52,645 bases of DNA from Caldithrix sp. (lineage in GTDB: Bacteria; KSB1; UBA2214; DYKH01): positions 8,133-60,777 of the forward strand of contig DYKH01000015.1 in assembly GCA_020722685.1 (NCBI GenBank), written 5' to 3'. The position numbers and the translations under genes are program-made. The number at the start of each line of letters is the position of its first letter. The first letter of the stretch is position 1. The notes beneath the pieces were generated by a model, which saw nothing but the letters and a program-made list of their open reading frames with translations, was not told the origin of the DNA and ran no database searches. This document shows, piece by piece, positions 1 to 52,645 of this stretch.

Positions 1-901
1 CCACCGTGGCCGCAAGCTTGATGTCACCCATCAGCGGAACCACCAGCTCATATCTTCCATCGGTAAGCTGGACGGAACTCTGCCGCAAAAGGACAGGTGC
101 ATCCTTCTTGGTTACCACAAAGATCGCATCCTCGTCTGCGAAGGGGGTTGTGCCATCTTCGTGGAAAAGGGTGCCCGTGATGGTAGCGCCGGTTTGCAGG
201 TCAAAGTTGATGTCGCCGGTGACCGTGCCTTCCACCACTGCAACCTTGTTAGCGTTGCGCCAAGCTTCCCTGGAGGACAAGGGCGCGGCCAAATTATTGT
301 AAATCTCGTCCACATAATCCAGGCTGAAAGTGATCACATAGTAAGAGCCGCTTTTCAGTCCCGAAATGGTATAGTTCCCGTCGCCGCGAGCCGCCTTAGC
401 GTCGCCGGCAAAATAGCCGTATTCATCAAAAGCGAGTACGGTAATGTCGTTTGCCGCCGGCGCGCCGGCTACGGTGACCAGACCGCTGATGCCCCCGGCT
501 GCTTCGACGCGGGCCGCGCGATACGGGGCTAACAACTCATCGGGTTGGGCTTTCTTTTCCCGGACTGCCCGGCGCAGTTCTTTGGTAAAAAGCGGCACCA
601 GCACTTCCGGGCGGCTGTGGTCTTTGACGGCCTGCTCTATTCTTGCCTTGAGCGTCAACTCATGTAAAGCTTTTTTGAGGGCCGATTCATACCCTGCCGA
701 CGTCTCCTTTAGCGGAAGCGCCAATTGCGAAAGCTCCAGGTTGTTCGCCGAGCTGGTGATTTGATTTCTCAACATCTGCGCAACGTCGGCGCGATCTTTC
801 TGTTCCGACGACAACAGATGCCCGGGCAGGAATAAGAGCGTTGCAATGAGCAATGCGAGTAACAATGCACCGATTCCGTAGCGTTGATTGATTGGTTTCA
901 T
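1..901 (-). CDS. Secreted protein with carboxypeptidase-regulatory-like beta-sandwich domains (3' end outside window)
   Basis: An open frame runs from an ATG at 901 off the left edge, giving about 300 residues without a stop. The N-terminus (MKPINQRYGIGALLLALLIA) has a basic start and a hydrophobic stretch, so it is probably a Sec signal or anchor. A charged helical region follows to about residue 130. From about residue 137 there are two repeats of the type seen in carboxypeptidase-regulatory-like/prealbumin-like domains: ISGLVTVAG...GNYTISGLKSGSYYV and then ITGTLFHEDGTTPFAD. Such domains are surface or periplasmic beta-sandwiches and are common in FCB secreted proteins. AAGGGAAAGAG precedes the ATG. 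The C-terminus, where a T9SS sorting signal might sit, is not visible, so the function is unknown. Confidence 0.75.
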   Translation of the reverse strand, partial: MKPINQRYGIGALLLALLIATLLFLPGHLLSSEQKDRADVAQMLRNQITSSANNLELSQLALPLKETSAGYESALKKALHELTLKARIEQAVKDHSRPEVLVPLFTKELRRAVREKKAQPDELLAPYRAARVEAAGGISGLVTVAGAPAANDITVLAFDEYGYFAGDAKAARGDGNYTISGLKSGSYYVITFSLDYVDEIYNNLAAPLSSREAWRNANKVAVVEGTVTGDINFDLQTGATITGTLFHEDGTTPFADEDAIFVVTKKDAPVLLRQSSVQLTDGRYELVVPLMGDIKLAATV

Positions 902-1186
902 CTTCTCTTTCCCTTCAGTTAGTCAACATGCATTTTTCCGGCTTGAAAATGATTGGCTGTCGCGTCCCCTTTCTCCCAGAGCGCCCTTCTTGTCACTGGA
1001 TATGCAACAAAAAGCCTTGTGCCCTTATTTCCCGAAGGAAGGCAAGCCGCATGCTCCGGAATTGCCGATTTGCGATTTTCGATTGCCGACTTGGTTCCTC
1101 GTGGAAGGTAAGTCGAATACCGGCTTTGTAAGAAATCGGCAAAATATGCGGAAGCTTTAGCAGACTTGACTTGCCAACAATCACAA
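902..1186. other. Gap without a supported gene
   Basis: No convincing coding sequence is visible. Around 1058-1090 there is a tract of alternating GATTT/GATTGCCGA motifs, a low-complexity pattern typical of dispersed intergenic repeats. The open frames here have no recognisable protein and start inside this tract. The segment presumably carries the 5' region of the minus-strand gene ending at the left edge; no clear promoter is seen. Confidence 0.4.
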
Positions 1187-1840
1187 TCAGTCAAGAAATT
1201 CGATGCGGGAAGGAGGTCGCCAGAGAAAGTTTTTGGACTTGAAGGAAACAACCTTATCACCAAAGCCCATCAAGTCCAAGAGAACGCCGAAAACTCGTCC
1301 GCGTCTGGCCGGTTTCACCCTGACGGGCGCTTCCTCTTGGGACTGGCCGGAAACCCAGTTGCGCAGCTCTTGGTAGCTTTCGTTGGAAATGGGCTGAAAA
1401 GTCGTCTGGATGGTGAGGTAATATTTGGCGTTCTTTTCGATGGTGGTCGTATCCGCCAAGGACAAGTTTTCGATGGCCGAGCAAATCCGCCGCAGCGTTT
1501 CGACGTTGGCCGTGAGCCGGTTTTCCAACTCGCTGGCAATGGCAAATTTGCCTTCCCAGTTGTCATAATAAACCTTGATGGAGTAGAATTTCTCGCAGAC
1601 GATTTGGCTGAACAACCTCTTGTTGCGCCAGAGTTGGATGTGATGCAGAATCTCCGAGGTGAACCCGCGCTGCAATCCTTCAATGACTTTCTCGTTCATC
1701 AAATTTTCGATGTGATAGCCCAAGAGCAGTTGATCCCCGGAAACGACCAGACTGTCGATGGCTATTTTGCGCTCGGCGCCGTAGGCCACTGCTAAAATAA
1801 GCAGGGGCAAAATGAGGATTATGAGCGGCCGTTTTGGCAT
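1187..1840 (-). CDS. DUF4390-like exported protein
   Basis: A 217-residue protein with a signal peptide (hydrophobic run LIILILPLLILAVAYG at residues 5-20). The mature part begins with a beta-rich segment, IAIDSLVVSGDQLLLGYHIE, followed by VIEGLQRGFTSEILHHIQLW and a later KVYYDNWEGKFAI. This order (a strand, an x-x-GL-x-x-G helix, an aromatic and basic stretch, then a tyrosine-rich strand) resembles DUF4390 proteins, which are about 180 residues long, exported and of unknown role. The last 40 residues are basic and probably an extension. The Shine-Dalgarno upstream of the ATG at 1840 is weak. The family assignment is by recollection of the pattern, without an alignment. Confidence 0.6.
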   Translation of the reverse strand: MPKRPLIILILPLLILAVAYGAERKIAIDSLVVSGDQLLLGYHIENLMNEKVIEGLQRGFTSEILHHIQLWRNKRLFSQIVCEKFYSIKVYYDNWEGKFAIASELENRLTANVETLRRICSAIENLSLADTTTIEKNAKYYLTIQTTFQPISNESYQELRNWVSGQSQEEAPVRVKPARRGRVFGVLLDLMGFGDKVVSFKSKNFLWRPPSRIEFLD

Positions 1841-2150
1841 TTCGGTTCTTTGGTTTGCGGAAGTGGATTAGGGGTACACCTTCAGACTCTGAGCCGTCTC
1901 CTTTTGTCAGGAGGGCCGCTGCGATCAGCAGTGCCGATTGCAAACGGCATCCAACAGCGTGTTATTGAAAAGCCGTCCGCCGGGGGAGGATCGCCCGTGG
2001 CCGGATGCTTTCGGCATGACCCTCCGGGCGCGGCAGCCCGTCATACAAAGAATCTTTTTCCATCCAACGCAGTGAGCAGCAAAGAAATCCCGGCACCGTG
2101 ACGTTGAAGGCAGTCCACCAATGACTCAATCGAAGTAGCAAAGAAAACGG
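1841..2150. other. Gap of 310 bp, no gene supported
   Basis: A stretch between the DUF4390-like gene and prmA. The longest minus-strand frames are under 90 codons, rich in Arg and Gly, and resemble nothing. The GC-rich part at 1978-2040 can form short hairpins. No promoter or terminator is convincing. Confidence 0.4.
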
Positions 2151-3026
2151 TCAGGGTTTTATTCTGACCTTGAAGGCAAGCCATTCTTCCTCGGCAGTCA
2201 TTTCCAAGGGAAAGAATCCCCTGTGCAGCAACTGCTCGCGCATCACTCTTTCTTCCTCCGCTAAAATACCGGAGAGAAGGCCAACCGAGCGATAATCTAA
2301 CATTTCTTTGATGAATGGCAAGCTTTTTAGTATCTGCTCCCGGTTCAGGTTGGCCATGACCAGATCGTATTTGCGCGCCCGCAGACCGGCCAAGGTACCG
2401 GCAAATATCCTCAGCTTATCGGCCACATTGTTGATCACGGCGTTTTTTCGCGCGGTGATAGCTGCCAATGGATCGATGTCCAGGGCGGTAATCGGTCCGG
2501 CGCCCAACTTGGCGGCAGCGATGGCCAATATTCCGGTGCCGGTGCCAATGTCCAGAACCGAGGCGCCGGGGCGGATATTTTTTTCCATGAGACGCAAAGT
2601 GAGCTGAGTGGTTGCATGAGTACCCGTGCCGAACGCCATTTCCGGATCGATTTCGATGACGCACGGCGGGGCATCGCGAGGTATGGCTTCCCAGCTTGGC
2701 TTGATGAGAATTCCAGGCGAAACTCTAATGGCGTGATAGTCTTTTTTCCACTCGGCGTTCCAATCCCGATCGGCGAGTTCGACAATGGAAATGGTTTCCG
2801 GTCTGTGCGAAAGACCCAATTCCTCCAATTGGCTGAGATATTCTTCGATGCCAGCAAGGAGCTTTTCGCCGGAGATGGCCGAAGGGAAAAAAGCTTCAAC
2901 GGCGCCATCTTTCTCGATGACCCCTGTTGCCCCTATTTCAAAAAGATAATTGCTGACCGCCTCCCTAATTGAAGGGGTCACCGGCACTGTGACCTGCCAC
3001 CAATGCTTGAGTTCTCTACTCGCCAT
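2151..3026 (-). CDS. prmA: Ribosomal protein L11 methyltransferase PrmA
   Basis: SAM-dependent enzyme that trimethylates ribosomal protein L11 in the cytoplasm. The start is placed at the ATG at 3026 (MASRELKHWWQVTVPV); a longer frame to 3137 runs deep into the upstream peptidase gene and its N-terminus is not PrmA-like. This gives 291 residues, close to the usual size. An N-terminal L11-recognition domain spans about residues 8-100. The catalytic domain has EMAFGTGTHATT, the SAM-binding motif VLDIGTGTGILAIAAAKLGA, the acidic loop ALDIDPLA and the MANLNREQI motif typical of the family. It overlaps the upstream M28 peptidase gene by 11 bp, so the two are probably co-transcribed. Confidence 0.93.
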   Translation of the reverse strand: MASRELKHWWQVTVPVTPSIREAVSNYLFEIGATGVIEKDGAVEAFFPSAISGEKLLAGIEEYLSQLEELGLSHRPETISIVELADRDWNAEWKKDYHAIRVSPGILIKPSWEAIPRDAPPCVIEIDPEMAFGTGTHATTQLTLRLMEKNIRPGASVLDIGTGTGILAIAAAKLGAGPITALDIDPLAAITARKNAVINNVADKLRIFAGTLAGLRARKYDLVMANLNREQILKSLPFIKEMLDYRSVGLLSGILAEEERVMREQLLHRGFFPLEMTAEEEWLAFKVRIKP

Positions 3027-3930
3027 AAATGAGAGCCACCAATAATCTGCCAATCTTCTCCAAGCTTGCGGCGCTACACTTGTCGGGGGTATCTTGCAGG
3101 GTGTGCCAATGGGGATAGTCAAAGTCGATGAGATCAATGCAGGGGATGCCTGCTTCTAATAAGGGGAGGTGATCGTCAAAGATCGCATAGCCAATTTGCG
3201 GAATGAACTCGCCGATTCCCAGCTCCTCCGCCTTGTTCCACACTTTCTCCACGATGGCTGGAGCAAACTGGGTGGAATGGGCTTCTTTGTAAATGGTCAG
3301 ATTCGCATCGCCGATCATGTCCAACAAAATTCCCAGGCGCGGGCGATAGTGGGGGTCCGCTTGCGCAGCAAAAGCCGCAGCGCCGCGAGCGTAGCTGCGT
3401 TCTTCCCCTTCCTGACCTGCATCTTCTCCATCAAAAAGGATAATATCGACGCCGACCGCGGGCTTGTTTTGCGCCAGAATTCGCGCCATTTCCAACAAGA
3501 CGGCCACGCCGGATGCCCCGTCATTGGCGCCCAAGATGGGTTTGTCGTGGTTGGCTGGATTCGGGTCCCGCTCCGCCCATGGGCGCGTGTCCCAATGGGC
3601 ACAAAGAAGAATGCGATTCCCAATGTTTGGCTGGAAATTGGCGATGATGTTACTGGCCTGAGCGCTGCGCGGTTCTCCTTTGGGAGTCTTATAGGTCAGC
3701 AAAAATGGCTGGGTGGATACCTCGTCCGCATAAGTGCGAAGGGTTTGGATGAGATAGTCTTGGCAGTGCTGATGCCCCGCGGTTCCGGATGCACGCGGGC
3801 CAAACTCGCATTGCTTGAGCAGAAAGTTGTAGGCGCTTTGGCCGTCGAACACCGGCAGTTGTCGGGCAGCGCAGTGAATGGCAAGAGCAAGGAAGACGAA
3901 CAAGAGACTTTTTGGGCAGAACCAGGACAT
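3016..3930 (-). CDS. M28-family zinc peptidase / glutaminyl-peptide cyclotransferase-like
   Basis: A 304-residue exported protein with a signal peptide at about residues 1-22. The metal-binding set of family M28 is complete in order: His in CAHWDTRP, Asp in GANDGASG, Glu pair in LFDGEDAG, Asp in LLDMIGD, and His in YPHWHTLQDTPDK. The preceding WAERDPNPANHDKPI loop and the HWHTLQDTPDKC segment are like bacterial glutaminyl cyclase-type M28 proteins, so either aminopeptidase or glutaminyl cyclase activity is possible; sequence alone does not decide. It probably acts in the periplasm. It lies downstream of sprA and overlaps prmA by 11 bp. Confidence 0.88.
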   Translation of the reverse strand: MSWFCPKSLLFVFLALAIHCAARQLPVFDGQSAYNFLLKQCEFGPRASGTAGHQHCQDYLIQTLRTYADEVSTQPFLLTYKTPKGEPRSAQASNIIANFQPNIGNRILLCAHWDTRPWAERDPNPANHDKPILGANDGASGVAVLLEMARILAQNKPAVGVDIILFDGEDAGQEGEERSYARGAAAFAAQADPHYRPRLGILLDMIGDANLTIYKEAHSTQFAPAIVEKVWNKAEELGIGEFIPQIGYAIFDDHLPLLEAGIPCIDLIDFDYPHWHTLQDTPDKCSAASLEKIGRLLVALIYGE

Positions 3931-3959
3931 GGCTGAGATTCTCGTGTTTAGGATATAAG

Positions 3960-3974
3960 CCCCGAGGTGCGGGG
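3960..3974 (-). other. Short GC hairpin between sprA and the M28 peptidase gene
   Basis: CCCCG and CGGGG are separated by 5 nt in the 62-bp gap after the sprA stop. On the minus-strand transcript it is followed by CTTATAT rather than a U-run, so it is at best a weak terminator or an mRNA-end hairpin. Confidence 0.35.
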
Positions 3975-3992
3975 TCCCCCTATGCCTAAAGT

Positions 3993-6900
3993 TTAGCTTC
4001 CCCTGATGGAAATATTTACATCGATGCCGAATTCTTTGTAGGAGGAATCGCCGATGAGCTTGTTGTGGGTCTTACCGATTTCCAGATGGGCGCCGCCGCG
4101 AACGCGATCGCTAAAGCTGTAATTCATGTTCGGCTTGAAGAACCATTTGCTGGTCTCACCGGTGACTTCATAATCGCCGCCGCTGCGGCTCTTGAGCGTA
4201 GAGTTGCTACCCATGCTGAAAGTTAGGGAAACATCGACGCTGTTCTTCAGCCGCATGTTTTTGAACGGCCAAACGGGAATGGGAATTCTAAAGTCGCTGC
4301 GCTTGGAGTAATTGGCGGTCATGGAGATGTCGTTGCTGGTGGTCCTGTTGCCGGAGATGCCAAAAGTGCGGGTGAGGGTGGTCTTGTCGGAGGTGTTGTA
4401 ACGAACATTCATGGAGATGCCGTTTTTCCACGACATGGTCAGCCCGAGCAACGGGCGGAATTGTGAATCCTGATCTTCTTTGGTGATGACCTCTACACCC
4501 TTGTTTACGTCGAACGTCTCGCTGGATTGGCCGCTGTGGCCGTGCTCCAGACTGAGGCGCTGAATGTATTTGTTCACCAGCGGCAGTTTTTCCAAACCGC
4601 CCACTCGCAAGGTCCAGTCCGGGAACAGCATGCTCACGTTATCGCCCAAAGTAAGCCAGGTCTGGGAGCGTTGCCCGGTCGTGGTCGTGCTTGAGTTGAG
4701 CGAATAATTGTTATCGTACTTGAAGCTGAGCGAAATGTCCCTGCCAAGCTTGATGCCGGAGGAGGCGCTGATGGTTTGGCTTTCGCTCCGGGAGCCGCGG
4801 TTAAGGTTGGTTCCTCCTCCCGTGCCCGCGCCGCCGGTTTCGGACTGGAACTCCAAAGGCACGCCGAGACTATCGGTAAGGCCAAATTGAAACGCCAGAC
4901 TGGGCATGCCGGTCAGGCCATAGGTGTTCAGGCTGTTCCTTTGGCTCATGTTGATGCTAAAGGGTTCGAACAGGTCGAAAAACTTGGCAAAGGTTCCCAG
5001 CACAGAGAAGCCGCCGCCGGATTTTTCCTGCGGTGCCGGCTTTTTCCCCTTTGGCTCTTTCTCGCCTTGATCTTCAGGCTTGCTACCCGGCTTCGGACGC
5101 TGGGGTTGAGGCCGCGGTCCTCTGCCGGCCGGACTTACGGATGGGCGATAAATGGTTTTCACCAGAGCGCCCAGATTAAGCGTCCCGGATGCGCTGAGGC
5201 TGACATTCTGAGTGGCGCTCTTGGCCTGCGTTCGCTGTTGCCTGTTATAGCCGTATTTGAAGGCCGCGGTGTAAGAAAAATTACTGGTCAGCCAGGAGAA
5301 GAACTTGGGGTTGTACTTGATGGAAAAGTTTTGGCTGACGCTGGTCAGCAATCCCAATTGACCCTGTTTGATCTGTTGCAACAACGTATCCTGCGGAATG
5401 CCCTGCAGGTCGTGGGTGTAGGCGCGATTGGCATCGAGGGAGAGATTGTCAAAAATTTTCATTTGTCCGGCGTAGGTACGATTGACGTTAAAGGAACCGT
5501 TCTTCGATTCAACCCCGGTTCGCGTCAACGAGGTATTGTTGGTACGCGTTCCTGCCATTTTGGTGGAAAAAGACTCGGGCGCATAATACACTTTCATTTC
5601 CGTGATTTTGGTCAGCAGGCGTGATTTGCCGAGGAAGCCGAATGGCTTGATGAAATTGTTGCGCCCGAAATTGACCCCCCAATCCAAATTGGCGGATTCG
5701 GATTTGTTTTGAGAACTCTTGGTGCGCGAGTCGCTGCCTTTGCCGCTGGTTTGACTGTAGCTGGCGCGCAGGGGGGTGAGCAGGTTCTTGACGAAAAAGT
5801 TTTGCGAGCGGGAGGTGAAGCCCAAGGAGACGCTGAAGCCCTGCCTCTCATTGATGGTGCGAATTTGTTCGATGATGGAATCCGGCAGGGCGTTGGTCAC
5901 CTCCACGTCGGTTCCCGGCTTGTATTTTGGGGTGGCTTCGCTGCGGGCGTAATTATAGTTGATGGGTATCGACAAGCCCAATTTGGACGGCAGGAATTTG
6001 TCGAGCTGAAAACTGGTATTGAAGCTGCCGCTGATGCGGTTGTCGCCGTCGCCGTATTGTGTAGCGACGTTGTGAAAGTCCGCGTCCTGTTTATCCACTT
6101 GCCCGTTGAAGCGCATCAAATCCGCCCAGGCAAAGTCCAAGCTGGCGCGCATGGCCATGCCTTTGTCCTTCTTGACGTTGGACAAACGCAGTTCGTTCAT
6201 ATAGACTTCGCCCGTGAAAGGCAAGACGTCGGCTGCCGGCACCCCCAATTCGTCATAATCGAGGTTTTTGACGCCGGCCACCAGGATGCGAATATTGCGC
6301 AAAGCGGGGGTACCTTTGACGACCCAGGAACGACCGTTTCCCAAATCTTTGTAGTAGACTTTGCGAGTGGAGTCATAATTTTGGGCGATAAGCTTAATGG
6401 CGGAAAGCTGAACTAAATCGACTTCAATATCATTATTGGTCCAGCCTTCGTAGACCGGTTGTCTCACCTCGTAATAGTTATTCATATCGGCGCCGAAGCG
6501 GAGGAAGAATTGAATCCGCGAGGTGTCTGCCTTAATATGCCGGCCAAAAGGATCGTGACCATAAACATACATCTTGAGCGTACGGTAGTGAATATAATCC
6601 TGCGCCTCATAAAAGGCCTTTTGGATGATGCCGTTTTCGCCGGGAAGCAGATTATCGACCTTGAGAACCAAGGACTGCTCTTTGGCCTGCACGCGGGTGA
6701 TCCGGTCCACCTCACCAACTACGCCTCGCGCCGGACGATAGTCGGGGTTATCATGGGTATTGACAACCGTGACGGTCACCGTCGAGTCGTTTTTGGCATC
6801 ATATTTTTCCGGCTCCAGTTTGGAAGCGACGCCGAATTCCTTCCACTCGCTGCCGACCAGATTGATCTCGGCAATCGACACATCGTGCGTTTTCTGGGTG

Positions 6901-9900
6901 TCAAAGCCATCCACCCAAACACGGATGTATTCCACCAGGGACAAATCCGGGTTCCCGATCTTCTTCAAGGTTGGCTCCGGGGCTTCGAGGGGGATCCGGT
7001 ATTGTCGCCAGCCGTAATCTTCGCCGGTCTCGTTGGAAATGCTGGCGCCGGCGATATACATCGTGTCCGGGTGGTCGCGGCGCAAAGAGAAAGAGTACTC
7101 AAAATAGTCATTGCGCAAATCCACGTCGCCGTTGCCGTTCATGTCTTCCGAATCAGGTTTACGCCCACCGTAGTCGTTTTCGTTATCTTCCGTGCCATTC
7201 GATTTGGAATAGTCGATATTAGATTGATTATTGCCCGGATTGAAACGCCAATCGTCGTAGCTAATGGGCTCGCCAAAGTCCCGCCGACCATTGCCGTTGA
7301 TATCCCAATAGTCGAGCGGATCCGCGCCGCCCATGCCGTCCAAGCCCACGTCCTCGCCGGCGTCCAAAAGATCGTTGCGAATGCCGTTGCGCAAAATATC
7401 TTCCGTGTCCAGATGCTTGTTGGGAATAATGTCTTCCGAGATCTGCCCGAGATCGATGTGTACCGTCCCAGTATCACCTTTGACCCAGACTTCTAAGAAT
7501 TTGGCTTCCGTTTGATCATAATAGCCGGCGGAGAGAGCCTTTTGCACGCCTCCCCAGGATTCCGTAATCTGCCTGCCGAGCTTAGGCAGGCTGTCAGCCG
7601 GAGAGAATTGCATGACCAGAATATTGGTGGTTTGCGCGACATTGGCGTTGACATCACGATTGGGCCAAATCCACTTGATAGGATATTGGCCGTAGGGATT
7701 GTACCAAACCAAGTGGCCGCGATTTTCCAGGGTGGGGTAGGTTTTGGAAAAGTCGACCTTGCCGATGGGCGGAGAACAAGGCAGCCAGCTTTTCTGGGTA
7801 ATGCCGATGGGGGTGATGCGTTTGGAGGCTTCAAAATCGTCTATGTACGCCACGCCGTCGTTGTCACCGGTTTGCTCGTTGTTGCGGGTATTGGGATTGG
7901 GAATGACCTGCGCGACTTCGCCCTCGAATTTGATGGATGAGGGCGCCCGCGAATCCACAAAGGGAAGCAAATTCGCCAGACGGGTCAGGAAGAAAGGCTT
8001 CGCGGAAAGAGAGGTGTTGACGTCCCAAACCATGTTGCGCATCGGCCCCTTGCCGACGCGGATTTTTTGATCCAGCGTTCGCTCATTCAAATACAGGAAC
8101 GTGCCGCCGATAAAGCTGTCGTCCCACAGGCCGTACTCGGCACGAACTCCCATGACGGTCTTTTTGTCGATCTGGAAAAGCTGATTGCTTTCATAGGTGA
8201 CGTCCAGGTTGGAGGAGGGGCGAGTTGCCTCTTCATTGAGAACGCGTAGAGTGCCGGTAAAATAATCGATCGTATAGTCCGTACCGCGCACCAGCTTGCG
8301 CCCGTTTAGGGTGACCTCTTCCGAGTTCTCGATGATATTCATACCCAGACGGTATTCGGAGCTGCGGGTGCGCGATTTGACTTCGATATAGAATTTGCTT
8401 TGGGCGGTGATGACGCTTTGCACAGTCGTATCGTAAATGGCCGGCGAGCGCTTGTCTTCCGGCAACAGGTCCTGATATTCTTGATCGACGGGATCGAATG
8501 GCTGTAAATCCGGAAAGATGATTTCACCCCGCGCCAAATTGATGATATTCGGATTCAAGTCTACGACATTATCTGGATTGGGGCCTCCGGAGAGATCAAC
8601 CCGGTCCAGTCCGAAAACCTCCAAGTAAGTTTTTTTGTCGCTGCCGATGGTGATGGTTTCTTCCGGGTCTCCGGAGGGCGGCTTGTAAAAGATGTGTATT
8701 TCGAACCCATCCTCGGGGACGTTGCGGCTGCCCAGGCTGTAGACGTTCTTCCATTCCAAATCCCAGGTTTTGTCGCTGGGTCGCGGCGTCTGCGTTTTCA
8801 GCAAGCGAAGCTGAACGATCTGACTGCTGTCCGGGTTGAAGCCGATGTCGCCGCGAACCCGCCCCGAGCTGTCCCGATAAGCGACGGCCAAAACTTCACC
8901 ATCTCCGGAAGGCACGTTCAACTGAATGAAGCCGAGGCGGGTGTCGACGTAATAGTCGGTTTTATCCAAGCGGATGAAATAACCGCGATAGTGTTCCGGA
9001 TCGACGGTTAGAGTGTCTCCTCGATCAATGTCGGATTCCTCGCCCTTGGGAACCAAAGCCCAGCCACGCATGGATTCAGCAAAACGCTGCTGATAATTCG
9101 GCTCGGATTTGTACAGCTCAATTTGGGTGATGGTTCTATTCGGATCAACGATGAAGTAACCCTCATCGTTTTTTACCAGGTATTGCTGCCGGTAGTATTC
9201 GTCAATAAAATAATAGGTGCCGCGCTTGTATTGATAATCCTCGATGCGCTTGGCTTCTTCCGAGGCCCCGCCTTTGAGGGAAAGCTTTTTGTTTTCACCC
9301 TTTTCTTGGCTGGCGATGGCGGTCAGCTTGAGGTTGCCCAAAGTAGCCGCTGCTTTGATGCCGAACAATCCGCTGCTCTGGCCGCCGAAAGTGACAAAGC
9401 GTGTTCCGGGCAAGGAAAGCGCGATGTTGCCGGCTTCGATGGATTGGATGATTTCGTCTTCATAGCCTTCGTACTTGAGCTGGATATTGTTTTCAAAGTC
9501 GAAAGCGCGCTCCGAGTCCTGATCTACGCCGATGGTCACCTTGTCACCCACGTGGCCTTGCACGCGGAAGCGCTGCGTTTGCTCCATCTTGAAATTGTTG
9601 TCCGAGCCGCGTGTCAAAGCCGTTTTCACTTCGCTGCGCTTTTCGTTGCGGAAGCCGCCGCGAATGGTAATGTCGCCGGTCACGTCCAGGCCGACGGTGC
9701 CGCCGCCAAAGATTTTTTGGAACGCCTTGTTCTTGATTTCCACAGGAATGTCGATGCGCAGTCCGCCGCCGCCTCTCCGCTCGTATTGGGAACGCTCGCC
9801 GATCCGACTCACCGCACTGCGCTGCCACATGGTTTGCAGATTCACTTGCCGGCGAGCCCGGCGATAATCATTCAGAGTCAGATAGGCGGGAACACGAAAA

Positions 9901-10211
9901 TCCATCCCGTTGAGGGTTTCGTAAAAGTTGATGTTTTTGCCGGTGGAATCGATCTTGACTTCGCGCTTGAAGGAAGAAAGCTTGCGTTTCAACAGCGGCG
10001 ATCGCATGCCGTTCATGTGTATGCCGAGGAATGTCTCCTCGTCGCTAATGGGGACCAGAGGATTGTAAGGCAGAGGCGTGCTAAACCCTACGAAGGCCCG
10101 GGCGTCTTCTTGCGCCGTAGCACAAGTAGGGACAAGGGTCATGACCATGATCGAAAGCACGACCGCAGGCAGGATGGCACCGTTCGACCAAGTTTTACCG
10201 GATATGTACAT
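3993..10211 (-). CDS. sprA: SprA-type giant outer-membrane translocon protein (type IX secretion)
   Basis: A 2,072-residue protein in the SprA/Sov family, the outer-membrane pore of the T9SS in Bacteroidota. Residues 1-33 form a signal peptide ending ATAQ. The N-terminal region carries SprA-like segments (RRGGGGLRIDIPVEIKNKAF, then GFRNEKRSEV). The central region contains the EDVGLDGMGGADPLDYWD block and two DxNGNGxxD motifs (DINGNGRRDFGE, DMNGNGDVDLRNDYF), likely Ca-binding loops characteristic of the family. The C-terminal third alternates short amphipathic strands, as expected of a very large beta-barrel. A Pro/Lys/Gly-rich linker lies at about residues 1690-1725. Length is slightly below Flavobacterium SprA (about 2,400). 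Other T9SS genes are not in this window. Confidence 0.92.
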   Translation of the reverse strand: MYISGKTWSNGAILPAVVLSIMVMTLVPTCATAQEDARAFVGFSTPLPYNPLVPISDEETFLGIHMNGMRSPLLKRKLSSFKREVKIDSTGKNINFYETLNGMDFRVPAYLTLNDYRRARRQVNLQTMWQRSAVSRIGERSQYERRGGGGLRIDIPVEIKNKAFQKIFGGGTVGLDVTGDITIRGGFRNEKRSEVKTALTRGSDNNFKMEQTQRFRVQGHVGDKVTIGVDQDSERAFDFENNIQLKYEGYEDEIIQSIEAGNIALSLPGTRFVTFGGQSSGLFGIKAAATLGNLKLTAIASQEKGENKKLSLKGGASEEAKRIEDYQYKRGTYYFIDEYYRQQYLVKNDEGYFIVDPNRTITQIELYKSEPNYQQRFAESMRGWALVPKGEESDIDRGDTLTVDPEHYRGYFIRLDKTDYYVDTRLGFIQLNVPSGDGEVLAVAYRDSSGRVRGDIGFNPDSSQIVQLRLLKTQTPRPSDKTWDLEWKNVYSLGSRNVPEDGFEIHIFYKPPSGDPEETITIGSDKKTYLEVFGLDRVDLSGGPNPDNVVDLNPNIINLARGEIIFPDLQPFDPVDQEYQDLLPEDKRSPAIYDTTVQSVITAQSKFYIEVKSRTRSSEYRLGMNIIENSEEVTLNGRKLVRGTDYTIDYFTGTLRVLNEEATRPSSNLDVTYESNQLFQIDKKTVMGVRAEYGLWDDSFIGGTFLYLNERTLDQKIRVGKGPMRNMVWDVNTSLSAKPFFLTRLANLLPFVDSRAPSSIKFEGEVAQVIPNPNTRNNEQTGDNDGVAYIDDFEASKRITPIGITQKSWLPCSPPIGKVDFSKTYPTLENRGHLVWYNPYGQYPIKWIWPNRDVNANVAQTTNILVMQFSPADSLPKLGRQITESWGGVQKALSAGYYDQTEAKFLEVWVKGDTGTVHIDLGQISEDIIPNKHLDTEDILRNGIRNDLLDAGEDVGLDGMGGADPLDYWDINGNGRRDFGEPISYDDWRFNPGNNQSNIDYSKSNGTEDNENDYGGRKPDSEDMNGNGDVDLRNDYFEYSFSLRRDHPDTMYIAGASISNETGEDYGWRQYRIPLEAPEPTLKKIGNPDLSLVEYIRVWVDGFDTQKTHDVSIAEINLVGSEWKEFGVASKLEPEKYDAKNDSTVTVTVVNTHDNPDYRPARGVVGEVDRITRVQAKEQSLVLKVDNLLPGENGIIQKAFYEAQDYIHYRTLKMYVYGHDPFGRHIKADTSRIQFFLRFGADMNNYYEVRQPVYEGWTNNDIEVDLVQLSAIKLIAQNYDSTRKVYYKDLGNGRSWVVKGTPALRNIRILVAGVKNLDYDELGVPAADVLPFTGEVYMNELRLSNVKKDKGMAMRASLDFAWADLMRFNGQVDKQDADFHNVATQYGDGDNRISGSFNTSFQLDKFLPSKLGLSIPINYNYARSEATPKYKPGTDVEVTNALPDSIIEQIRTINERQGFSVSLGFTSRSQNFFVKNLLTPLRASYSQTSGKGSDSRTKSSQNKSESANLDWGVNFGRNNFIKPFGFLGKSRLLTKITEMKVYYAPESFSTKMAGTRTNNTSLTRTGVESKNGSFNVNRTYAGQMKIFDNLSLDANRAYTHDLQGIPQDTLLQQIKQGQLGLLTSVSQNFSIKYNPKFFSWLTSNFSYTAAFKYGYNRQQRTQAKSATQNVSLSASGTLNLGALVKTIYRPSVSPAGRGPRPQPQRPKPGSKPEDQGEKEPKGKKPAPQEKSGGGFSVLGTFAKFFDLFEPFSINMSQRNSLNTYGLTGMPSLAFQFGLTDSLGVPLEFQSETGGAGTGGGTNLNRGSRSESQTISASSGIKLGRDISLSFKYDNNYSLNSSTTTTGQRSQTWLTLGDNVSMLFPDWTLRVGGLEKLPLVNKYIQRLSLEHGHSGQSSETFDVNKGVEVITKEDQDSQFRPLLGLTMSWKNGISMNVRYNTSDKTTLTRTFGISGNRTTSNDISMTANYSKRSDFRIPIPVWPFKNMRLKNSVDVSLTFSMGSNSTLKSRSGGDYEVTGETSKWFFKPNMNYSFSDRVRGGAHLEIGKTHNKLIGDSSYKEFGIDVNISIRGS

Positions 10212-10386
10212 GAAGGATATTATTGTGCCTTTTCAAAACGCGATTTCAATCAGCACTGGTAGCAAGGATAACTGCATTCCGTTTTGTAAGTAGCAAGCTT
10301 TTCTCTCAGTTTCTCCTTTGCGATAGAAATGGGCAGGGTTCGATGATTTTCGGGAATGTTTGCTGTTGCCTGCGGTTTTAGCGCCG

Positions 10387-10417
10387 CGAATATAAAAATA
10401 TCTTTATAGAAATTCAA
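10387..10417 (-). promoter_or_regulatory. Candidate promoter for sprA, TTG-N20-TATATTCG
   Basis: On the minus strand TTG (10417-10415) is followed after 20 nt by TATATTCG (10394-10387), one base from the Bacteroidota -7 element TAnnTTTG. The surrounding DNA is the most AT-rich of the sprA upstream region. The resulting leader would be about 170 nt. Predicted from sequence only. Confidence 0.35.
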
Positions 10418-10762
10418 CACAAAAAAATCTCGTGGATACGACCCAAAAGAGGATCAAACGACACGATGCTCCTTGCTGGAGAGCGTCAACTCTTCGCCAA
10501 CATGGACATCCGCATCCACGCCGATCCTTGCCAAGTGAGATAGGCCAGCAAGAAATGAGATTCTCCCCATCCTTGTATGCCTCTAAACCCGAGGATTCGA
10601 AAAACCGTTTGTAATCTTTGCCTCGAATCTCTATATTTTATCGCCAAGCAAGGCAAAAGTTCCGAGGTTTTATTGTTCTCGAAAACTTTCATTTCAGCGA
10701 TGTCCTAACCGCCAATGAGCGCGAATGTACTTTCATCGCGGACGCCGATTGGCCGCAACCCC

Positions 10763-10796
10763 AAAGTCAAAATGATTAGAGACAGAATGATTTTGT
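10763..10796. repeat. Dispersed AGTCAAAATRATT-GAGACA repeat, copy 1
   Basis: The segment contains AAGTCAAAATGATTAGAGAC followed by an inverted AATGATTTTG. A closely similar sequence, AAGTCAAAATAATTGGAGAC, is found on the opposite strand at 29664-29698, and two half-copies (AGTCAAAATGA) at 29568-29592. Shared orientation-independent copies in two intergenic regions mark it as a dispersed repeat. Confidence 0.6.
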
Positions 10797-10973
10797 CCTT
10801 AAACATCTTGACGTAAAACCGATGCGGTCGTGCAAGCTTTTGCCAAGAACAGCTAAAACCTGTAGGAGGCTGCCCTTAAAGATCAAGCGGAGCCGAGGAT
10901 GCTCCGCTTCTACTAATAACGACCCCCGCGGGTATCAGGTATCGAAGTGTTTCATGGAGAATGAGTTCAAAGA

Positions 10974-12380
10974 TTGCTTACCCTCTGGCGATACATTATT
11001 AGGGAACATGTTGGGCCGTTCATATTTGCCAATTGTGTTATCATTCTGGTCTTTCTGCTCAACCTCGTCTTCCGTGAGCTGGGTCGCATACTGAGCCGTG
11101 GACTCCGTTTTGAATTGATCCTGGAATTCTTTTTCCTCAACATGGCCTGGATCATCGCGCTGGCCGTTCCCATGGCTGTCTTGGTTTCCACTTTGATGGC
11201 CTTTGGGCGGTTATCCGGGGATAACGAAATCGTCGCCATGAAAGCCGGGGGAGTGAGCATATTGAGCATCATTCTTCCGGTGTTTGTCGTCTCGATTCTC
11301 TTGTCGATTTTTCTCATTTGGTTCAACAATGAGGTCCTGCCGGATTTCAATCACCGCGCCAGACTGTTAGCCTCCGACATTGCGCGCAAGCGCCCGACGA
11401 TCAGCTTGGAGCCGGGGGTCATCTACCGGGACTTGCCGGGCTATAATTTACTGGTGCAGAAAATCAAAGAGACGCCGGACACGTCCTATGCCAGCTCTGT
11501 GTTTGTGGAAGATAACTCGGATCCCAACAAGAGCAAGATCATTTTTGCGGAGAAAGGCAAGATATTTCTCAATCAAACGGCCGGACTGCTGATATTGATT
11601 CTCTACGATGGGGAGATGCACGAGCTGGAATTGGAGCACATGGAGCAGTATCGCAGGTTGTCTTTCCCCAAGCAAGTGCTTTCCATTTCGGTGCCGGATA
11701 TCGTCATGAGTCGCAGCGAATCCGAGTACCGCGGCGACCGGGAAAAGAGCGCACAGGTGATGATCGGCGAGGTGCGCAACAATGAGAAGACGATTGCTGA
11801 GAGGCGAGAGCAAACCAAAAAAATCATCGAAGCGCATTTCAAGAAATACCTGCCTCAACGTGAACCTGACCTCCCGGCTGAAGCAGTCGGCGCAAGTAAG
11901 CCTATCGCCGAAAAAGTGCTGCCGTACTCAGACCATCCCCTGCAAACATCCTTAGATAGAGTAGCGGTGGCGCATCAACAGCTCAAGCAGCAATTGCAAG
12001 GGGAGGCCAACGTCATAAAGAATCTGGAGCGGGCCAATTATGTTTTGATGGTCGAGGTACACAAAAAGTACTCGATTCCAGTGGCGTGTATTGTGTTCGT
12101 GCTGGTGGGCGCCCCATTGGGCATTATGGCCAGAAAAGGAAGCATGGCAGTGGCAGGAGGCATTAGTTTTGGCTTCTTTTTACTTTATTGGGCTTCTCTC
12201 ATAGGCGGCGAAGAATTGGCTGACAATCAATTCATCAGCCCGTTCTTGGCCATGTGGCTGGCCAATATCGTTGTGGGGATCGGCGGCATTTATCTGGTGT
12301 TCCATTCCATCCACGAAGCCACCTTTATTAATTGGATTGCCATTAGCCAATTTTTCGCTCGATTGAAATGGTGGAAGTGA
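10974..12380 (+). CDS. lptF: LptF/LptG-family LPS export permease (first of pair)
   Basis: An inner-membrane permease of the Lpt machine that, with its partner and LptB, extracts lipopolysaccharide from the inner membrane. It has 468 residues. The N-terminus LTLWRYIIREHVGPFIFANC matches the conserved LptF/G start, with TM segments at about 13-33, 57-78 and 98-120. A periplasmic beta-jellyroll spans about 130-330 and three TM segments lie at about 365-455 (VACIVFVLVGAPLGIMARKG is the family's conserved C-terminal loop). The start is TTG at 10974 because no in-frame ATG is near and GGAGA lies 13 nt upstream. The periplasmic part is longer than usual, with a charged insert at about 255-330. lptG follows after 150 bp. 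Confidence 0.88.
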   Translation: MLTLWRYIIREHVGPFIFANCVIILVFLLNLVFRELGRILSRGLRFELILEFFFLNMAWIIALAVPMAVLVSTLMAFGRLSGDNEIVAMKAGGVSILSIILPVFVVSILLSIFLIWFNNEVLPDFNHRARLLASDIARKRPTISLEPGVIYRDLPGYNLLVQKIKETPDTSYASSVFVEDNSDPNKSKIIFAEKGKIFLNQTAGLLILILYDGEMHELELEHMEQYRRLSFPKQVLSISVPDIVMSRSESEYRGDREKSAQVMIGEVRNNEKTIAERREQTKKIIEAHFKKYLPQREPDLPAEAVGASKPIAEKVLPYSDHPLQTSLDRVAVAHQQLKQQLQGEANVIKNLERANYVLMVEVHKKYSIPVACIVFVLVGAPLGIMARKGSMAVAGGISFGFFLLYWASLIGGEELADNQFISPFLAMWLANIVVGIGGIYLVFHSIHEATFINWIAISQFFARLKWWK

Positions 12381-12413
12381 CCCGTAGTGGGGCGAGTTGC
12401 TACGAATACGACA

Positions 12414-12476
12414 ACCGCTAATCGACGCGAATAAAAGCCCATGCCAAATTGGCCTTCATTCGCGTGCATTAGCGGT
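12414..12476. repeat. Palindromic REP-like element between lptF and lptG
   Basis: ACCGCTAAT-CG-ACGCGAAT (12414-12432) pairs with ATTCGCGT-GC-ATTAGCGGT (12458-12476): 17 of 19 positions are complementary, enclosing a 25-nt loop that itself holds the palindrome GCCAAATTGGC. No ORF crosses it. CGCTAAT/ATTCGCGT palindromes of this type occur as dispersed extragenic repeats in many environmental bacterial genomes (recollection). It could affect lptF mRNA stability. Confidence 0.65.
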
Positions 12477-12530
12477 CGAAAAATCTTCGTAGGCTTGACA
12501 GTTTTTTTAGATTGGTACCCTAGAACATAA

Positions 12531-13610
12531 ATGCTGATTCTGGATCGATACATTTCTCGTCGATTTTTGGGCGTGCTGCTGTTCGCTTTGGTGGCCTTTA
12601 TAGCCATATTCATCATCGTCGATCAAATCGAAAAACTGGACACGTTCATCCATCAAAAAGTCCCCAAGCTGGTCATCGCAAAGTATTATCTATACTACCT
12701 GCCATATATCGTCATCCTCACCTTGCCGGTGGCGATGCTGCTTTCCAGCTTGTTTAGTGTTGGGATCATGGCGCGGCAGAATGAAATCGTGGCCATGAAG
12801 GCATCGGGACTTTCGCTTTACCGCATTTTGGCTCCCCTGTTCCTCATTGCTGCGGTCATTAGCGTTGGTGCACTGCTATTTGGCGAGTACGTCGTGCCTA
12901 CGGCCAGCGCAAAACGCGCCTTTCTTACCGACGAGTATTTGGAGAAACAGCGGCAAAGCTGGCGCAAGCGCATCAGCAATTTGTATATGCGAGACGACCA
13001 GGACCGGCTCATCAGCATGCGCTATTTTCACGCTGCGACCAATGTGGGCAATGTGGTCAGCATACGCACGTTTGACGGCGAGCGTCTGGCAAGCCGCATC
13101 GATGCTCGTTTGATGAGCTGGCAGGACAGCGTTTGGGTGTTGACGGATGGCTATGAACGCTCTTTTCTGCCGGACGGCAAAGAGGAGGCACGGGCGTTTT
13201 CAAAAATGACGTTAGAGAACGAAAACTTAAGACCGGAAGATTTTGCCAAAACTCTCAAGCAGCCGGAAGAGATGTCCTATACGGAATTGAAAGCATTTGT
13301 CGAGGAGGTGCGGCGCAACGGCGGGGACGTCAACCGCTGGCTGGTGGATTTGTACCTCAAAGTGGCTATACCGTTTGCCAATCTCATCATCGTGCTCTTT
13401 GGGGCGCCGCTCTCTTCGCCGAAACGGCGCGGCAGCGCGGCCACCGGATTCGGCATCAGCTTGGCCATTTGTTTCATCTATTTCGGCATCGTCAAGGCCG
13501 CCCAGACCATGGGCCACAGCGGCATTCTTCCACCGATGATGGCGGCCTGGATTGCCAACCTCATTTTTGCGGCGAGCGGGGTGTTGGTATTGGTGAAGAT
13601 GCAGAAGTGA
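12531..13610 (+). CDS. lptG: LptF/LptG-family LPS export permease (second of pair)
   Basis: A 359-residue LptG-size paralogue of the preceding permease. It begins MLILDRYISRRFLGVLLFAL, with TM segments at about 11-34, 58-80 and 100-120, a periplasmic domain at about 125-265, and C-terminal TM segments at about 278-300, 305-325 and 335-355. GAPLSSPKRRGSAATGF is the equivalent of the conserved GAPLG loop of its partner. The pair probably forms the LptFG heterodimer for LPS export. The upstream gap carries a palindromic repeat and a TTGACA at 12495-12500, but no convincing -10 element at the right spacing. Which of the two is F and which is G is inferred from order and size. Confidence 0.87.
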   Translation: MLILDRYISRRFLGVLLFALVAFIAIFIIVDQIEKLDTFIHQKVPKLVIAKYYLYYLPYIVILTLPVAMLLSSLFSVGIMARQNEIVAMKASGLSLYRILAPLFLIAAVISVGALLFGEYVVPTASAKRAFLTDEYLEKQRQSWRKRISNLYMRDDQDRLISMRYFHAATNVGNVVSIRTFDGERLASRIDARLMSWQDSVWVLTDGYERSFLPDGKEEARAFSKMTLENENLRPEDFAKTLKQPEEMSYTELKAFVEEVRRNGGDVNRWLVDLYLKVAIPFANLIIVLFGAPLSSPKRRGSAATGFGISLAICFIYFGIVKAAQTMGHSGILPPMMAAWIANLIFAASGVLVLVKMQK

Positions 13611-13710
13611 GGCCGAGAGAGCGGTTAGCGAACAGCAGTCAGAGGTCAGAGGTGAGCGGTCGGGGCGGGCAGCGGTCGGAGCTCGGCTCAGGAAGGAGGA
13701 AGTTCAAGAA

Positions 13711-13953
13711 TTGATCGATCAAGTGAATCAGGATTTGACAAAGCTGGAAAATAATCCGCACGATCTTTTCGACGGCGTTGAACGCCAGTTATCCGAGGCA
13801 TTTGACCGCCTCAATGCCAGCATCGCGCAATCAGATGCGAGGCTCTTGGCTGAACTCCACGATATGAAGGTCGATCTGATCAAGTGGATGTTCATTCTTT
13901 CGATTGGTCAGGTGTGTTTGATATTGGGAATTCTATTCGCCTTCTTCAAGTAG
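13711..13953 (+). CDS. Small membrane-anchored coiled-coil protein
   Basis: An 80-residue protein: a charged, heptad-like helix (residues 1-58, e.g. VERQLSEAFDRLNASIAQSD) followed by one C-terminal TM segment, WMFILSIGQVCLILGILFAF. The layout resembles the C-terminal half of DUF1640/CCDC90-like proteins, which usually have a longer N-terminal helix. The start is TTG at 13711, with a strong Shine-Dalgarno (GGAAGGAGG) 11 nt before it. The frame stays open upstream through a purine-rich GGTCAGAGGTGAGCGGTC tract that looks non-coding. Related tracts in opposite orientation flank it (about 13618-13680 and 13968-14010). Function unknown. Confidence 0.6.
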   Translation: MIDQVNQDLTKLENNPHDLFDGVERQLSEAFDRLNASIAQSDARLLAELHDMKVDLIKWMFILSIGQVCLILGILFAFFK

Positions 13954-13990
13954 GCAGCCAAGCGTTTGGCCGGCCGCTGGCCCCTGACCG

Positions 13991-15331
13991 CTAACTGCTG
14001 TCCGCTGATAAAGCCTTCTTCAGAACGGGCGCGTTCTCCTTTTTGCTGTTCGTCAAAATGACAATGCTCTCCTGAGTCATGGTCTGGCTCTTGGCCCCGA
14101 CCACATTGGTTGGACTGTTCAAGGACGGCATCCGTTTGTTGGGGATATTGCGATAGAAAGTCTCTTGGTGCTCCAGCCCGCGCTTCCTTCCCATTTCCAC
14201 CAAAATCTCATCCAAGAGAATTTTTTGTCCCTTCACCGTTCGGTTGCCCACCACCATGCAAATTTTGGCTCCAACTTTGGTGACGCGAGCCAATTCCTGC
14301 AAGCACAGCCCGAAATCGACGAAGAAGCTAAGAACCTGATTGGCTCTCTTGGGGTCCGATTCGGCAATTCTGTCCAGAGTGCGCGCCAACGTTGGGGATA
14401 ATTCGGACGCGCCATCCTCAAGTCCGGCCTTGCCGCCCAGGCTTTTTCTATCCACCATTTGACCTATGCGATGATCGTATCCCAGCCACTGCAAGGAAAG
14501 CCGCGAGAACTGCCCGTAGGCGACCGTCGTATGGGAATCGCCGTAGGGAGGCGAAGTTACCACCAAATCGACCTGATTGTCCGCAATAGAGGTGCGATGT
14601 CGTGTGTCTTCATCGAGTATTCTGACCCAGACGTCCTTGGGGGCAATCGCCAGGAATTGCGCCATGCCGGCAATGTTCCGCCTTGCTTTCTGGTGGAAAA
14701 TTTGCCCCACATTCGGTTGATGGCCGTTTAGTTTCTCCTTCGGCAGGCGGAATAGCTTGAACTCGGAATTGCGGGTGTAGGAAGCCTCCCGGACGGTTTC
14801 ACTAAACGGCACCAGAAAGAAATCTCGTAAAGCTTCTTCTTCCGTCACCGACAAGATAGAGTCCTTCAAAAGCTGCAAATCATGAATCGCCTGCTCGGAA
14901 AACCAATAGTTGATATTGAAAAAATCCGGGACATCCGGTCGCTCACCGGCAAAGGCGAGTTGCTGCTTCTTGTGATGTATCGACAGTATCTTGCTCAATT
15001 GCCGACGCAGCAGGTGTGGGTCCAGGGCGTGAGTTTTCACCTGGCCCAAGTGACGCGCCAGAGGATTGATGTCGATGCCAATGGCATTCATGCCGAACAC
15101 CTTGGCTTCCACCAAAGCCGTACCGGAGCCGCAAAACGGGTCGAGCAAGACGCCGCCCGGATTGCCATATCGGTGAATCAGCCGGCGAGCCACTTGCGGG
15201 ATCATCATGGCCGGATATACGTGGAAGCAATGGGTCAGCTCTTTGGTGTCGGCGGTGCGAAAATCCCAGCCCGTTTCTTCATTGACAAAAAAGTCGGTTT
15301 GCATCTCTTTGGACGGTTTGCGATGATTCAA
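13991..15331 (-). CDS. DNA methyltransferase, probably N4-cytosine type, of a restriction-modification pair
   Basis: A 446-residue amino-methyltransferase. Motif I (SAM binding) is DPFCGSGTALVEA at residues 64-76 and the catalytic motif IV is TSPPYGDS at 259-266; SPPY is the form typical of N4-cytosine enzymes, although some N6-adenine enzymes also use it. About 185 residues lie between the motifs, where a target-recognition domain could sit. The segment HCFHVYPAMMIPQVARRLI before motif I is common in this class. It is preceded by a gene with a PD-(D/E)xK nuclease motif, with 59 bp between them. The target sequence cannot be read from sequence. Confidence 0.85.
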   Translation of the reverse strand: MNHRKPSKEMQTDFFVNEETGWDFRTADTKELTHCFHVYPAMMIPQVARRLIHRYGNPGGVLLDPFCGSGTALVEAKVFGMNAIGIDINPLARHLGQVKTHALDPHLLRRQLSKILSIHHKKQQLAFAGERPDVPDFFNINYWFSEQAIHDLQLLKDSILSVTEEEALRDFFLVPFSETVREASYTRNSEFKLFRLPKEKLNGHQPNVGQIFHQKARRNIAGMAQFLAIAPKDVWVRILDEDTRHRTSIADNQVDLVVTSPPYGDSHTTVAYGQFSRLSLQWLGYDHRIGQMVDRKSLGGKAGLEDGASELSPTLARTLDRIAESDPKRANQVLSFFVDFGLCLQELARVTKVGAKICMVVGNRTVKGQKILLDEILVEMGRKRGLEHQETFYRNIPNKRMPSLNSPTNVVGAKSQTMTQESIVILTNSKKENAPVLKKALSADSS

Positions 15332-15390
15332 AATTACGGTGCTGCTCTTGCCTCAACTTCATTCTTCGTAGCGCAATATGCTCTCTTACC

Positions 15391-16389
15391 CTACAGGTTT
15401 AGCTTCGGAATAGAAGCTAAGGACGCGGCCGGCAATGCTTCGCCTCGGAGCAGCTTTGGCAGGGATGGCGCAGCCTGCAAGAATGGCCCCAAAATTTGCA
15501 AACACGGGACGGGAAGCTCATAGAAGGCCAACGGTTTCTGCCGGTGAATAGACGTCTTTGCCGGCGCCAACCGCCGCACCTGCTTCTGCAACTGCAACTG
15601 GGTTGGCTTACAGCCCAGCCAAAAGGAGTGCGGCCAATACTTCTTGTCCTCCAGCATCTCGACTGCGGAGAAACTTTCCTTCCAGACAGGCTTGGTCAGG
15701 ATGATGTGGTAGACGGAGACTCCAACGGATTCCAACCACGTGAACAGATCCAGCAGTCCCACATTTATCCCAAACCATCCGGCCTGAGAAGGAAATTTTT
15801 GCTTGACCTCGAAGGCAATGAGCTTATCCTGATGCATGAGGAAAGCGTCAATGTCCCAAAGCTGCTTTTTCTTGATCAACGCATTGGCAGCATATCGCTG
15901 CACGGCGACTTGGAAAAGTAAGCTACGCTTTGCTAAGAAGGCAATGCATTTTTCTTGCCGGTCGGGATCGTCTTGTTTGACAGCCACGCTGATCGGCGGC
16001 GCAGGAAGCTTTTGGAACCAGGTTTTCCTCAACTCAGCGTCTTGGAGGCGCTTCGGCGTTGTGTGCCAAAAGTCCTGAGACTTTTGCGCAAAATACAAGA
16101 ATGAGACACGAATGCCCGCGGTCTTGAAATGATTGAAAAGCCTGACGTCCAGAGCAGTCAGCTTGCGATTGAAGAGCAGCTTGATAGCGCCGTACCCCGC
16201 TTCCTTCCGATAGAACCACCAATCTTGCGTGATTGCCCGGTCGGAAAAATTTGACTGAATGAGCAGCGAGCGAAAAACGTACTCGGCGCACAGGCCTTCC
16301 AAGCGACTGATTTTGTCGCGGCGGAGGATGTCTAATTGGAACTCGCGACCGCGAAAATCGAGTTGTTCTTTCACACGAGTGCTGCTCAT
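15391..16389 (-). CDS. Candidate type II restriction endonuclease (PD-(D/E)xK nuclease)
   Basis: A 332-residue protein with no family I recognise over its full length. The key evidence is D-x12-E-V-K: Asp181 in WDIDAFLMHQDKL and Glu194-Val-Lys196 in IAFEVKQKF, the signature of the PD-(D/E)xK nuclease fold. It is followed by a GWFGINVGLLDLFTWLESVG helix. The N-terminal 130 residues are basic and aromatic and may bind DNA. It lies directly upstream of, and in the same direction as, the SPPY methyltransferase, the arrangement of a type II R-M system. A DNA-repair or Mrr-like nuclease is the alternative. The start is the ATG at 16389. Confidence 0.6.
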   Translation of the reverse strand: MSSTRVKEQLDFRGREFQLDILRRDKISRLEGLCAEYVFRSLLIQSNFSDRAITQDWWFYRKEAGYGAIKLLFNRKLTALDVRLFNHFKTAGIRVSFLYFAQKSQDFWHTTPKRLQDAELRKTWFQKLPAPPISVAVKQDDPDRQEKCIAFLAKRSLLFQVAVQRYAANALIKKKQLWDIDAFLMHQDKLIAFEVKQKFPSQAGWFGINVGLLDLFTWLESVGVSVYHIILTKPVWKESFSAVEMLEDKKYWPHSFWLGCKPTQLQLQKQVRRLAPAKTSIHRQKPLAFYELPVPCLQILGPFLQAAPSLPKLLRGEALPAASLASIPKLNL

Positions 16390-16418
16390 TCTTCATTCCC
16401 TAATCAGGACATAACCGT

Positions 16419-16455
16419 CCCCCCAATCTGTTCATTTCGGACCGGAGTTGGGGGG
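16419..16455. other. Inverted repeat upstream of the restriction-modification genes
   Basis: CCCCCCAA (16419-16426) and TTGGGGGG (16448-16455) form a perfect 8-bp stem with a 21-nt loop in the 80-bp gap between the methyltransferase-type gene (ending 16470) and the nuclease start (16389). There is no U-run, so it could be an operator for the R-M genes or an mRNA hairpin. Confidence 0.4.
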
Positions 16456-16469
16456 CAAAAGATATTTGG

Positions 16470-17249
16470 CTAAGGCTTCCGATAAACCCCGATCGCATAC
16501 CCGCTCGTCCATTTGGAATTGTATCTCCTCAAGAACTGAAAATGGCTTTGAAAGAGAAGAGTCAGGCCTTTCGTGATGAACATGAGGAGCCAATTCATCG
16601 GGGATCTGACTTCGAGTTTCTTGAAGACGGTCGGCTCAAAGCCCCCGACATATCCACAGAAAAGCCTTTTCAAACGGAAGGCATTTTCAAAGGATTTCCA
16701 GTTCGAGATGTCCATGGCGGCTAAATTGTGCTTGGCAAGGAACTGCGGTGCCAGTCGCTGCAAAAACCATTTGTTGATGCCCAAGAGATTGGGGACGCCG
16801 ATCAACAAGATGCCATTCTGCTTTAGCAGATCGAGGTGTTTGCGGATTACCAGATTCAAATCGGAGAAATGCTCTATGAAGCCAAGAGAGTAAACAATAT
16901 CGAATTGAGGTAATCCCAATTGATCGGAGAACAAGTCTTGTTGATAAACCATGCCGCGTATGCCTAAGAGCCGAAAGTTTTCTTCGGTCTTCTGGCAGCC
17001 TTTTGATGAATAATCCAAGCTATGAATCTGGTAACCAAAAGTCCGATGCATGTACGCCAAGTACTGTCCGGGCGCTCCACCTATCTCGAGAATTGATTTG
17101 CCGCTATCGTAGGGAAGATACTTGTCGAAAACCTCAAGAATTTCATTTAAAAAAAGATGCCTTTTCGACCTCTTGATTTCCAGAGGCAGAGAGATCTTAT
17201 TCCAGTAATCTTCCCAAAATGATGGTTCGGTAAGTCGATCACTATTCAA
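16470..17249 (-). CDS. Class I SAM-dependent methyltransferase in glycan cluster
   Basis: A 259-residue protein with a Rossmann-type methyltransferase core: motif I SILEIGGAPGQYLAY, the acidic motif II IHSLDYSS, then FDIVYSLGFIEHFSD (motif IV) and GILLIGVPNLLG. The family often methylates sugars, lipid carriers or small molecules; the substrate is unknown. Position at the end of a run of glycosyltransferase genes suggests a surface-glycan modification. The start is TTG at 17249 with AAGG about 8 nt upstream. Confidence 0.75.
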   Translation of the reverse strand: MNSDRLTEPSFWEDYWNKISLPLEIKRSKRHLFLNEILEVFDKYLPYDSGKSILEIGGAPGQYLAYMHRTFGYQIHSLDYSSKGCQKTEENFRLLGIRGMVYQQDLFSDQLGLPQFDIVYSLGFIEHFSDLNLVIRKHLDLLKQNGILLIGVPNLLGINKWFLQRLAPQFLAKHNLAAMDISNWKSFENAFRLKRLFCGYVGGFEPTVFKKLEVRSPMNWLLMFITKGLTLLFQSHFQFLRRYNSKWTSGYAIGVYRKP

Positions 17250-17355
17250 GAAAATGCCTTTTTATCTCAACAAGCCGGTTTCAGCATGCAAAAGTCCACT
17301 CTTCATGACACCGTAGTGTGGCGATGGCATCGTCACGCAGCACACCCCACCACGG

Positions 17356-18369
17356 TCACTTTTCTATCAATGCGACGATCGCTCTTAGCGCCTGATGGCG
17401 CTTTTCCACACTGAATCGTTGGGTGATCCTTTCTCTCGCTTTTTTTCCCCATGTTTCGTCCGCAGCAAGCGCTTGCTTGATTGCCGATAGGGCGCAATCT
17501 ATGGTCCTGTTTTCCAGGACAAATCCGCAATCCCCGATAGCCTCAGGAATACCGCCGACGTTGGTACCAACGGGGACGCACTCGCAAAGCATTGCTTCGC
17601 AAACCGCGTTGGGAAGGCCTTCAATTAGAGAAAACTGTGCGTAGACCTTGGCCGTTTGGAAATATTCGATCAAGTCTCTCTGGGCCAATTTGCCGATTAC
17701 CGTTAGGTTCGCAGGCTTTTGGTTTTCGACAAGCGTCCGCGCTTCTCCATCGAGGCCAACAATCACAAATCGAACACCCGGCATCGCCGCAGCGACCTGA
17801 GCAAAGAAATCCACGCCTTTTATCTTCATCCGAGTAAGATCGCTCACCGAAGCAACAGTGAGGACCGTTGCGGATTTTTGCTTGCGATGATCCGCTTTTA
17901 GCGTTTGCGGATCAAAACCAAAGGGAATGGTCCGGATTTCCCCTTTGATTTTTGTCACCCTTCGCTTGACCTCCTCTTGCAAGGAAGTGACGACAGGCAA
18001 AAGAAAATCGGTGTTTCTTAAGGCGTATCGAGCACACCAGCCGCGGAGCCTTCTGGTAAAGACACCATAGTCCAACTCGGGGATCGAGTTCACGTCATAG
18101 CCGCCGAGGGCAAGAATGGACTTTTTGCGGAAAATCCTGCCGAATAGAACCGGCAAGAAAGCGTGGTAATCCGCAAACCAGATGAACAGAATATTCGCAG
18201 TAAAAATGTTTTTCAACAGCCAAAGCTTGAGAAGCAATTGGCTGAGCAAATGCCGCAAAGCATTGCCGTATCGGTAACGGTGGACTTTGAGTTGATAGTT
18301 CTTTCGGAAAAAAAACTCATCTTTGAGGACAAAGGTGCTGTCACTCGGCTTTATGAATAAGATGGTCAC
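17356..18369 (-). CDS. Glycosyltransferase family 4-like protein
   Basis: A 337-residue GT-B fold enzyme. The C-terminal half has the GT4 elements: TVASVSDLTRMKIKGVDFFA (equivalent of the VGRL...KG motif), LTVIGKLAQRDLIEYFQTA, and the donor-binding E-x7-E motif in SLIEGLPNAVCEAMLCECVP followed by GTNVGGIPEAIGD. The N-terminal half is hydrophobic and basic, as in membrane-associated GT4 enzymes. The start is a GTG at 18369, 10 bp after the preceding GT4 gene, so the genes are probably co-transcribed. Sugar specificity unknown. Confidence 0.85.
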   Translation of the reverse strand: MTILFIKPSDSTFVLKDEFFFRKNYQLKVHRYRYGNALRHLLSQLLLKLWLLKNIFTANILFIWFADYHAFLPVLFGRIFRKKSILALGGYDVNSIPELDYGVFTRRLRGWCARYALRNTDFLLPVVTSLQEEVKRRVTKIKGEIRTIPFGFDPQTLKADHRKQKSATVLTVASVSDLTRMKIKGVDFFAQVAAAMPGVRFVIVGLDGEARTLVENQKPANLTVIGKLAQRDLIEYFQTAKVYAQFSLIEGLPNAVCEAMLCECVPVGTNVGGIPEAIGDCGFVLENRTIDCALSAIKQALAADETWGKKARERITQRFSVEKRHQALRAIVALIEK

Positions 18370-18379
18370 TTGGATTTGT

Positions 18380-19750
18380 CTAGTACATCGCTTTTGTAGT
18401 TGTTTGAGGCAAGTTGCAGACCAGTTGAATGACCTTCATCAACTTTTTTGTAGGGGAACTCATTTCATAGTTATTTCGATTCTCACGGGCGATTCCTCTA
18501 TCGTCGGAAATCCCCGACTGCCAATCGAGAAACAGGCTTTTTATGGCAACTTGTATTTTCTGCGTTTCGTTTGGCGGTACGACAACGCCCGCCACGGTCT
18601 CCCGAATAATCTCCGCCGCATCGCTCTCCATCGGTGCAAGCGCCAAAATCGGTCTTCCCGACCCAATGTATTCGAACAGCTTGCTCGTCGGGATGTTCTT
18701 CCCGCGCTGGCTATCCATGACATACAACAACAACACCGTGGCTTCCTTCATCAGCTTGAGCGCTTGGAAGTAGCTCTGGTAGCCAAGGAATTTCACCGCG
18801 GGCCAGCAAGCTGCTTTTTCAAACCACTTCTTTGCCGAGTTGTCCACCGGGCCGGCGATTACAAAGGAAAAGCAGCGGCGAAAGTTTTCATCTGAAACGT
18901 AAAGCTCATCAATGGCCTGCAAGAGTGGACGGAGGTCATAGCGATGGTAAATGGAGCCGACATAGGTCAATCTGAACTGACCATGCTGCAACGGGTCGCC
19001 TTCGACTGCGGCGAAAGCCTCTTCGCTGTAGCCATTGGTGATAATTTCTGTCTTGGCGCCGATTTCACTGCCAAAACTATCCATCAATTCTTGCTTGACG
19101 CCCCTGCAAACGGCCACGATTCGATCCGCCTTGCGCACGACGGCTCGCCCCATCCATGCGTCTATTTTTTGCGGCAGCCGGTGCTCGCGTGTTGGCACCA
19201 AATACTTGAACCAAGGATCGCGGAAATCCGCCACCCAGGGCCTTCCAGTCAGAAGCTTTAGCATCAAGCCAATCAAGTGAGTCGTATTGGGTGGGCCGGA
19301 AGTCAGGATCACATCCGGCGTTTTCCGGCGGATTAGCCTCAAGCCGGCAAAGACCGCCGGCCAGAGCCAACCGACCCGTGCATCGGGGATGAATAGCCAC
19401 GAACGCAGGAAAAGCGAGAATCGTTCGCCCAAGGACCTTTGCGAGCGCTCGCTGACAGCCAAGGTGGAGGTGTCCAAAGACTCATTCGCGGATTTGCCGG
19501 TGATTCTTCGATAAAATGCGTAAGGCTCAAACAAGCCGGTTCTGATCACCTGTATGGAGTCCGGAATCCATGACAGCAAGCTTTCATCGCGGACCGCAAA
19601 GTCGGCATCTTCTTTGACTGTGAGAACGATGGGCTGCCAATCCTGTTTAACCAGTTGGCGGGTGAGCTTGAGCGGCCTTTGCACACCCGGTCCGCCGGAG
19701 GGCGGAAAGTAGTAGGTAATCAACAGGACTTTTCGCTTGGATCGATTCAC
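18380..19750 (-). CDS. Glycosyltransferase family 4-like protein (WbuB/WlaC-like)
   Basis: A 456-residue GT-B enzyme. The N-terminus KVLLITYYFPPSGGPGVQRP is the glycine-rich acceptor loop common in exopolysaccharide GT4 proteins; VADFRDPWFKYLVP follows. The donor domain includes LTYVGSIYHRYDLRPLLQA, LLLYVMDSQRGKNIPTSKLF and EYIGSGRPILALAP. The start is GTG at 19750 and overlaps the stop of the upstream GT4 gene by 4 bp (GTGA), indicating translational coupling. Probably builds a capsule or O-antigen unit at the inner face of the cytoplasmic membrane; substrate unknown. Confidence 0.85.
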   Translation of the reverse strand: MNRSKRKVLLITYYFPPSGGPGVQRPLKLTRQLVKQDWQPIVLTVKEDADFAVRDESLLSWIPDSIQVIRTGLFEPYAFYRRITGKSANESLDTSTLAVSERSQRSLGERFSLFLRSWLFIPDARVGWLWPAVFAGLRLIRRKTPDVILTSGPPNTTHLIGLMLKLLTGRPWVADFRDPWFKYLVPTREHRLPQKIDAWMGRAVVRKADRIVAVCRGVKQELMDSFGSEIGAKTEIITNGYSEEAFAAVEGDPLQHGQFRLTYVGSIYHRYDLRPLLQAIDELYVSDENFRRCFSFVIAGPVDNSAKKWFEKAACWPAVKFLGYQSYFQALKLMKEATVLLLYVMDSQRGKNIPTSKLFEYIGSGRPILALAPMESDAAEIIRETVAGVVVPPNETQKIQVAIKSLFLDWQSGISDDRGIARENRNNYEMSSPTKKLMKVIQLVCNLPQTTTKAMY

Positions 19751-20901
19751 GGCTTGGTGACCGGTTTGGTGTCAGCAGATTGAGCGGCCAAATTCTCAAT
19801 AGCCTCGGCCATGCGTTCCCAAGAAAACTCTTTTTTGGCCTCGGCGACGTTGGCAGAGAATTGCATTTCGCGATCCTCTTCATAAAAACGAATGATGGCC
19901 TGGGCAAACGCCTCGGCATCGCCGGCCGGCACGACGAAGCCGGTTTCGCCCTCGCGCACCACTTCCGGCAGTCCGCCGACGTCAGTGGCAATGACCGGAC
20001 GGTGGTAGTTGTAGCAGATTTGCACGATCCCGCTTTGGGTGGCGGTGACGTACGGCAAGGCGACGCAATCGGCAGCAGCGTAGTAAAGCCCGACTTTATC
20101 GTTCGGAATGTAGTGGTCGTGCAGGATCACCTGATGGTCGAGTCCCAGCTTTTTGACTTGGTGCATGTAAGTCTGCTTGTTGTCGTAGAACTCGCCGGCG
20201 ATCAGCAATTTGACCGGCATTTTCTTCTGTACTGAAGCAAGGGCTTCCAACAGAATGTGTAGTCCTTTGTAGCGCCGAACATAGCCAAAAAACAAGATGA
20301 CGCGACCCGGTCCAAGTCCCAATCGGCGCCGCGCTTCTTCCTTGGTAAAATGGTCGGAAAAGATCTCATAGACGGGATGATGCACCATGGCGTGTGGGGC
20401 GTTCGGCACAAAGTGCAGCAACTCCTGTTTGACGGATTTCGACATGACGATAAAATAGTCGACCGTGGCGAGCGCCATGCGGGTGAGTAGCCTATCCCCC
20501 GGGCGGCGTTCGTGGGGAATGATGTTGTCGCATACGTAAAGGACTTTTGTACTTCGCCCGACTTTGGCGCGCTTGGCGATGACGGTATATGCCGGGGCGA
20601 AGAACGGCATCCAGTATTTAAAGATGATGAGTTCCGGGTTGATTTGCCGGACACGTTGGGCCACTTTCAGCCACGAGAGTGGGCCGATGGAATCCAGCAG
20701 CGCTTCGCTGGGAACGTGGCCTTGCGAAGGTTTGTCTTCGAATTGGGTTCTACCGGGGAAAAAGATCGAGGGGTATTGGCGTTTGAAGGAAATCATCTGC
20801 ATGTCATGACCGCGTTTTTGCAGAGTCTTGAACAAAAGCTCGTTAAAATGCGCAATGCCGCCCCGGTGCGGATAAGCTGTTCCGATCATGACGATTTTCA
20901 T
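19747..20901 (-). CDS. Glycosyltransferase family 4-like protein
   Basis: The start is placed at the ATG at 20901 (MKIVMIGTAYPHRGGIAHFN), one base after the stop of the upstream GT9 gene; a longer frame to 20943 lies inside that gene. The result is a 384-residue GT4 protein with the acceptor loop YPHRGGIAHF, the donor motifs VILFFGYVRRYKGLHILLEA and DCVALPYVTATQSGIVQICY, and the nucleotide-sugar binding loop VIATDVGGLPEVVREGETGF. Two charged C-terminal helices follow. It is the second gene of the 21991-16470 glycan run. Confidence 0.88.
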   Translation of the reverse strand: MKIVMIGTAYPHRGGIAHFNELLFKTLQKRGHDMQMISFKRQYPSIFFPGRTQFEDKPSQGHVPSEALLDSIGPLSWLKVAQRVRQINPELIIFKYWMPFFAPAYTVIAKRAKVGRSTKVLYVCDNIIPHERRPGDRLLTRMALATVDYFIVMSKSVKQELLHFVPNAPHAMVHHPVYEIFSDHFTKEEARRRLGLGPGRVILFFGYVRRYKGLHILLEALASVQKKMPVKLLIAGEFYDNKQTYMHQVKKLGLDHQVILHDHYIPNDKVGLYYAAADCVALPYVTATQSGIVQICYNYHRPVIATDVGGLPEVVREGETGFVVPAGDAEAFAQAIIRFYEEDREMQFSANVAEAKKEFSWERMAEAIENLAAQSADTKPVTKP

Positions 20902-20902
20902 C

Positions 20903-21991
20903 TCAGTCGCCCGAATGGGTTGCTTGCGGCAACAGCCGTTCACACGCGTTCAGAACGCGATCCACATAGATGTATTGCATGCAATTATTGGGACACTCGG
21001 CGGCATAGTAGCAATCACAATCAAACTCGGGCTCGAGGATTTCGCCCAAGCCATACAGCTCAAATTCGTGGCGATTAAAGGTGTTGTTAAAAAGAACTAA
21101 CCTTTTCCCCAAACCAATGGCAATGTGCATGGCCATGGTCACCGCGGTGACCACCAAATCGCACTGATCCATTTCATTGATGAACTGCTGCAAGGGAAAG
21201 TGACCGAGATAAGCCGCGCCGCTGGCTTGGGCGAGCCGTTGATTCTTTTCATGCTCCTCTGCGCCGCCGAGCAAAAGAACCTGATAGCCGTCGGCCAAAA
21301 GCTGTTTTGCCAATTCGATCCAGTTTTCCTCCGCCCACAATCGGGACTTCCAGCGCCCGCCGCAGCCGGTATTCAAGCCGATGACCTTTCTCGTTCGGTC
21401 GATCGGCCATGGATACAAACCGGAGAAGTTGTCAAGAATGTACCTTTCGCCCTTGAACTCATAGCCGCAGATCTCGAACAGCTCCTGCAAGTAAGATTTC
21501 TGATTAGCCCGGCTGAGATCGTCAAACAGACCGGTGAGATATTTGTCCACGGCTTGCTCGTCGGCGGGCCAAGGGGTGCCGTCGCGTAGGACAAAGCCCT
21601 TCTTTTCCTTCGCCGCAATGCTATCGGCCAAAGCGCAGGCTTCGGCATCTTTGTCGAGATTGATCAACAAATCGAACTCGGTCCGCTGCAGTCGGACTAT
21701 GTCTTCCGAGGTGAACTTTAGCACGTGATCCACCATCTTGGGAACAACCAGCGGCGAGTAGGTTAGCCAGTAAATTGCAGAGTGCGGATATTCACTTTTC
21801 AAACGATGCAGAATCGGCGTGCTGCGGATGACATCGCCGATGGCTCCTAACTTGATGATCAGAATCCGCCCCTCGATGCGCTCATAGTACGGGCAGTCAG
21901 AACAATGGACGCCGTGTTGTTTGTGCGGCTTGCAAGGAACGTGACCGCGAAAATACCGGCAATCGGGATGTAGAGAGTCAAGGTTGATCAT
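20903..21991 (-). CDS. Glycosyltransferase family 9 (heptosyltransferase-like) with Cys-rich termini
   Basis: A 362-residue GT9 enzyme: GRILIIKLGAIGDVIRSTPI is the family's start motif, normally at the N-terminus, here at residue 41. IGLNTGCGGRWKSRLWAEEN and CDLVVTAVTMAMHIAIGLGK form the donor-binding part. Two unusual features are an extra 40-residue N-terminus with Cys11, Cys20, Cys30 and Cys33, and a C-terminal segment with Cys325, 327, 333 and 337 (CDCYYAAECPNNC). Together they could bind a zinc ion or an Fe-S cluster. Likely role: adding heptose or a related sugar to LPS or another glycan. It is the first gene of the glycan run. Confidence 0.85.
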   Translation of the reverse strand: MINLDSLHPDCRYFRGHVPCKPHKQHGVHCSDCPYYERIEGRILIIKLGAIGDVIRSTPILHRLKSEYPHSAIYWLTYSPLVVPKMVDHVLKFTSEDIVRLQRTEFDLLINLDKDAEACALADSIAAKEKKGFVLRDGTPWPADEQAVDKYLTGLFDDLSRANQKSYLQELFEICGYEFKGERYILDNFSGLYPWPIDRTRKVIGLNTGCGGRWKSRLWAEENWIELAKQLLADGYQVLLLGGAEEHEKNQRLAQASGAAYLGHFPLQQFINEMDQCDLVVTAVTMAMHIAIGLGKRLVLFNNTFNRHEFELYGLGEILEPEFDCDCYYAAECPNNCMQYIYVDRVLNACERLLPQATHSGD

Positions 21992-22195
21992 GTCGATTCA
22001 ATCCATGGTAGGGGTTTGAGTGAAACCATGCAAGGCAGAAATCACGGTGTCAGGCGCCAATTTTTTGGAACTGGGAGCGTCGGAAATTATGCTTGTTGAA
22101 GGTAAGAATTGCACGCTTCTTGTCCTTCCTGCGCATGCAGGAATCTCCTTGTGAATATATCGTTCAGTAGTTTGGCAAAATATTGAATTCAAGCC

Positions 22196-22261
22196 GTAGG
22201 AGGCGTCTCCAGACGCCGATCAGGAATATATATTGTGGTCGAACTGGGAGAGTTCTCCTAC
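22196..22261. repeat. Nested inverted repeat GTAGGAG...CTCCTAC
   Basis: GTAGGAG (22196-22202) and CTCCTAC (22255-22261) form outer arms; inside, GGCGTCT-CC-AGACGCC (22202-22217) is a perfect 7-bp hairpin. Similar GTAGGAG or CTCCTAC fragments occur at 10861 and near 43887, which suggests a dispersed intergenic family. Confidence 0.5.
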
Positions 22262-22453
22262 ATATTGTGTTAAGAATGAATTTGCCAAACTATAGTATCG
22301 TTATGAGATGCCCGCATTCACAGGCATGACATGAAAAAATGACCCTTAACGAGTATATTTGGAATTTCGAGCTTGAGGTTTGGTGCTTTGGTTTTACCTC
22401 AGTTGATTGATCAGCCACAAACGGTAAGAATTTAGCCGTCTAAAGCAAAATCT

Positions 22454-22577
22454 GTCATTGCGCCAAGGTACAACCGCCCATGGTGTGAACCGAGCGCGGG
22501 GAGGAATCTATCCCTTCCGAATCTGCGGAGTTATTCGAGCTCGTTGCTCACAGATTTCTCGCTTCGCTCGAAATGAC
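22454..22577. repeat. TIR-bounded repeat GTCATTGCG...CGAAATGAC
   Basis: The segment starts GTCATTGCG and ends CGAAATGAC (8 of 9 bp complementary) and contains AGATTTCTCGCTTCGCTCGA near its right end. This matches a palindromic repeat seen in many environmental bacterial genomes (recollection). Its 124-bp length may be a coincidence with the other element. I see no target-site duplication at its ends. Confidence 0.5.
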
Positions 22578-22593
22578 CAACTTACTCGGCTGG

Positions 22594-23589
22594 CTAAATA
22601 GGTACCCCAAACGATGACCGCTGGGAGGCTGTTGAGACAAACGATTGCTCCCAGCCCAGGCTTTTCTTGATGAGATAGGCGTCGCTGTCCTTGCGCATGG
22701 CAGTAATCATCTCGCCCAGAAGGCCAATGGAGAAGAATTGGATGCCAACGATGATGAGAAGCACGCCAAGAAATAGCACCGGACGATTGCTGAGATACTT
22801 GTTGGCAAACAGTCGCTCATAGGCTAACCAGCCGGAGATCAGGGAACCGGCGAAGAAGGAAAGGAAGCCGATGAGTCCAAAGAGATGCAGCGGTCTTTTT
22901 TTATACTTGGTCAGAAAGGTGATGGTCATGAGATCGAATGCTCCGCGGGTAAAACGGGCGGCGCCGAATTTGGATTTTCCGTGCTTGCGTGGGTGATGGG
23001 TGACCGGTAGTTCCGTGACCCGAAATCCATTCCGGTGCGCGATCACCGGCAGATAGCGGTGTAGCTCGCCGTACACACTCATGGTCTTCACGACCTCGTT
23101 TCGATAGGCTTTCAAACCGCAATTGAAATCGTGCAAGCGAATGCCGCTGAACCAAGAGGTGAAAAAATTGTAAACCTTGGAAGCCAGTCTCTTGGACAAG
23201 GGATCGCGGCGCTTCTTTTTCCAGCCCGAGACCAAATCGTAGCCCTCCTCCAGCTTGGCAATAAGCTTGGGGACTTCTTCCGGATCATCCTGCAAATCGG
23301 CGTCCATGGTAACAACATAATCACCGGTGGCAGCGGAAAAGCCGGCTGCCAATCCGGCGGATTTGCCATAATTCATGCGGAATTGGATCAGTTTGACATG
23401 CCGGTCGGTCGCATGCAGCTTTTCGATCACGGATGCCGATTGATCTTTGGAGCCGTCATCGACGAAGATGATTTCGTAATGATCGCCAAGAGGCCGCATT
23501 GCTGCGGTGATTTTGCGGTGCAATTCTTCCAGAGAATCTTGTTCGTTGTACAGCGGGATGACAAAAGAGATGTGGTTTTGATTCGCCAC
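22594..23589 (-). CDS. Glycosyltransferase family 2 (DPM1/ArnC-like) with C-terminal membrane anchor
   Basis: A 331-residue protein. The GT-A domain shows ISFVIPLYNEQDSLEELHRK at the start, IIFVDDGSKDQSASVIE, the DxD-type MDADLQDDPEEVPKL, and GYDLVSGWKKKRRD. After YLPVIAHRNGFRVTELPV and RKHGKSKFG come two TM segments at about residues 235-258 and 270-292. This is the layout of polyprenyl-phosphate glycosyltransferases (ArnC, GtrB, DPM1-like), which load a sugar onto undecaprenyl phosphate for transfer outside the cytoplasm. It is the last gene of the minus-strand group beginning at 26989. Confidence 0.9.
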   Translation of the reverse strand: MANQNHISFVIPLYNEQDSLEELHRKITAAMRPLGDHYEIIFVDDGSKDQSASVIEKLHATDRHVKLIQFRMNYGKSAGLAAGFSAATGDYVVTMDADLQDDPEEVPKLIAKLEEGYDLVSGWKKKRRDPLSKRLASKVYNFFTSWFSGIRLHDFNCGLKAYRNEVVKTMSVYGELHRYLPVIAHRNGFRVTELPVTHHPRKHGKSKFGAARFTRGAFDLMTITFLTKYKKRPLHLFGLIGFLSFFAGSLISGWLAYERLFANKYLSNRPVLFLGVLLIIVGIQFFSIGLLGEMITAMRKDSDAYLIKKSLGWEQSFVSTASQRSSFGVPI

Positions 23590-23678
23590 TGATCAATCCT
23601 TATGAGGGAGAGGCATTCTTATCTAATAGCTTGTCAGGCTGACCAATTTGGACTCCTGTGATCGCTTTCGGAAACTTT

Positions 23679-23954
23679 TCAGACCATTGACGAACTTTTG
23701 GCATACTCTTTTGAGCCAATCAAGACCAGAATATGATAGCCATAATCTAACAGGATGTCCGTCGATATTTCCCTGGCTGCTTCACGAACTGCGATCTCCA
23801 GATCATCGTTATTTTCAGACAAAGCAACTTTTACCCAAAGATTGTCGGGATTTTCCACGCTTTCTTTTATGCCGATGAGCTCAACTCCTGGAAATTGCTT
23901 TTCGAGCTTTTTGAACAGCATGTTGCTTAATTCAATCTGCTTGTCGCTGATCAT
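23679..23954 (-). CDS. Conserved-looking small hypothetical protein
   Basis: The start is set at the ATG at 23954 (MISDKQIELSNMLFKKLEKQ) because GGAAGGA lies 7 nt before it; a longer frame to 24023 has no such site and a less protein-like N-terminus. The 91-residue product is acidic and helical, with a central FPGVELIGIKESVENPDNLW and EISTDILLDYGYHILVLIG. No signal peptide or TM segment is seen. I recall similar short proteins only as hypotheticals, so no function is assigned. It lies between the DUF4292 gene and the GT2 gene. Confidence 0.65.
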   Translation of the reverse strand: MISDKQIELSNMLFKKLEKQFPGVELIGIKESVENPDNLWVKVALSENNDDLEIAVREAAREISTDILLDYGYHILVLIGSKEYAKSSSMV

Positions 23955-24041
23955 GGGAATTCCTTCCGACATGCTGTCGCTCTGCCTGAGTGCCTGCACG
24001 CCACGAGTGGTATACACAGTCATGGCGTTCCTTTGGCGCTC

Positions 24042-24995
24042 TCAGAGTAGCATTCGGGTAGCATTTTCCGGAATTTTAGTCTTGAACTCTTTCTTGGAAA
24101 TCTCCTTGTTCACTTCCAACAAGTCATAGAACATGGTGATCGACTGTTTTTGCACCGGTCTCTGCAAGCGTATGCTGCGCGGCAAATACACATCGGCGGA
24201 CCTGATGAATCTTTGGAACTCTCCCGACAGGATAAGCTGATCCCCTTTGTCGCGCATCTCCGCCCTGGTGACAACGCCTTTGCCGGGATCGATCCAGTAT
24301 CTGAGGGCAAAGCTACCCACAGTACCGGACAAAAGCAGGCTTTTGCCGCTCCGGCTCAAGCGTCCGTTGTTCAGGGGCGGAATCAATACCAGTCCAATCA
24401 GTGCCTGCAAAAGCCTATCATAGGTCATGTGTTCGAAAGCCAAAAGACCGCCGAATTTGAAAGAGTCGATGGAGCCGGTATAGTAGGCGTTGGTGAACGG
24501 CGTATAGACGGTAAACGATTGGCGGTCGGAGAAAAACCAACCGATATCGATGCCTAAAATGGCTTCAACTTTTAGGTACAGGGAATCCGGACTTTTGAAT
24601 ACGATCCGCGAGTCTGCAGAATAGGAAAGGTCTGGGGACTCGACAATCAGTTTCCCCCGACCTTTCAAAGTTTTCAAGAGCTCGAAATTTTGCCGTAATA
24701 CCTCCGGCACTACCTCCCACCGGGTTTCTTCTTCGCTTAGGGCGGGACGACGCGCGGTGCCGGCACAGCCAAGCCAGAGTGAAGAAAGGATGAAAGCCAA
24801 CAGTGGAAGCGAAACAGATTTGGGGATGGGAAATTGTAACCGATCACAGTGTGCGGTCACCCCTGCGTAGGCAGGAGTCTCCTTCTGCCGTGGCATGGAA
24901 AGGAGATTCCTGCATTCGCAGGAATGACAGCACTGGCAGGACACCCCGTGATTGGTTACGGGAAATTTGTTCTGCAAATGCCGGCGTGAGGTCAC
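24042..24995 (-). CDS. DUF4292/LolB-like outer-membrane lipoprotein with a repeat element inserted in its 5' end
   Basis: The protein carries a lipoprotein signal ending LGC (LLAFILSSLWLGCAG), then a LolA/LolB-like beta-strand series: LLKTLKGRGKLIVESPDLSY, SLYLKVEAILGIDIGWFF, SFTVYTPFTNAYYTGS and PLNNGRLSRSGKSLLL, consistent with DUF4292. Such proteins may bind lipid or lipoprotein at the outer membrane. The frame starts at a GTG (24995) sharing one base with the TPR gene's stop. A 124-bp element (24836-24959) plus an 8-bp duplication lies in frame near the start, adding 44 codons. Deleting it restores MTSRRHLQNKFPIPKSVS followed by the signal peptide. An in-frame GTG at 24860, inside the element, is an alternative start giving 272 residues. 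Confidence 0.8.
   Translation of the reverse strand: MTSRRHLQNKFPVTNHGVSCQCCHSCECRNLLSMPRQKETPAYAGVTAHCDRLQFPIPKSVSLPLLAFILSSLWLGCAGTARRPALSEEETRWEVVPEVLRQNFELLKTLKGRGKLIVESPDLSYSADSRIVFKSPDSLYLKVEAILGIDIGWFFSDRQSFTVYTPFTNAYYTGSIDSFKFGGLLAFEHMTYDRLLQALIGLVLIPPLNNGRLSRSGKSLLLSGTVGSFALRYWIDPGKGVVTRAEMRDKGDQLILSGEFQRFIRSADVYLPRSIRLQRPVQKQSITMFYDLLEVNKEISKKEFKTKIPENATRMLL
24836..24959. mobile_element. 124-bp MITE-like element, copy 1, with 8-bp target duplication
   Basis: The ends are GTAACCGATCAC and GTGATTGGTTAC, inverted repeats matching at 11 of 12 positions. Inside are two CCTGC-N4-GCAGG hairpins (near 24863 and 24909). It is flanked by direct repeats GGGAAATT at 24828-24835 and 24960-24967. 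A second copy of the same length lies at 32203-32326. It encodes no transposase, so it must be moved in trans by an enzyme that makes 8-bp duplications. Confidence 0.85.
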
Positions 24996-26989
24996 TATTT
25001 GACTTGTCCCAATTTTTCTAACAAATGACGCCGGCTTTCATCCGAGTCCAGCGCGCGTCGCCAATATTGCTCTGCGGTGGATCGATCACCCAACTTCAAG
25101 TAAACATCCCCCAAGTGCTCCATTACTTCCGCCGAATCTGCACGCAGCGCCAGCGATTTCTCGATATATGTCTTGGCGTTCTCATAATCACCGAGTTGGT
25201 AATAGATCCAACCCAAGGTGTCCAAATAGGGCGCATTGTCTTGATCCGCCTTCAGGGCCTTCTGCACCATCTCCAGTGCTTCATGCAAACGAACGCCCAT
25301 GACTGAAAGGTGATACGCATAATTGTTGAGAACGATGGGACTATCGGGTTCCAACTTGAGGAGTTTGGCGTAGATTTCTTCAGAACGATTGTACTCTCTA
25401 ACCTCGTCATAAGCAGCGGAAAGGGCCAAGAGCGTCTGCACGTTTTCCGGCTCTACTTCATCGGACTTGGCGAGGTGCTTGATGGCCTGCTGGAATTTCT
25501 GCTGCCGGCTGAATAAGGTGCCGAGATAGTAGTTGATTTCCGGATCTTCAGGAAACCTTTGCAGAGCTTGCTCAAAGTTCTGGGTAGCTCGCGCCAGACT
25601 ATCCATCTGGATATAGTTGATTCCGCGCAATACCCACAGGCTGGGCACATTTGCCTGCAATTCAATGGCTTTACTCAGACAGGTCGCGGCTTTTTCGTTT
25701 TGTTTGCGCAAAATGTAAAAGCGACCCAAAGTGACCGGCACGCGCCAATCGTTGCCGTGCGTTTGTGCCAGCGATTCTCCTTGCTCGATGGCCTGCAGCG
25801 TATCTCCCTTTTGCATGAGTAGGTTGGCAATTTCGATGCGCGCTCCGACGAAGGTGGTATCGTTGTCCTTGAGCGGAGTGTACAAGGCAATGGCATCGTC
25901 CCACTGCTTCTTGCTGACGTACATGTCGCGCAGCCGGCGGCGGACGTCAAAAAAGCCGGGATTTTTTTCTATCGCGGTCTTGTAGGTCTGTACGGAAGCG
26001 AGGCTGTCTCCCCGGAGCTTCTGAATAGCCGCCAAGGCCAAATAGGCGCGCTCGCTTTTGGGGTGCTGCTGCACAATGAGTCCGAACCAATCGCACGCCC
26101 TGAGCGTATCGCCCTTTTGGAAGTAGAATTGTCCTAACTGTAGCTTATCGGTCAAATTTGTCGAGTCTTGCCGCACCAGTTCTTGGTAAAGCTGAACAGC
26201 CTCATCCCAGCGTTTGGTCTTTTCCAGCAGCAGGCGAAGCTCGGCTTTGACGTCCGCAAAGCCGCGGTGGCCGTCAATCGCTTGACGATAAGTCTGGATG
26301 GCTTTGGCCGTGTCGCCTTTAGCAACGTAGGCCGCGGCCGTCGCCAAATACCCCGGCTCCGAATCCGGAAAGTCCCGAACCACCCCTTCGTAGACCTGTA
26401 GCGCTTGAGAAAATGCCTTCTTTTGCAAAAACACGTGACCCACGCGCAATCGATGTTCCGCATCATCCAACCCGCTGCGGACCATGTTTTGGTAAGCTTT
26501 CAAAGCCCCATCATTATCGTTGAGGGCGATTTGCAGGTAGGTGAGATTGTAGAGCGCCTCCAGGTTATTTGGCTCTAATTTGACAATCTTTTCGTAAACT
26601 CTGGCTGCGTTTCGGAATTGGCGCAGCTTGTTGTAAGTACCTGCCAGCAGCTCTAAGGCATCCATATTTTGCGGCGAGGCGCGCAGGGCTTTGTTGGCCA
26701 TACGTATGGACATGCGTAGCTCGTCCAGCAGGTAGTAGTCTTCGGCCAGAGCTAAATAGATTCCGGCGGAGGAAGTATCGATCTCAGCCGCCTGATGGTA
26801 CTCCACCAAGGCGCCTTTGGGATTCCCCATCATGTCCTCGATGGCGCCGTTGATGATATGGTCCATGGCTTCCCGATTATAGGCCGGCACAGGCTTGGGC
26901 TTCGTCCGCAGCTTGGCGGTGGAACTGCAACCCATAAGGCCGGCAGCCAGAAGGAAAACCAATGCGAAGTGGTAGGTGTTTATCTTCAT
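24995..26989 (-). CDS. TPR-repeat lipoprotein
   Basis: A 664-residue protein with a lipoprotein signal (LVFLLAAGLMGC, lipobox LMGC at about residues 18-21), so it is attached to the outer or inner membrane facing the periplasm. The rest is an almost continuous array of about 17-18 tetratricopeptide repeats (e.g. AARVYEKIVKLEPNNLEALY and ALQVYEGVVRDFPDSEPGYL), a scaffold for protein-protein contacts. It shares a base with the start of the downstream DUF4292 lipoprotein, so translation is coupled; the two may act together at the envelope. The partner is unknown. Confidence 0.88.
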   Translation of the reverse strand: MKINTYHFALVFLLAAGLMGCSSTAKLRTKPKPVPAYNREAMDHIINGAIEDMMGNPKGALVEYHQAAEIDTSSAGIYLALAEDYYLLDELRMSIRMANKALRASPQNMDALELLAGTYNKLRQFRNAARVYEKIVKLEPNNLEALYNLTYLQIALNDNDGALKAYQNMVRSGLDDAEHRLRVGHVFLQKKAFSQALQVYEGVVRDFPDSEPGYLATAAAYVAKGDTAKAIQTYRQAIDGHRGFADVKAELRLLLEKTKRWDEAVQLYQELVRQDSTNLTDKLQLGQFYFQKGDTLRACDWFGLIVQQHPKSERAYLALAAIQKLRGDSLASVQTYKTAIEKNPGFFDVRRRLRDMYVSKKQWDDAIALYTPLKDNDTTFVGARIEIANLLMQKGDTLQAIEQGESLAQTHGNDWRVPVTLGRFYILRKQNEKAATCLSKAIELQANVPSLWVLRGINYIQMDSLARATQNFEQALQRFPEDPEINYYLGTLFSRQQKFQQAIKHLAKSDEVEPENVQTLLALSAAYDEVREYNRSEEIYAKLLKLEPDSPIVLNNYAYHLSVMGVRLHEALEMVQKALKADQDNAPYLDTLGWIYYQLGDYENAKTYIEKSLALRADSAEVMEHLGDVYLKLGDRSTAEQYWRRALDSDESRRHLLEKLGQVK

Positions 26990-27024
26990 CTAACTTGATG
27001 CTTGCTGAAGGTTATAAAGGCGCG

Positions 27025-27055
27025 AAAATATATCATAATTTTGTTTCAATCACAA
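27025..27055 (-). promoter_or_regulatory. Candidate promoter for the TPR lipoprotein operon
   Basis: On the minus strand TTG (27055-27053), 20 nt, then TATATTTT (27032-27025), close to the Bacteroidota-type TAnnTTTG. It lies 36-66 bp upstream of the start codon in the AT-rich divergent gap 26990-27239. No equally good element is seen for the divergent M23 gene. Confidence 0.35.
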
Positions 27056-27239
27056 GTGAAAAATCCCGGCGACCGAGGAGCCCATAAATCTCTTGATGTT
27101 CTGGCTAAATTTGAATACTTTTGCACTTGTCGAACGACGGTGGTGCCTGGGCGGTTCCGCAAATTTTTCTTGTGAAACGTACGTCCTTTGGGCGCCGCCG
27201 GTGAGCGACAACGCCGCGTTGAAGAGACGAGCAAATTGA

Positions 27240-29507
27240 ATGAAGGCCTTCTTATTCTACATGATCAATCTTGGCTGCGCTCCGCTGACAGTTGTGCTTC
27301 CTTCCTTGCTGTTTCTGGGAGAAGCTGGAATGGCGGGACCCGAAGCCACGCCTGCACGGGTCAACGCCTACGGGCAGATCATCCTGGCATCCGACTCGAT
27401 GGCCGCAAACAAGGAGGTGGGCCGCTGCTTTTCCTCTGACGGCCGGTTTTGTGCTGAATACCGATTTGACAACGCCGGCTTTGATCATTTCCAAGTTGCG
27501 CGGTTAGACCTATTCTATCAAAGAAATCTTGTCGCGACGATCGCCAATCCTGTTGGCAGCGGATTCTATGCCTCCAACTCCGGTTTGGTGGCCGCGGTAG
27601 AGGCCGACGAATCGCCTTCCGGTAAGGGACGACTCACTTTTTATTCATCATCCGGAAAGATTCTATTTCAGCGCGAAACCCGTTTTGCACGCGACTTTTG
27701 TTTTTCCTCAAGCGGCGAGGTCTTTGCTTTCAATAGCGCAGATGGATTGATGGCTATGACCCCAAAGCAAAAGATCAATCGCTGCTTCGGCGAGGCGCAA
27801 GTTTTTGCTCTTTCGACCACTGGGGACTCTATCGTCACTCTGAGTGAAAAACGTCTATCTGTTTGGCACGGGTCTGAGAAAATGACGGAGTTAATCGTGG
27901 ACCTCGATTGGCCGCGCAAATTGGCCTTAGCTCCTCAAGGCCGTCACCTCGCCGCGATCGGTAAAAGTCAGTTACTGGTCATCGAGATTCCTTCCGGGAA
28001 ATTGGTCGTGCAAAAACTGCTGCCGGCCGGCCAAACGTACCGGGACATTGAATGGCAAGATGGAAAAATTTTGGTAGGTATTCAGCGGCGCACCGGGGAT
28101 ACCTTGCAAGGACTCCTGCGCAGCTTTGATTTGGAAGGAGTGCAGATCGACTCGAGCAACACAGAGTCCCTGACGCTGCCCAAGTTGAGGGATGTGCCAG
28201 CAAAGCAGCTCCTAAAACCGGCGGATCGGGACACCATTTTGTGGCCTATGGCGCCCTTTAATGAGGCACATCCGATTGGGAATACATACGAAGAGTATCA
28301 AGACTATGGCGGCGATCCGTATCTTCATCCCGGCGCGGATATGCTGGCGCCGGATAAGACGCCGGTGTTCTCGGTCTCCGGGGGCGTCGTCAAGGCTGTG
28401 CTGACCATCAGCGCCGAATATCACTGGCGAATCGCCGTGGGGGACAGCGATACCACGGGTCCCAGCGAGGGCTGGCTGTATGCCCACTTGATACAAAACT
28501 CCATCCCCTTTGCGGTCGGCGATAGCGTTCACGCAATGGACTTTCTGGGCGAATTGGTGCCCTGGCCGGTCAGTAATTTCACCCATTGTCATTTTGTCAA
28601 AATAAGCGATTCCGGCAGAACTTGGAGCATGCCCTGGGATGCTGTGTTCAATCCGCTGGAAGTATTGCGTCCCAATACGGATGTGGAGCCGCCCGTTTTT
28701 CATCCTGCCAAGGGCAAGGACACGTTGGCTTTTTGTGTGAATGAGTCGTCAATGTACCTCGATCCGTTTGCTTTGGTCGGCAAGGTCGATATCATTGCCA
28801 AGGTCGGAGACCATCTCGGCCATCCCGACTGGGAGTGTAGTCCATACCGATTAGACTATGAAGTGTTGAGTTTGCCTTCCGGCAATCGGGTGCTCGGACC
28901 TATTCACACTACGACCTTCAGCCACATCATCCCTGCGTACACCGGCACCGCACAAATGACGCACGTACTCTATAAAAATGACCAAACCTGCAATTCCGAG
29001 GGCGATTATAACAACCGGGACTTTTTCCTGATCCTGACGAATTCCGACGGCGACTCGTTGCTGGAACTGAGCGACGCCGACAGTTCGCTGGACACTGCCC
29101 GCTTCAATGACGGGCCTTACCGCATTGTGGTGCGCGCTTATGATGCGGGCGGTAATGTGACCTCCGCCGGGATGGACGTGGAGTTTGTGAATGGGGTAAC
29201 GAACGTCGTCAAAGTCGAAGCTCCGCCGGCTGCATTTCACCTTCGCCAAAATTTCCCTAATCCTTTTAACGGGAGCACTACCTTTGACTATGAAACGGCT
29301 CAGCCGGGACAGCTTTTTTGGAGTATTTTCGATCTTGCGGGCAGAGCCGTCTTTTCACAGGAGGTCGCTCATAGCCAAGCAGGCCAATATCAATGGACGT
29401 GGGCGGCCAGAGACGGTGAAGGCAAAACGCTTCCATCGGGCATTTATTTCGCAAGAGCTGAAATGGGGGGACACGTTCATGCTCTCAAAATAGCACTTAC
29501 AAAATGA
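27240..29507 (+). CDS. Secreted M23-family metallopeptidase with T9SS-type C-terminal sorting domain
   Basis: A 755-residue exported protein with a signal peptide at about residues 1-32. Residues 60-310 form repeated short beta segments, probably a propeller-like domain. The peptidase core at about 355-455 has the M23 zinc set: His363 and Asp367 in YLHPGADM, His416 in LYAHLI, and the HxH His449/His451 in FTHCHF. M23 enzymes cut peptidoglycan cross-bridges or other Gly-rich peptides. A beta-sandwich region follows. The last 85 residues are a FlgD-like/type A sorting domain: AFHLRQNFPNPFNGSTTFDY, GQLFWSIFDLAGR and LPSGIYFARAEMG. This predicts export through the T9SS, consistent with sprA in the window. 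Confidence 0.9.
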   Translation: MKAFLFYMINLGCAPLTVVLPSLLFLGEAGMAGPEATPARVNAYGQIILASDSMAANKEVGRCFSSDGRFCAEYRFDNAGFDHFQVARLDLFYQRNLVATIANPVGSGFYASNSGLVAAVEADESPSGKGRLTFYSSSGKILFQRETRFARDFCFSSSGEVFAFNSADGLMAMTPKQKINRCFGEAQVFALSTTGDSIVTLSEKRLSVWHGSEKMTELIVDLDWPRKLALAPQGRHLAAIGKSQLLVIEIPSGKLVVQKLLPAGQTYRDIEWQDGKILVGIQRRTGDTLQGLLRSFDLEGVQIDSSNTESLTLPKLRDVPAKQLLKPADRDTILWPMAPFNEAHPIGNTYEEYQDYGGDPYLHPGADMLAPDKTPVFSVSGGVVKAVLTISAEYHWRIAVGDSDTTGPSEGWLYAHLIQNSIPFAVGDSVHAMDFLGELVPWPVSNFTHCHFVKISDSGRTWSMPWDAVFNPLEVLRPNTDVEPPVFHPAKGKDTLAFCVNESSMYLDPFALVGKVDIIAKVGDHLGHPDWECSPYRLDYEVLSLPSGNRVLGPIHTTTFSHIIPAYTGTAQMTHVLYKNDQTCNSEGDYNNRDFFLILTNSDGDSLLELSDADSSLDTARFNDGPYRIVVRAYDAGGNVTSAGMDVEFVNGVTNVVKVEAPPAAFHLRQNFPNPFNGSTTFDYETAQPGQLFWSIFDLAGRAVFSQEVAHSQAGQYQWTWAARDGEGKTLPSGIYFARAEMGGHVHALKIALTK

Positions 29508-29564
29508 GCCGGGGATGGCACTCCCTTCCTGGCGGGAAAAGGTCGGGACCGGTCACAAGCGCAA

Positions 29565-29701
29565 AATAGTCAAAATGAATGTAGTCAAAATGATCCGTTT
29601 CCAAGAGCCGCCAGGTTCTCTTCTCCTTCACTATGGCTCTGATCGGATCATCTGGATGGCATTCGGAATGTCTTTGTCTCCAATTATTTTGACTTTTTGT
29701 T
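29565..29701. repeat. Repeat cluster AGTCAAAAT with inverted ends, copy 2
   Basis: The left part has two AGTCAAAATGA units (near 29569 and 29582). The right part has the inverted form (CAATTATTTTGACTTTTTG, 29681-29699), whose complement matches the 10763-10796 repeat. The two ends could pair over about 15 of 18 bases, so a short TIR-bounded element is possible. Confidence 0.5.
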
Positions 29702-29774
29702 TGCTGAGTAATTTTGGTTCCTACGATCTGGTACACAACATTTGACAACTGAAGATGGGGAAAAAAGCCGTTGC

Positions 29775-30794
29775 ATGAATAGGAGATTGATCCAACCAGA
29801 CAATTGGAAGAATTTTCTGAACAAGCTCCGCTCGCACAGCTGGCGCGGATACATTTTGATTGGGATGGTGGTGTATCTGGTTCTCATAAACCAGCTCATC
29901 CGCGTTCGGCCCGATCATGTCTTCATCGCCCTTATGCTCTTTGTTCTGGCGTTGGGTAAAGGCCGGATGAAGCAATTCACCCTCGATTGGGCGCCGTGGA
30001 TCATCTTTTGGATTTGCTACGACATGATGCGAGGCGTGGCGGATAATTTGCGTGGCGCTATCAACGTCGTACTACCTTACAAAGTAGAATTGGCCATGTT
30101 TGGCCCGTTGTTCGGCGGCGTCATCCCTTGCTTTTATCTGCAAGATCTGCAGCAAGCATGGCAGGGAACGCTGCTGAAAAATCTCCTGGACGCTTCCGGC
30201 GGGCTGTTCTATACTTTGCATTTTGGCTTGCCCTTGATATTAGGCTGGGTCTTCTGGCACACTACCGACGACCGCAAGATGTTCTATCGGTTTGTTTGGA
30301 CTATGACGCTGTTAAATTTCTCCGCTCTGGCCACCTTTATGCTCTATCCCGCGGCGCCGCCCTGGTACGTTTACAGCTATGGCTTTGGCCAGCCGCCGCA
30401 CACGACTTACTGGGGACTCGGCGCCGGCGCTTTGGTTAATGTGGATAAGATGATCGGCATGAACTTTTTCCAGACACTTTGGGGAGGATTCAATCCCAAT
30501 CACTTTGCCGCCATCCCCTCTTTGCATGGCGCTTACCCGGCTGCGGTGGCGCTTTTTACCTATAAAAAGTTCAAACGCTGGCCGGGATTACTTTTGCTTT
30601 ATCCCCTCGGCGTTTGGTTTTCAGCGGTCTATCTGAATCAGCATTACATCATAGATTTGTTCATTGGCGCCGGCTATTTGGCAGTTGCCTACAGAATAAC
30701 GGATCGACTTCTCGTCCCCAAGGTTTTTTCCCGATTCATCAGTTGGGAGCCAAAACGCTCCCGTACGCAACCGCTGTATCCTGTTGAGCGCTGA
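29775..30794 (+). CDS. PAP2 / Aur1-like membrane phosphatase or phosphotransferase
   Basis: A 339-residue polytopic membrane protein with about six TM segments. The start is the ATG at 29775 (MNRRLIQPDNWKNFLNK), preferred over the TTG at 29742, which has no Shine-Dalgarno. The PAP2 active-site motifs are FAAIPSLHGAYP (SxxH) and SAVYLNQHYIIDLFIGAG (H-x3-D), both near the C-terminus as in Aur1/inositolphosphoryl-transferase proteins; YPAAPPWYVYSYG is also typical of that subgroup. The likely role is transfer or removal of a phosphoryl head group on a lipid, such as undecaprenyl or an inositol lipid. Specificity unknown. Confidence 0.82.
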   Translation: MNRRLIQPDNWKNFLNKLRSHSWRGYILIGMVVYLVLINQLIRVRPDHVFIALMLFVLALGKGRMKQFTLDWAPWIIFWICYDMMRGVADNLRGAINVVLPYKVELAMFGPLFGGVIPCFYLQDLQQAWQGTLLKNLLDASGGLFYTLHFGLPLILGWVFWHTTDDRKMFYRFVWTMTLLNFSALATFMLYPAAPPWYVYSYGFGQPPHTTYWGLGAGALVNVDKMIGMNFFQTLWGGFNPNHFAAIPSLHGAYPAAVALFTYKKFKRWPGLLLLYPLGVWFSAVYLNQHYIIDLFIGAGYLAVAYRITDRLLVPKVFSRFISWEPKRSRTQPLYPVER

Positions 30795-30836
30795 GTGCTC
30801 AGCCGTTCAGGCTCAGGTGTTGCAAAGACATTTCCC

Positions 30837-30866
30837 TTGACATTTAAATGAATAGTTCTAAATTAG
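30837..30866 (+). promoter_or_regulatory. Promoter of tRNA-Phe
   Basis: TTGACA (30837-30842), 16 nt, TAAATTAG (30859-30866); counted as the Bacteroidota element it is TTG-N19-TAnnTTAG. Transcription would start around 30872, just ahead of the tRNA at 30880. This is the clearest link between a promoter candidate and a stable RNA in the window. Confidence 0.65.
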
Positions 30867-30879
30867 TGCCGTCAAAAAG

Positions 30880-30952
<73 letters not shown>

Positions 30953-30963
30953 CATGGGTAAGA

Positions 30964-30993
30964 CCCTGCCAGTGCGTGCGGCAGGGATTTTTT
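30964..30993 (+). terminator. Intrinsic terminator of tRNA-Phe
   Basis: CCCTGCC (30964-30970) and GGCAGGG (30980-30986) form a perfect 7-bp stem with a 9-nt loop, followed by ATTTTTT. It lies 11 bp after the tRNA end. Confidence 0.9.
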
Positions 30994-31111
30994 ATTTGTG
31001 GGCTCGACCGGATTGGAAAGAGTCAGAGAGCCGCAAGAAGGAACCAGCCATGAACACAAAACGGGGAAAAACTAATGTCGCTCGGCGCGCTGCTTGAGAA
31101 GGAAGAAAGCA

Positions 31112-31792
31112 ATGAGAAAGCTACCTCCAAAAGCTGCATTAGTCGAGGCACTGATGATTACAGTCATTGCTGCAATCATTGGCTTGAGCGTTAATGCCGT
31201 ACATCCAAGACGTGTTTCCATTTCAACTCAGCGTCCGCCTATTGCCGCTGCGGATGATTCTGTATTTGCTGAGGAATTGCCGGGCGTTGTCATTTCCGGT
31301 GGAAACGATCCATCGCCCAAATTGGAGGAGACGCAAAACGGGCCAATTACCGTCAACACCGAACAAGTCCGGCGACTGATTGCCGGCGGCAAGGCCGTGG
31401 TCATTGACGCTCGAAACCAAGCTGAGTTCATAAGCGGCCACATTCCCGAGGCCATCAATCTGCCATTTGAGCGTATTTCGGCGCACACAGATTTGGTCAA
31501 TTCCCTCCCTCATGACAAGTGGTTGATCTGCTATTGTGATGGCCCTCCCTGCGATTTAGGCGAGTTGCTGGCTTTCGAGTTGTGGAGCACGGGATTCGAA
31601 ACAGTGGCCGTATATCAGGAGGGCATGGACGCTTGGAGAAAATCAAATGCGATCGAAAAGGGAGAGGAGAAGATCGAACATGCAAAACAAAATGGTAGGC
31701 TGGATGGTCTTGCTGCTCCGCTTGCTGGTGGGAGCAGTGTTTATTTTCGCGGCTATTGGCAAAATCTGGAATCCACCAGCTTTTGCCAATGA
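31112..31792 (+). CDS. Rhodanese-like domain protein, membrane-anchored
   Basis: The start is the ATG at 31112, with AAGGA 8 nt upstream, giving 226 residues. One N-terminal TM segment (EALMITVIAAIIGLSV) puts the domain in the periplasm. The rhodanese domain spans about residues 76-190: VVIDARNQAEFISGHIPEAI, then the active-site loop WLICYCDGPPCDLGELLAF with candidate catalytic Cys and a second Cys. Rhodaneses carry sulfane sulfur on this Cys. The last 37 residues overlap the next gene by 113 bp in another frame, so the natural end of the protein is uncertain. Probably works with the adjacent MauE-like protein. Confidence 0.8.
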   Translation: MRKLPPKAALVEALMITVIAAIIGLSVNAVHPRRVSISTQRPPIAAADDSVFAEELPGVVISGGNDPSPKLEETQNGPITVNTEQVRRLIAGGKAVVIDARNQAEFISGHIPEAINLPFERISAHTDLVNSLPHDKWLICYCDGPPCDLGELLAFELWSTGFETVAVYQEGMDAWRKSNAIEKGEEKIEHAKQNGRLDGLAAPLAGGSSVYFRGYWQNLESTSFCQ

Positions 31793-32108
31793 CATCGACA
31801 ACTATCGCATGCTTCCTTACCTGCTTGTATCCCTGATGGCAGTTATCCTGCCGTGGTTGGAATTGTTTTGCGGTCTCTTTCTCATTTTCGGCAAGTGGCT
31901 GAAGGGTAGCTCACTTATCATTGTCGCCATGAATGTCGTCTTTATCATTGCTATCGGTTCGGCTATGGCGCGTGGATTGGATATTACTTGCGGGTGCTTT
32001 TCTGCGACTGATGAAGGAACCAAAGTCGGGACGTTGAGATTGGTGGAAGATATCCTGTTGTTGGGTGCGGCGGGTGTGATTTACTGGCGGGCGGAAGATG
32101 CACACTGA
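31680..32108 (+). CDS. MauE/DoxX-family redox-associated membrane protein
   Basis: A 142-residue protein with four predicted TM segments. The start is the ATG at 31680, preceded by GGAGAAG with 7 nt spacing; the longer frame to 31647 lies in the rhodanese gene. LLLRLLVGAVFIFAAIGKIW is the DoxX/MauE first helix, and LDITCGCFSATDEGTKVGTL contains the CxC pair typical of MauE proteins, thought to act in periplasmic thiol chemistry. The pairing with a rhodanese suggests a small thiol or sulfur-handling module. It overlaps the rhodanese gene by 113 bp. Confidence 0.8.
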   Translation: MQNKMVGWMVLLLRLLVGAVFIFAAIGKIWNPPAFANDIDNYRMLPYLLVSLMAVILPWLELFCGLFLIFGKWLKGSSLIIVAMNVVFIIAIGSAMARGLDITCGCFSATDEGTKVGTLRLVEDILLLGAAGVIYWRAEDAH

Positions 32109-32202
32109 GGCAATAACACATTTTCTAAGAGCTTTTCGTGATAAGCTGCATATTGAATCTCGAGTTTGGGTTTTGCTATCTCTTCCCTTAAGCAAATTAT
32201 TT

Positions 32203-32326
32203 CTAACCGATCACAGGATGCTGTCACCCCTGCGTATGCAGGAGTCTCCTTCTGCCGTGCATTGGAAAGGAGATTCCTGTAACCGCAGGAATGAGGGCAC
32301 TGGCAGGACACCCCGTGATGGGTCAC
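32203..32326. mobile_element. 124-bp MITE-like element, copy 2, with 8-bp target duplication
   Basis: The same length and about 87% the same sequence as 24836-24959 by eye, in the same orientation. Ends: TAACCGATCAC and GTGATGGGTCAC (slightly decayed inverted repeats). The flanks are direct repeats AATTATTT at 32195-32202 and 32327-32334 (a ninth base, C, also matches). Located in the gap between the MauE-like gene and the GT9 gene. Confidence 0.85.
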
Positions 32327-32401
32327 AATTATTTCTTGATTAACAACCAAAATATAAATAGCTTTCTCTGAAAGCATCCATTATCCGAGAATGCCAGCCC
32401 C

Positions 32402-33421
32402 TTGCCTGAAATAAAGAACATCCTCGTCTCCCGGTTGCGTTTTATGGGAGACGTTATCCTTACCGTACCGGTTTGCCATGCCTTACGTCAATCGTATCCG
32501 GCGGCCAAAATTACCTATTTGGCCGAGACTCCTTATCATACTTTGCTTGAGAACCATCCGGACGTTGATGCGGTTATATCCCTGCCGCGTCAGGGCGGTC
32601 AGAACCGGGCTCAGGCCTACGGGAAATTGATTCGGAGTGATTTTGACCTCGCCATCGACTTGTTCGGCAATCCTCGCTCGGCCTTGTTGACTTTTCTCAG
32701 CGGTGCTCGCATCCGCATCGGCGGTAATTTTCGCGGGCGGGGCGTTTTCTATACGCACAGGGTAAAAGATGACGGCGAGAGGAAAACTGCCATTCAGTTT
32801 CACCTCCATTATCTAACGCCTCTTGGAATTCAAGCATTGCCGGTCGACCCGTTTATCGTTTCGACCCCAGCCGAGAAAAATTGGGCGAGGGAATATCTCA
32901 TCAATAAAGGTTACGATTTGCAGCGAACGATTGTTGGCATCCATCCCGGAGCTACCTGGCCGGCCAAGAGATGGCTGCCGGAGAGGTTCGCCGCTCTGGC
33001 GAATCGAATGTCGGAGCAACTCGGCGCCCAGGTACTGTTTACTATGGGGCCAGGCGAAGAAAGCATTTTGCAAGCCGTCGCCAAAGAGTGTCGATTTCCG
33101 GTCATGAAGCCCTCGGTATTCACCCTTCGACAGTTGGCGGCCATCCTCGGTCAACTCGACCTTTTCATCGCCAATGATTGCGGACCGATGCATTTGGCGC
33201 CCGCAGTGGGGACTAAAACCATCGGCCTATTTGGTCCGGGAGAGCCCGACATTTGGTTTCCTTACGATGTGGCCAAAGGACATCGTTTCGTGTATCATAC
33301 CGTTGATTGCAGCCGTTGTCGCCGCGATGTGTGCGAAAAGATGGACTGTATGCAAGCCATAGTCGTTGAGGAAGTTTACCATGCAGCGGTGAGCGCTCTT
33401 GATGCAAAGGTGACAGTCTGA
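32402..33421 (+). CDS. Glycosyltransferase family 9 (lipopolysaccharide heptosyltransferase-like)
   Basis: A 339-residue GT9 protein of usual length. NILVSRLRFMGDVILTVPVC is the N-terminal motif; GIHPGATWPAKRWLPERFAA and FIANDCGPMHLAPAVGTKTI are the donor-binding motifs of WaaF/WaaC-like enzymes. The C-terminus has CSRCRRDVCEKMDCM, a Cys-rich segment common in the family. The likely role is transfer of heptose (or another ADP- or UDP-sugar) to the LPS core. The start is TTG at 32402 with a weak ribosome-binding site. The NYN-domain gene follows directly. Confidence 0.9.
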   Translation: MPEIKNILVSRLRFMGDVILTVPVCHALRQSYPAAKITYLAETPYHTLLENHPDVDAVISLPRQGGQNRAQAYGKLIRSDFDLAIDLFGNPRSALLTFLSGARIRIGGNFRGRGVFYTHRVKDDGERKTAIQFHLHYLTPLGIQALPVDPFIVSTPAEKNWAREYLINKGYDLQRTIVGIHPGATWPAKRWLPERFAALANRMSEQLGAQVLFTMGPGEESILQAVAKECRFPVMKPSVFTLRQLAAILGQLDLFIANDCGPMHLAPAVGTKTIGLFGPGEPDIWFPYDVAKGHRFVYHTVDCSRCRRDVCEKMDCMQAIVVEEVYHAAVSALDAKVTV

Positions 33422-33922
33422 ATGTCCGACAGACCACATATCATCGTAGATGGATACAACCTTATCCTCCGCACAAAGTTGGTTTCGACAAAGGATGAAA
33501 ATGCTCTGTGGGCGGCGCGAGACGCCCTCCTTGCTCAACTCGAAGCATATCGCAGTGATAAAGAGATTAGAATCACCGTCGTTTTCGATGGGCAAGCCGT
33601 TAAGTTGTTCAATCAGCCCATAAAGTCGGGAGGGATTGAGCTTCTGTTTTCCAAAGCCCCGCAAAAGGCTGACGCGTTGATCAAGAATATGATTGACCGC
33701 GAACGGCAAAGACGAAATATTACTCTCGTGACCTCAGACCGCGCCTTGGCCGACTATGCCCGGGCTTCCGGCTGCGAGACTCGCAGCGTCGAAGAGTTCT
33801 CCCGGCGATGGACCCGTCCAAAGCAGGAGAGCGAGCATGGAGCCAAGTACGGTAAGCCGCTTTCTACTGGAGAAGTCGATGAATGGCTACGACTTTTTGG
33901 ACTGGGGAAAGAGGAACGGTAA
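33422..33922 (+). CDS. NYN-domain (YacP-like) ribonuclease
   Basis: A 166-residue protein. The PIN/NYN fold motifs are in order: HIIVDGYNLI (first catalytic Asp), ITVVFDGQAV, KADALIKNMIDRE and LVTSDRALADYARASGC (last Asp). YacP/Rae1-like members cleave mRNA or ribosome-bound RNA in Bacillus. The ATG directly follows the stop of the GT9 gene (TGA-ATG), so they are co-transcribed. The C-terminal 40 residues are charged. Confidence 0.88.
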   Translation: MSDRPHIIVDGYNLILRTKLVSTKDENALWAARDALLAQLEAYRSDKEIRITVVFDGQAVKLFNQPIKSGGIELLFSKAPQKADALIKNMIDRERQRRNITLVTSDRALADYARASGCETRSVEEFSRRWTRPKQESEHGAKYGKPLSTGEVDEWLRLFGLGKEER

Positions 33923-33997
33923 GAAAAAATGGGAAATATTGGGAGGTTTTGGCAACCCCACAGGATTGCCGTAGCCCATTCAAGACAATAAAAACCG

Positions 33998-35341
33998 ATG
34001 CCATTTACAAAGAGCAAAACTCCGTCTCAACGACGCTTGCTGTTCCGCAGAAAAGCGACGGTTGCTTCCGTCGTGGTGGTCACGTTCTTTTTTCTGCTGT
34101 TTTATAACCTGGGCAGTTACCTGTTTATCAAGCGAATCGGCCGGCATTTAGAGGAGGCGCTCGATGGCCGGCTAAAAACCGCTGCAACGCTATCGACCCA
34201 GATCATCGAGCGTGACTTGGAGGATCTGCATGACACGTCCACTCATTCACTCGTTCGCCTGCTGTTGGCGCAAATTCGCCTGCAAAACGATCTCGAAGCC
34301 GCCTATCTTATTAGCACCCATTTTGACGTGCTCGTGGACTCCCGTCTTGAGCTGGAGTTTCAAGTGAGCCGCGGCTACCTGCGCAACGACAGTACGGCTA
34401 TCCATTCCGCCGACACGGGGGTGATTTCTGTATCATCCCTTCGCACCGTAGCCGGAAATCATTTCAAAAACGTCTATGCCCCTGTGAGCGACATTCTGGG
34501 AAATAGGGCAATCTTGGTTTTAGAAGCCAACGCCGACTTTATGGATATCATCCGGTTTTTCCATCGTGGCCTCCTCATAGGCGCTGTGACCAGTCTGATG
34601 CTGCTGCTTTTGTTGGTGTTTTTCCTTATTGGCGCGACTTCGCTATTCTTGAAAACAGAGGCACAATTACAGCAATCCAGACGCTTGGCCTCCATGGGTC
34701 AAATGGCCGCCACCGTCGCTCACGAGATTCGGAATCCCCTGGGCATCATTAAGAGCACGGCGGATATTTTGCGCGAGCGCCAACAGGAAGCGAGCGGTTC
34801 GACCGAGCTATTCGGCTACATCAATGATGAGATACGCCGGCTCAATCGTTTGGTCGGCGATTTTCTCTCGCTGTCCAGAGAACCGGCGCCAAAGTTGGCC
34901 GAAAATGATCTATGCAAAATCGTTGAAGATGCCGTACATATTTTCCAAGCCGAAGACGGGACTAAGACGGACATTGCTTTGCCGAATAATCGTGAGTCCC
35001 TCCAAGTCGCTTGTGACGCGGATATGCTGCGCCAGGTGATGCTCAATCTTTTTTTGAATTCCGCGCAAGCAATGGACGGCTCCGGGAAAATTTGCGTCGA
35101 AGTAAAGTCTGAAAAGATCAGGGGAAGGCGATTCGCCCAAGTCCGGGTTATGGACTCAGGCAAGGGGATAGAGGGCGACCCGAACGCCATTTTCGAGCCG
35201 TTCTATACCACAAAGGCCCAGGGCACGGGCTTGGGCCTGGCCGTCAGTCGCAATATTATCGAACGGCATGGGGGATGGATGCAAGCGGCAAACCGACTGG
35301 AAGGAGGGGCTGTCGTTGAGTTTTGGTTACCAGCCTCCTGA
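33998..35341 (+). CDS. Sensor histidine kinase (NtrB-type)
   Basis: A 447-residue membrane kinase. TM segments at about 22-44 and 188-213 flank a periplasmic sensor region of about 145 residues without a recognisable ligand domain. The H-box is AATVAHEIRNPLGIIKST with His242; the N-box is LRQVMLNLFLNSAQAMDG, followed by MDSGKGIEGDP and the G2 box GTGLGLAVSRNII. It probably phosphorylates the NtrC-like regulator encoded at 36129. The two genes are separated by 787 bp holding an inverted toxin-antitoxin module. The start codon may also lie a little downstream. Confidence 0.9.
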   Translation: MPFTKSKTPSQRRLLFRRKATVASVVVVTFFFLLFYNLGSYLFIKRIGRHLEEALDGRLKTAATLSTQIIERDLEDLHDTSTHSLVRLLLAQIRLQNDLEAAYLISTHFDVLVDSRLELEFQVSRGYLRNDSTAIHSADTGVISVSSLRTVAGNHFKNVYAPVSDILGNRAILVLEANADFMDIIRFFHRGLLIGAVTSLMLLLLLVFFLIGATSLFLKTEAQLQQSRRLASMGQMAATVAHEIRNPLGIIKSTADILRERQQEASGSTELFGYINDEIRRLNRLVGDFLSLSREPAPKLAENDLCKIVEDAVHIFQAEDGTKTDIALPNNRESLQVACDADMLRQVMLNLFLNSAQAMDGSGKICVEVKSEKIRGRRFAQVRVMDSGKGIEGDPNAIFEPFYTTKAQGTGLGLAVSRNIIERHGGWMQAANRLEGGAVVEFWLPAS

Positions 35342-35386
35342 GCTTGGAAGCGGTTGGGCAACCCAGCTTGGAGTGATTGGAAAGAA

Positions 35387-35779
35387 TCATTCCCAAATGC
35401 ATTGAATGTGTTTGGAAGAACGTAGGTTTGTGTCGTCAGTAAGGATGGGAAGCCTGAGGTATTTGGCAGTCGCAGCGCTTATTCGATCATGAAGCTCAGG
35501 AATGTCATCCACTGTTTGGCCGGTGGAAATGATTCTACCTGTGATGGGAACTTACTGATAGTTGCTGACCGACCTTATGAATTGGATAGTTCTATTCAAG
35601 TCTATGCTGATTCTGCCTTTTTCAGCAAAATATGATACCTCCATCAGGCTCATGCAGGAAACAAAAATTCGATGTTCACCTTGGCCCGCGTCGGGTTTTA
35701 TCCGCTTTGCGTGCTTTCCCAATGGCCTGGTTTGGCTAATATGTAGGACAAATGCAACGGTGTCGGCTAAGTAGTCCAT
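35387..35779 (-). pseudogene. VapC-like PIN-domain toxin gene interrupted by an in-frame TAA
   Basis: The frame from the ATG at 35779 runs 75 codons to a TAA at 35552-35554. The same frame stays open for 54 more codons after the stop, down to TGA at 35387-35389, and reads as the missing C-terminal half of a PIN domain: IPELHDRISAATAKYLRLPI and LTDDTNLRSS. The four acidic active-site positions are all present (YLADT, LMEVS, LHDRI, LTDD). The full product would be about 130 residues, normal for VapC. A single base change such as TTA to TAA would explain the stop. It overlaps the antitoxin gene by 13 bp. Toxin activity is probably lost unless the stop is read through. Confidence 0.8.
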
Positions 35780-36021
35780 TTGCGATCTTTCGATAGGATG
35801 GCGGAGGAAAGCTCTTGCCGGGCCTGTCGAATCTCAGCCTCAAAATCGTCCGGCAGAATGACGGGAACCAGACCAGCAAGCTTCCCGATTCGTTTTGCAG
35901 AGGGGATCGCGGTATTTTTCTTGATAGAGTTGATGTAATTCAGAATATCGGAAAGCTGATCGTCGGATGCTTCCAGCAACTCCTTGTAGATGGCATCTAT
36001 TTTGATCGCTGAGTCGCTCAC
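35767..36021 (-). CDS. Antitoxin of VapBC-like module
   Basis: An 84-residue protein upstream of and overlapping the PIN toxin gene by 13 bp. The N-terminal part is helical (KIDAIYKELLEASDDQLSDI); the C-terminal part, LVPVILPDDFEAEIRQARQE, is probably the toxin-binding tail. The start is a GTG at 36021 with an ideal Shine-Dalgarno (AAAGGAGGT) 7 nt upstream. Antitoxin families of this size (DUF2281-like and relatives) pair with PIN toxins. The intact antitoxin beside an interrupted toxin suggests a decaying module. Confidence 0.7.
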   Translation of the reverse strand: MSDSAIKIDAIYKELLEASDDQLSDILNYINSIKKNTAIPSAKRIGKLAGLVPVILPDDFEAEIRQARQELSSAILSKDRKWTT

Positions 36022-36046
36022 GACTGGACCTCCTTTTGGTAAAGCA

Positions 36047-36072
36047 CGACCAATTCCGACAGGAATTGGTCG
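36047..36072. promoter_or_regulatory. Perfect inverted repeat, likely TA operator
   Basis: CGACCAATTCC-GACA-GGAATTGGTCG, an 11-bp perfect stem with a 4-nt spacer, lies 26 bp upstream of the antitoxin start and 57 bp upstream of the regulator start. TA modules normally repress themselves at such palindromes. It could also form an RNA hairpin in either direction. Confidence 0.55.
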
Positions 36073-36128
36073 ATTACTGAGAAAAAACCAAGCTATTTTT
36101 ATACGAGTGAAAAGAACAGGTTCGACGA

Positions 36129-37469
36129 ATGATGCGAGGAAGGATACTAATTATCGACGACGAACGGCGCATGTGCGCCGTGCTCAAGACTGCGTTGGAA
36201 GATAAAGGCTATGCAGTCACCACCGCCAATAGCGGTGAAGCGGCCATGGCTGCTCTTACCGTCGATCCATTCGACGTGGTCATCAGTGACATCAAGATGC
36301 CGGGGATGAGCGGGCTCGAGGTTCTGGATAAAGTCAAGCAATCCAGTCCGGATACCGAGGTGCTCTTGATGACGGCTTACGCCGACGCGCAAACAGCCGT
36401 AGAAGCGATGAAAAAGGGCGCTTTTGATTATCTCATCAAGCCTTTTGAGATCGATGAGCTGCGCATCAAGGTACGTCAAATCATAGAAAGAGGCCAGCTC
36501 AAGGATGAAAATCGCGATCTCAAGCAACAGCTAAAAAGGCGGTACTCGCTGGAGAACATGGTCGGCAAAAGCGGGGTCATGCAAAAGGTGTATCAATTGG
36601 TAGAAAAGGTTGCTTCCAGCGACGCGACGGTTTTAGTGCGTGGAGAAAGTGGCACCGGCAAAGAATTGGTCGCCCAAGCCATCCATCAATTGAGCAAGCG
36701 CAATTCCGAGCCGTTCGTGGCCGTGAACTGTGGTGCGCTGCCGGAAAGCCTTTTGGAAAGCGAACTGTTCGGACACGAACGCGGGGCCTTTACCGGCGCA
36801 GAAAAACAAAAGCTGGGACGGTTCGAGTTAGCCGGTCAGGGAACAATCTTCTTGGATGAGATCGGCGATATTACTCCGGCCACCCAGATCAAGCTCTTGC
36901 GCGTGCTGCAAGCCCGGGAAATTGTGCGTGTCGGCGGCACTGAAACCATCCGCGTTCAGGCCCGCACCGTCGCCGCGACCAATCGTAATTTGGAAGAAGC
37001 GGTTAAGAGCCATCAATTTCGCGAGGATTTGTATTATCGCATCAATGTTTTTCCCATCATGCTGCCTCCCCTGCGCGAGCGCAAGGAAGACATTCCGGAA
37101 TTGGTGGCGCACTTTCTCCAGCGACAAAATGCCGTTCCGGATGCCATCGAATCCAAAGCGCTCAAGCTGCTCATGGAATATGCTTGGCCCGGCAACGTGC
37201 GCGAGTTGGAAAACGTGATCGAACGCGCCCTGATCATGGCAGGCGGAAAAGCGATCAGTGTCAAGGACCTTCCGCCGCATTTGCGCGGAGAGGCTGAGAT
37301 GCCGATTACTATTCATCTGGGCGAGGACGAGCTAATGACAATCGACGAAATGCAGCGCCGGATGATCCAGAAGGCGTTGGTTAAGACAGAGGGCAACAAG
37401 ACCAAGGCGGCCAAGCTACTGGGAATCACTCGGCGGCAGATCTATTCGATGATGGAAAGACTCTCTTAG
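36129..37469 (+). CDS. NtrC-family sigma-54-dependent response regulator
   Basis: A 446-residue protein with three domains. The receiver domain (1-120) has ILIIDDERR, the phosphoacceptor Asp54 in VISDIKMPG, and Lys104 in YLIKPF. The AAA+ sigma-54 activator domain (about 140-375) has Walker A GESGTGKE (residues 172-179), the sigma-54 contact motif ERGAFTGAEKQ (GAFTGA at 219-224), IFLDEIGD and REDLYYRINVFPI. A Fis-type HTH ends the protein (GNKTKAAKLLGITRRQIYSM). It probably partners the kinase at 33998. A candidate sigma-54 promoter lies 115 bp after its stop. Two ATG codons are adjacent at the start. Confidence 0.93.
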   Translation: MMRGRILIIDDERRMCAVLKTALEDKGYAVTTANSGEAAMAALTVDPFDVVISDIKMPGMSGLEVLDKVKQSSPDTEVLLMTAYADAQTAVEAMKKGAFDYLIKPFEIDELRIKVRQIIERGQLKDENRDLKQQLKRRYSLENMVGKSGVMQKVYQLVEKVASSDATVLVRGESGTGKELVAQAIHQLSKRNSEPFVAVNCGALPESLLESELFGHERGAFTGAEKQKLGRFELAGQGTIFLDEIGDITPATQIKLLRVLQAREIVRVGGTETIRVQARTVAATNRNLEEAVKSHQFREDLYYRINVFPIMLPPLRERKEDIPELVAHFLQRQNAVPDAIESKALKLLMEYAWPGNVRELENVIERALIMAGGKAISVKDLPPHLRGEAEMPITIHLGEDELMTIDEMQRRMIQKALVKTEGNKTKAAKLLGITRRQIYSMMERLS

Positions 37470-37508
37470 CCCTCGTTCTGGTTGGCTGACGTCACGACCT
37501 GTCTGCGC

Positions 37509-37575
37509 ATACACCCAGCCAAAGCCGGGTGTTAGTGGGCGGTGTATCCCCTCGGCACCTCGTTTCCCCGAGGTG
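37509..37575. repeat. Inverted repeats upstream of the sigma-54 site (possible enhancers or terminator)
   Basis: ATACACC (37509-37515) and GGTGTAT (37541-37547) are inverted copies; CACCTCG (37556-37562) and CGAGGTG (37569-37575) form a perfect 7-bp hairpin. The 15-mer at 37537-37551 recurs inverted at 52351-52365, so at least part is a dispersed repeat. The second hairpin, followed by AAGGCTTTT, could end the regulator transcript. Confidence 0.4.
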
Positions 37576-37583
37576 AAGGCTTT

Positions 37584-37599
37584 TGGCACGATAATGGCA
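37584..37599 (+). promoter_or_regulatory. Candidate sigma-54 promoter
   Basis: TGGCAC-N5-TGGCA matches the -24/-12 consensus TGGCAC-N5-TTGCA at all but one position, with the invariant -24 GG and -12 GC and correct spacing. It lies just after an NtrC-type activator gene and points toward the barrel gene at 37996, leaving a leader of about 385 nt. Confidence 0.55.
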
Positions 37600-37995
37600 A
37601 AGGACTGAAAAGTGCTGACAAATTGTTTGGGTGATAGGTAACAATCATCAGAGTACGTTGCCATAGTCACCTAATTATTTTGGTGTTGCTTCCTGGTGAT
37701 CGCATCTCCCTTATTTGCCTGACTGTGGCTTGTTGGTAACGAGGTGCGGCAAAAATTACCCAAACGGTCTTTTCAGCCGGGGCCATCGCATCTTCCAGAT
37801 TCGCATCTTCGCCTGCTTCCATTTCTGCAATCTCGGTAAGCAATTTTCGCTTTGTACAGGTCCCAAATCGAGCTATATGAAGCTGAGTTGGAATTCAATA
37901 AGCCGCTCAGTAAGATGTCTCAACTGCTTTGAGAAACCGAGTTCGTCTCGCCTCTTTCTCGGCTGCAGGGTTCAAATAGGGAGATACCTTCGAGC

Positions 37996-39456
37996 ATGAA
38001 AAAGCGTTTAATATTTCTCATTGTGCTCTTTCAACTCAAGCAAGCGCTGCCGCAATCCACCATGCAAAGCGGCGTCGCCTTCATGAACGTCGGCAATGTA
38101 GATTTGCAGTGTTCGTTTTTCTGGCAGCCTTTCTCAAGATTCGGACATGCTTTGAGCTACAAGGCGACCGATTCCTGGGATATCTGGGATAATCCTGCCA
38201 GCTTGGTCGCTTTTAACGACCCTTACTTCAGTCTTAGCTTCCAGCCACAAGTAGGCGTTGAGCCGACTTCTTATTATGATGTGGACTCGGCGGTTCGCAG
38301 TCGGGTCAACTACACCATCCGCAATTATCGTTTGCCGTACACAAGAGTGCAATATCCGCGGCTTGCCTTGCAGTTAGGGCAAGAAGGCGGAATTTACGGA
38401 TTTCAAGCTGCCTACCCGCTACGGACAGGAAATAGGTACACGGTCGTATCGTTAGAAATCGGCCAGCCGTTTTGGCTGGACTTGCACGGCAGCAGCACCG
38501 GCTTTTCCGCGCTTCTGGAGGCCACCAATGGCGATGTGAATCCGAATGACGACATCCACCTGAATGTGGATGGGCATCTTCAAGTGGATTTTCAGGCTGC
38601 GGCAACAAATTACAAAGTAGGTTTCTCGCAGCAGTTGAGCGACAAAGCTGCCATTGGTTTTCGACTTTCTCAGCTCAATCTGTACACCTACATCGATGGC
38701 TATGCCCTCCTAAATGGCGCTATCGGCACGGTCGGCATGTCTTCGGCTTTTAATGATCCGAACGATCCGCGTATCAATTTTGCGAACGGTGAGACCAACA
38801 GGTTGGATCAATCATTGTACATGAAGTTTCGCGGCTCAGGCTGGCAATTTAACACCGGCATGCTTTATCGTCCCACGCCCAGCCTGACATTTGGGTTGGA
38901 CCTCGGCCTTAACACCCCCGCCGTGCTGAAGGGACAGATGAATGTCACGCAGCACGTCATCCCGGCCCTCAATGCAGACGCCTTCTTTTCCGACGATCCA
39001 ACTGCAGAGTTGATTGACGGCAGCAAGCTGGATTTGATGAGGTTGACCTTGACCAAAAAGGTCGACAATCCCACCAGCAATCGCTTGATAATTAGTTTTC
39101 CATCTTCTCTCGGCTTTCAGGCTTCCTATCAGGGGCGACTATTCGAGTCCACTGTGTCGTTGCGAAAATATGCCGGTTATTTTGGCTATGACTTTTTGCA
39201 TGAACGGCGTGGAATAAAGTTGCATTACAGCACCACCTTGGATGTTTCCTTGAGCATGTTCACACTATCGCTCGGCGGTATGAGAGGGGAGGTTTTCTGC
39301 GACAAGGAGGGTCGAAAGGAAAAAATGATGGAGCTTTGGATTCCCAGTGCATCGTTCGAGCTGGCCTTTTTTATTGCTAATCGGTATCAGGTGAGCAACA
39401 AGTTATTTTTCGCTCCGACCCCTGGCTTTGGCTCCAAGCTGGGATACTTTTTTTGA
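37996..39456 (+). CDS. Outer-membrane beta-barrel protein (PorV/OmpP1-like)
   Basis: A 486-residue exported protein with a signal peptide (MKKRLIFLIVLFQLKQALPQ). The mature start contains SYKATDSWDIWDNPASLVAF, matching the NPA motif of PorV/UPF0164 and FadL-like barrels of the FCB group. The rest alternates amphipathic strands and ends in an aromatic residue (KLGYFF), as outer-membrane barrels do. Function is unknown: transporter, T9SS partner (PorV shuttles cargo) or porin are possible. It lies downstream of a candidate sigma-54 promoter, which suggests control by the adjacent NtrC-type regulator. Confidence 0.75.
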   Translation: MKKRLIFLIVLFQLKQALPQSTMQSGVAFMNVGNVDLQCSFFWQPFSRFGHALSYKATDSWDIWDNPASLVAFNDPYFSLSFQPQVGVEPTSYYDVDSAVRSRVNYTIRNYRLPYTRVQYPRLALQLGQEGGIYGFQAAYPLRTGNRYTVVSLEIGQPFWLDLHGSSTGFSALLEATNGDVNPNDDIHLNVDGHLQVDFQAAATNYKVGFSQQLSDKAAIGFRLSQLNLYTYIDGYALLNGAIGTVGMSSAFNDPNDPRINFANGETNRLDQSLYMKFRGSGWQFNTGMLYRPTPSLTFGLDLGLNTPAVLKGQMNVTQHVIPALNADAFFSDDPTAELIDGSKLDLMRLTLTKKVDNPTSNRLIISFPSSLGFQASYQGRLFESTVSLRKYAGYFGYDFLHERRGIKLHYSTTLDVSLSMFTLSLGGMRGEVFCDKEGRKEKMMELWIPSASFELAFFIANRYQVSNKLFFAPTPGFGSKLGYFF

Positions 39457-39845
39457 TTTGCACCCCAAGGGGGACCAGCTCAATCTAAACTGTTGCATTG
39501 TTGGGGAAAACATTCCTTTCCACAATTTCCCCTGCCCACCACGGTTTGTTCCATTGCGGATTCTTACCCCAAAGCGAGTCTCGTGACAGCGGGCTCTATT
39601 CCGCATTCGTTGGTCGACTGCCGGGTTCGGGGCACATGGCTCTCAAGCCGTAATCCTTGCATGTCGTATAATTTTTGCTATATTTGTCCGACGCGAAGTG
39701 TCGAGGCGCACCTGATTGATCTGTGGCTCGATTTCGCGAGTAGATTGACTGTCAGACCATCTGCCGCAGAATGGCGCTGATGTGCTTTCGCAGTTCCGTT
39801 TTGTTCCCGCGCAGTGTAGCTGATCTCGCATCCAAGCTTGAACAG
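39457..39845. other. 389-bp intergenic region before the second glycan cluster
   Basis: Contains the promoter candidate at 39657-39686 and no supported gene. The frame running from 39771 into the GT4 gene is an N-terminal extension without coding character. Confidence 0.4.
39657..39686 (+). promoter_or_regulatory. Candidate promoter of second glycan cluster, TTG-N19-TATATTTG
   Basis: TTG (39657-39659), 19 nt, TATATTTG (39679-39686): a full match to the Bacteroidota TAnnTTTG element at the standard spacing. It lies 160 bp upstream of the GT4 start. Confidence 0.55.
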
Positions 39846-41060
39846 ATGACAATTCTGTACCTGAGTCAATATTTCCCACCGGAAGTTGGGGCGACGCAAA
39901 CGCGTGCGCTGGAGATGGCAACCCATTTGGCTCGTCAAGGCCACTCGGTGACCGTTTTGACGGAGTTTCCAAATCATCCTAAGGGTGTGATTCCTGCTCA
40001 TTATCGCGGGCGCTGCTTCGAGTATGAGCGCCTCAAAAGAATCGATGTGATCAGGACTTGGGTATTTGCCCGAGCAAAGAAAACTTTTTACACGCGCATG
40101 GGACTTTACCTGAGCTTCATGCTGACTGCAAGCGTCATTGGCAGCATGCTGCGAGGAAAGTACGATATCGTCTATGCGACTTCGCCGCCTTTTTTTGTGG
40201 GAGCTGCAGGCTTGTGGCTGAGCCGGCAGAAGTCCGCCAAATTTGTCTTTGAGGTGCGCGACCTTTGGCCGCAAACCGCTGTCGAATTGGGCGAGTTGCA
40301 CAATCCGCACTTTATTCACTGGGCAGAACAATTGGAAAAGGTTTTTTACGAACGCGCCGAACGGATCATCGCGGTCACTCAAGGGATTCATGACAGTTTG
40401 TTGAGCAGGGGATACGAGCCGCCAAAGCTCCGGCTGGTTTCGAACGGGACGAACACCGAACTCTTTTTCAATCACGGTAATCGTCTGCGCGACAAGCTCG
40501 GATTGAAAGACAAATTTGTAGTTTTGTATGCAGGCATCTTTGGCATCGCCCAAGGAATGGAGCAGCTTGTGGAGGTAGTCGAACGCCTCAAGCCTTCCCA
40601 TGACATTCACTTTCTTTTCATTGGCGAAGGTCCCGTCAAGCAAAAGGTGTTGGAGCTGCAAAGAGACAAGGGCCTGGTCAATCTGACTGTTCTGGATGAA
40701 ATTCCACGGGAACAGATCGCTGCTTACATATCCGCTGCGGATTGCTGCTTGGTGCCGTTGAAAAAAAAGCCACTCTTTTTAGGCGCATTGCCCTCCAAAA
40801 TGTTCGACTTTATGGCCTGCGAACGTCCCGTCATTGTCAGCGTCGATGGAGAGGCTCGGCGAATTGTGGAGCAGTCCGGGGCCGGAATATTCGTGGAGCC
40901 GGAGAATACCGAGCAGATGATTGCCGCTATCCAGCAGTTGAAAGATTCGCCAGAGAAGCGCCGGCGCATGGGGCAAGCCGGACGGACGCTGGTGCAGAGC
41001 CGGTTTTCTCGACGACAACAGGCGCTGAAATTGGAGGCCATTCTGCAGGAGATTGCATGA
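39846..41060 (+). CDS. Glycosyltransferase family 4, WbuB-like
   Basis: The start is the ATG at 39846 (MTILYLSQYFPPEVGATQTR), since the family motif begins there; the frame extends upstream to 39771 without support. The 404-residue protein has YFPPEVGATQTRALEMATHL, TEFPNHPKGVIPAHY, VFEVRDLWPQTAVELGEL, the donor domain VVLYAGIFGIAQGMEQLVEV and FDFMACERPVIVSVDGEARR. This is the pattern of WbuB-type exopolysaccharide and O-antigen transferases, often adding fucosamine-type sugars. The lipid-carrier transferase gene that follows supports a role in building a lipid-linked oligosaccharide. Confidence 0.9.
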   Translation: MTILYLSQYFPPEVGATQTRALEMATHLARQGHSVTVLTEFPNHPKGVIPAHYRGRCFEYERLKRIDVIRTWVFARAKKTFYTRMGLYLSFMLTASVIGSMLRGKYDIVYATSPPFFVGAAGLWLSRQKSAKFVFEVRDLWPQTAVELGELHNPHFIHWAEQLEKVFYERAERIIAVTQGIHDSLLSRGYEPPKLRLVSNGTNTELFFNHGNRLRDKLGLKDKFVVLYAGIFGIAQGMEQLVEVVERLKPSHDIHFLFIGEGPVKQKVLELQRDKGLVNLTVLDEIPREQIAAYISAADCCLVPLKKKPLFLGALPSKMFDFMACERPVIVSVDGEARRIVEQSGAGIFVEPENTEQMIAAIQQLKDSPEKRRRMGQAGRTLVQSRFSRRQQALKLEAILQEIA

Positions 41061-41160
41061 TCCGGGTTGCCAATTTTGATCTGAGAATCATGCGTTCGCA
41101 CCATCACGCCATGAACCAGACGGTTTGGATTTTATCGCTCGCTGGGAGTAAAGCAGACTT

Positions 41161-42249
41161 ATGAGATTCGTTCTCTACTTTGTGGTTTTCGGCGAAACCT
41201 TCATCTTGTCGTATCTATTGATGCCTTGGCTGATTCGCCTGGCACTGCGCTGGAATGTTGTCGACCGGCCGGGACAGCGAAAAATTCACCAAGAGTCCAA
41301 ACCGCTGCTCGGTGGTGTGGGCATATTTTCGAGCTTTTTCTTGGTGGTGGTTGGCAACATTCTTGGCTTTGAGTTTCTCCGACGAGTAACCGAATTTCCG
41401 GCAAGCCTGCAGACGATGGTTCGAATTAGTCCCCTGCTTTCGGCGGTTCTGCCCAAATTGGTGCTGATTTTGGCTGGAGGATTTCTTATCCATTTGCTTG
41501 GGCTCCTGGATGATATCTTCAAAGAGAGATTATCATACAAGCTCAAGTTCGTCGTGCAAATTATCGTCGTGCTCATCGTGGCAATTGGCGGCGTGCGCAC
41601 ATCTTTCATGCCGGGAAGGATTCTGGATATCGTCCTCACGACTTTGTGGATTGTCGGCATCACCAACAGCTTTAATTTGCTGGACAATTTGGATGGCTTG
41701 ACGGCCGGCATCTCGGTTATTTCTGCGAGCATATTTTTCGCTATAGCGGTTTTGCAAGGGCAGATATTTTTCGCCTTTATTTTGGCCGCAGTTGCCGGGG
41801 CAGGTTTTGGCTTTTTGCTGTGCAACTTTTTCCCGTCCAAGTTGTTCATGGGTGATAGCGGCAGCTTATTTCTTGGCTACATGTTCGGCGCTTTGTCAGT
41901 GACGGGCTCTTACGTCGTGGATTCGAGCGCTTCGCACTTGCCGGTGCTCATGCCGATTCTGGTTTTGAGCATTCCGTTGTATGACACGTTCTCGGTCATG
42001 TTCATTCGCTGGCGGGAAGGACGGCCCTTGTTTTTGGGTGACAAACGGCACTTTTCCCACCGGCTTTTGGAGCTGGGTATGAGCCATCGCAATGCCGTCG
42101 TGTTTATTTATTTGGTCAGCTTTTGTGTAGGAGTCGCCGCCATGCTGTTGCCGTATGTTTCTTTGGCAGCCAGCATGTTGCTGCTCACGCAGGCTGTGAT
42201 CGTTTATGTTCTCATAACCATTCTCACTAGCCATGGTCATCGCGCTTGA
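41161..42249 (+). CDS. MraY/WecA/TagO-family undecaprenyl-phosphate sugar-1-phosphate transferase
   Basis: A 362-residue membrane protein with about ten TM segments. Cytoplasmic motifs: DRPGQRKIHQESKPLLGGVG (family hallmark), LLGLLDDIFKERLSYKLK (DD motif for Mg), SFNLLDNLDGLTAGISVISA (NxxNxxDGLDG equivalent), FPSKLFMGDSGSLFLGY and KRHFSHRLLELG (the HxH-type loop). Together these point to the WecA/TagO group rather than MraY, which starts peptidoglycan synthesis. It probably begins a surface glycan by loading GlcNAc-1-P or a similar sugar on undecaprenyl phosphate, with the adjacent GT4 adding the next sugar. Confidence 0.92.
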   Translation: MRFVLYFVVFGETFILSYLLMPWLIRLALRWNVVDRPGQRKIHQESKPLLGGVGIFSSFFLVVVGNILGFEFLRRVTEFPASLQTMVRISPLLSAVLPKLVLILAGGFLIHLLGLLDDIFKERLSYKLKFVVQIIVVLIVAIGGVRTSFMPGRILDIVLTTLWIVGITNSFNLLDNLDGLTAGISVISASIFFAIAVLQGQIFFAFILAAVAGAGFGFLLCNFFPSKLFMGDSGSLFLGYMFGALSVTGSYVVDSSASHLPVLMPILVLSIPLYDTFSVMFIRWREGRPLFLGDKRHFSHRLLELGMSHRNAVVFIYLVSFCVGVAAMLLPYVSLAASMLLLTQAVIVYVLITILTSHGHRA

Positions 42250-42349
42250 TCGGTCATAAGTTTGAAGACTTGGCGAGAGGTTCTTTTCCTGAGAGTTCCT
42301 CTCGGTTCCCTGATAAAAAAGACTCACCTTATCTTTCAAGGAGGAAATT

Positions 42350-43324
42350 TTGAGAGCTTTGATTACCGGTGGCGCCGGATTTATTGGCTCACACCTGGCA
42401 GAATACCTGTTGGCAAGGGGTGATGAAGTTTTTGTCATCGATGACCTTTCCACCGGAAGGTTGGAAAACGTCGCGCATTTGCGATCTCATCCACGTTTCA
42501 AGCTGGCGGTTGAGACAATCCTCAACGAAACAGTCATGGACCGCTTGGTGAGCGAATGCGATGTGATTTATCATTTGGCGGCCGCCGTCGGGGTTGAGCT
42601 GATCGTTAAGAGTCCGGTGGAGACCATCGAACGAAATATTTTGGGGACCGACGTGGTGCTGCGTCTGGCTGTGCGCTATTTGCGCAAAGTCCTGATCGCT
42701 TCGACTTCGGAAATTTACGGGAAAAGTGAAGCAGTCCCCTTTAAAGAGGATGATGATCGTGTTTTGGGTCCGACCACCAAAAGCCGGTGGAGCTACTCGT
42801 GCTCCAAGGGCATCGATGAGTTTTTGGCCTTGGCTTACTACAAGGAGAAGCGGCTGGAGACGGTCATCATGCGCCTGTTCAACACGGTTGGCCCGCGACA
42901 GACGGGTCGCTACGGCATGGTCATTCCCCGGTTGGTCAAACAGGCGTTGGCCGGCGAACCCTTGACTGTTTATGGAGACGGCCAGCAAGTCCGCTGCTTC
43001 ACTTATGTGGACGACGTAGTGACTGCTGCGGTCAGGTTGATGGAAACACCGGCAGCGGTGGGACAGGTATTCAACATTGGCAATGATCAAGGCATCACCA
43101 TTTCCGAGCTGGCGGAAAAAATCATCAAGCTCGCCAAATCCTCATCGAAAGTCGTGTATGTTCCCTACGATCAGGCTTATGAAGAGGGATTTGAGGACAT
43201 GCGATTGCGAGTTCCCAGCTTGGAAAAAGCCAAAAGAGTGATCGGATATGCTCCCAAGGTTCAGCTTGATGAGATACTGACAAAAGTCATTGAGCACTTT
43301 AGGACGCATCAAGGTCAGGAGTGA
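42350..43324 (+). CDS. NAD-dependent nucleotide-sugar epimerase/dehydratase (extended SDR)
   Basis: A 324-residue protein. The NAD-binding motif is ALITGGAGFIGSHLAEYLL (GxxGxxG), the acidic end of strand 2 is VIDDLSTGR, the active site is SWSYSCSK in the form YxxxK, and the substrate loop is RLFNTVGPRQTGRYGMVIPR. This fits the UDP-glucose 4-epimerase / UDP-glucuronate decarboxylase / 4,6-dehydratase group, but the exact reaction is not decided. The start is TTG at 42350, with AAGGAGG 5 nt before it. A hairpin (CGAGAGG at 42274-42280 with CCTCTCG at 42298-42304) lies in the 100-bp gap before it. Confidence 0.88.
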   Translation: MRALITGGAGFIGSHLAEYLLARGDEVFVIDDLSTGRLENVAHLRSHPRFKLAVETILNETVMDRLVSECDVIYHLAAAVGVELIVKSPVETIERNILGTDVVLRLAVRYLRKVLIASTSEIYGKSEAVPFKEDDDRVLGPTTKSRWSYSCSKGIDEFLALAYYKEKRLETVIMRLFNTVGPRQTGRYGMVIPRLVKQALAGEPLTVYGDGQQVRCFTYVDDVVTAAVRLMETPAAVGQVFNIGNDQGITISELAEKIIKLAKSSSKVVYVPYDQAYEEGFEDMRLRVPSLEKAKRVIGYAPKVQLDEILTKVIEHFRTHQGQE

Positions 43325-43938
43325 CCGGACCGTCGTCGTGGGTTCAAATGGAGTTGGTTTCTCATATTGCCGCCGGTGGAGAGAGCGGTTTAAGGAATTG
43401 GCCATCTCCTCGGTCAGCGATGGGGAGCAAGATCGCTCGATCTCGCGCCACGATCGTCATTCGCATATTTTCTTCGGACTCTCGAAATTGCTTCCGAGAA
43501 TTGCGTTCTCCAAAATGTGGATAACTTGTCAATAGTTTATGGCCAAGCCCGGAGAACTGAAATCGAATCGAGTGCATGCCGGCGAAAAGCAGGGTCTTCG
43601 GAACCGGCGGTCTGAGCCATCCATCCCCGTCACCTTCTGTTATCGGCAAAAAGGTAAGGTGCAAAATATTAGCGCCTTAGTGGATGGTAGCCGAAGGAAG
43701 GGGTGCAGCGGTTCGATCCCTGAGAGGCCGGAAGAACCATTCTGGTCAGCGAAGTCGCGTGGCCGACACGGTACGCCGGAACGACATTTCGTTTGCCAGA
43801 GCCGATGTGGATAACTTGGGCATTTTTTTCTCCTAGTCGGTGCTTGGACGCAAACGGCTACATATAGAGCCGGTTTCTCCTACAAGCGGGCTATTCCGTC
43901 GCATGGATTTCGAGGAAGGCCTAGTCATGAGGGTGTAC
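43325..43938. other. Unassigned structured region with two perfect DnaA-box 9-mers
   Basis: No gene is supported. A 14-bp direct repeat ATGTGGATAACTTG at 43515-43528 and 43805-43818 contains the perfect DnaA-box 9-mer (TTATCCACA on the other strand). The first copy lies in the loop of GTTCTCC (43506-43512) / GGAGAAC (43551-43557). Between the copies there are nested pairings: CTTCGG / CCGAAG, CCATCCA / TGGATGG and CACCTT / AAGGT. It could be a structured RNA, a DnaA-binding site or an old insertion. Confidence 0.4.
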
Positions 43939-43954
43939 GCGATTCGCGAATCGC
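43939..43954. promoter_or_regulatory. 16-bp perfect palindrome, candidate activator/repressor site for ilv-leu operon
   Basis: GCGATTCGCGAATCGC is fully self-complementary. Its end lies 10 bp before the TTGACA of the promoter, i.e. centred about 54 bp upstream of the predicted transcription start, the usual place for a dimeric activator. Confidence 0.55.
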
Positions 43955-43964
43955 AAATTTTCTA

Positions 43965-43994
43965 TTGACATTCTTGATTATTTGATTAAATTTG
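43965..43994 (+). promoter_or_regulatory. Promoter of the ilv-leu-cimA operon
   Basis: TTGACA (43965-43970), 16 nt, TAAATTTG (43987-43994), equal to TTG-N19-TAnnTTTG with no mismatch. Transcription would begin at about 44001, leaving a leader of about 450 nt before ilvB. Confidence 0.7.
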
Positions 43995-44024
43995 CCATCG
44001 TAGTTCTGAAGCAAGTTCACACAG

Positions 44025-44255
44025 ATGGCTTTGACGGATTTATTGATGAACGCATTTTCCCAATCAAATAGCACGAGCGGAAAGGCTGGTTGCCCAATTG
44101 TTGAGGCAACAGAAGCCGTGCGGGGAAATTGCGATCATTCCTCAGTGCCGGAAAGGCTACTCCTGCCCCTACGTTCTCGTCTATCCCGCAGCCTTGTGCG
44201 GATAGAGAGACTACCTATCATCATTCTAAGCCTCTTGCCCTTGTTGCTAAGCTAA
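44025..44255 (+). CDS. Candidate leader peptide of the ilv-leu operon (Ile/Leu-rich end)
   Basis: A frame of 76 codons from an ATG about 25 nt after the predicted transcription start. Its last 12 codons read IIILSLLPLLLS: three Ile and six Leu (44217-44252), exactly the products of the operon, ending in TAA at 44253. An internal GTG at 44196 would give a 19-residue peptide of classical leader size, but it has no clear Shine-Dalgarno. The rest of the 76 codons is unremarkable. A hairpin (CTATC...GATAG, 44181-44205) precedes the Ile/Leu run and could pause polymerase. The overlap of these codons with the downstream RNA structure supports a regulatory role; translation is not proven. Confidence 0.5.
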   Translation: MALTDLLMNAFSQSNSTSGKAGCPIVEATEAVRGNCDHSSVPERLLLPLRSRLSRSLVRIERLPIIILSLLPLLLS

Positions 44256-44360
44256 CAAACTCTGGTGCAAGAGGTACTCCGAACTAACAATCCAATTCAA
44301 GACAACGAAATCGTTTCCAAATTAGGTCATCTTACCGTTAGTTAACTCTTGCGCCAGTGT
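44231..44360 (+). promoter_or_regulatory. Candidate ilv-leu attenuator: two mutually exclusive hairpins
   Basis: Structure 1: CCTCTTGC (44231-44238, within the Leu codons) pairs perfectly with GCAAGAGG (44267-44274); TTGTT/AACAA pair inside. Structure 2: ACTCTGGTGCAAGAG (44259-44273) pairs with CTCTTGCGCCAGTGT (44346-44360) over 14 of 15 positions including one G-U, extended inside by AACTAAC (44282-44288) with GTTAGTT (44337-44343). Both use GCAAGAG, so only one can form. Ribosomes stalled on the Ile/Leu codons would block structure 1. No U-run follows either hairpin, so termination may need Rho, or control may be translational. Confidence 0.55.
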
Positions 44361-44454
44361 AGGCTCATGCTGTTGATAGAATGCAGACTAACGCTTCAAA
44401 CTGATGTTTTCGGTTTCAGGAGACAGGAATCATATTACTCAGGAAGGCTTTCAC

Positions 44455-46176
44455 ATGACTGGTGCAGAAATGATCGTCCACGCGCTCAAGTGCGAAGGAG
44501 TGCGCGCCTTATTTGGCTACCCCGGAGGCGCAGTCATTGACATTTTCGACAAGCTGTACGGCTCGGGTGTGCCGTTCTATCTGACGCGGCACGAGCAGGG
44601 CGCCGCGCACGCTGCCGATGGTTTTGCGCGGGCGTCGGGCGAAGTGGGCGTGTGCATTGCCACCTCCGGGCCTGGCGCCACCAATTTAGTGACCGGCCTG
44701 GCAACCGCCCACATGGATTCCATTCCGTTGGTGGCCATCACCGGCCAAGTGGCAACCCATTTGATCGGCAATGATGCCTTTCAAGAGGCGGATATCGTTG
44801 GTATCAGTCGCTCAATCACCAAGCATAACTACTTGGTCAAGGACGTGGATGAATTGCCCAAAATCCTGAAATCGGCATTCTACATCGCTCGCAGCGGTCG
44901 CCCCGGGCCTGTGTTGGTGGATATACCCAAAGATATTCAGCAGAGCAACACCGATGTTCCGTATCCGGAAAGTGTGGAAATTCGCAGCTACAAACCCACC
45001 CTAAAAGGGCATTCGCCGCAAATTCAGAAAGTGGCGGAGGCAATCGCCGACAGCACCCGACCGGTGATCTTTGCTGGCGGCGGCGTCATCGCCGGCGGCG
45101 CCAGCTCCGAGCTACGGGAGTTGGCGGCGAAAATCGATGCACCGGTCACCACGTCGCTGTTGGGTTTGGGCGCCTTCCCGGAGACCTCTCCGCATGCCCT
45201 GAAAATGCTCGGTATGCACGGCACCGAGTATGCGAATTATGCCATTCAGGAAGCTGATTTGCTATTGGCTATCGGTGTTCGTTTTGATGACCGGGTCACC
45301 GGTAAAGTGAGCAAGTTCGCCCCCAAGGCGCACATCGTTCACATTGACATCGATCCGACGACCATTCGCAAAAACGTCAAGGTCAACATTCCGGTCGTGG
45401 GCGACGTGAAGCAAGTGCTGTTGGAGCTGAATCAGATCGTGACGCCCCAAAAGCACCCCGAGTGGATGGGACGTATACTAGAGTGGAAGCAAAATCATCC
45501 TCTCAAATACGGCGAAAATGGCAAGATTCAGCCGCAATACGTCATCGAACAAGTCGCCGAGCTGACCAGGCATAACGCCATCATCACCACGGAGGTCGGG
45601 CAAAACCAAATGTGGACAGCGCAGTTCTTCAATTTCGAAGAACCGAGGACCTTCCTTTCTTCCGGCGGACTCGGAACGATGGGTTACGGTTTTCCTGCCG
45701 CCATCGGGGCACAAGTGGCGCGCCCGGACAAGGTCGTCATCGATATTGCCGGCGACGGTAGCATCCAGATGAACATTCAAGAGTTGGCCACGGCCGTGCT
45801 CTATAATCTCCCGGTGAAGATCATTATTCTGAATAACCATTCACTGGGTATGGTGCGGCAGTGGCAAGCCATTTTCTATGCTCGCAGGTTTTCCGGAGTT
45901 TGCTTAAAACAGGACGCAGCCTGTCCGCCGCAGTGCGATGGCTCCGGCAAAGATTGTCCGCCGGTCTATGTGCCAAACTTTTGCAAGTTGGCCGAGGCTT
46001 ATGGAGCCACCGGTCTCCATGCCAGCAAGCCGGAAGAAGTCAGACCTTGTTTGGAAAAAGCGCTCGCCACGCCCGGACCGGTCATCGCCGAGTTTGAAAT
46101 CGACAAGGAGGAGAACGTTTTTCCCATGGTGCCGGCCGGCGCATCGTTGAATGAAATGATAAGAGGAATGGCCTGA
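44455..46176 (+). CDS. ilvB: Acetolactate synthase large (catalytic) subunit
   Basis: Condenses two pyruvates, or pyruvate with 2-oxobutyrate, in the first shared step of Val/Leu and Ile synthesis; uses ThDP, Mg and FAD. It has 573 residues from the ATG at 44455, which has GGAAGG 7 nt upstream; the frame to 44404 is an unsupported extension. Motifs: LFGYPGGAVIDIFDKL, the ThDP-activating Glu in TRHEQGAAHAADGFARASG, and the ThDP-binding segment GDGSIQMNIQELATAVLYN followed by NNHSLGMVRQWQ. A Cys-rich insert (CLKQDAACPPQCDGSGKDCP, about residues 482-502) is unusual. One-base overlap with ilvH (TGATG). Confidence 0.95.
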   Translation: MTGAEMIVHALKCEGVRALFGYPGGAVIDIFDKLYGSGVPFYLTRHEQGAAHAADGFARASGEVGVCIATSGPGATNLVTGLATAHMDSIPLVAITGQVATHLIGNDAFQEADIVGISRSITKHNYLVKDVDELPKILKSAFYIARSGRPGPVLVDIPKDIQQSNTDVPYPESVEIRSYKPTLKGHSPQIQKVAEAIADSTRPVIFAGGGVIAGGASSELRELAAKIDAPVTTSLLGLGAFPETSPHALKMLGMHGTEYANYAIQEADLLLAIGVRFDDRVTGKVSKFAPKAHIVHIDIDPTTIRKNVKVNIPVVGDVKQVLLELNQIVTPQKHPEWMGRILEWKQNHPLKYGENGKIQPQYVIEQVAELTRHNAIITTEVGQNQMWTAQFFNFEEPRTFLSSGGLGTMGYGFPAAIGAQVARPDKVVIDIAGDGSIQMNIQELATAVLYNLPVKIIILNNHSLGMVRQWQAIFYARRFSGVCLKQDAACPPQCDGSGKDCPPVYVPNFCKLAEAYGATGLHASKPEEVRPCLEKALATPGPVIAEFEIDKEENVFPMVPAGASLNEMIRGMA

Positions 46177-46664
46177 TGCGACACATTATCAATCTGGAGG
46201 TCGAAAACAATTCCGGCGTCTTGGCGCGCATCGCGGGATTGTTCAGCGCCCGCGGCTTCAACATCGAGAGCATTACCGCCGGAAAAGCGGTGACCACCGA
46301 CACGGCGCACATCACGCTGGTGGTGCGCGGCGACGATTGGGTCATCGAGCAGGTGAACAAGCAGTTGAACAAGCTGATCGACGTCATCCGCGTGACCGAC
46401 GTGACCAAGAACGATTTCGTCAATCGCGAGCTGCTATTGGTCAAGGTGGCCTGTCCGCCGCCGAAACGCAGCGAGGTTTCCCAGATCGTCAACATCTTTC
46501 GCGCCAAGGTGGTCGACATCAGCAATCGTTCTATGACCATGGAGCTGACCGGCAGCGAGCCAAAAATCAATGCCTTTCTGGAAACGGTCAAAACTTTTGG
46601 CATCAAGGAAATCGCTCGCACCGGGCCCATCGCCATGCTGCGGGACTCCAATGGAAAACTGTAG
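46176..46664 (+). CDS. ilvH: Acetolactate synthase small (regulatory) subunit
   Basis: A 162-residue protein, the usual length. The ACT domain starts at residue 2: HIINLEVENNSGVLARIAGL, FSARGFNIESITAGK, then ITLVVRGDDWVIEQVNKQLN and NKLIDVIRVTDVT. The C-terminal ALS small-subunit domain includes RELLLVKV and SEVSQIVNIFRAKVVDIS. It binds valine for feedback inhibition and activates IlvB. It overlaps ilvB by one base, so the two subunits are translationally coupled. Confidence 0.95.
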   Translation: MRHIINLEVENNSGVLARIAGLFSARGFNIESITAGKAVTTDTAHITLVVRGDDWVIEQVNKQLNKLIDVIRVTDVTKNDFVNRELLLVKVACPPPKRSEVSQIVNIFRAKVVDISNRSMTMELTGSEPKINAFLETVKTFGIKEIARTGPIAMLRDSNGKL

Positions 46665-46673
46665 TGCCTGAAA

Positions 46674-46748
46674 CCTGCGGGAGGTGGCTAATAGCAGAAC
46701 CGGGGCTTCCTCGGTTCCGGTTGGTCTTCAAAGGTGACCTCCCGCAGG
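46674..46748 (+). other. Large hairpin between ilvH and ilvC
   Basis: CCTGCGGGAGGT (46674-46685) and ACCTCCCGCAGG (46737-46748) form a perfect 12-bp stem; an inner AACCG/CGGTT hairpin sits in the loop. No U-run follows. Such hairpins can protect or process parts of an operon mRNA, so the ilvBH and ilvC segments could accumulate differently. Confidence 0.6.
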
Positions 46749-46792
46749 CTTTGGTCACCGCCGGTAATCTTATTCACTCTTAAGGAGGAAAA

Positions 46793-47782
46793 ATGAGACT
46801 CTACTACGACAAAGACGCCGACTTGAACCTTTTGAAAGGCAAAAAGATCGCCATCTTCGGCTACGGCAGCCAAGGACACGCCCATGCTCTCAACCTAAAG
46901 GAAAGCGGCATGGACGTGGTCATTGGACTGAAAGAGGGCAGTAAAAGCAAGGCAAAAGCCGAAGCTGCGGGTTTGAACGTATTTCCCAATGACAAAGCCG
47001 CCAAGGCTGCGGACATTATGATGATGTTGGTGCCGGACGTCATCCAGCCGGAGGTTTACGAAAAGGACATTTTGCCCAACCTCAAGGCTGGCGATGTGCT
47101 GGCCTTTGCGCACGGCTTCAATATTCACTATAACCAGATCGTCCCGCCGGCAAATATCGACGTCATTATGGTGGCGCCCAAGAGTCCGGGCCACTTGCTG
47201 CGCCGGCAATATTCGGAAGGCAAGGGCGTTCCCAACCTTATTGCCGTCTACCAAGACTATTCCGGCAAGGCAAAGGACATTGCCCTGGCCTATTCCAAGG
47301 GCATCGGCGGAACGCGGGCGGGCGTCATCGAGACGACCTTTAAGGAAGAAACCGAAACCGATCTTTTCGGTGAACAGGCCGTGTTGTGCGGGGGCGTCAC
47401 GGAGCTGATTCGCGCCGGCTTTCAGACTTTGGTGGATGCAGGCTACCAGCCGGAGATCGCTTACTTTGAATGCCTGCACGAAATGAAGCTGATCGTCGAT
47501 CTCATCTATGAAGGTGGACTCTCGGGCATGTACTATTCCGTCAGCGATACGGCCGAGTACGGCGGATTGACCAAAGGTCCGGTGGTCATTGGCGACGAAG
47601 CCAAAAAAGCCATGCAGAAACTGTTGCTGGACATCCAGACCGGCGCTTTTGCGACTGAATGGATTTTGGAAAACCAGGCCAAGGCGCCCAAGTTCCAAGC
47701 GCTGCGGCGTATGCTGCAAGGCTCGCAAATCGAAAAGGTGGGCTCCGAGCTGCGCGGCATGATGAGCTGGATCAAAAAGTAG
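46793..47782 (+). CDS. ilvC: Ketol-acid reductoisomerase
   Basis: NADPH/Mg-dependent isomerase and reductase that converts acetolactate (or acetohydroxybutyrate) to the dihydroxy acid, the second step of Val and Ile synthesis. The 329-residue length fits class I (short) enzymes. Rossmann motif [20 protein letters not shown]; the coenzyme specificity loop follows strand 2 ([16 protein letters not shown]); the knotted C-terminal domain has [38 protein letters not shown] and [10 protein letters not shown]. The start is the ATG at 46793, with AAGGAGG 5 nt upstream. Confidence 0.97.
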
Positions 47783-48003
47783 AGCAGGTCGCAAGTTTCA
47801 AGCGGCAAGTTGCAAGTCTTAGGTCGCCTATTGCAGGCAGTGGGTTCCAGGCGACTTTTCCTAACCAGGTGCAGAGGAAAGCAATACTTTGCCCAACCGC
47901 AAGAGTAGGGTTAGGTATTGTGGTGGGAACTCTCGGCCTGCGACCTGTAATCTACAACCTGAGACCAAAAGCCTGCAACTTGCTACAAAACAACGAGGTC
48001 GTT
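47783..48003. other. 221-bp gap between ilvC and leuA with inverted GCAAGTTGCA tracts
   Basis: GGCAAGTTGCAAGTC near 47805 and CTGCAACTTGCTAC near 47980 are imperfect inverted copies of a low-complexity motif. The leuA frame stays open upstream through this gap but has no coding character. GAGGT 4-5 nt before 48004 is the leuA ribosome-binding site. Confidence 0.45.
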
Positions 48004-49569
48004 ATGGATGCGAATCGCGTTCTCATATTTGATACCACCCTGCGCGATGGTGAACAATCCCCGGGCGCCAGCCTGAGCGTTGCGGACAAACTGGCCATCG
48101 CTCACCAACTGGCGCGACTGCGCGTCGACGTGATCGAGGCGGGCTTTCCGGTGTCCTCGAATGTGCAGTTTGAGGCCACCCAGTTGATTGCCCACGAGGT
48201 GGAAGGCCCAAGCATTGCAGCTTTGGCTCGCTGCGTCGATCTGGACATTGATCGGGCGGGCGAGGCGCTCAAAGGCGCCCAAAAGCCGCGCATCCACACG
48301 TTTGTGGCCACCTCCAAGATTCACCTGGAGAAAAAGTTCAGGAAATCCGAGGAGGAGGTTCTGGAGATGGCCATCGCTGGCGTCAAGCGCGCGAGAAAGT
48401 GGTGTGATGACGTAGAATTCTCGCCGGAAGATTCCGCCCGCACCGGCAAAGAGTTCCTCTTTCGCGTAGTGGAAGCAGCGATCAAAGCGGGTGCCACGGT
48501 CATCAATATCCCGGACACCGTTGGCTATGCCAGCCCGGAGGAGTTCGGAAGTCTCATCTGCGAGCTGCGCAATACGGTGCCGAATATCGACAAAGCAATC
48601 TTGAGTGTCCATTGTCATAATGATCTTGGCTTGGCGGTGGCCAATACTCTGTCGGCCATCAAAAATGGAGCGCAGCAGGCCGAAGTCACTATCAATGGCG
48701 TTGGCGAGCGCGCCGGCAATGCGGCCTTGGAAGAAGTCGTCATGGCCCTCAAGACGCGGCATAACTTTTATGGCAAATTCACCAACGTGGACACGCGGGA
48801 AATCGCCCGCACCAGCCGCATGGTCAGCAATCTGATGGGTATGCCGGTTCAGCCAAATAAAGCCGTGGTGGGCGCCAACGCCTTTGCTCATGAGAGCGGC
48901 ATCCATCAGGACGCGGTCATCAAGGATGCGAAGACTTACGAGATCATGAATCCCCATGACATCGGTCTGGACTCCAACAAGATCGTCTTGGGCCGGCATT
49001 CTGGCCGGCACGGCTTGAAGCAGCGGCTGCATGAAATGAGCTACGATCTGAGTCAAGAAGAGTTGAATCATGTTTATGAAAGATTCCTGGAAATTGCCGA
49101 CAAGAAGAAAGAAGTCTTTGATGAAGATTTGATGGCGCTGGTCAGCGATGAAGCGTTGGCCATCAAAGAAGCCTATCAGCTCGATTACTTTCACATCCTG
49201 AGCGGCAATCGCGCCATCCCCACTGCGACGGTCGGCCTGAGACATGGCGAAGAAGTGCTACAAGAAGCCGCGGTCGGCGACGGGCCGGTCGACGCCGCGT
49301 ACAAAGCCATTGACAAGATCGTAAACTTGTCGGTTGAGCTTACGGATTACTCTTTGCACGGAGTGACGGGTGGGAAAAATGCTTTGGGCGAAGTCGTTGT
49401 CCGCATTGCGCAGAACGGGAAAAAGTTTATGGGCCGTGGTGCCAGCACCGATGTCATCGAGGCCAGTATTCGGGCTTATATCAATGCCATTAATCGCATG
49501 CTGGTTATCAATGAAAAGGCAGAGTTGGAGAAGGCCCAAGTAGAGGATTCCATTGAAAACAAATTATAA
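48004..49569 (+). CDS. leuA: 2-isopropylmalate synthase
   Basis: Condenses acetyl-CoA with 2-oxoisovalerate, the first committed step to leucine. The start is the ATG at 48004 ([20 protein letters not shown]); the frame extends upstream to 47659 inside ilvC and the intergenic tract and is not used. It has 521 residues, close to the usual 510-520. The TIM-barrel catalytic domain has [14 protein letters not shown] and the metal ligands in [29 protein letters not shown] follows. The C-terminal LeuA allosteric domain (about residues 400-515) starts near the [18 protein letters not shown] segment, so leucine feedback is likely. It overlaps leuB by 17 bp. Confidence 0.96.
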
Positions 49570-50647
49570 AATCGCCGTTTTGCCTGGTGACGGCATCGGC
49601 CCCGAGGTCGTCCAGGAAGCAGTCAAAGTCTTGCAAACGGTGGCCAAATTTTCCGGCATGCAGGTTCAGCTTGAATACGCAGCGGTGGGCGGCCAAGCCA
49701 TGGAACAGTTCGAAGAGCCGCTGCCCCAGTCGACCCTGGAATTGTGCAAATCTTGCGATGCCGTATTGTTGGGCGCCATCGGCCATCCCAAGTGGGATCA
49801 CTTGCCATCGGAGAAGCGGCTAGAGCGCGGTCTGCTCGGACTTAGAGAAGGCCTGAGACTGTTTGCCAATTTGCGTCCGGCCAAGGTGCACGCGAGCCTG
49901 GCGGAAGCTTCCAGTTTAAAAAAGGAAGTGGTGGAGAACGTCGACGTTCTGATCGTGCGTGAGTTGACGGGAGGCGTCTATTTCGGCCGGCCGCGCGGTA
50001 TTGATGACCGGGATGGCGGTCGCGGTTATAACACCATGGTCTACCATCGCCATGAAGTGGAGCGCATCGCCAGAGTGGCTTTCGAGGCGGCCAGAAAACG
50101 TAATAGGAGAGTGACTTCTGTTGATAAGGCCAATGTTCTGGAAGTCTCCCAGTTTTGGCGTAAAGTGGTGATGGAGGTCGCCCGGGAATTCCCGGACGTT
50201 CAGCTCGATCACATGTACGTGGACAATTGCGCCATGCAGTTGATTCGCTGGCCCAAGCAATTCGATGTCATCGTCACCAGCAATTTGTTCGGCGACATCC
50301 TGAGCGATGAAGCCTCCATGCTGACCGGGTCTCTGGGCATGCTGCCTTCCGCAAGCTTGGGTGCGCAATACGCCATGTATGAGCCGGTGCATGGTTCGGC
50401 GCCGGACATTGCCGGGCAAAGCAAGGCCAACCCCATCGCCACCATTGCTTCAGTGGCCATGATGCTCCGCTACTCCCTGAACCGGCCCGCAGAGGCGGAT
50501 GCAGTGGATAAGGCCATCACCCGAGCTTTAGAATCAGGCTACCGAACCACGGACGTCGCCACCAGTGGGACAACGATCGTTTCTACCCAAGAGATGGGAG
50601 ATAGAATTGCAGAGAACGTGGGAGCTCTTTTGGCTGAAAGCCGCTAA
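49553..50647 (+). CDS. leuB: 3-isopropylmalate dehydrogenase
   Basis: NAD-dependent oxidative decarboxylation of 3-isopropylmalate in leucine synthesis. It has 364 residues. Motifs: [68 protein letters not shown] and the metal and substrate loop [20 protein letters not shown], then [13 protein letters not shown]. The start is TTG at 49553, with AGAGGA 5 nt before it, inside the end of leuA. LeuCD, which supplies its substrate, is not in the window. Confidence 0.96.
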
Positions 50648-50671
50648 GCAGTAGAGCGAGGAGAAATAATT

Positions 50672-52249
50672 ATGTCGAGCCACCTAATCATTTATGACAC
50701 AACTCTGCGGGATGGAGCGCAGAGCGAAGGCATCTCGTTCTCCGTCGACGACAAGCTAAAGATCGCCCGCCGTCTCGATGAGTTCGGAGTGGATTACATC
50801 GAGGGCGGGTGGCCTGGCTCAAATCCCAAGGACATGGAATTCTTCCAGCGCGCCAGCCGGATGGAGTGGAGCAATGCCAAAATATGCGCATTTGGCAGCA
50901 CGCGGCGGGTAAAAAGCAAGGTCAGCGAGGATGAAAATATCGAACTACTATTGGCCGCCGAGACGCCGGCGGTGACCATTTTCGGCAAATCCTGGGATTT
51001 GCACGTCCACGACGGCTTGCGCGCCTCGCTGGAGCAAAATCTGGAAATCATTCGCGACTCGGTGGCCTATCTCAAGGCGCATGGCAAGGAAGTGATCTAC
51101 GATGCCGAGCATTATTTCGACGGTTTTGAAGCCAATCCGGAATACGCGATGCAAACCCTCGCGGCGGCGCAGGATGCGGGTGCTGACTATTTGGTCCTGT
51201 GCGACACCAACGGTGGAACTTTGACCAGCAGGCTCATCGAGATCATTTGCACGACTCTGGAGCAAAAATTCAAGGTGCCTCTGGGAATTCACGCGCACAA
51301 CGACAGCGACTTAGCGGTGGCCAATTCCATTGCGGCCATCGAGAAAGGATTTGTGCAGGTGCAGGGAACCGTCAACGGCTACGGCGAACGCTGCGGAAAT
51401 GCCAATTTGTGCTCCGTCATCGCAAACGTGGCCTTGAAGACAAAGGTCAAGTTGGGAAGCAAAGTCAAGCTGCGGGAGCTGACGACGCTTTCCCGTTATG
51501 TAAGTGAGATCGCCAATCTCGTGCATCGCGAAGAGTCACCCTATGTCGGCAACAGCGCTTTTGCTCATAAGGGCGGCATACACGTCAGCGCCATCCGCCG
51601 CAATCGCCGGACGTATGAGCACATCGATCCGGCGTTGGTGGGAAATCGGCAGCGGGTGCTGGTTTCCGATCAATCGGGACAAAGCAATATTCTCTCCAAG
51701 GCCGAGGAACAAGGCTTGGACCTCTCCAGCAACAAGGAAGAGGTGAAAAAGATTGTGGATCACTTGAAGGAGCTGGAGCATCTTGGCTATCAGTTCGAGG
51801 GCGCGGATGGCTCCTTTGAGGTGCTGGTGAAAAAATCCATTGGCGCCTACGTGCCCTTTTTCGATCTGTTGAGCGCTCGGGCCATCATCGACAAAAAAGA
51901 AAACGGCACCCTCAATTCCGAGGCGGTGCTGAAAATCCGCGTCGACGGCGTCATCGAGCACACTGCCGCCGAGGGTCACGGTCCTGTCGATGCTTTGGAC
52001 AAAGCCCTGCGCAAGGCGTTGGAAAAGTTCTACCCCTCGCTCAAGAAACTGCGTTTAGTGGATTACAAAGTGCGGGTGCTCAACAGCGAGCAGGGGACGG
52101 CAGCCAAAGTGCGCGTCTTTATCGAATCGGGGGATGAGGACAGCGTTTGGGGTACAGTGGGAGTTTCGGAGAATATCATTGAAGCCAGTTGGCAAGCACT
52201 GGTGGACAGCATTAGCTACAAATTGATGAAAGATAGTAAGGGAGTCTGA
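50672..52249 (+). CDS. cimA: Citramalate synthase
   Basis: Condenses pyruvate with acetyl-CoA to citramalate, giving 2-oxobutyrate for isoleucine without threonine deaminase. A 525-residue LeuA-superfamily protein: [20 protein letters not shown], the [10 protein letters not shown] loop and FGSTRR, both typical of the CimA branch rather than LeuA, then [28 protein letters not shown] and [15 protein letters not shown]. The C-terminal allosteric domain spans about 405-520. Shine-Dalgarno GCGAGGAG lies upstream of the ATG. The last biosynthetic gene of the operon in this window. Confidence 0.93.
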
Positions 52250-52250
52250 C

Positions 52251-52403
52251 ATGAACAGCGAGACATTTTGCGGAAAAAGCTCCGCTATGCGGGCGAAGGT
52301 CTTCCTCGAAGGAATGACGTTGCAGTGCGTGAACCACGCTAATCGGCTTTGGGGATACACCGCCCTTCCACCTCGTAGGCGGCCCACGCCTAAACGCCCT
52401 TGA
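52251..52403 (+). CDS. Short ORF after cimA, possibly a truncated gene
   Basis: A 50-codon frame with the ATG at 52251, one base after the cimA stop, and a good Shine-Dalgarno (GGGAG, 6 nt). After about 35 codons it reads into the repeat GGGGATACACCGCCC (52351-52365), which also occurs inverted at 37537-37551. The product (starting MNSETFCGKSSAMRAKVFLE) matches nothing I know. It may be the remnant of the next operon gene, cut by the repeat, or chance. Confidence 0.25.
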   Translation: MNSETFCGKSSAMRAKVFLEGMTLQCVNHANRLWGYTALPPRRRPTPKRP

Positions 52404-52522
52404 TTTTCCCCTTCATTCGATCATAATAAATTTGTAAATTTCGCCGTCGAATTTGAGCAAAATGTAGGTGTCACTGCCTTGCCTCGGTGGTTGGTCTAAC
52501 GACTCCTCCTTGGCACATTGAT

Positions 52523-52541
52523 GGCGGGAGTCCGCCTTTTT
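52523..52541 (+). terminator. Intrinsic terminator after the ilv-leu-cimA operon
   Basis: GGCGG-GAGT-CCGCC followed by TTTTT, a 5-bp all-GC stem with a 4-nt loop and a U-run, 274 bp after cimA. The rest of 52404-52645 shows no gene; GTCTCA/TGAGAC inverted copies lie at about 52559-52596. Confidence 0.6.
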
Positions 52542-52645
52542 ACTGAGAAGGCATCGAGAGTCTCAGACGATGGGCAATTAGGCATTGTGTTTGAGACAGC
52601 CTATCCATCGCCTTTCTGATGGTTGATTCCTGGCGCCTCTATTTA

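Follow-up and report, generated by a model that had tools for sequence, protein, structure and literature searches.

The leu and ilv attenuators of enterobacteria consist of a leader peptide, alternative hairpins and a U-run terminator. In the actinobacterial LEU element, a run of leucine codons pairs with the Shine-Dalgarno sequence of the regulated gene. The leu attenuator of Salmonella carries three CUA codons, and swapping these for CUG has been reported to lower its sensitivity (PMC1183508). Leader ORFs containing codons for Ile, Val and Leu have been described ahead of ilvB in Actinobacteria, where they overlap candidate terminator hairpins with poly-U (Seliverstov 2005, PMC1262725). For actinobacterial cys leaders without terminators the same paper suggests Rho, the candidate sites being poorly conserved, and it cites tna of E. 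coli as having a Rho-gated leader ORF. The orf34 leader of Salmonella speF possesses arginine codons and alternative RNA structures, with sequestration of the ribosome binding site (RBS) and RNase G also described (PMC6386406), and upstream ORFs have been linked to Rho termination in this and another paper (PMC12121999, PMC6386406). A paper of 2010 regarded leader-peptide systems as known only from Proteobacteria and Actinobacteria, besides ermC and its own cases in Firmicutes (PMC2965389).

Region 44000-44454 of the window (the whole stretch of DNA analysed, 52,645 nt from an uncultured bacterium) is probably a ribosome-mediated attenuator, one that would make transcription of the downstream operon, of gene order ilvBNC-leuAB-cimA, depend on how well the tRNAs for Leu, and also those for Ile and Val, are charged. 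It resembles the enterobacterial leu/ilv attenuators in its BCAA-rich leader ORF, its mutually exclusive hairpins with a common segment and its CUA Leu codons. Unlike them, it has a leader of 42-69 codons (the range across those leaders where an ATG start was chosen), an additional helix at the start region, no conserved terminator hairpin or U-run and no match in Rfam, and because the terminator is lacking it is not classed as a leu/ilv attenuator proper. The search of Rfam gave no leader match at the gathering score, the one match to a snoRNA family (E 0.7) being far below the cut-off. With the ilvB leaders of Actinobacteria it shares an ORF with Ile, Val and Leu codons, whereas their poly-U terminators, as described, have no conserved equivalent here (PMC1262725). 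The sequence-only reading of this DNA knew of no such leader in this lineage, a statement that nothing among the matches listed from the open-licence literature contradicts. The features of the region and operon are as follows.

43965..43992, + strand: sigma-70-like promoter, TTGACA-N16-TAAATT, 53 nt 5' of the leader ATG
44046..44255, + strand: leader ORF ending ...RLPIIILSLLPLLLS*, 69 codons with an ATG start, including 13 Leu (6 CUA), 5 Ile and 4 Val codons
44046..44061, + strand: 5' arm of helix HP0, covering the leader start region
44123..44138, + strand: 3' arm of HP0, in the middle of the leader ORF
44231..44238, + strand: segment 1 (CCTCTTGC), 5' arm of hairpin HP1, within the last Leu codons
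44264..44274, + strand: segment 2 (GGTGCAAGAGG), common to HP1 and hairpin HP2
44277..44342, + strand: interior of HP2, rich in C and poor in G over 17 leaders, a putative Rho-loading region
44343..44360, + strand: segment 3, 3' arm of HP2
44455..46176, + strand: ilvB, acetolactate synthase large subunit (TIGR00118), first gene of the operon
46176..46664, + strand: ilvN, acetolactate synthase small subunit (TIGR00119)
46793..47782, + strand: ilvC (TIGR00465)
48004..49569, + strand: leuA (TIGR00973), start re-set from the profile match
49553..50647, + strand: leuB (TIGR00169)
50672..52249, + strand: cimA (TIGR00977)

Elsewhere in the 52,645 nt, nothing convincing was found among leader-like homopeptide ORFs. 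In the 221-nt gap between ilvC and leuA (47783-48003), words resembling CAAGTTGCAAG/CTTGC were seen by eye to be repeated and inverted, in the manner of REP-type elements.

An IlvB search supplied 80 loci (the best 80 of 587), the closest among them being 77% (L001) and 73% (L002, whose record is labelled candidate division KSB1) identical. Starting from these loci, 147 related genomes were searched, of which 110 gave some IlvB match; IlvB of 69-80% identity was present at 18 loci (L081-L098) and as a split match in genome G008. Leaders were read at 15 of these loci (L081-L088, L090-L096) and in genomes G008 (L143), G007 (L145), G055 (L141) and G041 (L142). L089 was dropped, its contig starting inside ilvB, and L096, a near copy of L094, was excluded from the statistics. 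A leader of this kind was identified in all 19 readable close relatives, ahead of ilvB in 17 and ahead of ilvD in two. G007 was picked out by the exact motif and so counts as a biased case; leaving it aside gives 18/18.

Both the promoter and the frame ending PIIILSLLPLLLS proposed from the sequence alone were recovered, the former as TTGACA-N16-TAAATT at 43965-43992 and the latter with its stop codon at 44255. A scan of 19 leaders showed a TTGAC[ACT] hexamer together with a -10-like hexamer (at least four of six positions) 5' of the leader in 14, the matches of L082, L085 and L092 being weak or distant; the pair was absent from L083 (which offers 41 nt upstream only), L088, L095, L143 and L145. 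For the leader of the window an alternative ATG at 44025 would give 76 codons. A strong Shine-Dalgarno sequence is absent at both ATGs, and ATG 44046 was taken as the start because of the position of HP0 and similar starts in the relatives. The leader frame of L088 has no in-frame ATG.

The frame and its Leu and Ile codons are retained in 19/19 readable close relatives. Over 19 leaders (the window and 18 relatives), 7-11 of the last 14 codons of the leader frame are for Leu, Ile or Val, compared with 0-6 when the other frames are read. In all 19 leaders scored, 7-14 nt separate the stop codon from segment 2. Leu codons total 229 in these 19 leaders, Ile codons 108 and Val codons 85, which bears on the earlier label of an Ile/Leu sensor: both amino acids are represented, and Leu, as the dominant one, should head the label, followed by Ile and Val. 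Of the 229 Leu codons in the leaders 56 are CUA, as against 15 of 600 in 15 ilvB genes (Fisher p ~5e-21); for the window alone, the figures are 6/13 in the leader and 12/214 in its own operon (p ~1e-4). Stalling of the ribosome on a small molecule by the hydrophobic nascent peptide, rather than by slow decoding of Leu codons, is very unlikely. The peptide ends of the ilvB leaders are indeed alike, with Leu-Leu at segment 1 followed by further Leu, but outside the LL imposed by segment 1 they differ (LSLLPLLLS, INLLLRSLR, LGLLGILG), and the enrichment of CUA points to sensing at the level of the codon.

The end of the leader ORF falls between two mutually exclusive hairpins, HP1 and HP2, to which GCAAGAGG is common. 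HP1 (44231-44238/44267-44274) forms 8/8 pairs with the Leu codons as one arm, as the sequence-only reading had it. HP2 (44259-44276/44343-44360) is 83% complementary; the 14 of 15 pairs proposed for it hold, on a count by eye, for 44259-44273 with 44346-44360, and the inner 7-bp stem suggested for it is seen in the minimum-energy fold. An additional long-range helix, HP0 (44046-44061/44123-44138), had been missed. When the 520 nt upstream were shuffled with dinucleotides preserved, 2/2000 shuffles matched the score of the segment 1-segment 2-segment 3 triple in the window.

The three helices were examined by a partner-swap test, in which each 5' arm was paired with the 3' region of its own leader and with those of other species, and the duplex energies were compared (50000 permutations). 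Own partners were favoured for HP0 (-21.1 own, -15.3 swapped; 0/50000, n=18, L088 being left out as its leader has no ATG), HP1 (-18.3 and -16.0; 8/50000, n=19) and HP2 (-22.2 and -17.6; 0/50000, n=19), whereas two displaced control pairings were flat (8557/50000 and 44789/50000); as the sequences are related, these permutation counts are not strict probabilities. The observed own-minus-swapped differences of -5.82 (HP0), -2.33 (HP1) and -4.64 (HP2) each exceeded all 40 controls with shuffled 3' letters, whose means were -0.30, -0.45 and 0.10 and whose extremes were -2.22, -1.82 and -0.86, respectively. HP1 thus passes narrowly, its -2.33 standing against a shuffled minimum of -1.82. Individual leaders vary: HP2 is unconvincing in L087 and bulged in L081 and L083, and HP0 is weak in L081, L082, L085 and L087.

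Column-wise covariation, assessed on a MAFFT alignment of 17 leaders (A1), was weaker than hoped. The sole helix that RNAalifold recovered was HP1 (covariation term -0.17). For HP1, 99.3% of cells are paired and there is little variation, the single double change being equalled by 24/500 shuffles. For HP2, 81.8% of cells are paired (6/500 shuffles as high) and its covariation score was reached by 8/500 shuffles, its double changes not rising above the shuffles. On compensatory change in both hairpins, the comparison proposed together with the original reading, own partners beat swapped ones, while the column-wise signal is modest.

The strongest single argument for these helices comes from the two leaders ahead of ilvD (G055 and G041). 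Their arms resemble AATAACCTC / GAGGTTATTCC / GGAATAACCTC instead of the CCTCTTGC / GCAAGAGG / CTCTTGC of the ilvB leaders, to which they are unrelated in sequence, and yet the order of the arms is the same, the spacing is similar, the frame is BCAA-rich and each has its own HP0. This suggests that selection keeps the layout and not the sequence. That chance hairpins have merely met a chance hydrophobic frame is scarcely credible: the fold of the single leader is weakly stable (z -1.96; 3/100 shuffles equally stable), as chance would have it, but the leader is conserved in 19/19 readable close relatives with the arm sequences replaced in two. An interpretation as an analogous stalled-ribosome BCAA sensor is supported by the comparison of relatives. 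What this comparison shows is the leader frame with its codons, all three helices, a narrow gap between the stop codon and segment 2, and that no terminator is conserved.

Outside these close relatives, no such leader was seen directly 5' of ilvB in L099-L110 (IlvB ~55-63% identical), the first five of which (L099-L103) were inspected by eye and all 12 by an insensitive generic scan; at two of them, L101 and L103, ilvB follows an ilvD-like gene, and the region looked at was the one directly ahead of ilvB. The generic scan for the three segments, taken over the best 45 of 101 upstream regions, showed no triple with a BCAA-rich leader among 79 loci outside the clade, its sensitivity being such that the correct triple was shown in only 13/20 known leaders. 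These 79 loci comprise 67 of the 78 in L003-L080 together with L099-L110, 11 having been excluded, five as archaeal and six because their upstream sequence was short or missing. An exact-pattern search of the 147 relatives matched 36 genomes, with the ilv leader in many close ones and scattered sites elsewhere; a reversed control pattern also gave scattered matches.

Like the ilv leader, the trp and his attenuators of the same clade have ORFs rich in the amino acid of the pathway; unlike it, those examined carry intrinsic terminators with U-runs. Leaders upstream of trpE (L146-L153) encode WWW or WWWW peptides followed by two intrinsic terminators in tandem. Attenuators of this classical kind were found at 8/8 trpE loci over the family cut-off (seven scanned, L146 by eye), with tandem terminators of -16.5 to -25.3 kcal/mol in 7/7 leaders scanned. 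His-rich leader ORFs (for example MYYCRIHHHHHHHTYVT) were identified at 11 of 19 hisG loci (L168-L177, L180), and a hairpin with a U-run was seen by eye in 8/8 displayed. A further Arg/His-rich match, in L182, was discounted. Terminators are thus readily detected in this lineage when a leader has one.

The occurrence of such terminators in the same clade would favour a classical attenuator whose intrinsic terminator has been missed, through an imperfect U-tract or with HP1 or HP2 acting as a U-less terminator, as would the terminator-like hairpins with a partial U-run in L082, L084 and L141. Of these, the hairpin of L084 alone is stable after segment 3 (z -3.86). However, nothing conserved, such as a 3:4 hairpin, was detected 3' of segment 3 (swap test 9044/20000, n=16), and terminator candidates occur in only 5/20 ilv leaders (-7.7 to -12.4 kcal/mol), unlike in sequence and in place, so that a missed terminator is unlikely. 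The view that the leader lacks a U-run terminator holds in the sense that none is conserved across the leaders.

As to the readout, the sequence-only reading had left Rho access and translation of ilvB side by side. A translational readout, in which the structures gate ribosome access to ilvB and premature termination is secondary to lost translation, has a proposed precedent in toiL-topAI of E. coli (PMC12121999). Here the RBS of the first gene (last 28 nt before the gene) showed no specific pairing to the 130 nt that follow the stop codon of the leader (14256/20000, n=19), and segment 3 lies anywhere from 50 to 232 nt ahead of the gene (16 leaders). On account of these two results the ilvB half of the proposal is disfavoured, and such gating is quite unlikely.

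Rho access is the better candidate, and there is about an even chance that Rho is the terminator with HP2 protecting the transcript. It is favoured because of the lack of a conserved terminator or RBS signal, the C-rich loop of HP2 and the presence of rho, which scored over the family cut-off in 19/19 genomes of relatives searched. Averaged over 17 leaders, 20 nt contain 7.24 C and 1.24 G at +10 from segment 2, 5.71 and 0.76 at +20, and 5.53 and 1.47 at +30, although any loop left unpaired would likewise be poor in G. The stretch of the window itself is less marked than most (14 C and 6 G in 55 nt). Equally skewed 55-nt windows make up a mean of 4.6% of each leader's own 520-nt region, 9.2% for the window and 30% in the worst case, L083, where the skew does not stand out. 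Beside normal Rho, 10 of the 19 genomes were seen to encode a second and shorter Rho-like protein, scoring 342-425 bits, under the rho cut-off, with a match that lacks the first 37-131 profile positions.

Which state of the leader is ON, and what role HP0 plays, we infer as follows. When amino acids are ample, the ribosome would reach the stop codon and depart, after which HP1 would form and capture segment 2. With segment 2 taken, HP2 could not form, the C-rich RNA would therefore stay open and untranslated and transcription would end before ilvB. When Leu is scarce, the ribosome would stall on the CUA, CUC, UUG and Ile codons over segment 1, leaving segment 2 free for segment 3; HP2 would then close over the C-rich stretch, shielding the Rho loading region while the ribosome is stalled, and transcription would go on. 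HP0 is predicted to bury the leader start region once the RNA of the middle of the ORF has emerged, and probably limits translation of the leader to a ribosome that loads just behind RNA polymerase. Like the Rho-gated leader ORFs of tna and orf34 as described (PMC1262725, PMC6386406), this leader would let its own translation decide the action of Rho. It differs from speF orf34, as far as that description goes, in its BCAA codons and in a switch hairpin that encloses a C-rich stretch (PMC6386406). The complete reading is tentative, with a little less than an even chance of being right: a three-helix BCAA attenuator whose antiterminator folds away a Rho loading site and whose HP0 limits translation to the pioneer ribosome, that is, a Rho-gated ilv switch beside trp and his attenuators with intrinsic terminators.

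A poorly studied lineage thus appears to use leader-peptide systems for its trp, his and BCAA operons, and the mechanism would therefore be older, or more often reinvented, than the cases known in 2010 suggested. The preference for CUA as Leu codon, as in Salmonella, could be tested as an instance of convergent codon choice. The occurrence in one clade of an ilv leader without a terminator and of trp and his leaders that bear them is a natural setting in which to study under what circumstances Rho takes the place of an intrinsic terminator.
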